Source: a virus. From it: DNA of 44,073 nt. How positions within the stretch are numbered: the stretch's first letter is position 1; every line of letters starts with the position of its first letter. The translations under genes and the position numbers were made by a program. The stretch covers positions 1 to 44,073 of IMG/VR virus record IMGVR_UViG_3300028762_000023. One strand, written 5' to 3'. Below are positions 1 to 44,073 of the stretch, in pieces. Below the pieces are notes generated by a model, which searched no databases, was not told the DNA's origin, and saw only the letters and a program-made list of their open reading frames with translations.

Positions 1-697
1 ATACGCTGAAGCGGCTGATCACCAAGGACACCGTAACAGTCAACATCAAGTTCGTGCCGCAGTTTGAACTGCCCAACCGCATGAACTTTCTGTTCACGTC
101 CCAGCACGGCGACAGCTTCTTTCTTGAGGATAAGGACCGCCGCTTTCTGGTGGCGGAAGTTGAGGGCGACCCCATGCCGGAGGCCTTCTACAAAGAGTAC
201 GACAAGTGGTATAAGGGCGACGGAGCTGGCCATCTGATGCAATGGCTGCTGGACCGCAAGATCAACAAAAACTTCAACCCCGCCGCCCCGGCTCCGCGCA
301 CCGCCGCCAAGGAGCGCATGATCTTGTCGACCAAGGGCGAACTCGGTAGTTGGATTGCCGAACTGGCGCAGTATCCTGAGCAGGTATTGCTCTTTGGCGA
401 TATGCGCCACACGCGGGACTTGTTTACGACTAGCGAACTGCTGGGCATGTTTATGAACAGGCATCCTAACTCTACCAAGGTCACAGCGGTTGGGCTAGGG
501 CGCCAACTGACCGCAGCCGGATTCTATCAGGTATCTGGTGGCCAGCCGCTCAAAACGCCGGAGGGTACGATGCAACGGTATTTCTGCGTCAGGAACCTAA
601 CGACATGGAAGAAAGCAACGCGCAAGGCGCTGGAAGAAAACATCAAGAAACAGGCGGTGAAGAAGTGATTGTCAATACGCGCACGGCTCAAGAAGCC
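1..697. repeat. Left copy of imperfect terminal repeat
   Basis: This segment aligns without gaps to 43377-44073. Positions 1-127 are identical to 43377-43503; after that I count about 43 substitutions by hand (about 94% identity over 697 bp). Nearly all fall at third codon positions of the primase-helicase gene, giving only three amino-acid differences. The pattern fits one locus sampled from two strains at the junction of a circular or circularly permuted assembly. Confidence 0.9.
3..668 (+). CDS. Primase-helicase, C-terminal part (gene cut by contig start)
   Basis: The frame is open from position 3 and ends at the TGA at 666-668. The roughly 222 residues match the C-terminus of the full gene at 42014-44044 except for three substitutions (an Asn/Ser change and an Ala-Leu/Thr-Met pair near the end). 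It covers the end of the superfamily 3-like helicase domain after Walker B plus the C-terminal tail; the Walker motifs lie upstream, in the other copy only. This is the continuation of the gene that starts at 42014, not an independent short gene, so an ATG- or GTG-initiated 204-residue product from position 54 should not be assumed. The DnaJ-like gene follows with a 4-bp GTGA overlap. Confidence 0.9.
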   Translation, partial: TLKRLITKDTVTVNIKFVPQFELPNRMNFLFTSQHGDSFFLEDKDRRFLVAEVEGDPMPEAFYKEYDKWYKGDGAGHLMQWLLDRKINKNFNPAAPAPRTAAKERMILSTKGELGSWIAELAQYPEQVLLFGDMRHTRDLFTTSELLGMFMNRHPNSTKVTAVGLGRQLTAAGFYQVSGGQPLKTPEGTMQRYFCVRNLTTWKKATRKALEENIKKQAVKK

Positions 698-1027
698 GCC
701 GATCTGCTGCGCCTGCCCTTGCCCGAAGTCACGGAGCAGACTGTGGCCGCCGCATACAAGGCGCGGGCACGGCAGACCCATCCGGACATGGGCGGCTCGC
801 TAGAGGCCTTTGCGCAAGTGGACCGCGCGAAGCACCTGCTGCTGGAGTGGCTTCGGCGGCAGAGCCCGCCTGCGCCGCCCGCCGGACACAAGCAGAAGTG
901 CGATACTTGCGCTGGCAAAGGGTATCTGATGCAGATGCGCGGAATTCGCAGTATGCGCGTCATGTGCCCCGGCTGTCGCGGCACTGGCGAAATGGATGTT
1001 GAACAAGAGAAAGGAGACCAACATTGA
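665..1027 (+). CDS. Small DnaJ-like J-domain protein with zinc-binding CxxCxGxG pair
   Basis: A 120-residue protein. Residues 5-60 resemble a J-domain with the diagnostic HPD at residues 39-41 (context RQTHPDMGG). A C-terminal zinc module has C79xxC82xGxG and C101xxC104xGxG, half of the four-repeat zinc finger of full-length DnaJ. J-domains stimulate Hsp70 ATPase, so this may recruit host DnaK to the phage replisome or to virion assembly. I choose GTG at 665, which overlaps the previous stop as GTGA. An in-frame ATG exists at 605, but the two strain copies of 605-664 carry four replacements in this frame against two in the upstream gene's frame, so that stretch is probably not translated here. 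Family call is firm; client unknown. Confidence 0.75.
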   Translation: MIVNTRTAQEAADLLRLPLPEVTEQTVAAAYKARARQTHPDMGGSLEAFAQVDRAKHLLLEWLRRQSPPAPPAGHKQKCDTCAGKGYLMQMRGIRSMRVMCPGCRGTGEMDVEQEKGDQH

Positions 1028-1905
1028 AACCCATGCTGTCAGCCACGTTCACTCCGGGCGTGCATCAAGTTCGCTTTCCGGCGCTTATCAGCCCCAAGCT
1101 GGATGGCATTCGGTGCATCATTGATGCAGGAGGCAGGCCTCTAAGTCGTAACTTCAAGGAGATTCCGAATGCGTCAATTCGCCAGACTCTTTCTGATCTT
1201 GGCCTACCTGCTCTTGACGGTGAGCTTGTGGTCGGCTCTGCTACTTCGCCTGATTGCTACCGCACGACAAATTCGGGGGTCATGAGCCGAGACGGGGAGC
1301 CCGACTGGTGCTTCTACGTCTTTGATGTGCTGACTGGCACCGGACGTCCGTTCAAAGAGCGCATTCGCATGGCGAAGAAAGCCGTGCAAGACGCCCGCCA
1401 CAAGCGTATCAAGATCGTGCCGCACGTGATGGTCGAAAACGAGGACACTCTCATACGCCACGAACAGCAGTTTCTGCGCGAAGGCTTTGAGGGCGTCATG
1501 GGCCGCGACCCCGAGGGGCCGTACAAGTTTGGCCGCGCAACCATGAAAGAAGGCTGGCTGTGGAAGTTGAAGCGGTTCACAGACGGCGAGGCAATCATCA
1601 CAGGCTTCGCGGAGCAGATGCACAACGGCAACGAAGCAACAGAAGATGAACTTGGTCGAACCAAGCGATCCAGCCACAAGGCGGGCAAGGCGGGCAAGAA
1701 TACGCTCGGCGCGCTTGCTGTGCGTGACGTCCGGACTGGCGTTGAGTTCGACATTGGGACCGGCTTCACTGACGCAGAGCGCGACGCCATCTGGGCAGGT
1801 CGCGTTGACTGGCTCTCGCGTATTGTCAAGTATAAAAGCTTTCCTCAGGGCGTGAAGGACCGCCCAAGGTTTCCTGTGTTTATGGGGCTGCGTCAAGACA
1901 TTTAA
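1024..1905 (+). CDS. ATP-dependent DNA ligase
   Basis: 293 residues, short for phage ATP ligases (T7 ligase is 359). Nucleotidyltransferase motif I is SPKLDGIR with the adenylated lysine at K25. Motif III is WCFYVFDVL, motif IV contains EGVMGRDP, and motif V is WLWKLKRF. The last roughly 100 residues fit the OB-fold that clamps nicked DNA. It seals nicks during phage replication and recombination. The start is TTG at 1024, overlapping the upstream stop as TTGA, with AAGGAG at 1011-1016 seven bases away; the next ATG (1033) is too far from that site. It sits between the DnaJ-like gene and a promoter-like sequence, so it may close a transcription unit. Confidence 0.93.
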   Translation: MKPMLSATFTPGVHQVRFPALISPKLDGIRCIIDAGGRPLSRNFKEIPNASIRQTLSDLGLPALDGELVVGSATSPDCYRTTNSGVMSRDGEPDWCFYVFDVLTGTGRPFKERIRMAKKAVQDARHKRIKIVPHVMVENEDTLIRHEQQFLREGFEGVMGRDPEGPYKFGRATMKEGWLWKLKRFTDGEAIITGFAEQMHNGNEATEDELGRTKRSSHKAGKAGKNTLGALAVRDVRTGVEFDIGTGFTDAERDAIWAGRVDWLSRIVKYKSFPQGVKDRPRFPVFMGLRQDI

Positions 1906-1908
1906 CGC

Positions 1909-1937
1909 TTGTGCGTCTACGCGGGGCCGGGCATAAT
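1909..1937 (+). promoter_or_regulatory. Candidate sigma-70-type promoter
   Basis: TTGTGC (1909-1914) and CATAAT (1932-1937) are separated by 17 bp, just after the ligase stop and upstream of the gene at 2027. The -10 matches 5 of 6 consensus bases and the -35 matches 3 of 6. No transcription data; modest support. Confidence 0.4.
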
Positions 1938-1943
1938 AGAACC

Positions 1944-1991
1944 GTTGCGGCCTAGCCTGCCCTCCGGCCCACCCCAAGGCCGGGCCGCAAC
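1944..1991 (+). other. Compound hairpin in 5' leader
   Basis: GTTGCGGC (1944-1951) pairs perfectly with GCCGCAAC (1984-1991). Inside it CCGGCC (1964-1969) pairs with GGCCGG (1978-1983). There is no T-tract, so it is not a classical terminator. Lying between the promoter candidate and the next gene, it could be an mRNA stability or translational-control element. Confidence 0.4.
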
Positions 1992-1999
1992 CCCTGAGC

Positions 2000-2026
2000 A
2001 ACTGAGAACCTAAGGAACTGAGAACC
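2000..2026 (+). repeat. 11-bp direct repeat around ribosome-binding region
   Basis: AACTGAGAACC occurs at 2000-2010 and again at 2016-2026, immediately before the ATG at 2027, with TAAGGA between the copies. The repeat replaces the usual spacer between the Shine-Dalgarno-like AAGGA and the start codon. Confidence 0.5.
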
Positions 2027-2449
2027 ATGGCACTGAAACTCCCCAAGACGCTGGGCGCCTGCGTCGACCTCTACCTCAAGCTGCGCGCCGAGCGGTTGGC
2101 GCAGGACAAGGTGGCCAAGGACATCAAAGCGCAAGAGACCGAGGTCTCGGAACATCTCATCGCACAAATCGACAAGCGCGACGAAGGGGGCGCCGTGGGC
2201 AAGACCCATACCGCCGTGGTGAAAACCACGGACAGCTACCGCGTGGAGGACTGGGATGCCTTCTACGCGCATATCCGCAAGACCGGCGATTTCCAGTACC
2301 TCAACCGCGCCATCAATCAGGCGGCGGTGCAGGAGTTCGTGGATGCGCAGGAGAAGCCTGCTGGTAAGAAGGGGCTGAACTGGAAGCCCAAGCTGCCACC
2401 CGGCGTCGGCCGCTTCCCCATTACGAAGCTGTCGGTCACCAAGAAGTAA
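2027..2449 (+). CDS. Hypothetical protein of replication module
   Basis: 140 residues with no domain I recognise. The N-terminal half (about residues 5-50) is strongly helical and charged, resembling a short coiled coil. The middle holds an aromatic-rich stretch (YRVEDWDAFYAHIRKT), and the C-terminus is basic and ends in KK. The protein is soluble and small with no signal peptide. Its place between ligase and the cysteine-containing protein at 2468, just before DNA polymerase, suggests a replication accessory. It starts at ATG 2027 after a weak AAGGA and is likely the first gene of a unit read from the promoter candidate at 1909. Confidence 0.75.
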   Translation: MALKLPKTLGACVDLYLKLRAERLAQDKVAKDIKAQETEVSEHLIAQIDKRDEGGAVGKTHTAVVKTTDSYRVEDWDAFYAHIRKTGDFQYLNRAINQAAVQEFVDAQEKPAGKKGLNWKPKLPPGVGRFPITKLSVTKK

Positions 2450-2467
2450 CAAAGGAGCACATATACC

Positions 2468-3355
2468 ATGGCACGTAAACCCACCGCAACGACTGGCACC
2501 GATATCGCCAACTACGACGAGGAACTCGCACGGCTAGCGGCTGCCACCACGACACTGACCAGCGACGGCGGCGGAGGCCGCTTCTTCAGCACTCGCGCAG
2601 GCGTGCTGCAATATGACGACACGCCAATGCCGGGCAATCAGATGTGCGTCATCATCGCGGCGTGGTGCCTGGAAAACCTCTATTACGAGGAGTCCTTCGA
2701 CGCCGACAACCGCACGCCGCCCACCTGTTTCGCGTTCTGCAAGGACCCGGGCGAGAAGGACGAAATGGCACCGCACCCCAGCATGGAGGAGCACCCCGAC
2801 ACCTTCACCGCGCAGAACGATACCTGCAAGGGGTGCCCGCAGAACGAGTTCGGCTCGGCTGCCAAGGGCCGGGGCAAAGCCTGCGCCAACCGGCGCCGAC
2901 TGGCGTGCATTCCGGCGGGCACGTATAAGAGCGCGGGGCGGCATGGGGGCTTTGAACTGGAGCTGATCAACGACCCGGACCACTTCCGCACGGCCGAGGC
3001 GGCGTTCTTGAAAATTCCGGTGATGAGCGGCAAGGGCTTTGATGCCTACGTGCGCGATGTGGCGGAGCAGCTTCGCAAGCCGCTGTTCGCAGTCTACACT
3101 CGCGTCTATCTGACGCCGGACCCCAAGTCCCAGTTCAAGGTCAACTTTGAACTGATCGAGCCGGTGGAGCGTGAACTTATTCCCACGCTGCTGGGCCGGT
3201 ACAAGACCGAGTACGAAACCATCGACTTCCCGTACCGCCCGTTCGTAGCCGACGAGGAGGAAGCGGTCAAGACGACCGCGTCCAATACCAAGCTGAAAGG
3301 CCGCGCGTCGGCACCTGCCAAGGCTCCGCCACGGCGTCAGGGCCGCAACAAGTAG
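2468..3355 (+). CDS. Cysteine-containing replication-module protein, function unknown
   Basis: 295 residues. The ATG follows AAAGGAG at about 2451-2457. Residues 70-150 contain a cluster of cysteines (including CFAFC, CKGC and two later Cys) that could bind zinc. The remainder is mixed alpha/beta, and the C-terminus is low-complexity and basic (Ala/Pro/Lys/Arg, ending RRQGRNK). The position directly upstream of DNA polymerase, and the absence of any other single-stranded DNA-binding protein, make an SSB-like or primase-accessory role possible. That is inference from location; the tail is basic rather than acidic as in T7 gp2.5 or SSB. A strong hairpin terminator follows at 3379. Confidence 0.75.
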   Translation: MARKPTATTGTDIANYDEELARLAAATTTLTSDGGGGRFFSTRAGVLQYDDTPMPGNQMCVIIAAWCLENLYYEESFDADNRTPPTCFAFCKDPGEKDEMAPHPSMEEHPDTFTAQNDTCKGCPQNEFGSAAKGRGKACANRRRLACIPAGTYKSAGRHGGFELELINDPDHFRTAEAAFLKIPVMSGKGFDAYVRDVAEQLRKPLFAVYTRVYLTPDPKSQFKVNFELIEPVERELIPTLLGRYKTEYETIDFPYRPFVADEEEAVKTTASNTKLKGRASAPAKAPPRRQGRNK

Positions 3356-3378
3356 AAAGCTACTCAACGGTTCGCTCT

Positions 3379-3409
3379 GGGGCTGGGTTGATTCCCAGCC
3401 CCTTCTTGT
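3379..3409 (+). terminator. Rho-independent terminator or attenuator before DNA polymerase
   Basis: A perfect 9-bp stem, GGGGCTGGG (3379-3387) with CCCAGCCCC (3394-3402), has a 6-nt loop and is followed by TTCTTGT. It lies between two same-strand genes and ends only about 13 bases before the polymerase start, so it may reduce read-through into the polymerase gene. Confidence 0.75.
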
Positions 3410-3422
3410 CAGGAGTTAGTTC

Positions 3423-5354
3423 ATGCGCGTGCCACACGTAACCACTATTGACTTTGAAACTCAATCCATTGAGGGTCGTCCGAACTACCCGCCGAAGCCG
3501 GTCGGAGTAGCGATCAAGCCGTGGCGCAAGAAGGGCAGGTATTTCGCATGGGGGCACCCGACGGGCAATAACTGCACGAAGGCCGAAGCTGTCGCAGCGC
3601 TCAAGGCGGTCTGGGGCAAGGGGCCGGTCCTGTTCTTCAACGGCAAGTTCGATGTCGACGTAGCCGAGACGCACCTTGGGATGCCCCGGCTTACCGACAC
3701 CGACATTCACGACGCCATGTTCATAATGTTCTTGCGCGACCCCCATGCGCGCGAGTTGGGCCTCAAGCCGCTGGCCGAGCGCTTTCTGAATACGCCGCCC
3801 GATGAGCAGGATGAGCTCAAGGCGTGGATCATGTCCCACAAGAAAGACCTGGAGGCCAAGTACGGAGTTTTCAAGCCTTCCGAGTGGGGCGCTATGATCA
3901 GCAAAGCGCCGGGCGCGCTTGTGGGCAAGTATGCCGTCGGCGACGTTGACCGCACCGAGGCGTTGTTCATTGATAGCTGGGATTGGGTTATCAACGAGCA
4001 TGAGATGCTTGAGGCTTACGAGCGCGAGCAGAAGGTCATGCCCATATTCTTGGATAACGAGCGCGTCGGCATACGCATTGACGTAGAGCGGCTGCGCAAA
4101 GACATCGAGTCCTACTCGGCCATGCTGGAAGCTGTAGACGCGTGGCTGCGCAAGCGTCTGAAGTCGGCATCCATGTCTCTTGACAATGACGGTCAAGTGC
4201 TGGAGGCGCTGCTGCGCGCTGGCGTGGTGCGCGAGAACCAGCTTGCGCTGACCAAGACGGGCCGGTTCAGCATTAGCAAGGCCAGCCTCACGCCGGATAT
4301 GTATGCGGACCCCAAGGTGGCCTCGGCGTTCGGGTACCGCAACCGGCTGACCACCTGCCTCAAAATGTTCATGCTGCCTTGGCTGATACAGGCGGAGGCG
4401 CGGGGCGACGGGCATATCTCAACAAACTGGAATCAGGTGCGGGGCGAAAAGGGCGGCACGCGCACCGGGCGCCCATCAACAACCAATCCTAACTTTCTGA
4501 ACATCAGCAAGACATGGGATAACAACGACGATGGCTACAAGCATCCGTCGCATCTTGAAGTTGATGCGCTGCCGCTTGTGCGGCGCTACCTGCTGCCTGA
4601 TGTGGACGCCGCGTGGCTGCACCGAGACTATAATGGTCAAGAGTTGCGGTTGCTTGCCCACTTTGAGGACGGTCCTCTTATGCAGGCGTATCGCGAAAAT
4701 CCATGGATGGATGTCCACCAGCACGTAGCCGACCTTATCGAGACCAAGACCGGCAAGATGTTTGCGCGCAAGCAAGTCAAAATCGCAAACTTCCGGATCA
4801 TCTACGGAGGCGGCGCACCGGCCACGGCAAGCGGGATAGGTTGTTCTATCGAAGAGGCTAAGAGCCTGCTGGCAGCGCACGGGGCGGCGCTCCCATCCGT
4901 CAACGGGCGCGGCGGGCTGTCGGAGCGTATCAAGAAGATTGCCAAGGACGGTGGCGCGATCTATACGTGGGGCAACCGCGCCTACTACGTTGAGCCGCCA
5001 AGCTTCAGCAAGAAGTATAATCGGCACATGACGTATGAGTACAAGATGCTCAACTACGAGTGCCAAGGCAGCGCGGCCGATGTGACCAAGCAAGCCATGA
5101 TCAACTATAACGAACACCCTAAGCGGCGTGGTCGCTTTCTCGTGCAGGTGTATGACGAGATGAACTCCTCATCACCTTCGGCCAAAGCGGCAAAGGCGCG
5201 GCGCGACGCAGCTATCGCAGAGATGCAGGTGCTTCGTGACAGCATGGAGGCAGTCAGCAAAGCCCTTGACGTGCCCATGCTCAGCGAGGGCAAGTGGGGC
5301 CTGACATGGGCTGACCAGGAAAAGTTCACAGAGGTAGCAAGCGAATATGCGTAA
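3423..5354 (+). CDS. Family A (Pol I-type) DNA polymerase with 3'-5' exonuclease
   Basis: 643 residues, of the exonuclease-plus-polymerase type without a 5' nuclease. Proofreading motifs: Exo I IDFETQ (D10, E12), Exo II NGKFD around D77, Exo III YAVGD (Y170, D174). Polymerase motif A is RDYNGQELRLLAHF with catalytic D402; motif B is RKQVKIANFRIIYGG (R449, K453, Y461); motif C is QVYDEM with D578 and E579. The usual His of motif C (HDE) is Tyr577 here, which is uncommon. The start is ATG 3423 after AGGAG. It is the main replicative polymerase and works with the primase-helicase, ligase and SNF2-type helicase encoded nearby. The next gene overlaps by 8 bp. Confidence 0.95.
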   Translation: MRVPHVTTIDFETQSIEGRPNYPPKPVGVAIKPWRKKGRYFAWGHPTGNNCTKAEAVAALKAVWGKGPVLFFNGKFDVDVAETHLGMPRLTDTDIHDAMFIMFLRDPHARELGLKPLAERFLNTPPDEQDELKAWIMSHKKDLEAKYGVFKPSEWGAMISKAPGALVGKYAVGDVDRTEALFIDSWDWVINEHEMLEAYEREQKVMPIFLDNERVGIRIDVERLRKDIESYSAMLEAVDAWLRKRLKSASMSLDNDGQVLEALLRAGVVRENQLALTKTGRFSISKASLTPDMYADPKVASAFGYRNRLTTCLKMFMLPWLIQAEARGDGHISTNWNQVRGEKGGTRTGRPSTTNPNFLNISKTWDNNDDGYKHPSHLEVDALPLVRRYLLPDVDAAWLHRDYNGQELRLLAHFEDGPLMQAYRENPWMDVHQHVADLIETKTGKMFARKQVKIANFRIIYGGGAPATASGIGCSIEEAKSLLAAHGAALPSVNGRGGLSERIKKIAKDGGAIYTWGNRAYYVEPPSFSKKYNRHMTYEYKMLNYECQGSAADVTKQAMINYNEHPKRRGRFLVQVYDEMNSSSPSAKAAKARRDAAIAEMQVLRDSMEAVSKALDVPMLSEGKWGLTWADQEKFTEVASEYA

Positions 5355-5622
5355 GATGAAAGTCAAGGAACCCACGCCCCGCGCGCTGGAGTTTCGCGAT
5401 GCCATCGTTCTGGCCATGGTGGACAACGTCACGCCCGAAAACGAGATGGAGCCCATGGAGATGCTCGCAGCCATGGCGCAGCTTGTGGGCAACCTGATTG
5501 CAAGTCAGGACGCTACGAAGCACACCACTGATGAGGTACTGACCGTGGTGGCCATGAATATCGAAGAGGGCAACAAGTCGGCCATCAACGAGATGATCGC
5601 ACAAATGGGAGGCCGCAATTGA
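5347..5622 (+). CDS. Small hypothetical protein
   Basis: 91 residues, starting at ATG 5347 inside the end of the polymerase gene (an in-frame ATG at 5356 is an alternative). The sequence is mostly helical and rich in Met, Glu and Ala with no recognisable motif. The 3' end overlaps the next gene as TTGA, so it is translationally coupled on both sides, which supports it being a real gene. Function unknown; context suggests a replication or nuclease accessory. Confidence 0.7.
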   Translation: MRKMKVKEPTPRALEFRDAIVLAMVDNVTPENEMEPMEMLAAMAQLVGNLIASQDATKHTTDEVLTVVAMNIEEGNKSAINEMIAQMGGRN

Positions 5623-6287
5623 GTAATGGAATCACCGCTTGGTCTTATTCGCGCTACGCGGATTACAAGCAATGCCCGCTTCGGTTCAAGCTGAAGTATA
5701 TCGACAAGCTGAAGGAGCCCGGCTCGCCTGCCATGCAGCGCGGCGGGGATATCCACAAAGAAGGGGAAAACTATCTAATCGCCAAGAAGAAGCCAAAGGC
5801 GGTGCCCACGGCCTACGTTCACTTCGCGGATATGATGCAGGACCTGCGCGGGCTTAACCCCATGGTTGAGCAACAGTGGGGCTTCACGCAGCAATGGACG
5901 CCGACCGGCTGGTTTGCTGGTGATACGTGGCTCCGCATCATCTGTGACGTGGTGGTGAAGTACGATGACGGCGAGGTCGACCTTATCGACTTCAAGACCG
6001 GCCGCAAGTACGATACCAACGAAGAGCAGGTCGAGCTGTTCAGCGCGGCGCCCTTCATCAAGTGGCCGGAAGTGGAGCAGGTCCAGACCCGTCTGTGGTA
6101 TCTGGACCAGCCGGGTGATAACGAAGTGCTCCGCGTCTACACTCGCAGCGACTTCGATCGCATCAAGAAGGACTGGACGGAAAAGGTGAAGCCGATGTTC
6201 AAGGACAAGCGGTTCGCTCCAACGCCCAATCAGAAATGTCGTTGGTGTTCTTTCAGAAAGGAGGCGGGCGGGCCATGCAACTATTGA
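5619..6287 (+). CDS. Cas4/RecB-like PD-(D/E)XK exonuclease with Fe-S cysteines
   Basis: 222 residues. The N-terminus reads WSYSRYADYKQCPLRFKLKY with C19. A conserved His lies at H46 (RGGDIHKEGE). The nuclease core has D110 and the D-x-K of LIDFKTGRK (D124, K126). The C-terminus carries C207xxC210 and C220, which with C19 gives the four-cysteine iron-sulfur pattern of Cas4 and AddB-type nucleases. It probably acts as a 5'-3' or bidirectional exonuclease in phage recombination or host DNA degradation; no cas1 or cas2 is present, so a CRISPR role is unlikely. The start is TTG 5619 (GGGAGG six bases upstream), overlapping the previous stop. Confidence 0.88.
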   Translation: MSNGITAWSYSRYADYKQCPLRFKLKYIDKLKEPGSPAMQRGGDIHKEGENYLIAKKKPKAVPTAYVHFADMMQDLRGLNPMVEQQWGFTQQWTPTGWFAGDTWLRIICDVVVKYDDGEVDLIDFKTGRKYDTNEEQVELFSAAPFIKWPEVEQVQTRLWYLDQPGDNEVLRVYTRSDFDRIKKDWTEKVKPMFKDKRFAPTPNQKCRWCSFRKEAGGPCNY

Positions 6288-6442
6288 AAAACGTGACGCT
6301 TGAACTGGCCAAGGATGAACTCTTCATCAAAGCGCCGGAGCGCCGGAGGGGCTTTCACTACCTATCAACGCGCGACCCCGCCGTAGTGGCGGAGTTCAAG
6401 CGTCTACTCAATCTTATCAATGGGGGCAAGCATGAGGACTGA
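6275..6442 (+). CDS. Small hypothetical protein, 55 aa
   Basis: ATG at 6275 is preceded by AAAGGAGG about 11 bases upstream and overlaps the 3' end of the nuclease gene. A longer reading from 6236 would lie inside the nuclease cysteine motif and is less likely. The protein is a compact basic polypeptide with an Arg-rich centre (APERRRG) and a helical C-terminus. Its 3' end overlaps the start of the DEDD exonuclease gene. No family recognised. Confidence 0.6.
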   Translation: MQLLKNVTLELAKDELFIKAPERRRGFHYLSTRDPAVVAEFKRLLNLINGGKHED

Positions 6443-7031
6443 TCTTACACGCGTGATGGTGGACCTGGAGACTTTGGGCACGGTGCCCGGCTGCTCGATC
6501 CTGTCCATTGGGGCCGTGGTGTTCTTTCCAGAAGAAGAGCGCCTCGGCGATAACTTCTACTGCGTCGTCAGCCGCCCGTCGTGCCGCGAACACATGCTCT
6601 TTGAACAAGAGGACGCAATCGCATGGTGGGGCAGGCAAAGCGCCGCCGCACAGAAGCTGTTTCTTGAAGCGAATACCGGCGGCGACCCTTTGCCGGTGGC
6701 GCTCAATCAATTTAACTCGTGGCTCCAGCGTCAGGGCCAAACAAGCAAGATTCGCCTGTATGGTAACGGCGCAGACTTTGACAATCCGATATTGCGGGTC
6801 GCCTTCGACTGTGCTAAGGTGAAACCTTACCCCGGCGCATTCGGGGGCCGGTGCTACAGAACGCTCAAGAACTTGGACGAACTGTTGGGGCCGGACTTTG
6901 CGTTCCACAAGTTGAGCTCCGCTCAGCGCACTGGCACGCACCACAACGCGCTTGACGATGCGATCAGTCAAGCAAAGCACTTGATGCAGAACGTGGCCCG
7001 CATCAAGGCTCTTCTCGCCAGCCACGCATAA
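6432..7031 (+). CDS. DEDD-type 3'-5' exonuclease (Rv2179c-like)
   Basis: 199 residues from ATG 6432 (ATG 6420 would add four residues). Motif I is MVDLETLG (first Asp/Glu pair). NGADFDNPIL supplies the second Asp region, and HHNALDDA near the C-terminus gives the His and Asp of the DEDDh arrangement. The overall pattern, including the WWGRQS segment, matches the Rv2179c-like branch of the DnaQ superfamily found in many phages. It could trim DNA or RNA 3' ends or degrade host nucleic acid to feed nucleotide synthesis. It overlaps the preceding small gene by 11 bp. Family confident; substrate not. Confidence 0.88.
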   Translation: MRTDLTRVMVDLETLGTVPGCSILSIGAVVFFPEEERLGDNFYCVVSRPSCREHMLFEQEDAIAWWGRQSAAAQKLFLEANTGGDPLPVALNQFNSWLQRQGQTSKIRLYGNGADFDNPILRVAFDCAKVKPYPGAFGGRCYRTLKNLDELLGPDFAFHKLSSAQRTGTHHNALDDAISQAKHLMQNVARIKALLASHA

Positions 7032-7041
7032 GGAACGTACG

Positions 7042-7311
7042 ATGAACGGTATCACGGAAGACGCGCAGAAGCTGGCCGACGACGCGGCAGCTCTTGCCAA
7101 GGAAGCGGGCCAGACGGTCGTGGATACTCCGACCTCGCTGCTCGACCGCCTCAATGCCGCCGCCAATGAAGTGGAGGACTTCGTCAGCCACGAGGCCAGT
7201 CAGGCGCGCACGAAGCTGCGTGAGGCGATATACTGGCTCGGAATCCACGTGGCCAACACCACGGAAGTGCCCGGCCCCGCCCCTGCGGCAACCGAAGAGC
7301 CGACCTCGTGA
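7042..7311 (+). CDS. Hypothetical helical protein
   Basis: 89 residues, ATG 7042. Residues 5-75 form a long Ala-rich amphipathic helix pattern resembling a coiled coil; a segment around AIYWLGIHVA is hydrophobic but too short and mixed for a confident membrane helix. The C-terminus is Pro/Ala/Glu-rich and disordered. It overlaps the next gene as GTGA. No family recognised. Confidence 0.7.
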   Translation: MNGITEDAQKLADDAAALAKEAGQTVVDTPTSLLDRLNAAANEVEDFVSHEASQARTKLREAIYWLGIHVANTTEVPGPAPAATEEPTS

Positions 7312-7607
7312 AGGGTGGGGCGAACAACGTGCAGACAGTGAATCTTAGCGCGCGTGACGCCACCGTCACGGAGCGCATCAACAAGGAGGCTATTCAGACA
7401 TTGGAGCGCATGTCGGATACAGCTACTCGCCTTCAAAACTTGGCGGACCGGCTGGTGGGCCAAACGCCTGAATACCCGCGCCCGCAGAAGGACTACTGTG
7501 ACCACTATGTAAGCGGTTCCATGGGCGAAATCCTGGAGGCCGTGCGCCGCATGGACACGATAGTCGATGCCATACAGGAAAACCTGTATCGCGTGGAACA
7601 ACTGTAA
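7308..7607 (+). CDS. Hypothetical protein
   Basis: 99 residues if started at GTG 7308, which overlaps the upstream stop; GTG 7329 is an alternative with a G-rich sequence just upstream. The sequence is charged and helical, with a probable coiled coil over residues 20-50 and another helix at the C-terminus (EILEAVRRMDTIVDAIQENL). The stop is immediately adjacent to the next gene's GTG, which implies coupled translation with the VRR-NUC nuclease. Function unknown. Confidence 0.7.
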   Translation: MKGGANNVQTVNLSARDATVTERINKEAIQTLERMSDTATRLQNLADRLVGQTPEYPRPQKDYCDHYVSGSMGEILEAVRRMDTIVDAIQENLYRVEQL

Positions 7608-7910
7608 GTGCGGCGCGAGCGGGAGATGGAGCGGCGAGTGCGCAAGAAGGCGCTTAACCGCTACCGGGTTCCATCCATCAAGATGGAGCCCCCGCTCGGG
7701 TCTGAAACTGGCTGGCCGGATACTCTATTCTTTATACCGGGCGGTAAGCCGTTTCTGCTTGAGTTCAAGGAAGTGGGCTACGAGCCGGAGCCGAAGCAAG
7801 AGCGCATTCACGACATGCTAGAAGGATTGGGGTACGATGTCGCCTGGACTGATAACGAAGAAGCCGCCCTCGAAGCCATTGAAGCGCGTGTTCAGCGCCA
7901 GCGCGCATAG
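7608..7910 (+). CDS. VRR-NUC domain nuclease
   Basis: About 100 residues. The core GWPDTLFF ... FLLEFK shows the PD and E-x-K catalytic elements of the VRR-NUC branch of PD-(D/E)XK nucleases, followed by the typical KQERIHDMLEGLGYDV segment. Stand-alone phage VRR-NUC proteins are predicted structure-specific nucleases or Holliday junction resolvases. The start is GTG 7608, adjacent to the upstream stop; ATG 7626, preceded by GGGAG, is a serious alternative. It lies directly before an SNF2-type helicase, a gene pairing repeatedly seen in phages that suggests joint action on branched DNA. Confidence 0.9.
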   Translation: MRREREMERRVRKKALNRYRVPSIKMEPPLGSETGWPDTLFFIPGGKPFLLEFKEVGYEPEPKQERIHDMLEGLGYDVAWTDNEEAALEAIEARVQRQRA

Positions 7911-9306
7911 GTATCAGAAGAAGGCTATCAAGTTCCTGCTGGAGCATGGGGCCGCTGCGCTCTTGCTGGACCCCGGCATGGGCAAGACGGCTATCACGCT
8001 CAAAGCCATTGCATCGCTGGTGAAGGCCGGAGTATCCAAGCGCACGCTGGTCATCGCCCCGCTGCGCGTGTGCCAGCTTGTCTGGCCGTCTGAGCCATCG
8101 GAGTGGGATGACCTTGCGCACCTGCGCATCGGCGTGCTGCACGGGTCCCACAAGCAAGACGTTCTGGACAACCGCGATAACTACGATATTCTGGTTATCA
8201 ACCCAGAAGGGCTGGAGTGGCTGATATGCGGCAAGGGCGCCAGCGTAGATATGAAGCGGTGGAAGTCTTTCGGCTTCGACACTCTAGTTATCGATGAGCT
8301 CACCAAGTTCAAATCAACCAAGGGCCTGCGCTTCAAACTGCTCAAGAAAGTGCTGGGGACGTTCAGCCGTCGATGGGGACTGACCGGCACGCCCGCCCCC
8401 AACGGCCTCATGGATCTGTTCGGTCAGATGTATGTGCTCGACATGGGGAACGCTCTGGGCCAGTATATCACGCACTACCGCATGAAATACTTTCTGCCTG
8501 TGGATCCTCAGGGATGGAAGTGGGTACTGCGCACCGGGGCGGACAAAGAGATCTACGCCAAGCTGCGGCCTCTGGCTCTGCGCGCCAGCGCCGAGGACCA
8601 CCTTGAACTGCCGGAGATCATACCGCTCAAGGTCATGGTGGATATGCCGCCGCGTGCGCGCAAGATGTATGAGCAGGTTGAGGATGATCTGCTGGCCAAG
8701 ATTGACGAGGACGTCATCAGCGCGGCCAATGCCGCCGCCGCCAGCACCAAGTGTCGACAGATCGCAAATGGGGCCGTCTATATCGACGATGACCTTGCGG
8801 CCAAGGTGGCGGGCAAAAACCGCGAGGCGCTTGTGGTTCACGACGCCAAGATCGAGGCGCTCAAGGAACTAGTTGAAGACTTGCAAGGTGAGCCGCTTCT
8901 GGTAGCCTACGAGTTCAACCACGATCTGGAGCGGCTGCGCCAAGCCTTCCCCGGCGTGCCCTACATCGGTTCCGGCGTAAACGAGAAGCAAGCCAAGAAG
9001 ATCGAGTCGGACTGGAACCTCGGGCTTCTCCCGCTTCTGTTCGGCCACCCGGCCAGCATGGGCCACGGCCTCAACTTTCAGAAGAGCAACGCTCAGCATG
9101 TCGCGTGGTTCGGCATGTTCTGGGACTTGGAACTGTATGAGCAGTTTATCAAGCGCGTGCGCCGTCAAGGAAACAAGGCGCTGCGCGTCTTCGTGCATCA
9201 CTTTATGGCTCGCGATACCATAGACGAGACCATCTACCACGTCCAGCGCGCCAAGGCCAAGACGCAGAACGCGCTGCTAGAGGCGCTCAAGGCGCGGAGG
9301 CGCTAA
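7837..9306 (+). CDS. SNF2-family DEAD/DEAH-like helicase
   Basis: 489 residues. Walker A is DPGMGKTA (residues 45-52), motif II VIDELTKFK, motif III GLTGTPAPNG, and the second RecA domain carries GHGLNFQ and the arginine motif IKRVRRQG. These are the SF2/SNF2 translocase motifs, without a fused nuclease. It probably remodels or translocates on double-stranded DNA during replication or recombination, perhaps with the VRR-NUC protein. ATG 7837 has AAGGA about 10 bases upstream but gives a non-conserved 17-residue leader; GTG 7888 would start just before the first conserved block (HRYQKKAIKFL). The stop overlaps the next ATG by one base. Confidence 0.92.
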   Translation: MSPGLITKKPPSKPLKRVFSASAHRYQKKAIKFLLEHGAAALLLDPGMGKTAITLKAIASLVKAGVSKRTLVIAPLRVCQLVWPSEPSEWDDLAHLRIGVLHGSHKQDVLDNRDNYDILVINPEGLEWLICGKGASVDMKRWKSFGFDTLVIDELTKFKSTKGLRFKLLKKVLGTFSRRWGLTGTPAPNGLMDLFGQMYVLDMGNALGQYITHYRMKYFLPVDPQGWKWVLRTGADKEIYAKLRPLALRASAEDHLELPEIIPLKVMVDMPPRARKMYEQVEDDLLAKIDEDVISAANAAAASTKCRQIANGAVYIDDDLAAKVAGKNREALVVHDAKIEALKELVEDLQGEPLLVAYEFNHDLERLRQAFPGVPYIGSGVNEKQAKKIESDWNLGLLPLLFGHPASMGHGLNFQKSNAQHVAWFGMFWDLELYEQFIKRVRRQGNKALRVFVHHFMARDTIDETIYHVQRAKAKTQNALLEALKARRR

Positions 9307-9959
9307 TGGCCCGCAAGGCAACCGCCCCGGCACCCGCGCCTTCCGCCTTTGAGCCCTACAGGCTCCGCGATCCGTATAGCCTAATGGGCAGGCGCATTCT
9401 TGTGCTGGGCCGGACCTTCCAAGGCGTGTTCGGCGTGGCGCTCAATCCGGCCTACGTGCCCGGCGTGCAAGTGGGAGTAACAGATTGTGTGGTGCTGGAT
9501 TGGCACTTGAGGAATTACCCGCGTATAGAGGAAGAAACCTCTTTACATTCTCTAATCTCGGGTATAAAAGAATCCATGTTGGCACACGGAGCCACGTCGC
9601 TTGCGGTCCAATGGATTGGGGAATGGTCCCCGTTTACTGAAGAGGAGCTGAGTATCATGGCCACCAAGCTGAAGACCAAGGGCGCGGAAGCCGCACCCGC
9701 CAAGACCCCTGCCAAGGGCAAGGGCAACCCCGAGGCGCTCGCCAAGGCGCGCGAAGCCCGCTCCGCCGACAGCGCGGAAAGCGACAAGCGCAAGATCAAG
9801 ATCGTCAACAAGGAGAACCCCTTCCGGGAGGGCTCCAACCGCGCTGCTTCGTTCGACGCGCTCAAGGGCGCCAAGACCGTCGGCGACTACAAGGAAGCGG
9901 GCGGTAAGACCAAGTATCTTTCGAAGCTGGTCGAGTCGGGTCACATCGAACTGACCTAA
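9306..9959 (+). CDS. Lys/Ala-rich protein with C-terminal domain shared with the 36879 protein
   Basis: 217 residues. Residues 1-117 form a globular unknown region, part of it of visibly lower GC (about 9475-9600). Residues 118-160 are Lys/Ala/Pro-rich and histone H1-like. Residues 162-217 form a compact module (KIKIVNKENPF ... GGKTKYLSKLVESGHIELT) that aligns with the C-terminus of the product of 36879-37424. An internal ATG at 9657, preceded by AGAGGAG about 9 bases upstream, would yield just the 100-residue basic part, so two products are possible. Possible roles are nucleoid-like DNA binding or transcription modulation; unproven. A strong terminator follows. Confidence 0.75.
   Translation: MARKATAPAPAPSAFEPYRLRDPYSLMGRRILVLGRTFQGVFGVALNPAYVPGVQVGVTDCVVLDWHLRNYPRIEEETSLHSLISGIKESMLAHGATSLAVQWIGEWSPFTEEELSIMATKLKTKGAEAAPAKTPAKGKGNPEALAKAREARSADSAESDKRKIKIVNKENPFREGSNRAASFDALKGAKTVGDYKEAGGKTKYLSKLVESGHIELT
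9641..9659 (+). promoter_or_regulatory. Internal ribosome-binding site and alternative start
   Basis: AGAGGAG (9641-9647) precedes an in-frame ATG at 9657 inside the gene 9306-9959. It could direct translation of a separate 100-residue Lys/Ala-rich protein of nearly the same architecture as the 36879 product. Confidence 0.45.
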
Positions 9960-9983
9960 TACCCCAGACGCCGGCATCAACGT

Positions 9984-10017
9984 CTTACCCCGCCCTGATC
10001 CGGCGGGGTAAGATTTG
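9984..10017 (+). terminator. Strong hairpin terminator before hypermodification cassette
   Basis: CTTACCCCGCC (9984-9994) pairs perfectly over 11 bp with GGCGGGGTAAG (10002-10012); the loop is 7 nt and a short ATTTG follows. It separates the upstream replication genes from the 10031-13402 operon, though the T-run is only three bases. Confidence 0.7.
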
Positions 10018-10030
10018 AAGGAGGTACTCA

Positions 10031-10663
10031 ATGTTCAGCGTAATCAAACTTGGGGGCTGCAATGGCTCCGGCAAGACCACGGTGGCCCGCGCGCTGCTCG
10101 CGGAGATCAATGGCGTACCTCGCTGCAGTCGTAAGACCAAAAAGAACCCCGACTACTATATCGGCCGGTGGGGCTTGACGGAGGTTCTGGTGCTTGGCCC
10201 CTACGTGACCACCTGCGGCGGCATGGACAGCATCAGCGACAAGCTTCAGCGCATGGCTCTGATCCAGTGGGCCTGCAAGGGCGACCGCATTGTATTCTTC
10301 GAGGGGCTGATTACCGGCAAGACGTACGGAGCCATCGGAGCCATCAGCGAACTTCATCTAAGCGCCAAGAGAGGCAAGTGGATTTATGCTTTCATGGATA
10401 CGCCGTTTGAGACTTGCGTTGAGCGTGTCGGCCTTCGTCGCGCGGCGGCTGGCAAAGGCATGGAGGACTTCGACCCCGAGCGCACCATGCGGCCGACCTT
10501 CGATAGTTGCACGTCGCTCCTCAGGAAAATACAGGGTGTCCAGAAAGCCAAGATCGGCGAGCAGCCGTTTCCGCACCCCACCCATCTTGTGAAGCACGAC
10601 AAGAGCCCCAAGGCTGAGGCCATTCGGCTTCTCAAGGCAGCGGAGAAGCTTCGCAATGCGTAG
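10031..10663 (+). CDS. P-loop kinase, candidate 5-hydroxymethyluracil DNA kinase
   Basis: 210 residues, ATG 10031 with a strong AAGGAGGT about 6 bases upstream. Walker A is GGCNGSGKT (residues 8-16). A conserved-looking block follows (VLGPYVTTCGGMDSI), then VFFEGLITG and a DTPFETCVERV segment like the LID region of nucleotide kinases. The CGG-x-D block and the adjacency to the HMUDK-helical-type protein, with which it overlaps by 8 bp, suggest the kinase step of thymine hypermodification (phosphorylating 5-hmU in DNA). A plain deoxynucleotide kinase is the main alternative. First gene of the five-gene cassette. Kinase fold confident; substrate inferred. Confidence 0.8.
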   Translation: MFSVIKLGGCNGSGKTTVARALLAEINGVPRCSRKTKKNPDYYIGRWGLTEVLVLGPYVTTCGGMDSISDKLQRMALIQWACKGDRIVFFEGLITGKTYGAIGAISELHLSAKRGKWIYAFMDTPFETCVERVGLRRAAAGKGMEDFDPERTMRPTFDSCTSLLRKIQGVQKAKIGEQPFPHPTHLVKHDKSPKAEAIRLLKAAEKLRNA

Positions 10664-11507
10664 CGAAGATCTTGTGCGGTTTATCCGCGCTCGCGAGGCT
10701 CACCGCCTAGCCAAAGAGGCCGGGCGCTGGGTCAGCCGATCCAAGCCGGATCCGATCATCGAGCAGTTCCGCTTCTGTAACGTGCGGCGCAACGATGACC
10801 GCGTAACGAAGTGGATTCACACTCACTTCTTCAAAGAATGGGGCTACGACTTCCAGCTTTGGTTCCCACTCGTAGTGGCGCGCCTCTTTAACAACGAGGA
10901 AACTCTTCAGGCGCTGCTTGATGCGAAGTGCATTCTGCCATTCAAGCCCAACAAGATGAAGAAGGTACTGCACGAGCGCGCATGGGCAGGCAGCAAGAAC
11001 TTCAACGCAGCCTACATCGTGTCGACCAATGGCCGCGCCATGGACAAGGTCGATTATGTCGTTGATGTGGTACTCCAGCCCGCGTGGGACAAGCGCAAAG
11101 AAATGCACCGCCTGATATGGGTTGGGCAGCTTGCCAACGCCCACATAGCCCTGAGCAGCCTTCAAGGTCTTGGCAGCTTCATGGCCGGGCAGGTATTGGC
11201 TGACCTGAAGTACGCGCCCATGCCGTGGACGTGGGAGGACTTCAGCACCTTCGCTTGCTCAGGGCCGGGCAGTCGGCGCGGCCTCAACCGCATTATGGCT
11301 CAAAATGTCAACGCACCTTGGAAAGAACTTGTCTTCCGGCAAACTCTGAGTAAGCTAAGGGATGCGGTTAACCTGCGCCTAAAGTGGGAAGAGCCGTTGA
11401 CAGCGCACGATATCCAGAACTGCCTTTGCGAGTTTGACAAGCATGAGCGGGCACGGCTGGATCAGGGCAGGCCGAAGCAGATGTATAAACCACAGGAGAA
11501 GAAGTGA
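10656..11507 (+). CDS. Putative DNA base hypermodification protein (5-hmdU kinase helical / aGPT-PPlase-like)
   Basis: 283 residues, all helical, with no P-loop. The segment DPIIEQFRFCNVRRNDDRV followed by TKWIHTHF (about residues 30-60) and the later LFNNEETLQALL are the hallmarks I recall of the 5-hmdU-DNA-kinase helical domain and the related alpha-glutamyl/putrescinyl thymine pyrophosphorylase families, DNA-glycosylase-like proteins that act on phosphorylated 5-hydroxymethyluracil in phage DNA. A further conserved-looking block is LQGLGSFMAGQVLADLKY, in a helix-hairpin-helix-like position. It starts at ATG 10656 inside the kinase gene, and the next start overlaps its stop. Whether it is a DNA-binding subunit of the kinase or an amino-acid:DNA transferase is not decidable from sequence by eye. 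Confidence 0.8.
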   Translation: MRSEDLVRFIRAREAHRLAKEAGRWVSRSKPDPIIEQFRFCNVRRNDDRVTKWIHTHFFKEWGYDFQLWFPLVVARLFNNEETLQALLDAKCILPFKPNKMKKVLHERAWAGSKNFNAAYIVSTNGRAMDKVDYVVDVVLQPAWDKRKEMHRLIWVGQLANAHIALSSLQGLGSFMAGQVLADLKYAPMPWTWEDFSTFACSGPGSRRGLNRIMAQNVNAPWKELVFRQTLSKLRDAVNLRLKWEEPLTAHDIQNCLCEFDKHERARLDQGRPKQMYKPQEKK

Positions 11508-12526
11508 TGCACACAATTTCAGCGGGCAGCGTCGGAGAGGCGCTGGCCCTTGGGCTTGACATTTTGTCCAGCCCCATGTCAACCTCCAACGAGGCCAGCC
11601 GCAACGGCGGCGTCACGGTGCTTAACGGCCCCATGATCACAACATATCAGTCGCCGGTGCGCCGCGTGCTGTTCAGCCCCAAGCGGGACGCCAATCCTTT
11701 CTTTCATTACTTCGAGGCGCTCTGGATGCTGGGCGGGCGTAACGATCTGGAGTGGCTGGCGCAATTCAACAAGCAGATGCGGTCCTACAGCGATGACGGC
11801 GGGCGTACTCAGCCCGCCGCGTATGGCTTCCGGTGGCGCGACTACTTCGGCTACGACCAGATTGATGCGGTGGTCGAAGAACTACGCTTGCACCCGGAGA
11901 GCCGCCGTGCCGTGCTGGCCATGTGGGACGGCTTCAAAGACATGGGGCGCGTGCGTCTTGGCAGCGCCGATGTTCCGTGCAATACTCAGTGCTTCTTCAC
12001 CATCCGTAACGGCCTGCTGAACATGGCGGTCACGTGCCGGAGCAACGATGCGCTCTGGGGCGCGCACGGCGCCAACGCAGTCCACTTCAGTATTCTGCAG
12101 GAATACATCGCGGCGCGGATCGGCGTACTCATGGGCACGCTTACTCAGTTCAGCTGGAACTACCATATCTACGATGGTATTCTCAAGCACTCGATGCGGG
12201 ACGTCATCATGGATCTTTTCGAGACCGATGCGTACGAGAGCGGCGTGGTCGCGCCCGTCTACCTGTTCAGCCCCGACGACATGGAGTTGTTTGACGAGGA
12301 ACTCCCGCACTGGCTCCAAGCGGCTGCGCCGGGCGGGCACCGCTACCGGCCGACGCACTTGGCGCTACATCTGGCGGATCGTATGTTGGCCGCGTGGCGT
12401 CACCACAAGCGCGGCGACTATATGTCGGCGCTGGCCAGCCTGGAGCCCATGCCGCACCTGTGCGACTGGCGGCTGGCCTGCCAGCAATGGCTGGAGCGGC
12501 GCCTTGCCAAGAAGGAGGCAGCATGA
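11507..12526 (+). CDS. Thymidylate synthase-family enzyme, candidate dUMP hydroxymethylase
   Basis: 339 residues from ATG 11507 (AGGAGAAG 7-8 bases upstream; GTG 11504 also possible). Recognisable thymidylate synthase features are EALWMLGGRND near residue 75, SRRAVLAMWD, the catalytic cysteine in DVPCNTQ (C158), the TCRSNDALWGAHGAN block with N190 in the place of the dUMP-reading Asn, and the FSWNYHIYD ending. The classical PCH is PCN here. N190 argues for dUMP rather than dCMP as substrate. In this operon the likely reaction is hydroxymethylation of dUMP to 5-hm-dUMP; ordinary dTMP synthesis cannot be excluded. ATGA overlap with the HD gene. Confidence 0.85.
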   Translation: MHTISAGSVGEALALGLDILSSPMSTSNEASRNGGVTVLNGPMITTYQSPVRRVLFSPKRDANPFFHYFEALWMLGGRNDLEWLAQFNKQMRSYSDDGGRTQPAAYGFRWRDYFGYDQIDAVVEELRLHPESRRAVLAMWDGFKDMGRVRLGSADVPCNTQCFFTIRNGLLNMAVTCRSNDALWGAHGANAVHFSILQEYIAARIGVLMGTLTQFSWNYHIYDGILKHSMRDVIMDLFETDAYESGVVAPVYLFSPDDMELFDEELPHWLQAAAPGGHRYRPTHLALHLADRMLAAWRHHKRGDYMSALASLEPMPHLCDWRLACQQWLERRLAKKEAA

Positions 12527-13056
12527 CTCAGCCAGCTTACACTTTCGCCATCAAGGGCGGTAACGTCAAGCGGTACCACACTATTCCGACCATCATGCCG
12601 GACACGGTGGCCCACCACAGCTTCAACGTGTGCATGATGATCATGGCGCTGGACCCGCTTGCCAGCGCCGCGCTATTGCGCGCCGGGCTTCAGCATGACA
12701 TTGCTGAACACAAGCTGGGAGACATGCCTGCTCCGGCCAAGCGGGCCATGCGGATACGCGAACTGTTCCAGGAGCATGAGGAGGCGCACATGAAAGACGC
12801 GGGCATCAGCCCGGAGATACTGACCAAGGCAGAAGAGTGGGTGCTGAAGGTATCGGACGCACTCGACGGAATGCGCTTCTGCGTGCAGGAGCGTGCCATG
12901 GGCAACCAGTTGATCTGGGAGCCGTACTTCAACTTTCAATCTTACGTTGAGCAATTGCTGGAAGGGATACCCGCTGATGGAAACCAAATCGCACGCAGAG
13001 CCCACAAGTTCTACGAATACTTCAAGGCCGACTGGCACGCCGTCGGGGGCCAATGA
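12523..13056 (+). CDS. HD-domain deoxynucleotide phosphohydrolase (YfbR/DatZ-like)
   Basis: 177 residues, ATG 12523 with GAAGGAGG just upstream, overlapping the previous stop. HD-superfamily metal ligands are visible: H31/H32 in TVAHHSFN, the HD pair at H58-D59 (GLQHDIAEHKLGD), and D112 in KVSDALDG. The KRYHTIPTI start and overall length resemble both bacterial 5'-deoxynucleotidase YfbR and the phage dATPase DatZ. In this cassette it may hydrolyse a canonical nucleotide (for example dTTP or dTMP) so the modified one is incorporated. No PurZ-like gene is present, which weakens a Z-genome role. Fold confident; substrate inferred. Confidence 0.85.
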   Translation: MTQPAYTFAIKGGNVKRYHTIPTIMPDTVAHHSFNVCMMIMALDPLASAALLRAGLQHDIAEHKLGDMPAPAKRAMRIRELFQEHEEAHMKDAGISPEILTKAEEWVLKVSDALDGMRFCVQERAMGNQLIWEPYFNFQSYVEQLLEGIPADGNQIARRAHKFYEYFKADWHAVGGQ

Positions 13057-13402
13057 TTTCCAGATCGGCGGCAAGCACTACAAGGAAGCGGAGTACCAGC
13101 ACTGGGACTTCGTATGTGATGAGTATCTGCACTATCTGATTGGCAACGCCACGAAATATGTCAGCCGGTGGCGCAGCAAGAATGGCGTGCAGGATTTGCA
13201 GAAGGCTCTGCACTACATTCGCAAAGCTGATGAGCGCAACGTGCGCCCCGATCCTAAGCAGCATCGAGGGCACGAAAACATTCATAACTTCATCAAGCAG
13301 TTCGACCGACCTGACCGCGATGCCCTGCTGGCAATACTTGAGGGCCGCTACGTGGTAGCGACCCTCATCATTCAGACTTTGATTGCCGATACTACTTCTT
13401 GA
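12977..13402 (+). CDS. DUF3310 protein, T7 gp1.7-like nucleotide kinase
   Basis: About 141 residues from ATG 12977, overlapping the HD gene by 80 bp. The conserved DUF3310 core starts at FQIGGKHYKEAEYQHWDFV, continues LIGNATKYVSRW and ends KALHYIRK. T7 gp1.7 has this fold and phosphorylates dTMP and dGMP, so here it could convert 5-hm-dUMP toward the triphosphate. The first roughly 25 residues are low-complexity Ser/Thr-rich and probably disordered. Last gene of the rightward block; its 3' end overlaps the convergent gene 13392-13763 by 11 bp with no obvious terminator. Confidence 0.82.
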   Translation: METKSHAEPTSSTNTSRPTGTPSGANDFQIGGKHYKEAEYQHWDFVCDEYLHYLIGNATKYVSRWRSKNGVQDLQKALHYIRKADERNVRPDPKQHRGHENIHNFIKQFDRPDRDALLAILEGRYVVATLIIQTLIADTTS

Positions 13403-13763
13403 TATTGGTCGTGTAATTCCACACGGCCAGCGCAACGGCGAAAGCCCATGGGGCGAGGCGGTGAATCCACTCGCCCCATTTCTGCGCCGTGCGGTCGGAG
13501 CCATCGCGCGCATGGCGATCTGCCTCCAATTGATTGACACGCTCCCATAGGCGCGCGTTGTCATCCTTCAAGTGCTGAAGTTCGACCGAGACCGCATTGG
13601 TTTCCATGCGTGCAACGCGCTCACGAACATCAGCCACGGACTTAGCCATATCGGTGAGTTGTGCTTCGATTCGCATCAGGGCCATTTGTGCGAGGGTATC
13701 GACCGTAGGGTCAGCGGTGAGCGGATTGGGGGCCATTGGCATTGTCCAGTATTGATTGAGCAT
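13392..13763 (-). CDS. Coiled-coil protein with C-terminal membrane anchor (XhlA-like layout)
   Basis: Up to 123 residues; ATG codons at 13763, 13742 and 13736 are all possible and none has a strong ribosome-binding site. Residues 25-85 form a heptad-rich coiled coil, and residues 100-118 (RLAPWAFAVALAVWNYTT) form one hydrophobic helix. This layout resembles holin-associated XhlA-type proteins, and it is the last gene after the spanin pair, so a role in lysis is plausible. It overlaps the o-spanin gene by up to 53 bp and the 3' end of the convergent nucleotide kinase gene by 11 bp. Confidence 0.7.
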   Translation of the reverse strand: MLNQYWTMPMAPNPLTADPTVDTLAQMALMRIEAQLTDMAKSVADVRERVARMETNAVSVELQHLKDDNARLWERVNQLEADRHARDGSDRTAQKWGEWIHRLAPWAFAVALAVWNYTTNIKK

Positions 13764-14004
13764 CGCGGTATGCCTTGACTACCGCCTGATGCTTGGCTTG
13801 ACATTGGGCGTAGAGGACGGAAAGCTGACCGTCAGTGAGGGCCAGCGTCGCCTCCAGCTTGTCCAGGAGCGGCGGTGCCGGTGGGCACGGGTCCGCTTCC
13901 GACGGTTTGAGGTCCGGAAGGTGCGGAAAGCTGGCGGGCGGCGGCAAGGGGGCGCCACACGCCGTCAGACAAAGCACAATCAGAACTGGAAATCTGCGGA
14001 GCAT
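13711..14004 (-). CDS. Outer-membrane spanin lipoprotein (Rz1-like)
   Basis: 97 residues. ATG 14004 is preceded by GAAGGAGAT, one of the best ribosome-binding sites here. A short signal peptide ends in the lipobox LTAC with C16 as the lipidated residue, followed by the proline-rich stretch (PLPPPASFPHLPDL) typical of Rz1. Residues 48-90 form a helix that could reach the inner-membrane partner. Its 5' part lies within the i-spanin gene in another frame, as in lambda Rz/Rz1, although it extends beyond the i-spanin stop. It fuses inner and outer membranes at the last step of lysis of a Gram-negative host. Confidence 0.88.
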   Translation of the reverse strand: MLRRFPVLIVLCLTACGAPLPPPASFPHLPDLKPSEADPCPPAPPLLDKLEATLALTDGQLSVLYAQCQAKHQAVVKAYRDAQSILDNANGPQSAHR

Positions 14005-14296
14005 CGTGTATCTCCTTCACTAGAGTGGTGTTGGTGCTGGTCCCGGCCTGCGTAAGCCCGGCCAACCGGCTTTGCAAGTGCGTATCTACGGAGGCCAGAC
14101 CGTCGCTAAGGCTACCCTGGACCTTGGCCAGTGTTGCCTGCTGTTGGGCGTTTGCGGCCTGCCACTGAGCCGCCACAACCGCCGCCCCGGCCTTGCGCTC
14201 TTCGCTGAGCAAGTGGCCCACGCCATAGACCAGCGCGGCAAGGAGCGCCAAAGCGCCCAGCACGATGCCGACCGTCTTCAAAGGGAGTCCGAACAT
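13832..14296 (-). CDS. Inner-membrane spanin (Rz-like)
   Basis: 154 residues, ATG 14296 with GGGGAG about 9 bases upstream. The N-terminal transmembrane helix is at about residues 6-28 (TVGIVLGALALLAALVYGVG), followed by a long Ala/Gln-rich periplasmic helix and a Pro/Gly-rich C-terminus. This is i-spanin topology, and the o-spanin gene overlaps its 3' end. It sits directly after the endolysin. The call rests on topology and on the partner gene rather than on sequence identity. Confidence 0.82.
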   Translation of the reverse strand: MFGLPLKTVGIVLGALALLAALVYGVGHLLSEERKAGAAVVAAQWQAANAQQQATLAKVQGSLSDGLASVDTHLQSRLAGLTQAGTSTNTTLVKEIHDAPQISSSDCALSDGVWRPLAAARQLSAPSGPQTVGSGPVPTGTAAPGQAGGDAGPH

Positions 14297-14301
14297 AGCG
14301 A

Positions 14302-14745
14302 TTACTCCCCGTCGTACTGCGTCAGATTGTGCGCGTGGATAATGCTGAGCAGCGTGTCGGCGTAGTTGGACGCCGTGGCGTAGACTCGGGCCAGCGCCGT
14401 CACATAAGCTTCCACGTCCGGGAGCAGCGCAATGGCTGGCGCGTACTGCGGGCGCGTGGCAATGAGCGCCGCGTGGGCCGTGAACGCGTCGGCGATCGTG
14501 GGGAACTTGGCGAACACCAAGTCCTCCGGAATCAGCGCGCCATGCACTTGCTCATGCGTGTGGAAGGTCTGATCGGGGTATCCAACCATGTGCTTGATGC
14601 CAAATGGATTGTTGCCGGGGCTTTTGGCACCCCATCCGCTCTCCACGGCCCACTGTGCAAGCGACAGGCTGGCCAGACAGGTGGGATACGCCTTGTGCGA
14701 TGTGACGGCGCCGTCGATGACGTCAGTTGGGAAAGTTCCGCCCAT
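14302..14745 (-). CDS. Endolysin, glucosaminidase (FlgJ/LytG-type)
   Basis: 147 residues from ATG 14745, which has AGAGGAG seven bases upstream; an upstream extension to 14928 would overlap the holin and is rejected. The core YPTCLASLSLAQWAVESGWG, followed by SPGNNPFGIK, is the glucosaminidase (PF01832-type) catalytic region with Glu in AVESGWG as the likely acid. The rest (FPTIADAFTAHAALI ... YVTALARVYATASNYADTLL) matches the family's C-terminal lobe. It has no signal peptide, so export depends on the holin. It cleaves the glycan backbone of peptidoglycan at lysis. Confidence 0.92.
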   Translation of the reverse strand: MGGTFPTDVIDGAVTSHKAYPTCLASLSLAQWAVESGWGAKSPGNNPFGIKHMVGYPDQTFHTHEQVHGALIPEDLVFAKFPTIADAFTAHAALIATRPQYAPAIALLPDVEAYVTALARVYATASNYADTLLSIIHAHNLTQYDGE

Positions 14746-14746
14746 G

Positions 14747-15076
14747 TTAATTCTCCTCTTTGTTGACTGTGACCTTGCGGCTTTCGATAGACTGGAAGGA
14801 GGCCGGGGGCGGCTCACTGAATGCGGTGCCCGCGATAAGCGCGGCCACGGCACCGAGTACGAGCAGAAGATAGTTCCCAGCCTTGTCGAGATACATGCCC
14901 CAGATTTTGGGGTCCTGCGTCTGATCAACGGATCTCCATAGAGACCAGATGATGACGCAGTTCGTGGTCACTACCATCGCGAAGATAATAGCGCCCATGA
15001 CGCGGCCGATGGCCAGCGTCTGATTATCTTTCCCAGTCATAAGCTGGGCGAACCATTTGCGCAGAAGAGCCTCCAT
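14747..15076 (-). CDS. Putative holin, two transmembrane helices
   Basis: About 109 residues from ATG 15076 (GTG 15079 just upstream is also in frame). Two hydrophobic helices lie at about residues 26-48 (MGAIIFAMVVTTNCVIIWSL) and 68-88 (NYLLLVLGAVAALIAGTAF), with a charged C-terminal tail (KVTVNKEEN). This size and topology plus position immediately before the endolysin support a class II-type holin. It overlaps the preceding internal virion protein gene by one base. Confidence 0.78.
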   Translation of the reverse strand: MEALLRKWFAQLMTGKDNQTLAIGRVMGAIIFAMVVTTNCVIIWSLWRSVDQTQDPKIWGMYLDKAGNYLLLVLGAVAALIAGTAFSEPPPASFQSIESRKVTVNKEEN

Positions 15077-17574
15077 CACTGTGCCCCCATAACGGCCCGA
15101 ACAGAGTTAGGTGCCGGTGGCGGGGCCGAGTTCGCCACTCCGGAACCTGCTGCCTGAGCAGCGGCGTTGCCAGCATTCTTCGAGTTGATGATCGTGCGAA
15201 CAATGCGCTGTCCGATGGCGGGGTCCATGCCACGCTGGCGCATGAATTCAATCGAAGATTGAATTTTCTGCGGGTCTTCGCTCAGCGCATCGCGCACCAA
15301 ACGATTGGCGTCCACGCCTGAGATGCCGACCTTGCCAAACCACGTGGACACTTTGCGCGCCAAGTTAGCGACTCCGTAAGGACTTCCGGTGGCAGCGTGC
15401 GCCGCCGCCGCGCCGCCGCTCAGCAGAGTGGCCAGATCATCTAGATCATCGCTACCCTGCTGCATACGACTGGTCTTGCTGCCGAGGCGCGGGTCGATGT
15501 TCTGAGTATTGCGGTAGCGCTCCGCTTCGGTACTCATGCCAGCGCGCAGATCAGCGCCTGCATCCGGACCAAGCAGAGAATCCGTGCGAGTCGCCTGATT
15601 GGTGCCGTCGCGACCAAGGCGGTCCGCCACTGCGAGCGCCTCTCGATTGCCGTTCCCCGCAATGTCTTGCACGCGCTGTTGAGCGCGCACGCGCATCAGG
15701 TCTTGTGCAGACGGCATGGTCAGTGGCTCGCCATTGGCGTCGACCACGCTGGCGTTCGTATTGGGCGCCGCGCCGAAGTTATGCTGGAAGTCGTCAGACG
15801 GGGTCTTCAAGAAGTCCGTGCCCTGATACCGCCCCGTACCATCGGCCGCGTCGCGCAGCCCGGCAAGCGTCGCGTGATCGTTGAGCGCGGCATCGTACTC
15901 TGGGTGCTGCACGCGGGCGGCGTTGCGGATCGTGCTGGCCATGTCCGTAAGAGCGCCGGGGTTGCCAGACTTCTGCGCGGCCTTGTTGAGAGCACGCGCG
16001 GTTTTGTCAGCAATGTCCACGGTCATGGTCGGCGCGCCGCCCCCTGCGGCCCCGGCCTTGGCGCTGAAGTCGGCGCGAATGATGTCTTGCAGCTTGGGCG
16101 GAAGTTCATCAAACCGCTTGCCCATGACCATCAGGTCTGCGGGCGGCTCGCTGTCCGATGCCTTGGTGCCGGTGCTTTGCAAGCCCTTGATCAGGTCGCC
16201 CAGCTTGGCGCTATCCTCCGGGCCAAGCTGGCGCGCAACCACGCGGAGCGCGGAACGCCCTTCAGCCGTGCGGAAGACGTCAGCCATGGCCCCGTCAACC
16301 GCAACCGGGTTATTCCGCACGGCATCGTAGCGAGGTCCGAGGTCCGTGATATCACCGCTCAGCGCCCGGCTTGCTTGGCGCGCGGTGGCACCCTGCATTT
16401 CAGGTGGGGCAATCTTGCCCGCCTGATTAACCACGCGCTCCGGGAAGTTATCGTACACCTGATCGGCGTGCTGAGAAACGATATTGGCTGCGTCAGTCTT
16501 GTTGGCCGCGATACCGATGAGGCGCTGGCCCTTGGCGTCAACCAAGTCTACCAGCCGTGCAGGAACGCCAGCCGCCTTGTATTGAGCCAGCTTCGCTTCC
16601 ATCGCGTCAGCGTCTTGGGGCGCGCCCGCGTGCAGCACGGCTAGACCACTAGTATCTTCGCCAGCGCGCGGAATCATGCGGTAGGCTGCGCCAGCCGCAG
16701 AGCCGATGCCGTGAATCACTGGCGCAACGGCTGCTCCGGTGACTCCGCCCTCTCCTACGCCCTTGACTACGTTACCGACGGCGTCGGGCACGTTCGTCAA
16801 ATCACCGGTATCGCCAAGCGCAGTCTCGCCACCGATTTGCGCACCGCGCACGCCAGCGTCAACCGCGCGCATACCAAGGCTAGCGTCGCGAGCCAGACCG
16901 ACTCCGCGCGTGGGCGCAAGCAGTGATCCGCCGACTTCGCCAAGCCCAAACGCCAGCCCAGAGCCGCCGTTCTGGTGGTCGTAGACTTCGCTACGCGCAC
17001 GATCAAGGTTGATATCGTAACTATCGCTGAACGACGGGTGGGGCCGGTGGTAGCCCAGAGCATCCTCGATCTTGCCGCCAAGGTAATCGCCCGCCGCGCC
17101 GCCAAGCGCGTCCAGACGATCGTCGAAGTGCGCCAGCGCTCCGTGACGAAGTCCGAACCACGCGTCTTCGGCAGTAGAATGTCGACCGTTGGGGTCGGGC
17201 GGTGGAGGCGCCGGTTGCGCGATGACCACGCCCTGTGGAATCTTACCGTACTTCAACCGCGTCGGCTCGTACACGTTGTTGAGTCGATCGATGGTTTCCT
17301 GCGGCATGGGGTAGCCGTTGTCCTGCGCAAACTTGATGACGTCAGCAGCAGGTTGCGGATTATTCGCATCCGTCATCTCGCGCAGCTTGGCAACCAGCTT
17401 GTCCTGACCAATCATGGGCCGGTCGGGCGCTTGGCTCGGCGGCGGCTCATTCTGAGCATCCGGCGCGGCTCCAGGCGTGGGCTGATAGTGGTTCCAGGGT
17501 CCGTCCTGCGCTGGGGGCGCGTCCGTTGGCGCTGCGTCAGGCGGCGGCGCGAACTTCTCCCAAGGATTTGCCAT
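15076..17574 (-). CDS. Large internal virion / DNA ejection protein
   Basis: 832 residues. The N-terminus carries two PW-[ED]-[KH] type short repeats (NPWEKF, GPWNHY) in a Pro/Ala-rich disordered region. A Gly/Ala-rich amphipathic centre follows (about 150-320), then a long helical region. No enzymatic motif is seen. Size, composition and position after the transglycosylase protein match podovirus ejection proteins that leave the capsid ahead of DNA and build a conduit across the cell envelope. ATG 17574 overlaps the upstream stop as TAATG. The specific equivalent (P22 gp16 or T7 gp16-like) cannot be assigned. Confidence 0.72.
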   Translation of the reverse strand: MANPWEKFAPPPDAAPTDAPPAQDGPWNHYQPTPGAAPDAQNEPPPSQAPDRPMIGQDKLVAKLREMTDANNPQPAADVIKFAQDNGYPMPQETIDRLNNVYEPTRLKYGKIPQGVVIAQPAPPPPDPNGRHSTAEDAWFGLRHGALAHFDDRLDALGGAAGDYLGGKIEDALGYHRPHPSFSDSYDINLDRARSEVYDHQNGGSGLAFGLGEVGGSLLAPTRGVGLARDASLGMRAVDAGVRGAQIGGETALGDTGDLTNVPDAVGNVVKGVGEGGVTGAAVAPVIHGIGSAAGAAYRMIPRAGEDTSGLAVLHAGAPQDADAMEAKLAQYKAAGVPARLVDLVDAKGQRLIGIAANKTDAANIVSQHADQVYDNFPERVVNQAGKIAPPEMQGATARQASRALSGDITDLGPRYDAVRNNPVAVDGAMADVFRTAEGRSALRVVARQLGPEDSAKLGDLIKGLQSTGTKASDSEPPADLMVMGKRFDELPPKLQDIIRADFSAKAGAAGGGAPTMTVDIADKTARALNKAAQKSGNPGALTDMASTIRNAARVQHPEYDAALNDHATLAGLRDAADGTGRYQGTDFLKTPSDDFQHNFGAAPNTNASVVDANGEPLTMPSAQDLMRVRAQQRVQDIAGNGNREALAVADRLGRDGTNQATRTDSLLGPDAGADLRAGMSTEAERYRNTQNIDPRLGSKTSRMQQGSDDLDDLATLLSGGAAAAHAATGSPYGVANLARKVSTWFGKVGISGVDANRLVRDALSEDPQKIQSSIEFMRQRGMDPAIGQRIVRTIINSKNAGNAAAQAAGSGVANSAPPPAPNSVRAVMGAQ

Positions 17575-19298
17575 TACTGCGGCCTCCAGTTACGGGCTTG
17601 GCTTGGATCACCGCCCAGAAATACATGGCCGTCCATGACCGTGCCGGGCTTCGGCGCGGCCTGCGGTCCGCTCTGCGTTTGATAATAGCCCTGCGTCGCA
17701 GAGCGCATACGCGCAATCTGCTGGCGCGCCGTCGCGATGTTGGCGTGGAAGTCGGTGGGGTTCTGATCCATGTCCAGATTGGCCAGCGTCTTGGGAAGCT
17801 GCTCGACCTCGACCTTCAGAATGCGGTTCCCCAGCGGGTTGCCGTTGGCCTTCAGGTTGGACAGCAACGAAGTCAGCTTCTCAGAGTTGATCTTATCGAT
17901 CTGGCCCTTGATATAGCGACCATGACTTCCGGGCAGAAGGTTTGTGACCGCACCCATCGCGCCAAGGTGCGAGTTGAGGTTGGGGTCTTTATCCAATTGA
18001 TCAAGCGTATGATCCATGTCATCAAACATGGACAGAGTGCTCTGCCGACTGGCCGCGTCGCCAGCGGTGGCGCTCTGCTGCTGTGCGGTGGGCTTGCTGA
18101 TGACCTTGATCTGTCCGGAGGCGTTACGCTGCGCCACCGTGCCATCGGGCAAGCCAAGCGTCTTAACCTGATCAGGCGGCAAAGTTTCCCAGCCACCCTT
18201 GCCAGCGGCGGGCACTTTCGGCGGCCCCATGAGGACTCCGGGCGCGGCGGGCGCGGCGGGCTGGGCCCCGCCCTGAATACCCAGACGGGACAGTCCGTCG
18301 GCGGCGTATGCCTGCGTCTTCGGCCCCCAGACGGCGCGGTTGCTTCCACCATGATAATAGCGCAGAGCATCCGCCACGTTGCCAGTCTTGTCGACAGCTT
18401 CCTGTGCGGCGGCGCCGCCAATGGCGTCTTGATACTTCTGAGCAGCCGGGTCGTTGCTGGTCATCAGATCAGGACGCCACGCCACGCCCGCGCGTGCGGC
18501 AAGCACACGACCGGTGTCCGGCATGATTCCGTAGGCTCCGAGGGCGCCCTGCGGACTGACAGCCGTATAATCGCCACCAGACTCCTTCTGCTTTATGACA
18601 GGCAAAAGCTGCGCAGCCGGAACCTTCGGAAGCGCGCCGCCTGCGGGCTGGCCGACCTGCGGTGCTGCGGCGGTCGTGGCGAAGCCACCCGTATTCGGGT
18701 CAAAGGACGCGGCCATGCCCCCTGCCGGAACTGCCACGGCCTTCCGTTCTGCGGGCGCTGCTGCGACCAGCGTTGGGTTCACACCGCCCGAGTAGCGTTG
18801 CGCGCCGGGTGCCAGCGTATAGTCCTTGAGGTTGGCATCTGCCGTTTTCTGATACTCAGGGTCAAACCCTCGAAGGATGGTGGGGTCACGCGCAACCGCC
18901 GCTTTCATCTGGTCGACGTGATCATCGGTCATGCCCCACGCCGACTTCGCAATGGGCCGAGCAGCTTCGATGGCTCCGGCGGCGTCGAAGTGTTGCGGGT
19001 CTGCCTCATATCCAGCGCGAAGCAAACCCCCGAACTGCTTGAACTGCGACTCAGCCTGCGTCTGCGCTGCTTGCGCGGCGGTCTGCTGCTGCGCCTGCTG
19101 CTGCGCCTGCTGTGCCTGATACTTGTCCTGGAGCGCAAGCCCCTGATTGGGGTCCACGTCAAATACCGCCTTGACGGCGGCTTGCGGGTTGTTCAGGTAG
19201 TTCTGCGTCGGGTCTCCGTTGCCCTGCATGGCATCGTTGACATCGGCGGCGTGGGCTCGGTCTTGGAACCCACGAATAAGACTGATAAGCCCGGTCAT
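17574..19298 (-). CDS. Virion-associated lytic transglycosylase (SLT domain) ejection protein
   Basis: 574 residues, ATG 19298 with AAGGGGAA upstream. The N-terminal 200 residues are helical with a Gln-rich stretch (residues 40-65). About residues 225-340 form a soluble lytic transglycosylase domain: VIKQKESGGDYTAVSPQGA with the catalytic Glu, GAYGIMPDTG, and DALRYYHGGSNRAVWGPKT. The remainder is helical with Ala/Gln-rich linkers. Such proteins are packaged in the head and open the peptidoglycan during DNA entry. Overlaps the next large ejection protein gene. Confidence 0.9.
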   Translation of the reverse strand: MTGLISLIRGFQDRAHAADVNDAMQGNGDPTQNYLNNPQAAVKAVFDVDPNQGLALQDKYQAQQAQQQAQQQTAAQAAQTQAESQFKQFGGLLRAGYEADPQHFDAAGAIEAARPIAKSAWGMTDDHVDQMKAAVARDPTILRGFDPEYQKTADANLKDYTLAPGAQRYSGGVNPTLVAAAPAERKAVAVPAGGMAASFDPNTGGFATTAAAPQVGQPAGGALPKVPAAQLLPVIKQKESGGDYTAVSPQGALGAYGIMPDTGRVLAARAGVAWRPDLMTSNDPAAQKYQDAIGGAAAQEAVDKTGNVADALRYYHGGSNRAVWGPKTQAYAADGLSRLGIQGGAQPAAPAAPGVLMGPPKVPAAGKGGWETLPPDQVKTLGLPDGTVAQRNASGQIKVISKPTAQQQSATAGDAASRQSTLSMFDDMDHTLDQLDKDPNLNSHLGAMGAVTNLLPGSHGRYIKGQIDKINSEKLTSLLSNLKANGNPLGNRILKVEVEQLPKTLANLDMDQNPTDFHANIATARQQIARMRSATQGYYQTQSGPQAAPKPGTVMDGHVFLGGDPSQARNWRPQ

Positions 19299-19309
19299 AT
19301 CGTTTCCCC

Positions 19310-19756
19310 TTAACCGAATAGCCCGGACGAGCCGAACAGGCCATTCATGGCGCTGCCCTGCGACGAGCCTTGCGACTGTGAAGTAGCGCCCGCGCCCCCG
19401 ATGATGCCTGCGGACTGGTTGCCCAGACCTGCGAGATTGCCAAGCTGGCCGAGGTAATTGTTATAGGTCTGCTGGCCAAGCCCGGTTTCATAGTTCGCAA
19501 TGCCCTTGGCCGTCGATCCGCTATTCAACAGACCGTTGGCGGCAGCGGAGCCAGACAACTGGCGCGTACCTTGATTGAGCGCGAAATCGAATCCAGAGTT
19601 ATTCTTGTAGTTTTGAAAACTGCCAAGGTTGTTACTCAACGAGTTGACAGCGTTGGTGCCTGCCGAGACGTTGCCGCCAAGAAGGTTTTTCAGATATCCG
19701 AAGGCTTGGTTGCTTGAAGAGGAGGACTGCTGGCTACCCCCGAAAAGACTGCTCAT
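19310..19756 (-). CDS. Gly/Ser/Asn-rich virion or ejection protein
   Basis: 148 residues dominated by Gly, Ser, Asn and Gln, with a Ser-run near the N-terminus and repeated G-x-G/N patterns. Similar low-complexity proteins sit beside ejection proteins in many podoviruses and are thought to be small internal virion proteins. The start overlaps the GNAT-like gene stop as ATGA. No catalytic motif. Confidence 0.65.
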   Translation of the reverse strand: MSSLFGGSQQSSSSSNQAFGYLKNLLGGNVSAGTNAVNSLSNNLGSFQNYKNNSGFDFALNQGTRQLSGSAAANGLLNSGSTAKGIANYETGLGQQTYNNYLGQLGNLAGLGNQSAGIIGGAGATSQSQGSSQGSAMNGLFGSSGLFG

Positions 19757-20181
19757 TTCAGACCCCTTTCATAATCGTTGCGCGTCATGATATACATTTC
19801 AAACTCCCTGCCGCGCAAAGTGATGGGCCCGTATGACACGAACCCAAGCTGGCGCGCTACCCACCGGGCTTCCCTTTGCTTGGCGGGAGTAAATCCCCGC
19901 ATAGCTTTCACTTCTGGGTAGTTATCCCAAAGGTGCTTCAACATATCGCGGCTCAGGTGCAGCGCCTCGCGGCCGCGCACATGCTGCGGGTGGAAGTGGT
20001 GGGCCGCATAAAGACCTTTAGTCTCCGTGGGCTCAAGAATAGCTACGCTACGGCTACCGTTGGTCAGCACAATCGAACTATCGGCAATGGCCTGCGCGTC
20101 AAACCCAAGGGCGTCAGCAGCGTAAGGGCCGACGGCATCTTGGATCAGGTGCGGGTCGCGGGTGCGTTCAAACATAATCAC
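19753..20181 (-). CDS. GNAT-like acetyltransferase-fold protein
   Basis: 142 residues, GTG 20181 with AGGA eight bases upstream and a GTGA overlap with the tail-fibre gene; ATG 20175 is an alternative. The pattern is a beta-alpha-beta core with YAAHHFHPQHVRGREALHL, then a helix and ARWVARQLGFVSYGPITLRG near the C-terminus, resembling the GNAT acetyltransferase fold seen in several podovirus structural modules. The acetyl-CoA P-loop (R/Q-x-x-G-x-G/A) is not clearly visible, so it may be catalytically inactive or structural. Neighbours are virion proteins. Confidence 0.6.
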   Translation of the reverse strand: MIMFERTRDPHLIQDAVGPYAADALGFDAQAIADSSIVLTNGSRSVAILEPTETKGLYAAHHFHPQHVRGREALHLSRDMLKHLWDNYPEVKAMRGFTPAKQREARWVARQLGFVSYGPITLRGREFEMYIMTRNDYERGLK

Positions 20182-21842
20182 ACTGCCGGTCCTGTAAGGC
20201 TGAAGTACGAGACCTCGCCTATAACGTGCGAACCGGTGCCACGATTATAGTCACCACCAAAGCCGATTTTATCCGGCGGCCCGGTCAACCATCCGCTAAC
20301 CGCTTCGGTATATATCTCCAGCCAGTTTTTGCCGTTTGTGCTGACATAAAAGCTCAGCGTGCCGCTGCCGTCATAGTCTGCCCGAAACCACGAGGGCGTT
20401 ACCGCGAAACTCCAATCTTGCTCGGAATTATACCCCGTTGGCGTCAAACGAAGAAGCTTCATCGTCTGCCCTCCGGCAAGACCGCTGATGAGGATTTTTC
20501 CGGCAGAGCTGTTGTAGAGCCCTAGCCCGTAGCAAGAGTACGCCTGTGAGGTGAGCGGCGAAGACATCTTGGCAATCATGGACCACGCATCGGCAGGGGT
20601 CGTCAATGTCCTCAGCGCGTACACGCCCCCCAGGTCTCCACTGGAAGGCGGGCCGCAATCAAAAAGCAGCCCGGCCTGCGCGTCATCCGTTAGCGCGATG
20701 TTCGTACCTGTGCCGCTCCAGAGTGTATCGAAATAGGACGCCAGCGGCGGACTGAAATCCCACGCGGCCCTGCTGCCCCCACCAGAAACAAACGCCGGAT
20801 TATCCCAAACAGGCGAAACCCAATATGGCTGATTATCCGAAGTAACGTGAGAAGGCGCGGTTGCGCTTGGAACAGCCCCATCGACGGCATAAGCGCAGCA
20901 TCCCATGGCGATTGCCGGAAAAGATGCAAAACCATTTGCCCCGGAGTGGTACCAAGCCGCACACGCGGCTGTGCCTCCTTGCCCTGAAAGCTGTATTTCC
21001 AGCGCGTAATAGTTTCCCGACACGAGATTTGCAGGGGCCGTAAGGCCGAGCGTCACAAACGTGTTGCATGAAGCCCCGATAGTAACTGGCGCCGACTGCG
21101 CCACCGTCGAAATAACATTTCCCGCCGCGTCTGTCTCATAAACATACGCGGCATACGTATGGCCTGCCCCAGCAGCGATAAACGCCTTGATGCCCAGCAA
21201 GGTCGCCGCTGCCGTCATGTGTACTAGAACGCCTTGGGCCGCATAGGCATCCTCCGCTGGCCCCGCATTAACAGGCGGCAATTCATCACCTAGCCCCGAT
21301 ATAGCCGCACCACCACCGCCACCCCCACCGCCACCGCCCGTGATGGTGACAGTGGCCTCACCGGCACCAGTCGTGGATACCGACGCGCCAGAAAACGTTA
21401 GCGTCGTAACTGCGCTCTCGGTCGTAGTTCCGTCGGTGACCGTCAAAGCCCCGCCGCCGCCGCCGCCGCCGCCGCCATGGGCATCTACATAAGTCTTGAT
21501 AGCCTTCTGGCTTGGAATTACTGTGTCGCTCGCGCCTACGCCGCCGAGCGTGCCATCCGTGCTGATTACGACTGCAATCGTAATGTGCCCGCCAGCGGTC
21601 GTAATGGAAACGGCCGAGCCAGCGACCATGGCTGCGAATACCGCCGCCACAGCCTGCGCATCTGAGTACTCAGGCAGTTCAACCCACGCTGAGCCAGCCT
21701 CGTTCAGCGCGTACAGCGCGTTCGTATCCGTCGCGTAATAGAGCGCGGCGGTGTTGGGGGAGTACGTGATCGCCCCCGGCGTGGGCAGACTAGCCGCCAG
21801 CCCGCGACCAAGGTAATCTACGAGGCGTGCCGACGCAGTCAT
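20178..21842 (-). CDS. Tail fibre / receptor-binding protein with poly-glycine hinges
   Basis: 554 residues. The N-terminal 120 residues include repetitive beta-type sequence (GAITYSPNTAALYYATDTNA). Two poly-Gly runs of 9 and 10 residues separate short beta modules. The C-terminal half has aromatic-rich jelly-roll-like segments (SFYVSTNGKNWLEIYTEAV) suggestive of a carbohydrate-binding or lectin-like domain. Modular beta structure with flexible hinges at the end of the tail cluster fits a receptor-binding fibre. The start overlaps the upstream gene stop as TAATG. The exact family is not recognised. Confidence 0.72.
   Translation of the reverse strand: MTASARLVDYLGRGLAASLPTPGAITYSPNTAALYYATDTNALYALNEAGSAWVELPEYSDAQAVAAVFAAMVAGSAVSITTAGGHITIAVVISTDGTLGGVGASDTVIPSQKAIKTYVDAHGGGGGGGGGALTVTDGTTTESAVTTLTFSGASVSTTGAGEATVTITGGGGGGGGGGAAISGLGDELPPVNAGPAEDAYAAQGVLVHMTAAATLLGIKAFIAAGAGHTYAAYVYETDAAGNVISTVAQSAPVTIGASCNTFVTLGLTAPANLVSGNYYALEIQLSGQGGTAACAAWYHSGANGFASFPAIAMGCCAYAVDGAVPSATAPSHVTSDNQPYWVSPVWDNPAFVSGGGSRAAWDFSPPLASYFDTLWSGTGTNIALTDDAQAGLLFDCGPPSSGDLGGVYALRTLTTPADAWSMIAKMSSPLTSQAYSCYGLGLYNSSAGKILISGLAGGQTMKLLRLTPTGYNSEQDWSFAVTPSWFRADYDGSGTLSFYVSTNGKNWLEIYTEAVSGWLTGPPDKIGFGGDYNRGTGSHVIGEVSYFSLTGPAV
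21308..21340 (-). repeat. CCA/CCG-rich trinucleotide tract (Gly10)
   Basis: An imperfect CCA/CCG/CCC repeat encodes about ten consecutive glycines of the fibre protein on the minus strand. It pairs with a purer tract at 21451-21476. Confidence 0.7.
21451..21476 (-). repeat. (CCG)8 trinucleotide microsatellite (Gly tract)
   Basis: An uninterrupted CCG repeat of 26 bp encodes a poly-Gly run in the tail-fibre protein. Pure trinucleotide repeats can change length by slippage without breaking the frame, which would alter hinge length. Confidence 0.8.
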
Positions 21843-22624
21843 TACAAAATCTCCACCATGATGCAGGTGCCGTCTTCGCTTGCTACGAGTGTCGGACCCG
21901 GTAGATCACCTGTGCATAGAGGCGCCCATAGCACAGCATTAAGGTCCAGAGCAAGAACCGCCTCGCCTGCTCCGGGGCTAGAGAGGCTCAACCCTCGGCC
22001 GGTAAAGCCAAGGGCGGCTGTGGCCGCAACAGGCCCGCCCCCCGGACCAGTGACCGTCAAAACCGGAGTCCAGGCCACGTTTACCGTGCCAGCCGTGGGT
22101 TGCGTTACCGCCAGCCCGCTAAATGTGATAAAGCTGGTGCTGGCGAAACCGCCTACGGTGAGGTAAATGATGTCCACCGCTATGTCGGCCTCACCGGCTG
22201 TGGCAGTCGTTACGTGCACGTTGGAGCCGGTGAAGTTGATCTTGGTCGTTCCGGTGGTGACCGGTGCGCCGTCGTGTTCGACAGAAAGGTCGGCCGTAAC
22301 GCCTTCGATCAATACACTTTCAGCTTTCGTGATACGCCCGAAGGGGTCCACGGTAATATGGCTGACGTGCGTAGCGTCTCCGTACTCGCCAGAGTCAACG
22401 CCAGACTTATTGAGGTAGATGGTGGGGCTTGATTTCAAAAGACCGCCACCGGCGAGCGGCGCGGTCGTGGTAATTTTCGCAGCGATAAGCGTCGCTACGT
22501 TATCGTGGTCGGGGTCAGTCTGGGCCGTCAGGCTCTGGAGCCAACGCATGAATTCCTGCGTGGGCGTGCCATCTGAGTTGACTATTGGAGAGCGGCTGTT
22601 AAGAGGTTGCGTTTGGGTCGACAT
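21842..22624 (-). CDS. Tail appendage / fibre-related protein
   Basis: 260 residues from ATG 22624; an upstream extension to 22750 would lie inside the preceding gene and is rejected. ATG 22633 is also possible. The N-terminus (MSTQTQPLNSRSPIVNSDG ... TQEFMRWLQSL) is typical of phage appendage proteins that attach to the tail hub. The middle has LAGGGLLKSSPTIYLNKSG and repeated beta-rich Gly/Thr/Val blocks like a fibre shaft. Probably connects the hub to the receptor-binding protein encoded next. Overlaps the upstream gene by 26 bp. Confidence 0.7.
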   Translation of the reverse strand: MSTQTQPLNSRSPIVNSDGTPTQEFMRWLQSLTAQTDPDHDNVATLIAAKITTTAPLAGGGLLKSSPTIYLNKSGVDSGEYGDATHVSHITVDPFGRITKAESVLIEGVTADLSVEHDGAPVTTGTTKINFTGSNVHVTTATAGEADIAVDIIYLTVGGFASTSFITFSGLAVTQPTAGTVNVAWTPVLTVTGPGGGPVAATAALGFTGRGLSLSSPGAGEAVLALDLNAVLWAPLCTGDLPGPTLVASEDGTCIMVEIL

Positions 22625-23468
22625 CTGGGTCATCCATATCCAGGCCATCGATACGATGGACGCCACCAAAATCGATAATTTTGAAAAGCCGCCCCGGCGC
22701 TTGCATGGAGCCGCAACTTGTCCAGTATAGACGTTGGTTGTATTGACCAAGAACCATGTTCATGACGCCCTGACTATCAAAGGTGTTCCCCTGATCGTCA
22801 GATGTCTGAAGTTCAACGGTTGTATAGTTCTCATTGTCAACGTAGCCAAGGCTACCCGAAAGCAGAACTCCGAAGCATGGCGTGCTGTTCAAGCCGCGCA
22901 GCGGTATCTGTCCGTAGGTGATGCGTTGAAACGGCTGCTGCTGTTGAGCGATGCTGGCATCCGCAGCGTCATCAAGCGGATAGTCCGGATCAAGAAAATA
23001 CAACGTTCCGGTAGTATCGTCGCCGCATACGATATCAGAATTATACGTCGACGAAATCAAGTTGGCTTGGCTCCAGTTGAGGCCAAGGCGTGCCCGCCAC
23101 TGATCTGTGGACCCGCTGCCCCAGACATACCACTTGCCAGTCAGCAGGTCCAGCACGAGCGTCTGCTTGGTTGGAAGCTGAATGACGTAGTAGTCGTGGC
23201 CGTCGAGCGTAAACGTCCACGCCGCGATATACGGGCTGGCGGTGCGGCTCCGAACCACGGCCGTCAACTGAAGGTTCGATATCTTCATGTCAACTGACGT
23301 GCGGCGGTATGGGGCCGTCACCATCAGCCCGCTCATGTGCAGGTCGGTAGTAGGCTTGCGGTAGACCGCCGTAATTTCAAAGCTGGACACCCTGATGTCA
23401 GGAGTGATGCTATGAATGACAGCGGTGGCCAGAAGCCCACTGACTTCGATGTCAGGGGTCTGAGCCAT
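22599..23468 (-). CDS. Tail protein: four 18-residue repeats plus gp10-like C-terminal part
   Basis: 289 residues. Residues 6-77 are four tandem 18-residue units with consensus D-[ILM]-x-[VIM]-S-x-[LF]-x-x-T-A-[VP]. From about residue 83 the sequence (HDYYVIQLPTKQTLVLDLL, then TGKWYVWGS) reads like the C-terminal blades of P22 gp10-type tail hub / packaged-DNA-stabilisation proteins. The N-terminal blades seem to be encoded separately at 24552-26198. There is no Shine-Dalgarno; the ATG follows the upstream stop at once, so translation is probably coupled. The split-hub reading is inference. Confidence 0.65.
   Translation of the reverse strand: MAQTPDIEVSGLLATAVIHSITPDIRVSSFEITAVYRKPTTDLHMSGLMVTAPYRRTSVDMKISNLQLTAVVRSRTASPYIAAWTFTLDGHDYYVIQLPTKQTLVLDLLTGKWYVWGSGSTDQWRARLGLNWSQANLISSTYNSDIVCGDDTTGTLYFLDPDYPLDDAADASIAQQQQPFQRITYGQIPLRGLNSTPCFGVLLSGSLGYVDNENYTTVELQTSDDQGNTFDSQGVMNMVLGQYNQRLYWTSCGSMQAPGRLFKIIDFGGVHRIDGLDMDDPDVDPNATS
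23238..23453 (-). repeat. Four tandem 54-bp (18-aa) coding repeats
   Basis: Residues 6-23, 24-41, 42-59 and 60-77 of the tail protein begin DIEVSGLLATAV, DIRVSSFEITAV, DLHMSGLMVTAP and DMKISNLQLTAV. The protein repeat is clear while the DNA units have diverged, so the array is old and maintained by selection. Confidence 0.85.
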
Positions 23469-23470
23469 TA

Positions 23471-24541
23471 TTACAGAGTCCGATTCAGTGAAGCGTGAAC
23501 GGCATTGAGGGCGCCGGGCGTAAACGGTGCAGAGGTATGCGGGTCAACTTCGTACACGTCGGTGTAGAAGTTCTCCGACACAGTCATCGGCCGCGCAGCG
23601 GCGTGCGTCTCCGTGGCGTTGCTGATCAGTCCGCTTTGGAGCATACCGTCTCCACCGTCGGTCTTGATTCCCCGGTAGCGCAGTACGGCGCCCTGAACTG
23701 AGCTGGCGTCGACAGGCAAGCTGCTGAAGCTGAACTGGCACTCGCTCGGCAAAGTCGTGCCGTTCCAATGCGCGTCGATATACTCGGCATCGTTGGGCGG
23801 GTTGTTGCTGAGCACACTCCAGCCGTTGGCGCCCGTGCTGGTCCAGCCGCCCAAGGTTACATCGGCCACGGTCTCCAGGTCGATGCAGAGGCAGTTTCCC
23901 AGGAAGGTGTTGTTGTCCGTGCCGGTGCCATCCCAGAACACGACGTCCTTGTATCGCGGGTTGCTTTCGCCCAACGTGACTTGCTTGCCCAAGAACGCTA
24001 TACCGACTTCGGCGACTGGGTGATAGGCACCGCCACCGTCGTACCAGCCAGTGTTCAGTCCGGTGATGGACATAACAGGCTCGCCCTCGACCTGCATGTT
24101 GAACGTACCGGCGCCCGTGGTGCTGGACACGTACTCGATTTCCACGTGCCACCACGACCCAGCCGTTACGACTGGGGATACAGTCGACTGACCTCCGCCG
24201 CCTTGGCCGTTGTTCACAAAGACGAGGCGCCCGGTGGCGTCCGTGGTGACGTACGCCACGATGTTACCGTTGTTGTCCTGCCATCCGATTACGGGCGCGC
24301 CATCGCCGCCCACGAGGTTATCCATGATCACGCGGAACGCAATACCCTGCGTCGGCGTAGAGCGCGGCACAGGATAGCGGATCGACGGAATGCCGCCCAC
24401 ATGGTTGAACCCGAGCACGTTGTTGCCGGGTACGACTGGGTCGGCTACGATCACCGCCCCGTAGTTGTAGGTGTAGATCCCCTGCGTCAGCAGGCCAGCA
24501 TTCGTACCGTAGGAATTGAAGGTATCTGCGTGGTTGAGCAT
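23471..24541 (-). CDS. Lectin/LamG-like tail protein
   Basis: 356 residues, ATG 24541 with AAGGAGAG seven bases upstream. The sequence is beta-rich and acidic: GIAFRVIMDNLVGGDGAPVI, GRLVFVNNGQGGGG, and SWWHVEIEYVSSTTGAGTFN, the last like the strands of a concanavalin A-like (LamG) jelly roll. The C-terminus (SENFYTDVYEVDPHTSAPFT, then PGALNAVHASLNRTL) is of the kind that docks onto a phage tail. It probably binds host-surface glycans. It lies between the two genes that look like halves of a gp10-type hub. Confidence 0.7.
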   Translation of the reverse strand: MLNHADTFNSYGTNAGLLTQGIYTYNYGAVIVADPVVPGNNVLGFNHVGGIPSIRYPVPRSTPTQGIAFRVIMDNLVGGDGAPVIGWQDNNGNIVAYVTTDATGRLVFVNNGQGGGGQSTVSPVVTAGSWWHVEIEYVSSTTGAGTFNMQVEGEPVMSITGLNTGWYDGGGAYHPVAEVGIAFLGKQVTLGESNPRYKDVVFWDGTGTDNNTFLGNCLCIDLETVADVTLGGWTSTGANGWSVLSNNPPNDAEYIDAHWNGTTLPSECQFSFSSLPVDASSVQGAVLRYRGIKTDGGDGMLQSGLISNATETHAAARPMTVSENFYTDVYEVDPHTSAPFTPGALNAVHASLNRTL

Positions 24542-24551
24542 GGCGCTCTCC

Positions 24552-26198
24552 TTAGAGTGTGGCGTTAGCTATGCGGGTATTCATGTAGAGGATAGCCACG
24601 CGCAGGCGCTCCTCAATATCCGGCGTGGAAATGCGCTCCGGCTGCGCCGTCGATATTCCGAATACGCCGCCGTCTTGATCAACGACGATAGCCTTGTCCT
24701 TGATGTGAACCGCGCTGCCCTGCATGATGCCACGGTCAATCGTGATGCCCTTAATGGGCTGCATGGGGGCGTTGGGATCGGCCGACGTAAACCAGACTTC
24801 GATCGTGTCTTGGCCGCAGAGCCAATACTGGTCGTTGAAAATCATGATGTCGTTGATGCCGTCGGGGCTGCGCTCAGCCGTGGCGTAATCCAACGGATCA
24901 ATCGTAGTATAGCCCGGCTCTATCCAGTAGAATTGGCCGTTGATAACGTCGGTGCCATCCGGTACGGGCAGCACGATGATATACGAGTTGACGTATCCAA
25001 CGCCATAGACACCGACGCCGTTGGGAACTGCGACCGGCGTGCAGGATGGCGTGCCGCCCCCGTCAAGATGAGTATCAAGGAACGCCAGATGGCCAGAGCC
25101 GCCCGTCGCCGTCACATAGCCGTTTCCGGTAGCTCCGGGTGTTTGCGCGTGAACATAGAGGCCTGTGCTGATATTCTGGTAGGCCGTGATAATAGCATTC
25201 GGCAACGTAAGCCCCGACGAATAATCAGCGCCGGGCGTGCCTGTAGCGTTAATCGCAAGCATCAGCTCATCCAACGCCTGCGCAGCGGTGCCGGGGTTGA
25301 ACACGATCCATGGGAACAGCACTGACCCGTCGGGAGCGCTCGTGCTGGTCGTACTCGTTGTCGTCGTGCCTCCGGCTGGCGGCGCGTTGGTATCGCTATA
25401 CGTGTAGACTTCGTTGTCAGTCTCGACCATCGTCCACGTTGCTGGCGTCGTGGTGGTGGTGGTGTTCGTTACGACCGTGGAGCCGTCGGCGTTGGTCGTA
25501 GTGGAGTTTGTCTCGGTCGTAACCGCCGCGCCCCCGGTACCTGCGGGTGGGCTGGTGTTGACAGTCGTCGTGACAGTATTGGTCGTCTGCACCGTTACGA
25601 ATGTCACGGCGTTGTAAGTATAGCTGACCGTCGTCGTTACGTCGACAGTCGTGTTATACGGCGTGTCGACAACGTCGTTATCGGTGGGTAGACCAGACGT
25701 CACATTGCTGAATGTGTAGAACACCGCGTCAAGCTGCACCGTGTCCTGATTAACAGGCGCAAGGCCAGCGGGCGCGTGAAGCTGGCCCTTGGCAAACCCC
25801 TGATCGGTATAAACGCGCAGAGTCTGCCCATCGGCGATATAGAGGTACGGCGGAATCGTTCCTACACTGCCGGTGCAAGCCATCTTTACAAGCGCGCCGT
25901 TGTTCGCGCCAAAGAAGTTATCGTCCACGACCGTATTGGTGCCGTCGGCGTGAATGCGATAGAGTACCTGCCCGCTCATGACAAACAGGTCGCCGCTGAA
26001 AGCGCCCGGCTGGCTGAACATACCCCGGATCGGGCCGGTGCCGACAATCTGCCAGCGCCGCATCCCGGGTCGGGCGGTCAGCGCAAGATCCCCGTCGGAC
26101 AGCGTCGGGTTCGGTTCCACGAACCTGTTGCGCATAATGATATCGGGCTCGTCCGCAACTCGGCGGCGGCGGTCGCTAAAGGCAAGTGGTATCTTCAT
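24552..26198 (-). CDS. Tail hub / packaged-DNA stabilisation protein (P22 gp10-like, N-terminal part)
   Basis: 548 residues. The N-terminus (RNRFVEPNPTLSDGDLALTA, then RPGMRRW) and the repeated blades (LFVMSGQVLYRIHADG, YLYIADGQTLRVYTDQG, DQYWLCGQDTIEVWF, IVVDQDGGVFGI) match the beta-propeller pattern of gp10-like hub proteins. A Thr/Val-rich insertion (about residues 180-285, long runs of TTT/TTV) interrupts the propeller. The protein stops soon after an ERISTPDIEERL segment, where homologues continue into further blades; those appear at 22599-23468. Probable role: closing the head-tail channel after packaging. Confidence 0.72.
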   Translation of the reverse strand: MKIPLAFSDRRRRVADEPDIIMRNRFVEPNPTLSDGDLALTARPGMRRWQIVGTGPIRGMFSQPGAFSGDLFVMSGQVLYRIHADGTNTVVDDNFFGANNGALVKMACTGSVGTIPPYLYIADGQTLRVYTDQGFAKGQLHAPAGLAPVNQDTVQLDAVFYTFSNVTSGLPTDNDVVDTPYNTTVDVTTTVSYTYNAVTFVTVQTTNTVTTTVNTSPPAGTGGAAVTTETNSTTTNADGSTVVTNTTTTTTPATWTMVETDNEVYTYSDTNAPPAGGTTTTSTTSTSAPDGSVLFPWIVFNPGTAAQALDELMLAINATGTPGADYSSGLTLPNAIITAYQNISTGLYVHAQTPGATGNGYVTATGGSGHLAFLDTHLDGGGTPSCTPVAVPNGVGVYGVGYVNSYIIVLPVPDGTDVINGQFYWIEPGYTTIDPLDYATAERSPDGINDIMIFNDQYWLCGQDTIEVWFTSADPNAPMQPIKGITIDRGIMQGSAVHIKDKAIVVDQDGGVFGISTAQPERISTPDIEERLRVAILYMNTRIANATL

Positions 26199-26204
26199 GA
26201 GTGC

Positions 26205-26963
26205 TTACCCCATCCACCGCGCGCGCCCGCGCACCGCCCGCGTGGGCCATCCATACGTCCGGAAGCGCCCGTAACCTTGCGTAACCGCCAGCACGCCGTC
26301 ATCACACGGCATAGAGATCTTCTGGCGGTAGCGGCTGCGCAGCTTGCCCAGCACCCGCTGCATCTGCTCCTGCGTGCTGGGGTCCATGGCCCGGCCATAG
26401 CGCGGGTTGAGGCGCATCGCCAGATACGTGATAAAGTAGTCATCAAACTCTGGCGGAAACGGAAACTCCGCCGTGGGGTCCGTTATCGGCCCGAGCAGAA
26501 CCCACTGGCCAAGATCAGCGCGATAGAACCATGCGTACTCGCCTGTCGTGTTGATCGTAATCTCTATCTGACCTTCGATGGCCCGCGTGTGCGCGTTAAG
26601 CGTGATCGGTGCGGTTGGCAGAAGCCCTTGCGGGTCTACCAGCAGAATGCGAGCGCCGTCCGTGGGCTCGTGCGGCATCCACAGCGTCTGCGGAATATCT
26701 ATGCACAGAACAAGACGAATGTTGGAATCAAGACGTACCCAATCATCCGAACACCAGTTCGGTATGAGGTCCCAGTCTTGTTGGTATCCTACCGGCCAAT
26801 CGACCAGCGGGTTACCGACTTCGTAGCCATAAGTGGCCGACACCATTCGATTGACGAGCGTCAATGCCTCCGCTATTTGATTGGCGTTGGGGGTCGGCGA
26901 TGCCAGCGAGGTTACGTTCGACTCGCGGTATGCGCCGGTGATGATGTCGGACACTAGGCTCAT
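26205..26963 (-). CDS. Head-to-tail adaptor (P22 gp4-like tail accessory factor)
   Basis: 252 residues, ATG 26963 with AAGGAA about 9 bases upstream. The N-terminus (IITGAYRESNVTSLASPTP, then NQIAEALTLVNRMV) and the helical EFPFPPEFDDYFITYLAMRL segment, followed by NPRYGR, match the gp4-like adaptor fold that binds the portal. It lies in the expected order between coat and hub genes. An extended C-terminus is Arg/Gly-rich. It would form a dodecameric ring extending the portal channel. Confidence 0.78.
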   Translation of the reverse strand: MSLVSDIITGAYRESNVTSLASPTPNANQIAEALTLVNRMVSATYGYEVGNPLVDWPVGYQQDWDLIPNWCSDDWVRLDSNIRLVLCIDIPQTLWMPHEPTDGARILLVDPQGLLPTAPITLNAHTRAIEGQIEITINTTGEYAWFYRADLGQWVLLGPITDPTAEFPFPPEFDDYFITYLAMRLNPRYGRAMDPSTQEQMQRVLGKLRSRYRQKISMPCDDGVLAVTQGYGRFRTYGWPTRAVRGRARWMG

Positions 26964-26969
26964 GTGACG

Positions 26970-27362
26970 TTATTCCTTGTTCGGCCCTGCGCTACCAGCG
27001 GCCACGATTGTCTGAGCCAACTTGAGTTTCGGCCAGCCCGAGGAAAACTCGATGGTGGCGTCTTCCTCCTGAAGTTCTTTCAGGTGGTTGAGCAAGTCGA
27101 CCTGCGAATACATTTCCGACAGAATCTTTGCGGCCTTGTTCGGGTCCGATGTCACGATCGTTTCACCGTCAAGGATGGCACCCTTGGCCCCCTTGGCCAG
27201 CTTGCTCGGGTGGTTGACCCAGCCCTCGGGGACCTCTTCGAGCGAGTGGAAGGTTGCCGACTGATTGCCGGGGCCGTAGTAGACAGCGGGCCACTCGTTG
27301 TATTCGTGTTCGATGGGGCGAACGAAGCCCGCAGCCATCGAGTGATTGGTCAGCACGGTCAT
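26970..27362 (-). CDS. Hypothetical virion-module protein
   Basis: 130 residues from ATG 27362, which has GTGGAGAA seven bases upstream (a five-codon longer reading lacks such a site). The N-terminal part includes EYNEWPAVYYGPGNQSATFH and EVPEGWVNHP; the C-terminal part is helical (EMYSQVDLLNHLKELQ). Similar sized proteins follow the coat gene in P22-like and related phages. No enzymatic motif; a head completion or decoration role is possible. A hairpin precedes it at 27381-27405. Confidence 0.7.
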   Translation of the reverse strand: MTVLTNHSMAAGFVRPIEHEYNEWPAVYYGPGNQSATFHSLEEVPEGWVNHPSKLAKGAKGAILDGETIVTSDPNKAAKILSEMYSQVDLLNHLKELQEEDATIEFSSGWPKLKLAQTIVAAGSAGPNKE

Positions 27363-27380
27363 CGATATTCTCCACAAGGT

Positions 27381-27405
27381 GGACCCCGGTGATTAGCCGG
27401 GGTCC
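27381..27405 (-). terminator. Hairpin between small virion gene and 26970-27362
   Basis: GGACCCCGG (27381-27389) and CCGGGGTCC (27397-27405) form a perfect 9-bp stem with a 7-nt loop. On the minus strand it lies after the 27427-27624 stop. It lacks a T-tract, so it may be a partial terminator or an mRNA-stabilising hairpin. Confidence 0.55.
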
Positions 27406-27426
27406 GGGTTGGAAGCAGCCGTAGAA

Positions 27427-27624
27427 TTACGCCTGCATCAGTCCGACGGACACGAGGCCAGCGATCATCGCGTTGATCACAACGGCGTCGGAACCAGCGG
27501 CGGTGCCTGCAAACGGAATCTGGTTGTTCGGCTGCAGGATCTTGGGGCCGGTACCGTCATCAACGGACGGAGTGGGTACGGGCGTCAGGACATTTTCGTT
27601 GACCTGACCGGTGACATCTGCCAT
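27427..27624 (-). CDS. Small virion-module protein, 65 aa
   Basis: 65 residues, ATG 27624 with AAGGAAG seven bases upstream. The N-terminus is polar and Pro/Asn-rich; the C-terminus is a small hydrophobic helix (AVVINAMIAGLVSVGLMQA). It stands alone between two hairpins just after the coat gene, suggesting independently tuned expression. Possible minor capsid or decoration protein; not recognised. Confidence 0.65.
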   Translation of the reverse strand: MADVTGQVNENVLTPVPTPSVDDGTGPKILQPNNQIPFAGTAAGSDAVVINAMIAGLVSVGLMQA

Positions 27625-27640
27625 AGCGAGACTTCCTTCT

Positions 27641-27673
27641 TGAAAACTAGGGTGGGCCGAAACCCCACCCTAG
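27641..27673 (-). terminator. Rho-independent terminator downstream of coat gene
   Basis: On the minus strand CTAGGGTGGG (27673-27664) and CCCACCCTAG (27656-27647) form a perfect 10-bp stem with a 7-nt loop, followed directly by TTTTCA. It lies just after the major capsid stop codon and could cap the high-abundance capsid transcript. Confidence 0.82.
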
Positions 27674-27691
27674 AGAGCCGGCGTCCAGTGA

Positions 27692-28921
27692 TTACTGGCC
27701 GCTGATACGGGTGCCGAGGCGGCGATCGATGTTCTTCACGCCGTACAGAACGTCCCACCGGTGAAGGTGAGTATCGTTCGTGCCGTCCGACGTGCGCCAG
27801 TAGCGGATCGAGACCCCGGTTTCCGGATCGGTCGCGTACGACGCTTCTCCGGTATAGGGGACGGTCAGCTTGGCGAACACCAGCGCGATGGCCGACTTGT
27901 GGAAGACCGCGTTCTGACGGAAGCTGCCATTGGCCGCGCCCAGGAACGTGACTGCCGCATTGTTGGCCGGGGCCGAGTCGACCGTTTGGAAAGCGCCCGA
28001 AACGATGATCGGGTTGGCGATCTGCAGAGTAACGGTACCGCCACCGGCGACCACCGCGTCTGCAAGGTTGACGAACTGCGCCGGACCATAGGCCACCTTC
28101 GTACGCGGATTGACCGCGTTGACGTTCGCGACGGTGAAGACTTCACCGGCGCGAATCGTCTGGCCAGCCGTCAGGCCGCTCAGGTTCAGAGGCTGACTGT
28201 AGTCGCTCTGGTTGACCTGAGTGTACGAGACGTTCTGGCCTGCGCCTGCAATCTGCCCAGCGCCGGACACGGTACGAGTACCGGTCTGGAGCGCGATGAC
28301 CGACTGCGTCTTGTAGGGCTGCACATCACCGATGATGGGGATCTGCGCCTTCTCGATAGCAGTCTTGGCAAGGTCGCCCTGACCGGCGTAGAGGCCGGTG
28401 AAGCTGCCCGCCAGCTTGTAGTGATCCTGCGGCGACAGGACACCGTTGCGGTCATCCGACGGCACGCCCATGAGATCAAGCTGCTCGGGGGCGTAGAAGA
28501 AGTCGGTCGGCGAGGCAATCAGATTGCCAGGAGTGCCCACCCAGGACGGGAATTCCAGGGTCATGGCCATCAGGTCGGAGTCGATGGTCTGCGCAAGCTG
28601 AGCGGCCTGCGCCTGCATGACAGCGTTCTTCAGCAGGTCGGTCACCGTCAAGGTGTCTTCCAGCGAGGAGAACGAGATATCGATACCGCGCTGCCGGTTC
28701 ATGGTGATCGGCACTTCGCCTTCGGTCACGGCCTGGACCTGAGCGACGTTGCCTTCACGTACGATGAATTCGGGCGGGCGCTTCACGTAGACGGTCTGGC
28801 CAACCTTTTTGAAGACGTCGTTGAACTGCGTCGTGACGAGTTTGCCCATCACGAGGTTGTTCTTGAGCAGCTTCAGCATGGTATTGGCGTAGACCTTTGG
28901 GGTCAACAGCGTATTGGACAT
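27692..28921 (-). CDS. Major capsid protein (P22 coat-like)
   Basis: 409 residues, ATG 28921 with AGGAGAG seven bases upstream. The sequence MSNTLLTPKVYANTMLKLLK, then FKKVGQTVYVKRPPEFIV and DISFSSLEDTLTVTDLL near the N-terminus, is characteristic of P22 gp5-type coat proteins of the HK97 fold. Gly/Ala/Val-rich beta segments follow. It builds the icosahedral head around the scaffold protein encoded just upstream. A strong terminator follows the gene, consistent with a discrete abundant mRNA. Confidence 0.92.
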   Translation of the reverse strand: MSNTLLTPKVYANTMLKLLKNNLVMGKLVTTQFNDVFKKVGQTVYVKRPPEFIVREGNVAQVQAVTEGEVPITMNRQRGIDISFSSLEDTLTVTDLLKNAVMQAQAAQLAQTIDSDLMAMTLEFPSWVGTPGNLIASPTDFFYAPEQLDLMGVPSDDRNGVLSPQDHYKLAGSFTGLYAGQGDLAKTAIEKAQIPIIGDVQPYKTQSVIALQTGTRTVSGAGQIAGAGQNVSYTQVNQSDYSQPLNLSGLTAGQTIRAGEVFTVANVNAVNPRTKVAYGPAQFVNLADAVVAGGGTVTLQIANPIIVSGAFQTVDSAPANNAAVTFLGAANGSFRQNAVFHKSAIALVFAKLTVPYTGEASYATDPETGVSIRYWRTSDGTNDTHLHRWDVLYGVKNIDRRLGTRISGQ

Positions 28922-28951
28922 TGGGAACTCTCCTGAAGGAGTTGGGACGGA

Positions 28952-29968
28952 TTAACGACGCTTCTTGGTCAGCACCGCGTCCGCCATACCCTCAAAAGCA
29001 GAGAAGTCGTCGGTGTCGGGGGCAGTACCAAACTGACCTCCGGCTCCACGACTGCGCGCTTCTGGCGGCGGCGGGGCTTTGCTGACAACTTTCTGCGCGG
29101 GAGCGGGCGCTGCCTTGGCGCTACGCTCTGCAAGGATCCGGCCCTCCAGCCGTCCGAACTCCCGTGCTTGTTCGAGCGGGTGCATGTCTGCAATCCGCTT
29201 CGACTCAAGTGGGTTTGAGGCCAAGTGATAGGCAATGTCGGGACCAACGTCCGACTCCTTGATGCCCAGCGACATCAGGGGTGTGCAGGCCCAGTCGCCG
29301 CGATTCGCAGATTCCACGACCTTCTGCTGGAAGTCGGGGAAGCGTTCAATCACGCCGGGGGCCGTCACAGCCGTTTTCCACTTGGTTTCCACCAGTTCGA
29401 TCTCACGAGCCTGCTCCTGTTGAGCCTGCTGCGCTTTGAACTCCTGGCGGGCCTCGTGCCGCGCAAGATCGGCGATGAACTTGGCGTCAGCCTCGCCGAA
29501 GGGGTAGTCGTCGGGATTGGGCGGAACATCCTCGGCGACTGCGGGTGCCTCGCCGTCGGCCTTGGCCGGTGGCGGGGTCTTTGCTTGACGCAGTTCTTCA
29601 AGCTGGGCTTTGAGACTGGCGATCTCATCGTCCACCTTGGTCTGACGCTGCGCTGCGTCGCCATCTTTGCCTTCGGCAGACCCGCCCTCATCCGCAGGTT
29701 CAGGAGGATTCCCTGCGGGTTTGTCGCCTGCCTTCGGTTCCGGGGTAGCGCCCCCGCTATTCAGGTCGTCTTGGGGCTCGCCCGCAAGACTGGCCTCGAA
29801 TGCTGCGAAATCATCTCCACCGGCCAGCGCCGATACATCGGGCGTTGCTGGCGTGGGGTCGGCTGGCGACGCGACTGCGGCGGCGAGGTGTCCCTCGCCG
29901 TCACGCAGCAAGCGTCCGAGCCGGAACTCGTTTCTGGTAAGACTTGCCGGACCAAAGAACTTGCGCAT
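28952..29968 (-). CDS. Scaffolding protein
   Basis: 338 residues, ATG 29968 with AAAGG about 8 bases upstream. It is highly acidic with Pro/Ala/Gly-rich disordered regions (residues 30-110 and 275-320) and a central charged coiled coil (EFKAQQAQQEQAREIELVE). The C-terminus ends in basic residues (TKKRR), like the coat-binding helix-turn-helix tail of P22 gp8. Its position between portal and coat supports the assignment. It templates procapsid assembly and leaves before DNA packaging. Confidence 0.82.
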   Translation of the reverse strand: MRKFFGPASLTRNEFRLGRLLRDGEGHLAAAVASPADPTPATPDVSALAGGDDFAAFEASLAGEPQDDLNSGGATPEPKAGDKPAGNPPEPADEGGSAEGKDGDAAQRQTKVDDEIASLKAQLEELRQAKTPPPAKADGEAPAVAEDVPPNPDDYPFGEADAKFIADLARHEARQEFKAQQAQQEQAREIELVETKWKTAVTAPGVIERFPDFQQKVVESANRGDWACTPLMSLGIKESDVGPDIAYHLASNPLESKRIADMHPLEQAREFGRLEGRILAERSAKAAPAPAQKVVSKAPPPPEARSRGAGGQFGTAPDTDDFSAFEGMADAVLTKKRR

Positions 29969-29970
29969 GA

Positions 29971-32424
29971 TTATTTGCCTTTCTTCTGGCCGCTCCGCTG
30001 CGGCCTCTTGTTGCCAGCGCCGCGCTGCGGGGTTGTTTTAGCAGAAGCGGCGCGTTCTGCAAGACCCATCTTGCGCTCACCGTGCTCGCGCTGCTGTTGA
30101 GCCGAGTCGTGTGCGAGCGATGCTCCGTGAATAGTTTGTACCACACCGACGTCGTGCTTCTCCTGCGCGTGCTCCATTCCCTGAACTTTGCCGAACATAT
30201 CAATGATGTGGCCGTCCTGGCCGGTGCCCATGATATGCTCGTGCTTTTCCTGCTCATTGTGCAGCTTGGCGAGGCCCTGCGGCAATGCCAGCCCGGCCCG
30301 AACCTTGGCGTGGTGAGCCTCGGCCTGCGCCCGCTCGGCGTTTGCCTGCGCCTCGCTGACGCTGATAGCGGCCTTGCGTGCGTCGGCCTCCATGGTGGCT
30401 TGCTTGTATTGGCGAATGTCCTGCGCGTGGGACAATTCGGCAATCTGGTTCTGCACCGCCATAGATTGAAGCTGCTGCGCCTGCGCCGCCATCTGCCCTT
30501 GCGGGCTGTTGGGGTCGGGCTGCGGCCCGGACTGCGGCTGCGCACCGGGCGCCGTGGGATTTTGCGCCCCGTTGTCCTCGCCATCCGCCTGAAGGATCTG
30601 CGGTGGAATGGTGCCCTTGAGGCGAGCAGCAATTTTCTGCGCCCACGGCCAATCCTGCGCACCCACGATAAGGTCCCCGGCCACCGCCATGATTTCCGGC
30701 GAGGTTTGTACGATGGTGAGCATGGCGTTCGCAGCTTCTTCGCGCTGCGTTGTGAACGACGGCCCGGTTTCCACGGTGACGTCGTACTTGCCGAGCGTGA
30801 TGTCGATTGCATCAGGGTCGGTGGGGTCGTTGATCGCCATCAGTTTCTGCTGGTCGTCGATACCAATAACGCGAATGGTGCGGATCGTATCATACGCGAT
30901 GGGAATAAGCTGGTTCATGACATCGCCGACTTCTTGAATCGACCAGTTGAGGTTATCCTGGTAGATCATGGTCGCAATGTCGCCCTCTTTCTTGCGGGCG
31001 TTGATTGCTTTGCCGGATACCTCGTTGGACTGAATACCCAACGACGCGTCCTGAAGGCCGGTGGTATCCTTGATATCCTGCTGGTTCATTTGCGCTTCAT
31101 TCAAAAGCGCGGCAGGAATTTGCGCCGGTTCCACGCGCGTCGGCGGCACGCTGGCGTTTTTGTTGAATAGCAGAAGCGGATCACCCGAACGGTGCGCCGA
31201 GCGGAAGTCATCCTCACGACCTTCAAGAGCATCCGACGGTGCAATCCAAACCGCCTTCGGCGCCAGCGCGATGGTCTCCGCCGCCACCGACCGCCAGTAG
31301 TTTTTCAGCCGCTGCGAATCTTTGGCAAAGCGCACCAGACCAAAGCGCACACGATCCTCGGCCACGCGAATAACGCGTCCCTCAACGCGAATGATGGGCA
31401 GGCGCGTAAGCGGTATCTCGTACGTCTTCGACAAAATCGCGAAGCCGGTGCAGAGGTTCATTTGCGCATAGGTGCGGTAGGACTTGCGAATACGCGGCTT
31501 GCCCGTCTTCGGGTCGCGATAGATCATCTCCGGTGTGACGCCTGCGGCCTCCATGCCATCGGTGATGTCGACAACCTTACCGTCCATCAGCAGAGCAAAC
31601 GTGGCGGGCTTGTCCTTCAAGCGCCAGTACTCCGTGATGCGAACAATGTCCTTGTCGAACCAGCCCTGCATCGTCATGTCCTGCATGGTCAAGTCCTGCA
31701 GAGCCGTGGGCGACGGGCACTTCGGCCATGTCTTGTTGTAGACATCACGCGGCATCGTATCATTGACGAAGCAGTGGCGCGCGTCGCGGCCGGTGGGGTC
31801 AACACTCATGCGGTCCCACACCACGGCCAGCGGGTTGGGAATATGGCGAACAAGAACGTCCTGGTCGAACACGTCGTTGCCAGCGTACTCCAAATCGACG
31901 CGCATATTGCTGATGCCGCAAATGACTTGGTCTTCACAAGCGAGGTCGTAGACACGCTCCGCTCGCGAATAGTTTTCGATCGACTTGATTAGACCCGTAC
32001 GAATGGCCGCAACCTCTTCTGTGCCGTCCTTGTAAGGTCGAACTACGATGCTGGTCTCATTCAAGCGCCGATCGCCGATGACTTGTCCGACAAACTGCGG
32101 CAAAGTGTTGATGGTCAGGCACGGTCGGCCCATTTCCTCACGCTCGGCGCGAACAATGGGGTCCCACTGATCGCCAGCGGCGAATTTCAGGTCTTCCATC
32201 GCCCATTCGCGGTTGCGCAAGTCGAAACTGGAGTCGGCAGTGAAGTTGTCGCGCATCTCTTTGAGAAAATCCTCGGCCGAATCATACCCCTCGGGAGTAT
32301 AATCGTCGGTATCGTCCCCATCAAGGATCGAGTCCTTGGGAAACACTGCGCCCATGTCTTCAGAATTCGCCTGAAGATCGGGAGTGGTCTCGACCGGCTT
32401 GGTTGAATTAGGCTTTCTTGCCAT
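29971..32424 (-). CDS. Portal protein (P22 gp1-like)
   Basis: 817 residues, longer than P22 gp1 (725). ATG 32424 has GGAGAAG upstream. The N-terminal third holds FLKEMRDNFTADSSFDLRNR, then EWAMEDLKFAAGDQWDP and RPCLTINTLPQFVGQVIGDR, which are typical of P22-type portals. The barrel-like C-terminal 200 residues are Gln/Ala-rich helical coiled coil. It forms the dodecameric ring at one vertex through which the TerL motor pumps DNA. Confidence 0.92.
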   Translation of the reverse strand: MARKPNSTKPVETTPDLQANSEDMGAVFPKDSILDGDDTDDYTPEGYDSAEDFLKEMRDNFTADSSFDLRNREWAMEDLKFAAGDQWDPIVRAEREEMGRPCLTINTLPQFVGQVIGDRRLNETSIVVRPYKDGTEEVAAIRTGLIKSIENYSRAERVYDLACEDQVICGISNMRVDLEYAGNDVFDQDVLVRHIPNPLAVVWDRMSVDPTGRDARHCFVNDTMPRDVYNKTWPKCPSPTALQDLTMQDMTMQGWFDKDIVRITEYWRLKDKPATFALLMDGKVVDITDGMEAAGVTPEMIYRDPKTGKPRIRKSYRTYAQMNLCTGFAILSKTYEIPLTRLPIIRVEGRVIRVAEDRVRFGLVRFAKDSQRLKNYWRSVAAETIALAPKAVWIAPSDALEGREDDFRSAHRSGDPLLLFNKNASVPPTRVEPAQIPAALLNEAQMNQQDIKDTTGLQDASLGIQSNEVSGKAINARKKEGDIATMIYQDNLNWSIQEVGDVMNQLIPIAYDTIRTIRVIGIDDQQKLMAINDPTDPDAIDITLGKYDVTVETGPSFTTQREEAANAMLTIVQTSPEIMAVAGDLIVGAQDWPWAQKIAARLKGTIPPQILQADGEDNGAQNPTAPGAQPQSGPQPDPNSPQGQMAAQAQQLQSMAVQNQIAELSHAQDIRQYKQATMEADARKAAISVSEAQANAERAQAEAHHAKVRAGLALPQGLAKLHNEQEKHEHIMGTGQDGHIIDMFGKVQGMEHAQEKHDVGVVQTIHGASLAHDSAQQQREHGERKMGLAERAASAKTTPQRGAGNKRPQRSGQKKGK

Positions 32425-32584
32425 TGCTCTTCTCCACGATCTCGTCAGCGCGAGTCAGTTGTTCGATTTCCGCGCGAATTTGCGCAACATTCTGGGTATA
32501 GCCGGGCAGTGGCGTCCCATCGGCCTTGGTTCGCGACTGCAGTCGCTGAATCAGCTTGTCAATTCTACGTGTTGGCGCGGTCAT
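32408..32584 (-). CDS. Small protein between terminase and portal, 58 aa
   Basis: 58 residues from ATG 32584, overlapping the terminase stop as ATGA and the portal start by 17 bp. Helical, basic at both ends (APTRRIDKLIQRLQSR and KSNGKKA). The double overlap argues that it is a real coupled gene. Function unknown; possibly a packaging or portal accessory. Confidence 0.65.
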   Translation of the reverse strand: MTAPTRRIDKLIQRLQSRTKADGTPLPGYTQNVAQIRAEIEQLTRADEIVEKSNGKKA

Positions 32585-34161
32585 GATCCCATCCATCCTG
32601 TTGCGCGGCCCGAGGACCGTGGTTTCTGCTTGGCGCGGCGCTCCTGCTTCTCATAAACCGGCTCAGCAAACGTGAGTGCCACGGCGTCCCAGACGTCTGG
32701 AGACCGCACGCCTCGCTTGCGCATTGACTCTTTCGACTCAAGTACGATACGCTGCGCACTGTCATAGCGGTAAGACGGGCCGACCGCGTCGGACTGGAAC
32801 ATCGAGTCATCCGGCAGCGACACGCCCACAGGATCTTGAAGCCAATCACGTGAGCGCATCCACATTTCAGCGCGGCGGTTCTTGGGGCCGGGCGCCAGTT
32901 CGCCATTTTCGAGCCGAATGTCAGGTTCCTGTGGCTCCCCGCCGAAGTTGACGCCGACCACGCAGTCATCATACTTGGCGCCAAACGACTTGACCAAGTC
33001 ATACACGCCAGCGCCAAGGCCGCCGGTGTCGATGAACATGCGCGCTGGGTCGTCCTGATCGATAATCTGCTTCAGCCTATTCGCAGCCTGAACAGTATCG
33101 ATTTTATCGATGGTTTCCTTCTTGAGAACTGCGCGGCCTCGCCGCCAGACGATGGCGAACAGGTCATCACCAAAGCGAGCGGGGTCAACACCAATGACCA
33201 GCGGACCGATAGGCTCAGGGATATCGAACTTGCGCGCACGCAGAACGAGGTAACTCTTAATGAAGCTATCGTGTCCTGTGGCCTGAAAAGCTTCGTCCGC
33301 AGTAGCAGGGTACTCCTGCTTGAAGAGCATGGGGTCCTTGAGCTCAGCCATCTTTGCGCGGCGCCACGCCATCTGCTCCATGTCGAGACCATGAAGCTGC
33401 GCATACTCCCACTCGCTGATATCCTCACCGGCCATTTTCTCATGGCGAAGGACAAACTTCTCCGGCACGCGCCGCCGATAGCCCTTTTCCCAGAACCAAG
33501 GCGAAAAGAAAGCAATGAAGTCACCGATGCCAGCTTCAGCCTGCTGCCACCGCTCATAGAACTCTCCGGTTATTCCGTTGGCGGTAGACTCGAGGATGAT
33601 TTCGGTGCCGGGCAGATCTGGGATCGCCTGGATCGATGACGCAAAGTGGTCTGCCGCATTAGGCCAGAAAGCGACCTCAGACCCGTGAAAAAGCTGAATA
33701 GTGCGCGACCGGCCCACAGCTTTCTGACCAGCGGTGGCAACGACGTACCCTGAGTCGAGTTTGTCAAAGAGGAGTTCCTTCGCGTTGGCCGCGCCGGTAT
33801 GGGGCTTCAATGGCGTGTGGTCGTGGTAGCGAACAACCATGCCAAAGAGGTTGTCGGTGGCAGACTGCTCGTGCGTCAGAATAAAGACGCCGACGCCGTG
33901 GTTCAAACTCGACCTATGATAGAACCGACCACCGACGTAAGTGGAGAAGCCCTGCTGGCGCGCCTTTAGTATGAGCGCACGCACCTTGCCCGTCTCGCGC
34001 TTTTGCTTCTCCAAGGCCGCGTGAAGCTGGATCTGCGCGTGGTTAAAGGCGAATGGGAGCAGCTTCCCATCCTTGCCCTTGATCTTCAGGCACGCGGGCG
34101 CGTACTTCGATAGGTCTCCGCGAAGTTCCGCCAGAAATCTCAGCTGCTCCGCCTCAGTCAC
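32581..34161 (-). CDS. terL: Terminase large subunit
   Basis: 526 residues, GTG 34161 overlapping the upstream stop as GTGA. The ATPase Walker A-like motif is LILKARQQGFST, and the Walker B region is IILESTANG. The RNase H-like nuclease carries Asp residues in VIGVDPARFGDDLF, MFIDTGGLGAGVYD and VWDAVALTF. It powers packaging and cuts concatemeric DNA. The circularly permuted-looking ends of the window suit a headful-type enzyme, though the pac mechanism is inferred. Confidence 0.94.
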   Translation of the reverse strand: MTEAEQLRFLAELRGDLSKYAPACLKIKGKDGKLLPFAFNHAQIQLHAALEKQKRETGKVRALILKARQQGFSTYVGGRFYHRSSLNHGVGVFILTHEQSATDNLFGMVVRYHDHTPLKPHTGAANAKELLFDKLDSGYVVATAGQKAVGRSRTIQLFHGSEVAFWPNAADHFASSIQAIPDLPGTEIILESTANGITGEFYERWQQAEAGIGDFIAFFSPWFWEKGYRRRVPEKFVLRHEKMAGEDISEWEYAQLHGLDMEQMAWRRAKMAELKDPMLFKQEYPATADEAFQATGHDSFIKSYLVLRARKFDIPEPIGPLVIGVDPARFGDDLFAIVWRRGRAVLKKETIDKIDTVQAANRLKQIIDQDDPARMFIDTGGLGAGVYDLVKSFGAKYDDCVVGVNFGGEPQEPDIRLENGELAPGPKNRRAEMWMRSRDWLQDPVGVSLPDDSMFQSDAVGPSYRYDSAQRIVLESKESMRKRGVRSPDVWDAVALTFAEPVYEKQERRAKQKPRSSGRATGWMGS

Positions 34162-34436
34162 GGTCCGTAACTCGGCTGCCCAGAGCCTTGGCCCTGCTGC
34201 CCACCGCCCCCGAAGTATTTGCTCACAAGATACGACCCTGTATCCGGCCCGACCGTGGTGGGAATCATTTGCTGAAGGCCCGGCGCGCCGCCCTGCTGTC
34301 CCTGGAGCTGAGACCCGGACGCCAGAGGATTCATCGGCTTCGGACCCAGAGCATTCTGAATACCGGAGCGCACGTCCTGCCGCCAGCCGTTGACCGTGGA
34401 CCCTATCTGGTTGAGTGTATTCATGAAGTCCCCCAT
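34158..34436 (-). CDS. Gly/Gln-rich hypothetical protein
   Basis: 92 residues. The N-terminus is a short helix (FMNTLNQIGSTVNGWRQDV) and the rest is Gly/Gln/Pro-rich and probably disordered. The start overlaps the upstream stop as TAATG and the end overlaps the terminase start as GTGA, so it is tightly coupled to TerL translation. No family recognised. Confidence 0.65.
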   Translation of the reverse strand: MGDFMNTLNQIGSTVNGWRQDVRSGIQNALGPKPMNPLASGSQLQGQQGGAPGLQQMIPTTVGPDTGSYLVSKYFGGGGQQGQGSGQPSYGP

Positions 34437-34591
34437 TACTGGTACTCCGGTGACTGCGCCATGGCTGCGCCCTTGGCTGACGAGTTGGTGGGCGGCGCGG
34501 CGGGGTTAACGCCCTTCATGGGCTTCTTCTTCCGCATCAGCGGGCTGACACCCGACTGCGGGTCATTCATTGAGTTTGCGTACTTGCCCAT
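34436..34591 (-). CDS. Small protein, 51 aa
   Basis: ATG 34591 to TAA ending at 34436; overlaps both neighbours by one base (TGATG and TAATG). The peptide starts MGKYANSMNDPQSGVSP, has a basic centre (LMRKKKPMKGVNP) and ends QSPEYQ. The perfect stop-start chaining on both sides supports it being translated. Function unknown. Confidence 0.6.
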   Translation of the reverse strand: MGKYANSMNDPQSGVSPLMRKKKPMKGVNPAAPPTNSSAKGAAMAQSPEYQ

Positions 34592-35145
34592 CACTCGTCT
34601 CCTTCGTCAGTAACCACGCGGGCATCCAGGTCAATCAACATCGCCTCGTGGCGCCCATACTCAAGCAGATCATGCCCGACCTGTGCGGCGGCATCCATAA
34701 CCGAGTGCCCGGCGCTCCCTTCTTCCGAAAGCTTCTGCAGAAGAGTCTCCAGAGGAAGCGAGACCGAAGCCTCCACGCTTTCCTTGGGAACCAGCCGCGC
34801 CCACAGTCGATAGAACTCCGTGGGGTTCGCGCGGCCCCAGACCACCAGCGCGGGCACGCCGCCCATAAGGTCGAATGCTTTGGCGAGATTGTCACGAGCA
34901 GTGACCGTGACTCTCGGGCTCGCGCGGCCCCCTGCTGCCTTCTTGGATTCCTCGATGCCGAGGCGCTCTTTTTCGACTTCTACCAGCTTCTCGAAGTCCG
35001 TGGTACCTTCGGCGGCCTGACTGGCCATGGCGAGCGTGCGCTTTTCGTGGCGGCGGCGTGCGCGCGACTCTTTGCGGGCTAGTCGCCTCGCCTCGTCGGC
35101 TTCCCGCTCTGCCTTGGTAATGAAGTTCTTTACTGCGCGTGCCAC
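34591..35145 (-). CDS. Putative small terminase subunit
   Basis: 184 residues, GTG 35145 with GGAGAAG about 6 bases upstream. The N-terminal 50 residues are highly basic and helical (KAEREADEARRLARKESRAR), suitable for DNA binding. The middle contains LMGGVPALVVWGRANPTEF, then YRLWARLVPKE, a pattern I associate with proteins encoded just upstream of TerL. The C-terminus is acidic (VTDEGDE). It would recognise the packaging site. First gene of the leftward late operon; the assignment rests on position and partial pattern. Confidence 0.6.
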   Translation of the reverse strand: MARAVKNFITKAEREADEARRLARKESRARRRHEKRTLAMASQAAEGTTDFEKLVEVEKERLGIEESKKAAGGRASPRVTVTARDNLAKAFDLMGGVPALVVWGRANPTEFYRLWARLVPKESVEASVSLPLETLLQKLSEEGSAGHSVMDAAAQVGHDLLEYGRHEAMLIDLDARVVTDEGDE

Positions 35146-35177
35146 TATGCTTCTCCGCCCTGTAAGATTACGAAGAC

Positions 35178-35217
35178 TCTCCGGTGCTCCCCTAAGCCTA
35201 GCCTTCTCCGGTGCTCC
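35178..35217. repeat. 13-bp direct repeats upstream of small terminase gene
   Basis: TCTCCGGTGCTCC at 35178-35190 is repeated exactly at 35205-35217, 27 bp apart (start to start). They lie in the leader of the leftward operon, 33-72 bp from the GTG at 35145. Possible operator, pac element or duplicated ribosome-binding region (the reverse strand reads GGAGCACCGGAGA). Confidence 0.65.
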
Positions 35218-35271
35218 GGCTAGAAAGTCCTACATAGAAATTCACCTCGAGCGCTAATCGTAGGTACCCCT

Positions 35272-35298
35272 ATCATAAAGCGCAGCCGCGCGCCGCAA
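35272..35298 (-). promoter_or_regulatory. Weak candidate promoter for leftward late genes
   Basis: On the minus strand TTGCGG (35298-35293) and TATGAT (35277-35272) are separated by 15 bp, about 130 bp upstream of the small terminase candidate. The spacing is short and the -35 is poor, so confidence is low. Confidence 0.3.
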
Positions 35299-35369
35299 CC
35301 CTACCCCCGCCCACCAGTACCTGAGCCCCTGAGCCATGAAGAGAGCCCGCCATGGTGCGAATACGACTC

Positions 35370-35399
35370 TTAATCATCTCTGTTAACCATGATGATTAA
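35370..35399. repeat. 9-bp inverted repeat
   Basis: TTAATCATC (35370-35378) and GATGATTAA (35391-35399) flank a 12-bp spacer that contains the palindrome GTTAAC. The layout suits a dimeric DNA-binding protein or a cruciform in an AT-rich origin. Confidence 0.6.
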
Positions 35400-35432
35400 C
35401 CAAACTCAGTAATCAACTAACTCATTCAAACT

Positions 35433-35474
35433 AATACGGAAATCGTATTGCCTGAGTCGCTGAGATGCTCAGGC
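35433..35474. repeat. Two adjacent inverted repeats
   Basis: AATACG (35433-35438) pairs with CGTATT (35444-35449) with a 5-nt loop; immediately next, GCCTGAG (35450-35456) pairs with CTCAGGC (35468-35474) with an 11-nt loop. Together with the repeat at 35370 they form a run of three stem-loops in about 105 bp. Confidence 0.55.
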
Positions 35475-35728
35475 GTTTACTCTGCTCGGCTTCTCCGTGG
35501 CTCAGTGCGTCGTGTCATTTGAGTCTAGGCTTCTCCGCTGTTCTCATGGCGCACCTATAACAAGATAGTTAAGACTTGACCAGATGAGGCGCAAAATGGG
35601 CCGCGTGAGATGGGCTAAGTACCGGAGAACCCTAGCAATTTACGGTTACGTTTCAACTCATGGGAAGTGTTAACTCTATTCAATCCGGAAAACCGGAGCA
35701 TTTGAGTGATTAATTAACACTTAACACT

Positions 35729-35770
35729 TATTTACCTTTCTTAGGGTTGAGGTCAATTAAAAGGTAAATA
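35729..35770. repeat. 11-bp inverted repeat enclosing the rightward promoter
   Basis: TATTTACCTTT (35729-35739) and AAAGGTAAATA (35760-35770) are perfect complements with a 20-bp spacer. The left arm lies upstream of the -35 and the right arm runs into the -10 of the promoter at 35747-35774, as expected for an operator. Confidence 0.7.
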
Positions 35771-35774
35771 TAAT
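35747..35774 (+). promoter_or_regulatory. Strong candidate sigma-70 promoter for rightward genes
   Basis: TTGAGG (35747-35752), a 16-bp spacer and a perfect TATAAT (35769-35774) lie about 120 bp upstream of the first rightward gene. The -10 box overlaps the right arm of an 11-bp inverted repeat, suggesting repression or activation by a DNA-binding protein. Confidence 0.65.
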
Positions 35775-35895
35775 AGGTATTATTGTAGTTAAAGGGGGGG
35801 TATAATGGCAATTGGCTGTTAAACTGTAATCCGGCTCAAATACTCGGGGTTTTGGAGTAACAGATGCCTAGACACCTTACGTAAAGGATAGTGAA

Positions 35896-36393
35896 ATGAT
35901 TAAGAGTCCAGCAGAAACCGCCAGATTGTTCCGTGAACTCAAGGCATTCTTTGAGGGCGATTACCCTAAAGATCAGGCCACTTGCGCCTATTTCGTGGCG
36001 GAAATCACGGCCCTCCAGGCAGGTGCAACCGCCAAGCCCGGACCAGCGCCTAGTCGGCGATTTACAATCAGCATAGGCGGACAAGGCTCGTGGGAAGTGG
36101 TCGGCGCGCTCGCCGCCTATACGGAAGTCGTAGAACTGTATGACCAGAACCCTGCCAATGGGCGCGCCTTGCAATACAAGTCGTTCACTGTCCAGCTAAG
36201 CCAAGGTGGCGGGCAGTGGACAAAGCGATTGACCGACAGCAATGGCAACGAGGTGATCATAACCGTGCAACGAGAGGCACTGGGTGCGGACCAGTACGTT
36301 AAGCGCGGCAGACCAGCCAAAGAAAAACAGGCAGAGGAGACGAAAACTGGCACGCTTATTGCTACGCGCGGCGCGCGCTCGCGGCCACAATGA
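35896..36393 (+). CDS. First rightward gene; unknown protein with AT-hook-like motif
   Basis: 165 residues, ATG 35896 with AAAGGAT just upstream. The N-terminus is helical (SPAETARLFRELKAFFEGDY), followed by a beta-rich centre (RRFTISIGGQGSWEVVGALA, TVQLSQGGGQWTKRL). The C-terminus carries KRGRPAKEK, a match to the GRP-centred AT-hook that binds the minor groove of AT-rich DNA. As the first gene after the control region it may be an early regulator acting on the AT-rich sequences just upstream. The family is not recognised and the AT-hook is short, so function is inferred. Confidence 0.72.
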   Translation: MIKSPAETARLFRELKAFFEGDYPKDQATCAYFVAEITALQAGATAKPGPAPSRRFTISIGGQGSWEVVGALAAYTEVVELYDQNPANGRALQYKSFTVQLSQGGGQWTKRLTDSNGNEVIITVQREALGADQYVKRGRPAKEKQAEETKTGTLIATRGARSRPQ

Positions 36394-36406
36394 CTTAGCA
36401 AGGTTC

Positions 36407-36598
36407 ATGCCAAACGCGAATGGCGGAGTTTACGAGATCCGTCCTGATAAGGGTAGCTTGGGACTCCGCTTTTCTCTACAAGCCGACTTAGAATTCGTTT
36501 TAGAGAATGCCCGGCAACCAGCCTGGATTACCGCCCGCCCATGCGCCAGCCGCGCCAGCCAACTGCACCGGCGGCGCGGCGCACCCGCGCACACGTAG
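36407..36598 (+). CDS. Small hypothetical protein, 63 aa
   Basis: ATG 36407 follows AGCAAGGTTC. The product begins MPNANGGVYEIRPDKGSLGL and ends in an Arg/His-rich stretch. The same leader-plus-start pattern (AGCAAG, three bases, CATGCCAAACG) recurs at 36600-36616, before the next small reading frame. A longer frame from 36284 overlaps the preceding gene and is unlikely. Coding status moderately supported. Confidence 0.45.
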   Translation: MPNANGGVYEIRPDKGSLGLRFSLQADLEFVLENARQPAWITARPCASRASQLHRRRGAPAHT

Positions 36599-36606
36599 CA
36601 AGACCC

Positions 36607-36744
36607 ATGCCAAACGGAGTGAAAGAAATAATCCGCACGGAGAAAGATTTTAATTGTTTGTTACCGGTTCACGGCTTAGACAGGTTTCAACGGGGCAACG
36701 TCCCGCCGCCAGCCCGGCCAAGGGCGCCGCGCAAAACGCGCTAG
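36607..36744 (+). CDS. Possible small protein, 45 aa
   Basis: ATG 36607 begins MPNGVKEIIRTEKDFN and ends in a basic Pro/Arg tail. It shares the 5' context and the first three codons with the frame at 36407, suggesting a duplicated start region. Short and without recognisable domain; could be non-functional. Confidence 0.3.
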   Translation: MPNGVKEIIRTEKDFNCLLPVHGLDRFQRGNVPPPARPRAPRKTR

Positions 36745-36775
36745 GCGTTAGTTCCGTGCAAGCCCGGGACCTAAG

Positions 36776-36849
36776 GCCCACTGACATCAGGTGGGCGGAT
36801 ACAGGACCCTTGCGGTCGCTTATGGGCACTAACCCATGGGCGACCGCAA
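36776..36849 (+). other. Structured leader with two hairpins upstream of 36879
   Basis: GCCCAC (36776-36781) pairs with GTGGGC (36791-36796). TTGCGGTCGC (36810-36819) then pairs perfectly over 10 bp with GCGACCGCAA (36840-36849), with an inner ATGGG/CCCAT stem (36822-36826, 36833-36837). There is no T-tract. The structure ends 29 bp before the ATG of the Lys/Ala-rich protein gene, so it may regulate its translation or be a small RNA. Confidence 0.5.
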
Positions 36850-36878
36850 CGATTCTGTTGCATACGGAGTAATACAAA

Positions 36879-37424
36879 ATGGCAAAGTCAAACGCAAACA
36901 CTGCAGTCGCCGCTACCGAAGCGAAGTCCACGTACCTGGAAACGCCGAAGGCGCAGCGCATGGCCAAGATCAAGCGCGAACTGGCCGACATCGGCAAGGA
37001 AACTGGCGCCAAGTCGGTTGCTGAACTGGAAGCCGCGAAGGCCAAGAAGCATCCGACGCAGGCGGCGACGCCTGGACTGGCGCGCGGCCTGAAGTCCACC
37101 GACGCCCCGCATTCGCAGAAGGCTGTCAAGGACGCCAAGTCGGCCGCTTCGCCTGCCAAGGCGACCACGAAGACCGACAAGGCGCAAGCGACCAAGGCGG
37201 CGAAAGTCACCGCCCGCGCCGAGCGCGCTGCACCGAAGGCCGGAGACACCCGGAAGATCACCATCGTGGACAAGAAGTTCACGTTCGGCCGGGAAGGTTC
37301 GGCGCGCCACGATAGCTGGACCGCCTGCACGACCAGCAAGACGGTCACCGAGTACCTCGCCAAGGGCGGCAAGGCAAAGTATCTGCCGCGCTGGGTCGCC
37401 GCCAAGGTGATCACGCTGGCCTAA
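36879..37424 (+). CDS. Histone H1-like Lys/Ala-rich protein with shared C-terminal module
   Basis: 181 residues, ATG 36879 with GGAG about 9 bases upstream. Residues 1-125 are dominated by Ala, Lys, Thr and Glu, like phage or bacterial H1-type nucleoid proteins. Residues 126-181 (RKITIVDKKFTFGREGSA, then TVTEYLAKGGKAKYLPRWVA) align with the C-terminus of the 9306-9959 product: K-I-x-I-V-x-K, then T-V-x-x-Y, then GGK-x-KYL. The shared module is probably a small DNA- or protein-binding domain. It may compact or coat phage or host DNA; that is inference from composition. A hairpin follows the stop. Confidence 0.78.
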   Translation: MAKSNANTAVAATEAKSTYLETPKAQRMAKIKRELADIGKETGAKSVAELEAAKAKKHPTQAATPGLARGLKSTDAPHSQKAVKDAKSAASPAKATTKTDKAQATKAAKVTARAERAAPKAGDTRKITIVDKKFTFGREGSARHDSWTACTTSKTVTEYLAKGGKAKYLPRWVAAKVITLA

Positions 37425-37439
37425 GTCCATGCTTCTTAC

Positions 37440-37463
37440 CGCCCCTAGCCGAAGCTAGGGGCG
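37440..37463 (+). terminator. Hairpin after Lys/Ala-rich protein gene
   Basis: CGCCCCTAGC (37440-37449) and GCTAGGGGCG (37454-37463) form a perfect 10-bp stem with a CGAA tetraloop. There is no clear T-tract afterwards, so it is either a weak terminator or an mRNA-end stabiliser. Confidence 0.6.
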
Positions 37464-37486
37464 CATTGAACTATGGAGCAACGAAT

Positions 37487-37630
37487 ATGAACCTGCCAAC
37501 CGACGAGGAGATTGCCGCGCGCCTGGAGGCTATGCGCCAGTATCACATTCGCGAGACGGCTCGCGCATACAACGACCACGTTCGGCGCGTCCAGTTAGGC
37601 CGCGCTCTGCCTCTGCGCCCTTGCGCATAA
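37487..37630 (+). CDS. Small protein, 47 aa
   Basis: ATG 37487 is preceded by GGAG about 9 bases upstream. The peptide begins MNLPTDEEIAARLEAM, is helical and charged, and ends LPLRPCA. Good ribosome-binding site and tight spacing to the next gene support it. Function unknown. Confidence 0.55.
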   Translation: MNLPTDEEIAARLEAMRQYHIRETARAYNDHVRRVQLGRALPLRPCA

Positions 37631-37643
37631 CCTGGAGACTACC

Positions 37644-37871
37644 ATGACCGAGTCCGAAGACATCGCAGCACGGCGGAAGGATCTGCTGGAAGCCGGATAT
37701 TGTGCCCCAATGGCGACCGCGCTGGCCGAGCAGGGCCAGAGCGCCATGACAGCCGCGTCGCTGAGTCAGTACGAGGCGCTGGACCTGTTTCTCACGTGGG
37801 AGGGCATCATCGGCTATACGTCGCTGATCGTACTCGCCGTGGACAACGTCCGCACCTTGCACAAGCGGTGA
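37644..37871 (+). CDS. Small hypothetical protein, 75 aa
   Basis: ATG 37644 with GGAG seven bases upstream. Helical; the C-terminal third is fairly hydrophobic (LFLTWEGIIGYTSLIVLAVD) and could be a membrane-associated helix. No family recognised. It is part of the run of short early genes after the Lys/Ala-rich protein, which in many phages encode host-takeover factors. Confidence 0.6.
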   Translation: MTESEDIAARRKDLLEAGYCAPMATALAEQGQSAMTAASLSQYEALDLFLTWEGIIGYTSLIVLAVDNVRTLHKR

Positions 37872-37935
37872 CAAACGACGCTGGTCAGTCGGCCCATTGC
37901 GCGGCATACTGGCCAGCCACAACAAGGAGCCCACT

Positions 37936-38334
37936 ATGTTGATTCCCACTGGCCTAGCGGACTCGGTTGCAGAGATTGCCGCCGACCTGCCCGAGGCCGT
38001 CCTACGCCAGATCATTCTGGCCCTTGCGCCCCGTGCGCCTGTCTCCACGCGTGAACCCGCCATGGCCGAGACCATGCGCAAGCTGAAAGTCAAGGCGCCG
38101 CGCGCGAACACTGGCCGCTTCCGGGGCGGTCCTCAGCTCAGCAATCGGCACCGACCGGGGACGTGGCGCTACGCCATGATCACCGCGTGCAAGCGAGCGC
38201 TGGCCAGTAGCGACACCACTGACGCCGCTTGCAGCGAAGCGCAACGCGTTCTGGAAAAGGACTTTCCGGATTTCGCCGAAAGGCGAATTGAATGGCCATT
38301 CCTGGCCGAACGTGAATACATCATTTTTAGCTAA
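37936..38334 (+). CDS. Hypothetical basic protein, 132 aa
   Basis: ATG 37936 with AAGGAG 6-7 bases upstream; an extension to 37897 lacks a ribosome-binding site. Residues 1-45 are helical. A basic middle region (RANTGRFRGGPQLSNRHRPG) is followed by a helical segment WRYAMITACKRALASS. The basic middle suggests nucleic-acid binding. No domain recognised. Confidence 0.65.
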   Translation: MLIPTGLADSVAEIAADLPEAVLRQIILALAPRAPVSTREPAMAETMRKLKVKAPRANTGRFRGGPQLSNRHRPGTWRYAMITACKRALASSDTTDAACSEAQRVLEKDFPDFAERRIEWPFLAEREYIIFS

Positions 38335-38345
38335 GGAGAAATGAC

Positions 38346-39386
38346 ATGGGAATTCGTGCAAACACATATCCGGGCGTCTGCCGCGATTGCGGCGCCCGCG
38401 TGGAAGAGGGTGCGGGTCGCATCGTCAAGGACGAGAACACCGGACGCTGGATCACCTATCACCTGCCCGGAGAATGCCCGGAGGCCAGAGTGCCGACCAA
38501 GCCCGGCATCGACGATGGCGCCGCTGACAAGGCGGTTGACCGGGCCATTGGCCTGATTGCCCGCCAGTTCATGACGCTGGTCCCCGCGCTGGTGGAGGAG
38601 AACCTTGCGCTGGCCAGCCGCGTCGCCGCTGTCAAGGTCGGCACCATGCCGGAAATCAAGGTGGACGTCGGCCATCACAAGCTGGAGGCTGTCGTGCAGG
38701 CGGTTGTCGCTGGAGTGAGCCCCATGCTCGTAGGTCCGGCGGGCTCGGGCAAGACCACGCTGGCCGAGCAGGTCGCCAAGGTGATGCACCTGAACTTCTA
38801 TATGGCCAGCCGCGTGACCAGCGACTTCAAGCTTCTCGGCTTCGTCACTGCCAATGGGGCCATCGTGCGGACGCCGTTCCGCGAGGCTTACGAAAAGGGC
38901 GGCATCTTCCTCTTTGACGAGGTTGACGCAAGCGACCCCGACGCACTCACCGCTTTTAACGCGGCGCTGGCCAACGGACGCTGTGACTTCCCTGACGCTG
39001 TCGTGGTCGCGCACAAGGACTTCCATGCCATTGCGGCTGGGAACACCTATGGGCGCGGCGCTGACCGCCAGTACGTCGGCCGCAATCAGCTTGACGCTGC
39101 GACGCTGGACAGGTTCACCATGATCGACATCGATTACGATGAGTCGCTGGAACTGGCCCTCGCTGGCAACGCTGACTGGACGCGGCATGTTCAGTCGGTG
39201 CGCAAAGCGATAGTCAGCACTGGCGTCCGCCACATCGTTTCGCCACGCGCAAGTATAAATGGCGCGAAGCTTCTCGCCGCCGGTTGGGCTCAGGCCGAGG
39301 TTGAGGAGGCGGTGGTCTGGAAAGGTCTGGATGACCAGAACCGGTCGCGTGTTCAGGCCAAGCTGGTGATGGAGAAGGTGCGGTGA
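38346..39386 (+). CDS. MoxR/CobS-type AAA+ ATPase with N-terminal zinc ribbon
   Basis: 346 residues, ATG 38346 with AAGGAG about 8 bases upstream. The N-terminus has C12xxC15 and C44, a probable zinc-binding knuckle (VCRDCGARVEEGAG). The AAA+ core has Walker A GPAGSGKT (130-137), Walker B GIFLFDEVD (D191, E192), and a sensor-1 Asn in AIAAGNTYGRG. This is the AAA_5 / MoxR-CobS branch, which remodels protein complexes together with von Willebrand A-domain partners. The next gene overlaps as GTGA and looks like that partner. Target unknown. Confidence 0.9.
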   Translation: MGIRANTYPGVCRDCGARVEEGAGRIVKDENTGRWITYHLPGECPEARVPTKPGIDDGAADKAVDRAIGLIARQFMTLVPALVEENLALASRVAAVKVGTMPEIKVDVGHHKLEAVVQAVVAGVSPMLVGPAGSGKTTLAEQVAKVMHLNFYMASRVTSDFKLLGFVTANGAIVRTPFREAYEKGGIFLFDEVDASDPDALTAFNAALANGRCDFPDAVVVAHKDFHAIAAGNTYGRGADRQYVGRNQLDAATLDRFTMIDIDYDESLELALAGNADWTRHVQSVRKAIVSTGVRHIVSPRASINGAKLLAAGWAQAEVEEAVVWKGLDDQNRSRVQAKLVMEKVR

Positions 39387-40240
39387 TCATAGAAATCACA
39401 GACAAGTCGTGGCTTGGCCACGCCGACAACCTGCGCGACATCGTGCAATGGCTGGCCGACACGCGGCCGACTTGGCCGACCAAGGCGTCCGTCAGCAACC
39501 CTGCCAATCAGTCGTGGGACTTGAACACCGACTACGCTAAGGCGATGCAGTACGCTCGCGATGGTTGGGACGAGGGTGTTCGCAAGCTGGAGGCGCTGCA
39601 AAGCAACGACCCGACCTACCTGAAGCCGGTCAAGGCGTACGGAGTCATGGGAGACCACGCCGACATCGGTCGCTATGTTACGGGTGATCCTTTCAACATG
39701 GTCCGCCGCGTCAAGGAGCGTGTCGTGAAGCCCGCCGTGACGCTGGTCGTCAACGTCGTAGCATCCGCTGGCGTAAGCGCCAACGAGATGGCGAACTACG
39801 GCTCGGCGATGGCCGTGCTGGTCGATCGGCTGGAGTCACGCGGCATCCGCGTTGAACTTTACGGGGCCATCACGATCGATGGCCTCAAGCGCAAGTTCAC
39901 ATTCACGTGGAGCATCAAGCAAGCCGACCAGCCGCTGGACATGGCCGCGATTGCTTTCAGCCTCGCGCACCCGGCGATGTTCCGCCGCCTGCTCTTCGCT
40001 GTCATCGAGCGCACCGAGCGGGACATGGTTCACGGCGGATACGGTTATCCGGGAACCACCGAAGCCGGGTTCAGCCTTGTGCCGGACCGCACCGCGCTCT
40101 ATATTCAGGGCGTAGGTCAGCAGTTCACAAAATGCACCACGATGGCCGCCGCGCTTGATCTTGCCATGAAGCAAATCAACGAGGCTTCGGTCAAGGCTGG
40201 CGGCGAACGGCTGGCGGAACTGGAGGAGGAGTATGTCTAA
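39383..40240 (+). CDS. VWA-like partner of the AAA+ ATPase
   Basis: 285 residues, GTG 39383 overlapping the ATPase stop. The central part (VTLVVNVVASAGVSANEMAN, then AMAVLVDRLESRGIRVELY) has the beta-alpha order of a von Willebrand A domain. The metal-site D-x-S-x-S is degenerate, reading N-x-x-A-S-x-G-x-S. The N-terminal part is helical. MoxR ATPases almost always pair with VWA proteins, so the pair probably works as a chaperone or remodelling machine on a host or phage target. The assignment rests on context plus fold-like pattern. Confidence 0.7.
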   Translation: MIIEITDKSWLGHADNLRDIVQWLADTRPTWPTKASVSNPANQSWDLNTDYAKAMQYARDGWDEGVRKLEALQSNDPTYLKPVKAYGVMGDHADIGRYVTGDPFNMVRRVKERVVKPAVTLVVNVVASAGVSANEMANYGSAMAVLVDRLESRGIRVELYGAITIDGLKRKFTFTWSIKQADQPLDMAAIAFSLAHPAMFRRLLFAVIERTERDMVHGGYGYPGTTEAGFSLVPDRTALYIQGVGQQFTKCTTMAAALDLAMKQINEASVKAGGERLAELEEEYV

Positions 40241-40409
40241 GCCGCACAAGGCGCGGCGCGTGACTTATAGAGTCAGGCGCTGCGCCGAAGGCTGGCTCCC
40301 CGTCGTGCTGATTGGGGAGGAGCCTTGGGTTATGTCTGCGCTTCCCAGCAAGCGCGAAGCAAGCGACCGCGCCAAGCGCGAGGCCGCAAGGATAAAGGGA
40401 CCAGCATGA
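40233..40409 (+). CDS. Small basic protein, 58 aa
   Basis: ATG 40233 inside the end of the VWA-like gene, with GAGGAGGAG directly upstream. It begins MSKPHKARRVTYRVRRCAEG, is very basic, and overlaps the next gene as ATGA. Coupling on both sides supports translation. Possibly nucleic-acid binding; unknown. Confidence 0.6.
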   Translation: MSKPHKARRVTYRVRRCAEGWLPVVLIGEEPWVMSALPSKREASDRAKREAARIKGPA

Positions 40410-40879
40410 ACTTGTTCGTAACTCACACAGATCCGCTGATTGCGGCACGTGATCTTGACGATAAGCGTGTCATCAAGATTGCGCTGGAGGCCACGCAGAT
40501 TCTGTCCGCCGTGCTTGACGAGCGCGGTGTGACGGGGTTTTACCGCGTCACGCATAGGCGACACCCGGTTACTCTGTGGGCCGGACGCCGTGCCAGCCAT
40601 GCCCGGTGGACCTTGCGCTATGGGCTGGCGCTGTGCGACGTCTACACGTCCTGGACTGGCCGAACCCACGCGTGCCAGCCGGTGCTGCGCGCCATGCGCC
40701 GCCACTTCCGCTCACCGCTGGAGCCGCTGGAGTTCCAGAACAGCGCGCGCGGCCATGGGTTTGACTTCAGCCACCTGCCGATCACCAACGCCTATCGCGC
40801 GTATCTGCTGGCACGCTGGCCCACCGACAAGCGAGAGCCGATCTGGACTGGTCGGCCAGTTCCGGGATGGGCGCTGTGA
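40406..40879 (+). CDS. Conserved phage protein (LDDKRV family), function uncertain
   Basis: 157 residues from ATG 40406 with AAAGGGA upstream; a longer frame from 40325 overlaps two genes. The N-terminus (MNLFVTHTDPLIAARDLDD, then KRVIKIALEATQILSAVL) and the later HPVTLWAGRRASHARWTL and YTSWTGRTHACQPVL match a widespread phage family of the form NxFxxDxDPxxAAxxLxDKHVxKMxLExxQxL. Some members are annotated as T4 endonuclease V / pyrimidine-dimer glycosylase-related; I cannot confirm that activity. The usual His of DKHV is Arg here. Confidence 0.65.
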   Translation: MNLFVTHTDPLIAARDLDDKRVIKIALEATQILSAVLDERGVTGFYRVTHRRHPVTLWAGRRASHARWTLRYGLALCDVYTSWTGRTHACQPVLRAMRRHFRSPLEPLEFQNSARGHGFDFSHLPITNAYRAYLLARWPTDKREPIWTGRPVPGWAL

Positions 40880-41016
40880 AGAAGCAACCGACGCGCGCCG
40901 CTGTCAAAGCCGTGGAGCTCTTAGCTGATGTGGGCAAGCGACGGAGCCCACAAGAGATTGAACTGCAATGGCGCAAGAAACTGCGCATGATGGAAACAGG
41001 AGAATTCGATGGCTAA
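40876..41016 (+). CDS. Small basic protein, 46 aa
   Basis: GTG 40876 overlaps the previous stop (GTGA) and its own stop overlaps the next gene's start by 8 bp. The peptide begins MKKQPTRAAVKAVELLADVG and is helical and basic. Tight overlap supports a coupled real gene. Function unknown. Confidence 0.5.
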   Translation: MKKQPTRAAVKAVELLADVGKRRSPQEIELQWRKKLRMMETGEFDG

Positions 41017-41614
41017 GGCAATGAATCCCGAATACTACGAGGCTGCGCTCGCAAACGCGCAAAATATCATACAGGCTCAAGCTGAGCGCATAAATGAGTT
41101 GGTCGCGATGGTGGAGGAGCTGACCGATAAGCTGGAAGAACTTGAGGACAGCCCGGAGCAGAGTCAAAGCAACGAGCAGCGGGCCAAGGACTTCTCTGAT
41201 AAGTACGGAGAAGACAAGGCGCGCGAATTCGACGCCATAAAGAAGTTCACAGAGAGAGTTGAAAAAGCGCAGAGAATGAAACAGATACCTGTGGACTGGG
41301 CTCCCGACGAGGGCAGGTCCCGTATTCTGGTGACAGTCGACGAGCGCTTTGATACGCAATGCGTTGAGGTCGGCGTTGCGCTCAAGGGCTTCCTTGGGTT
41401 GGGCCAGCACATGCTCGGAGTCTTTCGGCTTGACCAGCAAGCGCAGATGTCCATACGGACGTACCGGGGCCAAGAGCGTGACGCCTACCTTGCGGCGCTG
41501 GCGCAAGACTTCACCATGAAAATCAAAAACGAGTGCGGCTTGACTGGAGGTCAGGCGGCGGTGGTACTCGGCAAGCTGCAAGAGAAGCTGGTCAAAACAT
41601 TCAAGGGGTATTGA
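41009..41614 (+). CDS. Coiled-coil hypothetical protein
   Basis: 201 residues, ATG 41009 with AGGAGA about 6 bases upstream. Residues 10-55 form a leucine-rich coiled coil (AERINELVAMVEELTDKLEE); residues 55-90 are charged; the C-terminal 100 residues are mixed (SRILVTVDERFDTQCVEVGV and QDFTMKIKNECGLTGG). The function is not recognised; the coiled coil suggests oligomerisation. Confidence 0.7.
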   Translation: MAKAMNPEYYEAALANAQNIIQAQAERINELVAMVEELTDKLEELEDSPEQSQSNEQRAKDFSDKYGEDKAREFDAIKKFTERVEKAQRMKQIPVDWAPDEGRSRILVTVDERFDTQCVEVGVALKGFLGLGQHMLGVFRLDQQAQMSIRTYRGQERDAYLAALAQDFTMKIKNECGLTGGQAAVVLGKLQEKLVKTFKGY

Positions 41615-41617
41615 TAA

Positions 41618-41929
41618 ATGGACTGCAAACACACGAACGTCAGCGTAGCCGATAACGGTGAAGCCCGCTGCATGAACTGCCGGACCGTGGTGAAGCCCGC
41701 TCGGCAGGTTCAGCCCGCGCCCGCGTACTACCGTTATCTGGAAGACGCTCGGCGGCTGGGCTGGCGCGATGTGGGAGATATGCCCCCGCTTGAAGACGCC
41801 TACTATGCCGCGTGGGCCAGCCCCGCAGGCGGTCGCTGGATCGTGATGCGGATTGAAGCCGGTGGGATGCTGCCCCCACAGGCAACCCACTGGCATAGAG
41901 ACGCGCTGGGTCTGCCCCTTGTGCCCTAG
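41618..41929 (+). CDS. Zinc-ribbon-like small protein
   Basis: 103 residues, ATG 41618. The N-terminus has C3-K-H5 ... C-M-N-C (DCKHTNVSVADNGEARCMNC), a probable zinc-binding ribbon of the CxH/CxxC type. A tyrosine- and tryptophan-rich domain follows (YYRYLEDARRLGWRDVGD). It is the last gene before the primase-helicase. No known family recognised. Confidence 0.65.
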   Translation: MDCKHTNVSVADNGEARCMNCRTVVKPARQVQPAPAYYRYLEDARRLGWRDVGDMPPLEDAYYAAWASPAGGRWIVMRIEAGGMLPPQATHWHRDALGLPLVP

Positions 41930-41965
41930 CGCCCGGCGTGCTAGGTTGCTTACTCTTACCCGGCT

Positions 41966-41997
41966 TGCCTGTTAATCAGGCAGTCGGTTTTGCTTTG
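41966..41997 (+). terminator. Weak hairpin with T-rich tail before primase-helicase
   Basis: TGCCTG (41966-41971) and CAGGCA (41977-41982) form a 6-bp stem with a 5-nt loop, followed by a GGTTTTGCTTT tail. It could terminate part of the upstream transcripts. Confidence 0.45.
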
Positions 41998-42013
41998 GGT
42001 CAGTGGGGTCACG

Positions 42014-44044
42014 ATGTCTAAGAAGGGCGAATGGAGCAAGCTGGGAAAAGACAAGCTGCTCTCAAGTGGTATCACAAGTTCAGACGGCACCGCGCTCGGT
42101 ATGTATGAAGTGGTCAGCGCGGCGCTCTTGCATAAATCCTTTGAGGCGCGGCCCGCGCTGGTCATACCGTACTTTGATGTTGACAAGAAGCCGCTGGAGA
42201 GCCGCCCCGGTTGGGGTCAGTTCTATCGCATAAGGTACCTAGACAAGCCCTTCGGCTTCAAGGAGGCCGCTGGCGAGAAAGGCCCCAAGTATAAGCAAGA
42301 GCCGAACACTCGCGCTTGCGCCTACTTCCCAAAGTCCATTGAATGGAAGAGCGTAGGCGCTGATACCGACCAGCCTATCATCATCACGGAAGGTGAGTTG
42401 AAAGCCGCCGCTGGTTGTCAGGCCGGGTGGCCGTGCGTCGGCCTCGGAGGCGTGTGGTCCTTCCGGTCAGCAAAAGACGATATGGTCATGCTGCCGGAGA
42501 TGCACAAAATCGTGTGGCCCAAGCGCATCGTCTATCTGTGCTTTGATAGTGACTTCGTAACCAACGCGAATGTCTGCCTTGCCATGTCGGCGCTGGGCGA
42601 GGCGATGCAGAACCTTGGCGCGCTGGTCAAGTTCATAACGCTGCCCGGCGCTAACGATGAGAAGGTAGGGCTGGACGACTTCCTGCTGGCCAACGGCGAG
42701 GAAGCCTTTGGCGACCTAGTCAAGCAAGCGCAGAACCTTGGCATGACCTCAGCCCTATGGCGCATCAACAAGGAGGTCGTCTACATCGACAACCCCGGCC
42801 TCGTGATAAGCGTAGACGACATGCAGAAGATAGCGGTCGGTGCCTTCAAGGAGCATAGCAAGTGGGCCACCGAGTCCACCTTTGAGGCCCGCCTGCGCCC
42901 CAACGGTACGACACAGAACATGGTCGTGCCAGCCGCGCCGGTTTGGATCAAGTGGCCATTTCGTAGAACGGCTCGTAAGCTGACCTACGCGCCGGGCGAA
43001 GAGCTCATGACGCCAGAGGGCGATTTGAATATGTGGCGGGGCTGGGGCGTCAAACCCAAGAAGGGCACCGTGGACCCCTGGATCAAACTCACGCGGTTCA
43101 TATTTAGCGAGTGGACGCAGGAGCAGCTTGACTACTTTTATGACTGGTGCGCGTACCCGATACAGAACCCCGGCGCGAAGCTGTTCGTGGGCGTCGTTAT
43201 TCACGGCGTAACGCAAGGGACCGGCAAGACGCTCATTGGCTATACGCTGGGCCGCATATACGGAGAGAACTTCAAGGAAATTACCGACGACGATCTGGAG
43301 GAAACCTTCTGGGCCGAAAACCGCCAGTTCGTACTCGGTGATGAAGTATCGGGCAAAGACAACCGGCAATATATGAATACGCTGAAGCGGCTGATCACCA
43401 AGGACACCGTAACAGTCAACATCAAGTTCGTGCCGCAGTTTGAACTGCCCAACCGCATGAACTTTCTGTTCACGTCCCAGCACGGCGACAGCTTCTTTCT
43501 TGAAGATAAGGACCGCCGCTTTCTGGTGGCAGAAGTAGAGGGCGACCCCATGCCGGAGGCCTTCTACAAAGAGTACGACAAGTGGTACAAGGGTGACGGC
43601 GCTGGGCACTTGATGCAATGGCTGCTGGACCGCAAGATCAACAAAAACTTCAACCCCGCCGCTCCGGCGCCGCGCACCGCCGCCAAGGAGCGCATGATCT
43701 TGTCGACCAAGGGTGAACTCGGTAGCTGGATTGCCGAACTGGCGCAATACCCTGAGCAGGTGCTTCTCTTTGGCGATATGCGGCACACGCGGGACTTGTT
43801 TACGACTAGCGAACTTCTGGGTATGTTTATGAGCAGGCATCCTAACTCTACCAAGGTCACCGCGGTTGGGCTGGGGCGCCAGCTTACGGCGGCTGGGTTC
43901 TATCAGGTGTCTGGTGGCCAGCCGCTTAAGACACCCGAGGGTACGATGCAACGGTATTTCTGCGTCAGGAACCTGACGACGTGGAAGAAAGCCACGCGCA
44001 AGACCATGGAAGAGAACATCAAGAAACAGGCGGTGAAGAAGTGA
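42014..44044 (+). CDS. Primase-helicase (TOPRIM-like DUF3854 plus DUF5906-type SF3 helicase)
   Basis: 676 residues from ATG 42014 (GTGGGG six bases upstream; TTG 41990 would add eight residues). A TOPRIM-like N-terminal part has IITEGELKAAAG with E126 and LCFDSDF with D178 and D180, the acidic residues of DUF3854-type primases. The C-terminal superfamily 3-like helicase has Walker A GVTQGTGKT (K405) and Walker B FVLGDEVSG (D443, E444). It would prime and unwind for the family A polymerase. This copy is complete; positions 3-668 hold the same gene's 3' end from another strain variant. Confidence 0.88.
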   Translation: MSKKGEWSKLGKDKLLSSGITSSDGTALGMYEVVSAALLHKSFEARPALVIPYFDVDKKPLESRPGWGQFYRIRYLDKPFGFKEAAGEKGPKYKQEPNTRACAYFPKSIEWKSVGADTDQPIIITEGELKAAAGCQAGWPCVGLGGVWSFRSAKDDMVMLPEMHKIVWPKRIVYLCFDSDFVTNANVCLAMSALGEAMQNLGALVKFITLPGANDEKVGLDDFLLANGEEAFGDLVKQAQNLGMTSALWRINKEVVYIDNPGLVISVDDMQKIAVGAFKEHSKWATESTFEARLRPNGTTQNMVVPAAPVWIKWPFRRTARKLTYAPGEELMTPEGDLNMWRGWGVKPKKGTVDPWIKLTRFIFSEWTQEQLDYFYDWCAYPIQNPGAKLFVGVVIHGVTQGTGKTLIGYTLGRIYGENFKEITDDDLEETFWAENRQFVLGDEVSGKDNRQYMNTLKRLITKDTVTVNIKFVPQFELPNRMNFLFTSQHGDSFFLEDKDRRFLVAEVEGDPMPEAFYKEYDKWYKGDGAGHLMQWLLDRKINKNFNPAAPAPRTAAKERMILSTKGELGSWIAELAQYPEQVLLFGDMRHTRDLFTTSELLGMFMSRHPNSTKVTAVGLGRQLTAAGFYQVSGGQPLKTPEGTMQRYFCVRNLTTWKKATRKTMEENIKKQAVKK

Positions 44045-44073
44045 TTGTCAATACACGCACGGCTCAAGAAGCC
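43377..44073. repeat. Right copy of imperfect terminal repeat
   Basis: Matches 1-697 without gaps; exact over the first 127 bp (43377-43503), then about 94% overall. It contains the 3' end of the primase-helicase gene and the first 11 codons of the DnaJ-like gene. See the left copy for interpretation. Confidence 0.9.
44041..44073 (+). CDS. DnaJ-like protein, first 11 codons (cut by contig end)
   Basis: GTG 44041 overlaps the primase-helicase stop as GTGA and encodes VIVNTRTAQEA, identical in protein to the start at 665. It is the same gene as 665-1027 seen across the circular junction. Confidence 0.8.
   Translation, partial: MIVNTRTAQEA

Follow-up and report, generated by a model that had tools for sequence, protein, structure and literature searches.

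A compact predicted 5-hydroxymethyluracil cassette in a P22-like phage has a kinase in an exchangeable tailoring slot and may end in phosphorylation of DNA bases

In the kinase-bearing phages M6, ViI and W-14, the phosphate placed on the DNA base is an activated intermediate and not the end product. Likewise, the base phosphate has been described as activated and transient in those kinase pathways that have been studied (PMC6449724). When 5hmdU DNA kinase acted alone on SP8 DNA in vitro, about 20% of the 5hmdU was phosphorylated, and the DNA treated in this way resisted many restriction enzymes (PMC7653180). Among podoviruses, pelagiphages of the HTVC023P type carry a thymidylate synthase (TS) homologue and aGPT-PPlase1 near PolA, a combination read as thymidine hypermodification; some of them have a glycosyltransferase and a nucleotidase, and a kinase is not among the genes reported in the available part of that article (PMC9599517). 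The amino acid:DNA transferase ADDT, which adds the amino acid, was present in all eight examined phages of the M6/PaMx11 type that combine the kinase with HMUDK_hel, and also in ViI and W-14. In PaMx11 the ADDT is gp46, which corresponds to PDB entry 8z2m, 'Glycinyltransferase'; ADDT thus represents a real, separate step.

We analyzed a window of 44,073 nucleotides (IMG/VR record IMGVR_UViG_3300028762_000023), which sequence comparison assigned to an environmental, short-tailed, P22-like phage of the podovirus type, as the preliminary description had proposed. The overlap between the two contig ends is at 93.8%, short of 100%, and closure of the genome is on that account something we infer. 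Five genes at 10031-13402, all on the plus strand, form the cassette, and each overlaps the next: kinase and HMUDK_hel by 8 nt, HMUDK_hel and TS by 4 nt, TS and HD by 4 nt (ATGA), HD and DUF3310 by 80 nt. AGGAGG lies just 5' of the first ATG. This arrangement had been noted before and was confirmed by the open frames, the overlaps and the Pfam matches, which also upheld the five family assignments; at family level they agree with the predicted precursor synthesis and the putative DNA kinase. The order kinase-HMUDK_hel-TS-HD-DUF3310 recurs in divergent contigs and is therefore not due to chance. The five genes correspond to the downstream half of the cassette by which M6 and PaMx11 hypermodify thymidine. 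A family A DNA polymerase (PolA, 3423-5354, plus strand), presumed to incorporate hmdUTP, lies in the same early region. Most of the other genes scanned in the window encode ordinary phage functions, and several have no assignment.

The first gene (10031-10663, plus strand, 210 aa) encodes a 5-hmdU DNA kinase of the HMUDK_HMUD1 family (PF18748). The Pfam match just exceeds the cut-off (E 6e-7, 29.5 bits; cut-off 27), and a leave-one-out profile of cultured-phage models, from which the window was omitted, gave 7e-27. The P-loop GGCNGSGKT and the residues G56, Y58, G64, D66, E91, G92 and R136 are invariant in 39 kinases. Identity to M6 gp54 was 24-29% across the aligned part, and a PDB sequence search with the window and PaMx11 kinases returned no useful relative.

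The second gene (10656-11507, plus strand, 283 aa) encodes an HMUDK_hel or aGPT-PPlase1-type protein (PF18723). Its Pfam match spans model positions 6-277 of 281 (2e-36, 126 bits; cut-off 25), which puts it within the hypermodification families, as had been suspected, and the corresponding leave-one-out profile of cultured-phage models gave 1e-52. In the structure model (pLDDT 93.8) the fold is ADDT-like and distantly resembles HhH DNA glycosylases. BFVD matches comprised proteins of phiRSL1, W-14 and SP10 together with ADDTs, the latter at TMq values of about 0.45-0.6; Foldseek against the PDB gave DNA-glycosylase matches only, all weak (E >1), and a PDB sequence search for relatives found no useful one. 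The profile alignment with ADDT was likewise weak (hhalign probability 2.5%), with a shared GxG and LC-x-K region aligned. Polar residues N42, R45, D48, R76, D183, C258, E259 and K262 are invariant. Solo HMUDK_hel genes, accompanied by neither TS nor kinase, occur in bacterial and archaeal chromosomes, and their neighbors in Alphaproteobacteria and Patescibacteria gave no consistent clue.

The three remaining genes are predicted to serve the nucleotide supply. The TS-family protein (11504-12526, plus strand, 340 aa; Pfam 2e-19) is 42.5% identical to M6 TS over 99% and is a predicted dUMP hydroxymethylase. Cys159 and Asn191, the dUMP-type asparagine, are invariant in the family, and Asn191 aligns with the Asp of the CMP hydroxymethylase MilA; we therefore rejected a dCMP/CMP hydroxymethylase, because the pyrimidine-recognition position is Asn191 and not Asp. 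The predicted YfbR-like HD 5'-deoxynucleotidase (12523-13056, plus strand, 177 aa) matched Pfam at 1e-9 as well as PHROG 6047 and 7076, and the HD motif residues were found by reading its sequence. A longer GTG start was set aside in favor of the SD-ATG at 12523, which overlaps the TS stop. For the DUF3310 protein (12977-13402, plus strand, 141 aa; Pfam 5e-10) ATG 12977 is the most likely start. This protein had been called a DUF3310 nucleotide kinase. The domain is there, but the kinase label is supported only indirectly, through T7 gp1.7 (196 aa, annotated as a nucleotide kinase), in which DUF3310 makes up the C-terminal 60 or so residues; the window protein matches this C-terminal part and lacks the full-length gp1.7 architecture.

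ADDT (PF18724) had no Pfam match anywhere in the window genome. A broader 25-sequence profile, run at full sensitivity with E up to 10, found no match either, in a search that would overlook a non-homologous transferase, or one that has diverged strongly, if the unassigned genes include one. Homologues of GT, PLP, rSAM, FAD and GNAT enzymes were also absent from the window. The preliminary description had noticed that PLP, radical-SAM and acetyltransferase genes are lacking and had called the set a minimal or new variant, which holds; the decisive absentee, however, is ADDT (aGPT-PPlase2), and not just the downstream tailoring enzymes. UP217, the conserved upstream neighbor (9306-9959, plus strand), consists of a low-complexity linker and a small C-terminal module, is poorly conserved and is found in kinase and glycosyltransferase versions alike. 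We rejected it as a hidden transferase or other tailoring enzyme on these grounds.

We then compared the gene 5' of HMUDK_hel across 69 distinct loci. At 27 of them the gene encodes a kinase, at 32 a glycosyltransferase, and no locus had both (Fisher 3e-11); on the HMUDK_hel tree the two were interchanged at least 14 times. The position is thus an exchangeable tailoring slot. The helical protein had been tied to the kinase, as its Pfam name also implies, but it is found as often with glycosyltransferases, and since the two enzymes swap in the slot, HMUDK_hel is not a dedicated kinase domain. A 637-aa '5-hmdU DNA kinase' entry suggests a fusion in SP10; HMUDK_hel without a kinase is too common for it to be taken as a proven kinase subunit. 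Nor is the set a one-off. The kinase-only form accounts for eight of the 27 distinct kinase-bearing loci; the contigs of these eight lack ADDT throughout, and the neighbors of the seven other than the window contain no shared candidate finishing enzyme. The nearest relatives of the window (PolA 70-74% identical) differ exactly in the kinase slot, where they have glycosyltransferases, an exchange within one lineage.

Based on gene identities, synteny, the absence of ADDT and the slot exchange, we propose a pathway with predicted enzyme activities. The TS homologue would produce 5-hmdUMP, the HD nucleotidase and the DUF3310 protein would adjust the nucleotide pool, and the phage PolA would incorporate 5-hmdU into DNA, where it would replace thymidine partly or wholly. 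On finished DNA the kinase would then add phosphate to the 5-hydroxymethyl group at a subset of sites, and the glycosylase-fold HMUDK_hel may help it in some way. With no amino-acid-adding enzyme, the phage DNA may end with phosphate on its bases (5-phosphomethyl-dU), and phosphorylated 5-hydroxymethyluracil is, judged from the genes, the most likely end product. As the kinase fills a slot that glycosyltransferases occupy in relatives, the phosphate would take the role of the sugar and could act as a bulky or charged cap against restriction nucleases. We hold it slightly more probable than its opposite that the cassette is a compact 5-hydroxymethyluracil DNA modification system ending in phosphorylation and exchangeable, at the slot, with glycosyltransferase versions. 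More tentatively, and at a little under an even chance, 5-phosphomethyl-deoxyuridine is the final modification rather than an intermediate, in a modular system that would cap 5-hydroxymethyluracil with either phosphate or sugar, the one exchangeable for the other, and would use the catalytic-looking HMUDK_hel with both.

That the phosphate is final would not hold if HMUDK_hel (aGPT-PPlase1) itself were the transferase that swaps it for an amino acid or amine, so that an amino-thymine would arise even without ADDT. Such a function is implied by the older family name, the invariant polar set is typical of a catalytic site, and the fold and the weak profile alignment point to ADDT. We nevertheless regard this as unlikely: the protein occurs at 32 distinct glycosyltransferase loci without a kinase, where the phosphate would be absent, and in chromosomes that lack both TS and kinase, and PaMx11 possesses it although the solved glycinyltransferase is the separate gp46. 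An unrecognized phage or host enzyme acting after the kinase, with a hypermodified base unpredictable from known families, seems rather improbable as well. Hypermodification enzyme sets are very diverse and several window genes have no assignment, but the sole conserved extra neighbor is UP217, with the properties given above, and such an enzyme would be needed at each of the seven other kinase-only loci, which share no candidate.

If instead the kinase acted on nucleotides (hmdUMP to hmdUDP), virion DNA would contain plain 5-hmdU. dNMP kinases are found among P-loop kinases of this size, and weak matches to thymidylate-kinase families were obtained; against this, the best-matching family is that of the 5-hmdU DNA kinase, upheld by leave-one-out, the slot alternates with DNA glycosyltransferases, which are DNA-level tailoring enzymes, and a second pool gene (DUF3310, T7 gp1.7-like) is already there, so that we consider it very unlikely. 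It is hardly credible that an M6-type cassette has decayed here and is heading for loss, as the absence of ADDT and tailoring genes might suggest, since none of the five overlapping frames is interrupted, conserved motifs are retained and divergent phages repeat the reduced form.

A cassette that stops at the phosphate would put extra negative charge on DNA bases, which would affect restriction, packaging and polymerases, and it would be the simplest such tailoring system, made up of a kinase and perhaps a single partner. As the exchange of kinase and glycosyltransferase shows, what evolves as a unit is the tailoring slot beside a fixed 5-hmU core. In addition, '5-hmdU DNA kinase, helical domain' is a misleading Pfam name for a protein that is widespread and also occurs solo in bacteria and archaea.

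Among the described systems, the cassette of Pseudomonas phage M6 / YuA (5-NedU) has kinase gp54, HMUDK_hel gp55, TS gp58, HD gp59, DUF3310 gp61 and PolA, ordered as in the window. Unlike the window phage, the siphovirus M6 also encodes ADDT (gp51), a PLP enzyme, rSAM and Nmad5, and its proteins are 24-44% identical to those of the window. In Pseudomonas phage PaMx11 (glycine transfer, FAD lyase, acetyltransferase), gp49-gp53 are kinase, HMUDK_hel, TS, HD and DUF3310 in the order of the window; its ADDT gp46, FAD enzyme and GNAT, however, are all missing there. Microbacterium phage Guetzie encodes HMUDK_hel and TS and lacks ADDT; adjoining its HMUDK_hel lies a P-loop kinase. This kinase is PF18751 with a weak HMUDK-profile match, and Guetzie was accordingly kept as a lead and not counted as a cultured kinase-only phage. 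The P22-like podoviruses Rhodoferax phage P26218 and ctfPj964 share PolA-VRR-SNF2 followed by kinase-TS-HD with the window, and P26218 has DUF3310; in both, ADDT is present and HMUDK_hel absent, the reverse of the window. The uncultivated sister phages (L014-L018, IMG/VR) have the backbone of the window, with PolA 70-74%, SNF2 65-70% and HMUDK_hel 57-64% identical, but encode a TAGT (PF20691) or GT-B-like glycosyltransferase where the window has its kinase.

The five overlapping plus-strand genes of the preliminary description were recovered by gene calling and Pfam searches: a P-loop kinase (10031-10663), an all-helical protein (10656-11507), a thymidylate synthase (TS)-family enzyme (11504-12526), an HD phosphohydrolase (12523-13056) and a DUF3310 protein (12977-13402). 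The first of them is preceded by a good ribosome-binding site. They matched, all above curated cut-offs, 5-hmdU DNA kinase (PF18748), HMUDK_hel (PF18723), thymidylate synthase, YfbR-like HD and DUF3310. With profiles built without the window, the kinase and the helical protein were still matched at 7e-27 and 1e-52, respectively. The kinase keeps all positions invariant in 39 homologues (P-loop, G56, Y58, G64, D66, E91-G92, R136). TS retains both the catalytic Cys and the uracil-selecting Asn; since the CMP hydroxymethylase MilA has Asp at the latter position, TS is expected to make 5-hmdUMP rather than 5-hmdCMP. DUF3310 corresponds to the C-terminal ~60 residues of T7 gp1.7, a protein annotated as nucleotide kinase. 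By homology, on which all assigned activities are based, TS would convert dUMP to 5-hmdUMP, the HD protein would clear competing dTMP or other dNMPs, DUF3310 and host kinases would help to raise hmdUMP to the triphosphate, and PolA would incorporate 5-hmdU into DNA, where the kinase would then phosphorylate selected 5-hmU.

The window is a complete IMG/VR virus record (44,073 bases, 59.7% GC) and belongs among the P22-like phages, as judged from its portal, P22-like major head protein, gp10-like head closure, terminase and endolysin; the nearest coat proteins (~31% identity) are those of P26218 and other P22-coat phages. Positions 1-697 and 43377-44073 form a terminal repeat of 697 bases, ungapped and 93.8% identical, and 37 of the 41 codons differing between the ends are synonymous. 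The record thus appears to cover a ~43.4-kb genome once, with ends that look like a junction between two strain variants and not like an exact terminal repeat. A distant match to Pyr_excise, a pyrimidine dimer DNA glycosylase, lies at 40325-40879 (23.9 bits) in this phage predicted to carry altered pyrimidines.

HMUDK_hel relatives were encoded in 442 IMG/VR stretches, and 80 loci were retained. The gene order PolA..VRR-SNF2-UP217-X-HEL-TS-HD-DUF3310 (HEL, HMUDK_hel) is fixed in the window's lineage, and only the tailoring slot X varies. It holds the kinase in the window, a TET-associated glycosyltransferase (TAGT, PF20691) in the sister phages L015-L018, some with an added radical-SAM gene, and a GT-B-like protein in L014, L025, L041 and others; the latter assignment comes from GT-1 family matches for L025, from a moderate-strength profile match to L025 for the L014/L041 group and, for one more set (L032 and others), from reading the sequence only. 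Of the 69 loci, from cultured and uncultured sources together, that were distinct at a 95% identity threshold, 27 had a kinase, 32 a glycosyltransferase and none both. Parsimony on one rapidly inferred HEL tree, in which many forks had weak support, required at least 14 kinase/glycosyltransferase changes; its starred branches alone forced at least three for the kinase-only label. The HEL clade containing the window (99% support) comprises four TAGT, one GT-B and two kinase versions. The window is 70-74% (polymerase), 65-70% (SNF2) and 57-64% (HEL) identical to these glycosyltransferase versions, whereas the kinase most similar to its own is that of L021 (55%); the tailoring enzyme is thus exchanged around a constant 5-hmU core. 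The cultured Microbacterium phages Guetzie and Zepp (L181, L182), candidates for this idea, carry HMUDK_hel with either a P-loop kinase (PF18751) or two TAGT glycosyltransferases; the amino acid:DNA transferase ADDT (PF18724) was found in neither.

Two glycosyltransferase versions have a Radical-SAM/SPASM enzyme between HMUDK_hel and TS (L016, 11062-12030; L017, 10846-11829), and related genes are found in many TS loci (L098-L158); this is possibly an unstudied hmU-tailoring branch. UP217 (9306-9959), of a type conserved upstream of the slot in the window's lineage, has a paralogue at 36879-37424; neither matched a Pfam family, and both end in a similar ~60-aa module (T-x-KI-x-I ... REG ... 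KTV) preceded by A/P/K-rich linkers.

The AlphaFold model of HMUDK_hel is all-helical and confident (pLDDT 93.8). Its structural neighbours in BFVD are W-14, phiRSL1 and SP10 proteins, with ADDT proteins more distant, and the only plausible, weak PDB matches were HhH DNA glycosylases. A polar set (R13, N42, R45, D48, R76, D183, G203-P-G, C258, E259, K262) is invariant across 59 phage proteins and 47 chromosomal homologues, the latter mostly with no TS or kinase nearby, which makes the name 'kinase helical domain' too restrictive. The protein has the appearance of a present or past enzyme whose substrate is DNA with 5-hmU or other alterations, regardless of which tailoring enzyme comes next. 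We infer a role in presenting or sensing flipped-out 5-hmU, with a transferase role as the rival reading. Solo copies in Alphaproteobacteria (L203-L231) and Patescibacteria (L235-L247), mostly lacking TS, kinase and glycosyltransferase nearby, suggest a cellular role for the family; in several Alphaproteobacteria they adjoin cell-wall genes (lytic transglycosylase, RlpA, D-Ala-D-Ala carboxypeptidase; named from reading sequences). Homologues in the haloarchaea Haloferax, Haloarchaeobius and Halomarina (L199, L202, L214, L229) share a conserved neighbourhood with a SLATT-like DUF4231 gene and a ThsB-type TIR gene, possibly a defence cassette using HMUDK_hel.

Profile searches, including a broader profile at full sensitivity, detected no ADDT in the window or its near copy L007. 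The ADDT step installs an amino acid: the PDB entry for PaMx11 gp46 (8z2m) is titled 'Glycinyltransferase'. No ADDT occurred without kinase among the 69 distinct loci, and eight loci (window, L021, L027, L037, L051, L058, L068, L072) had a kinase with no ADDT in whole-contig searches, some contigs being fragments. Because the phosphate would lack a known acceptor reaction and the sister phages have a capping glycosyltransferase in the slot, the modification of 5-hmU in this phage most likely ends with phosphate as its cap. Phosphorylation alone is known to protect DNA: when SP8 DNA was treated in vitro with a 5hmdU DNA kinase, ~20% of its 5hmdU was converted, and the DNA then resisted NcoI, NlaIII, PvuII and further enzymes at sites containing TG/TC (PMC7653180; for site preference see also PMC6449724). 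A literature search of partial coverage found no report of phosphorylated 5-hmU as a natural end product.

Phages M6, PaMx11, Pam3, RHph_I65, Sonora and MW2 have kinase-HEL-TS in the same order as the window, in most followed by HD and DUF3310, together with ADDT upstream and further genes for tailoring. ADDT was found in all eight checked kinase and HMUDK_hel phages of the M6/PaMx11 type and is present in both ViI and W-14, whereas the podoviruses P26218 and ctfPj964 combine ADDT and kinase without HMUDK_hel, the reverse of the window.
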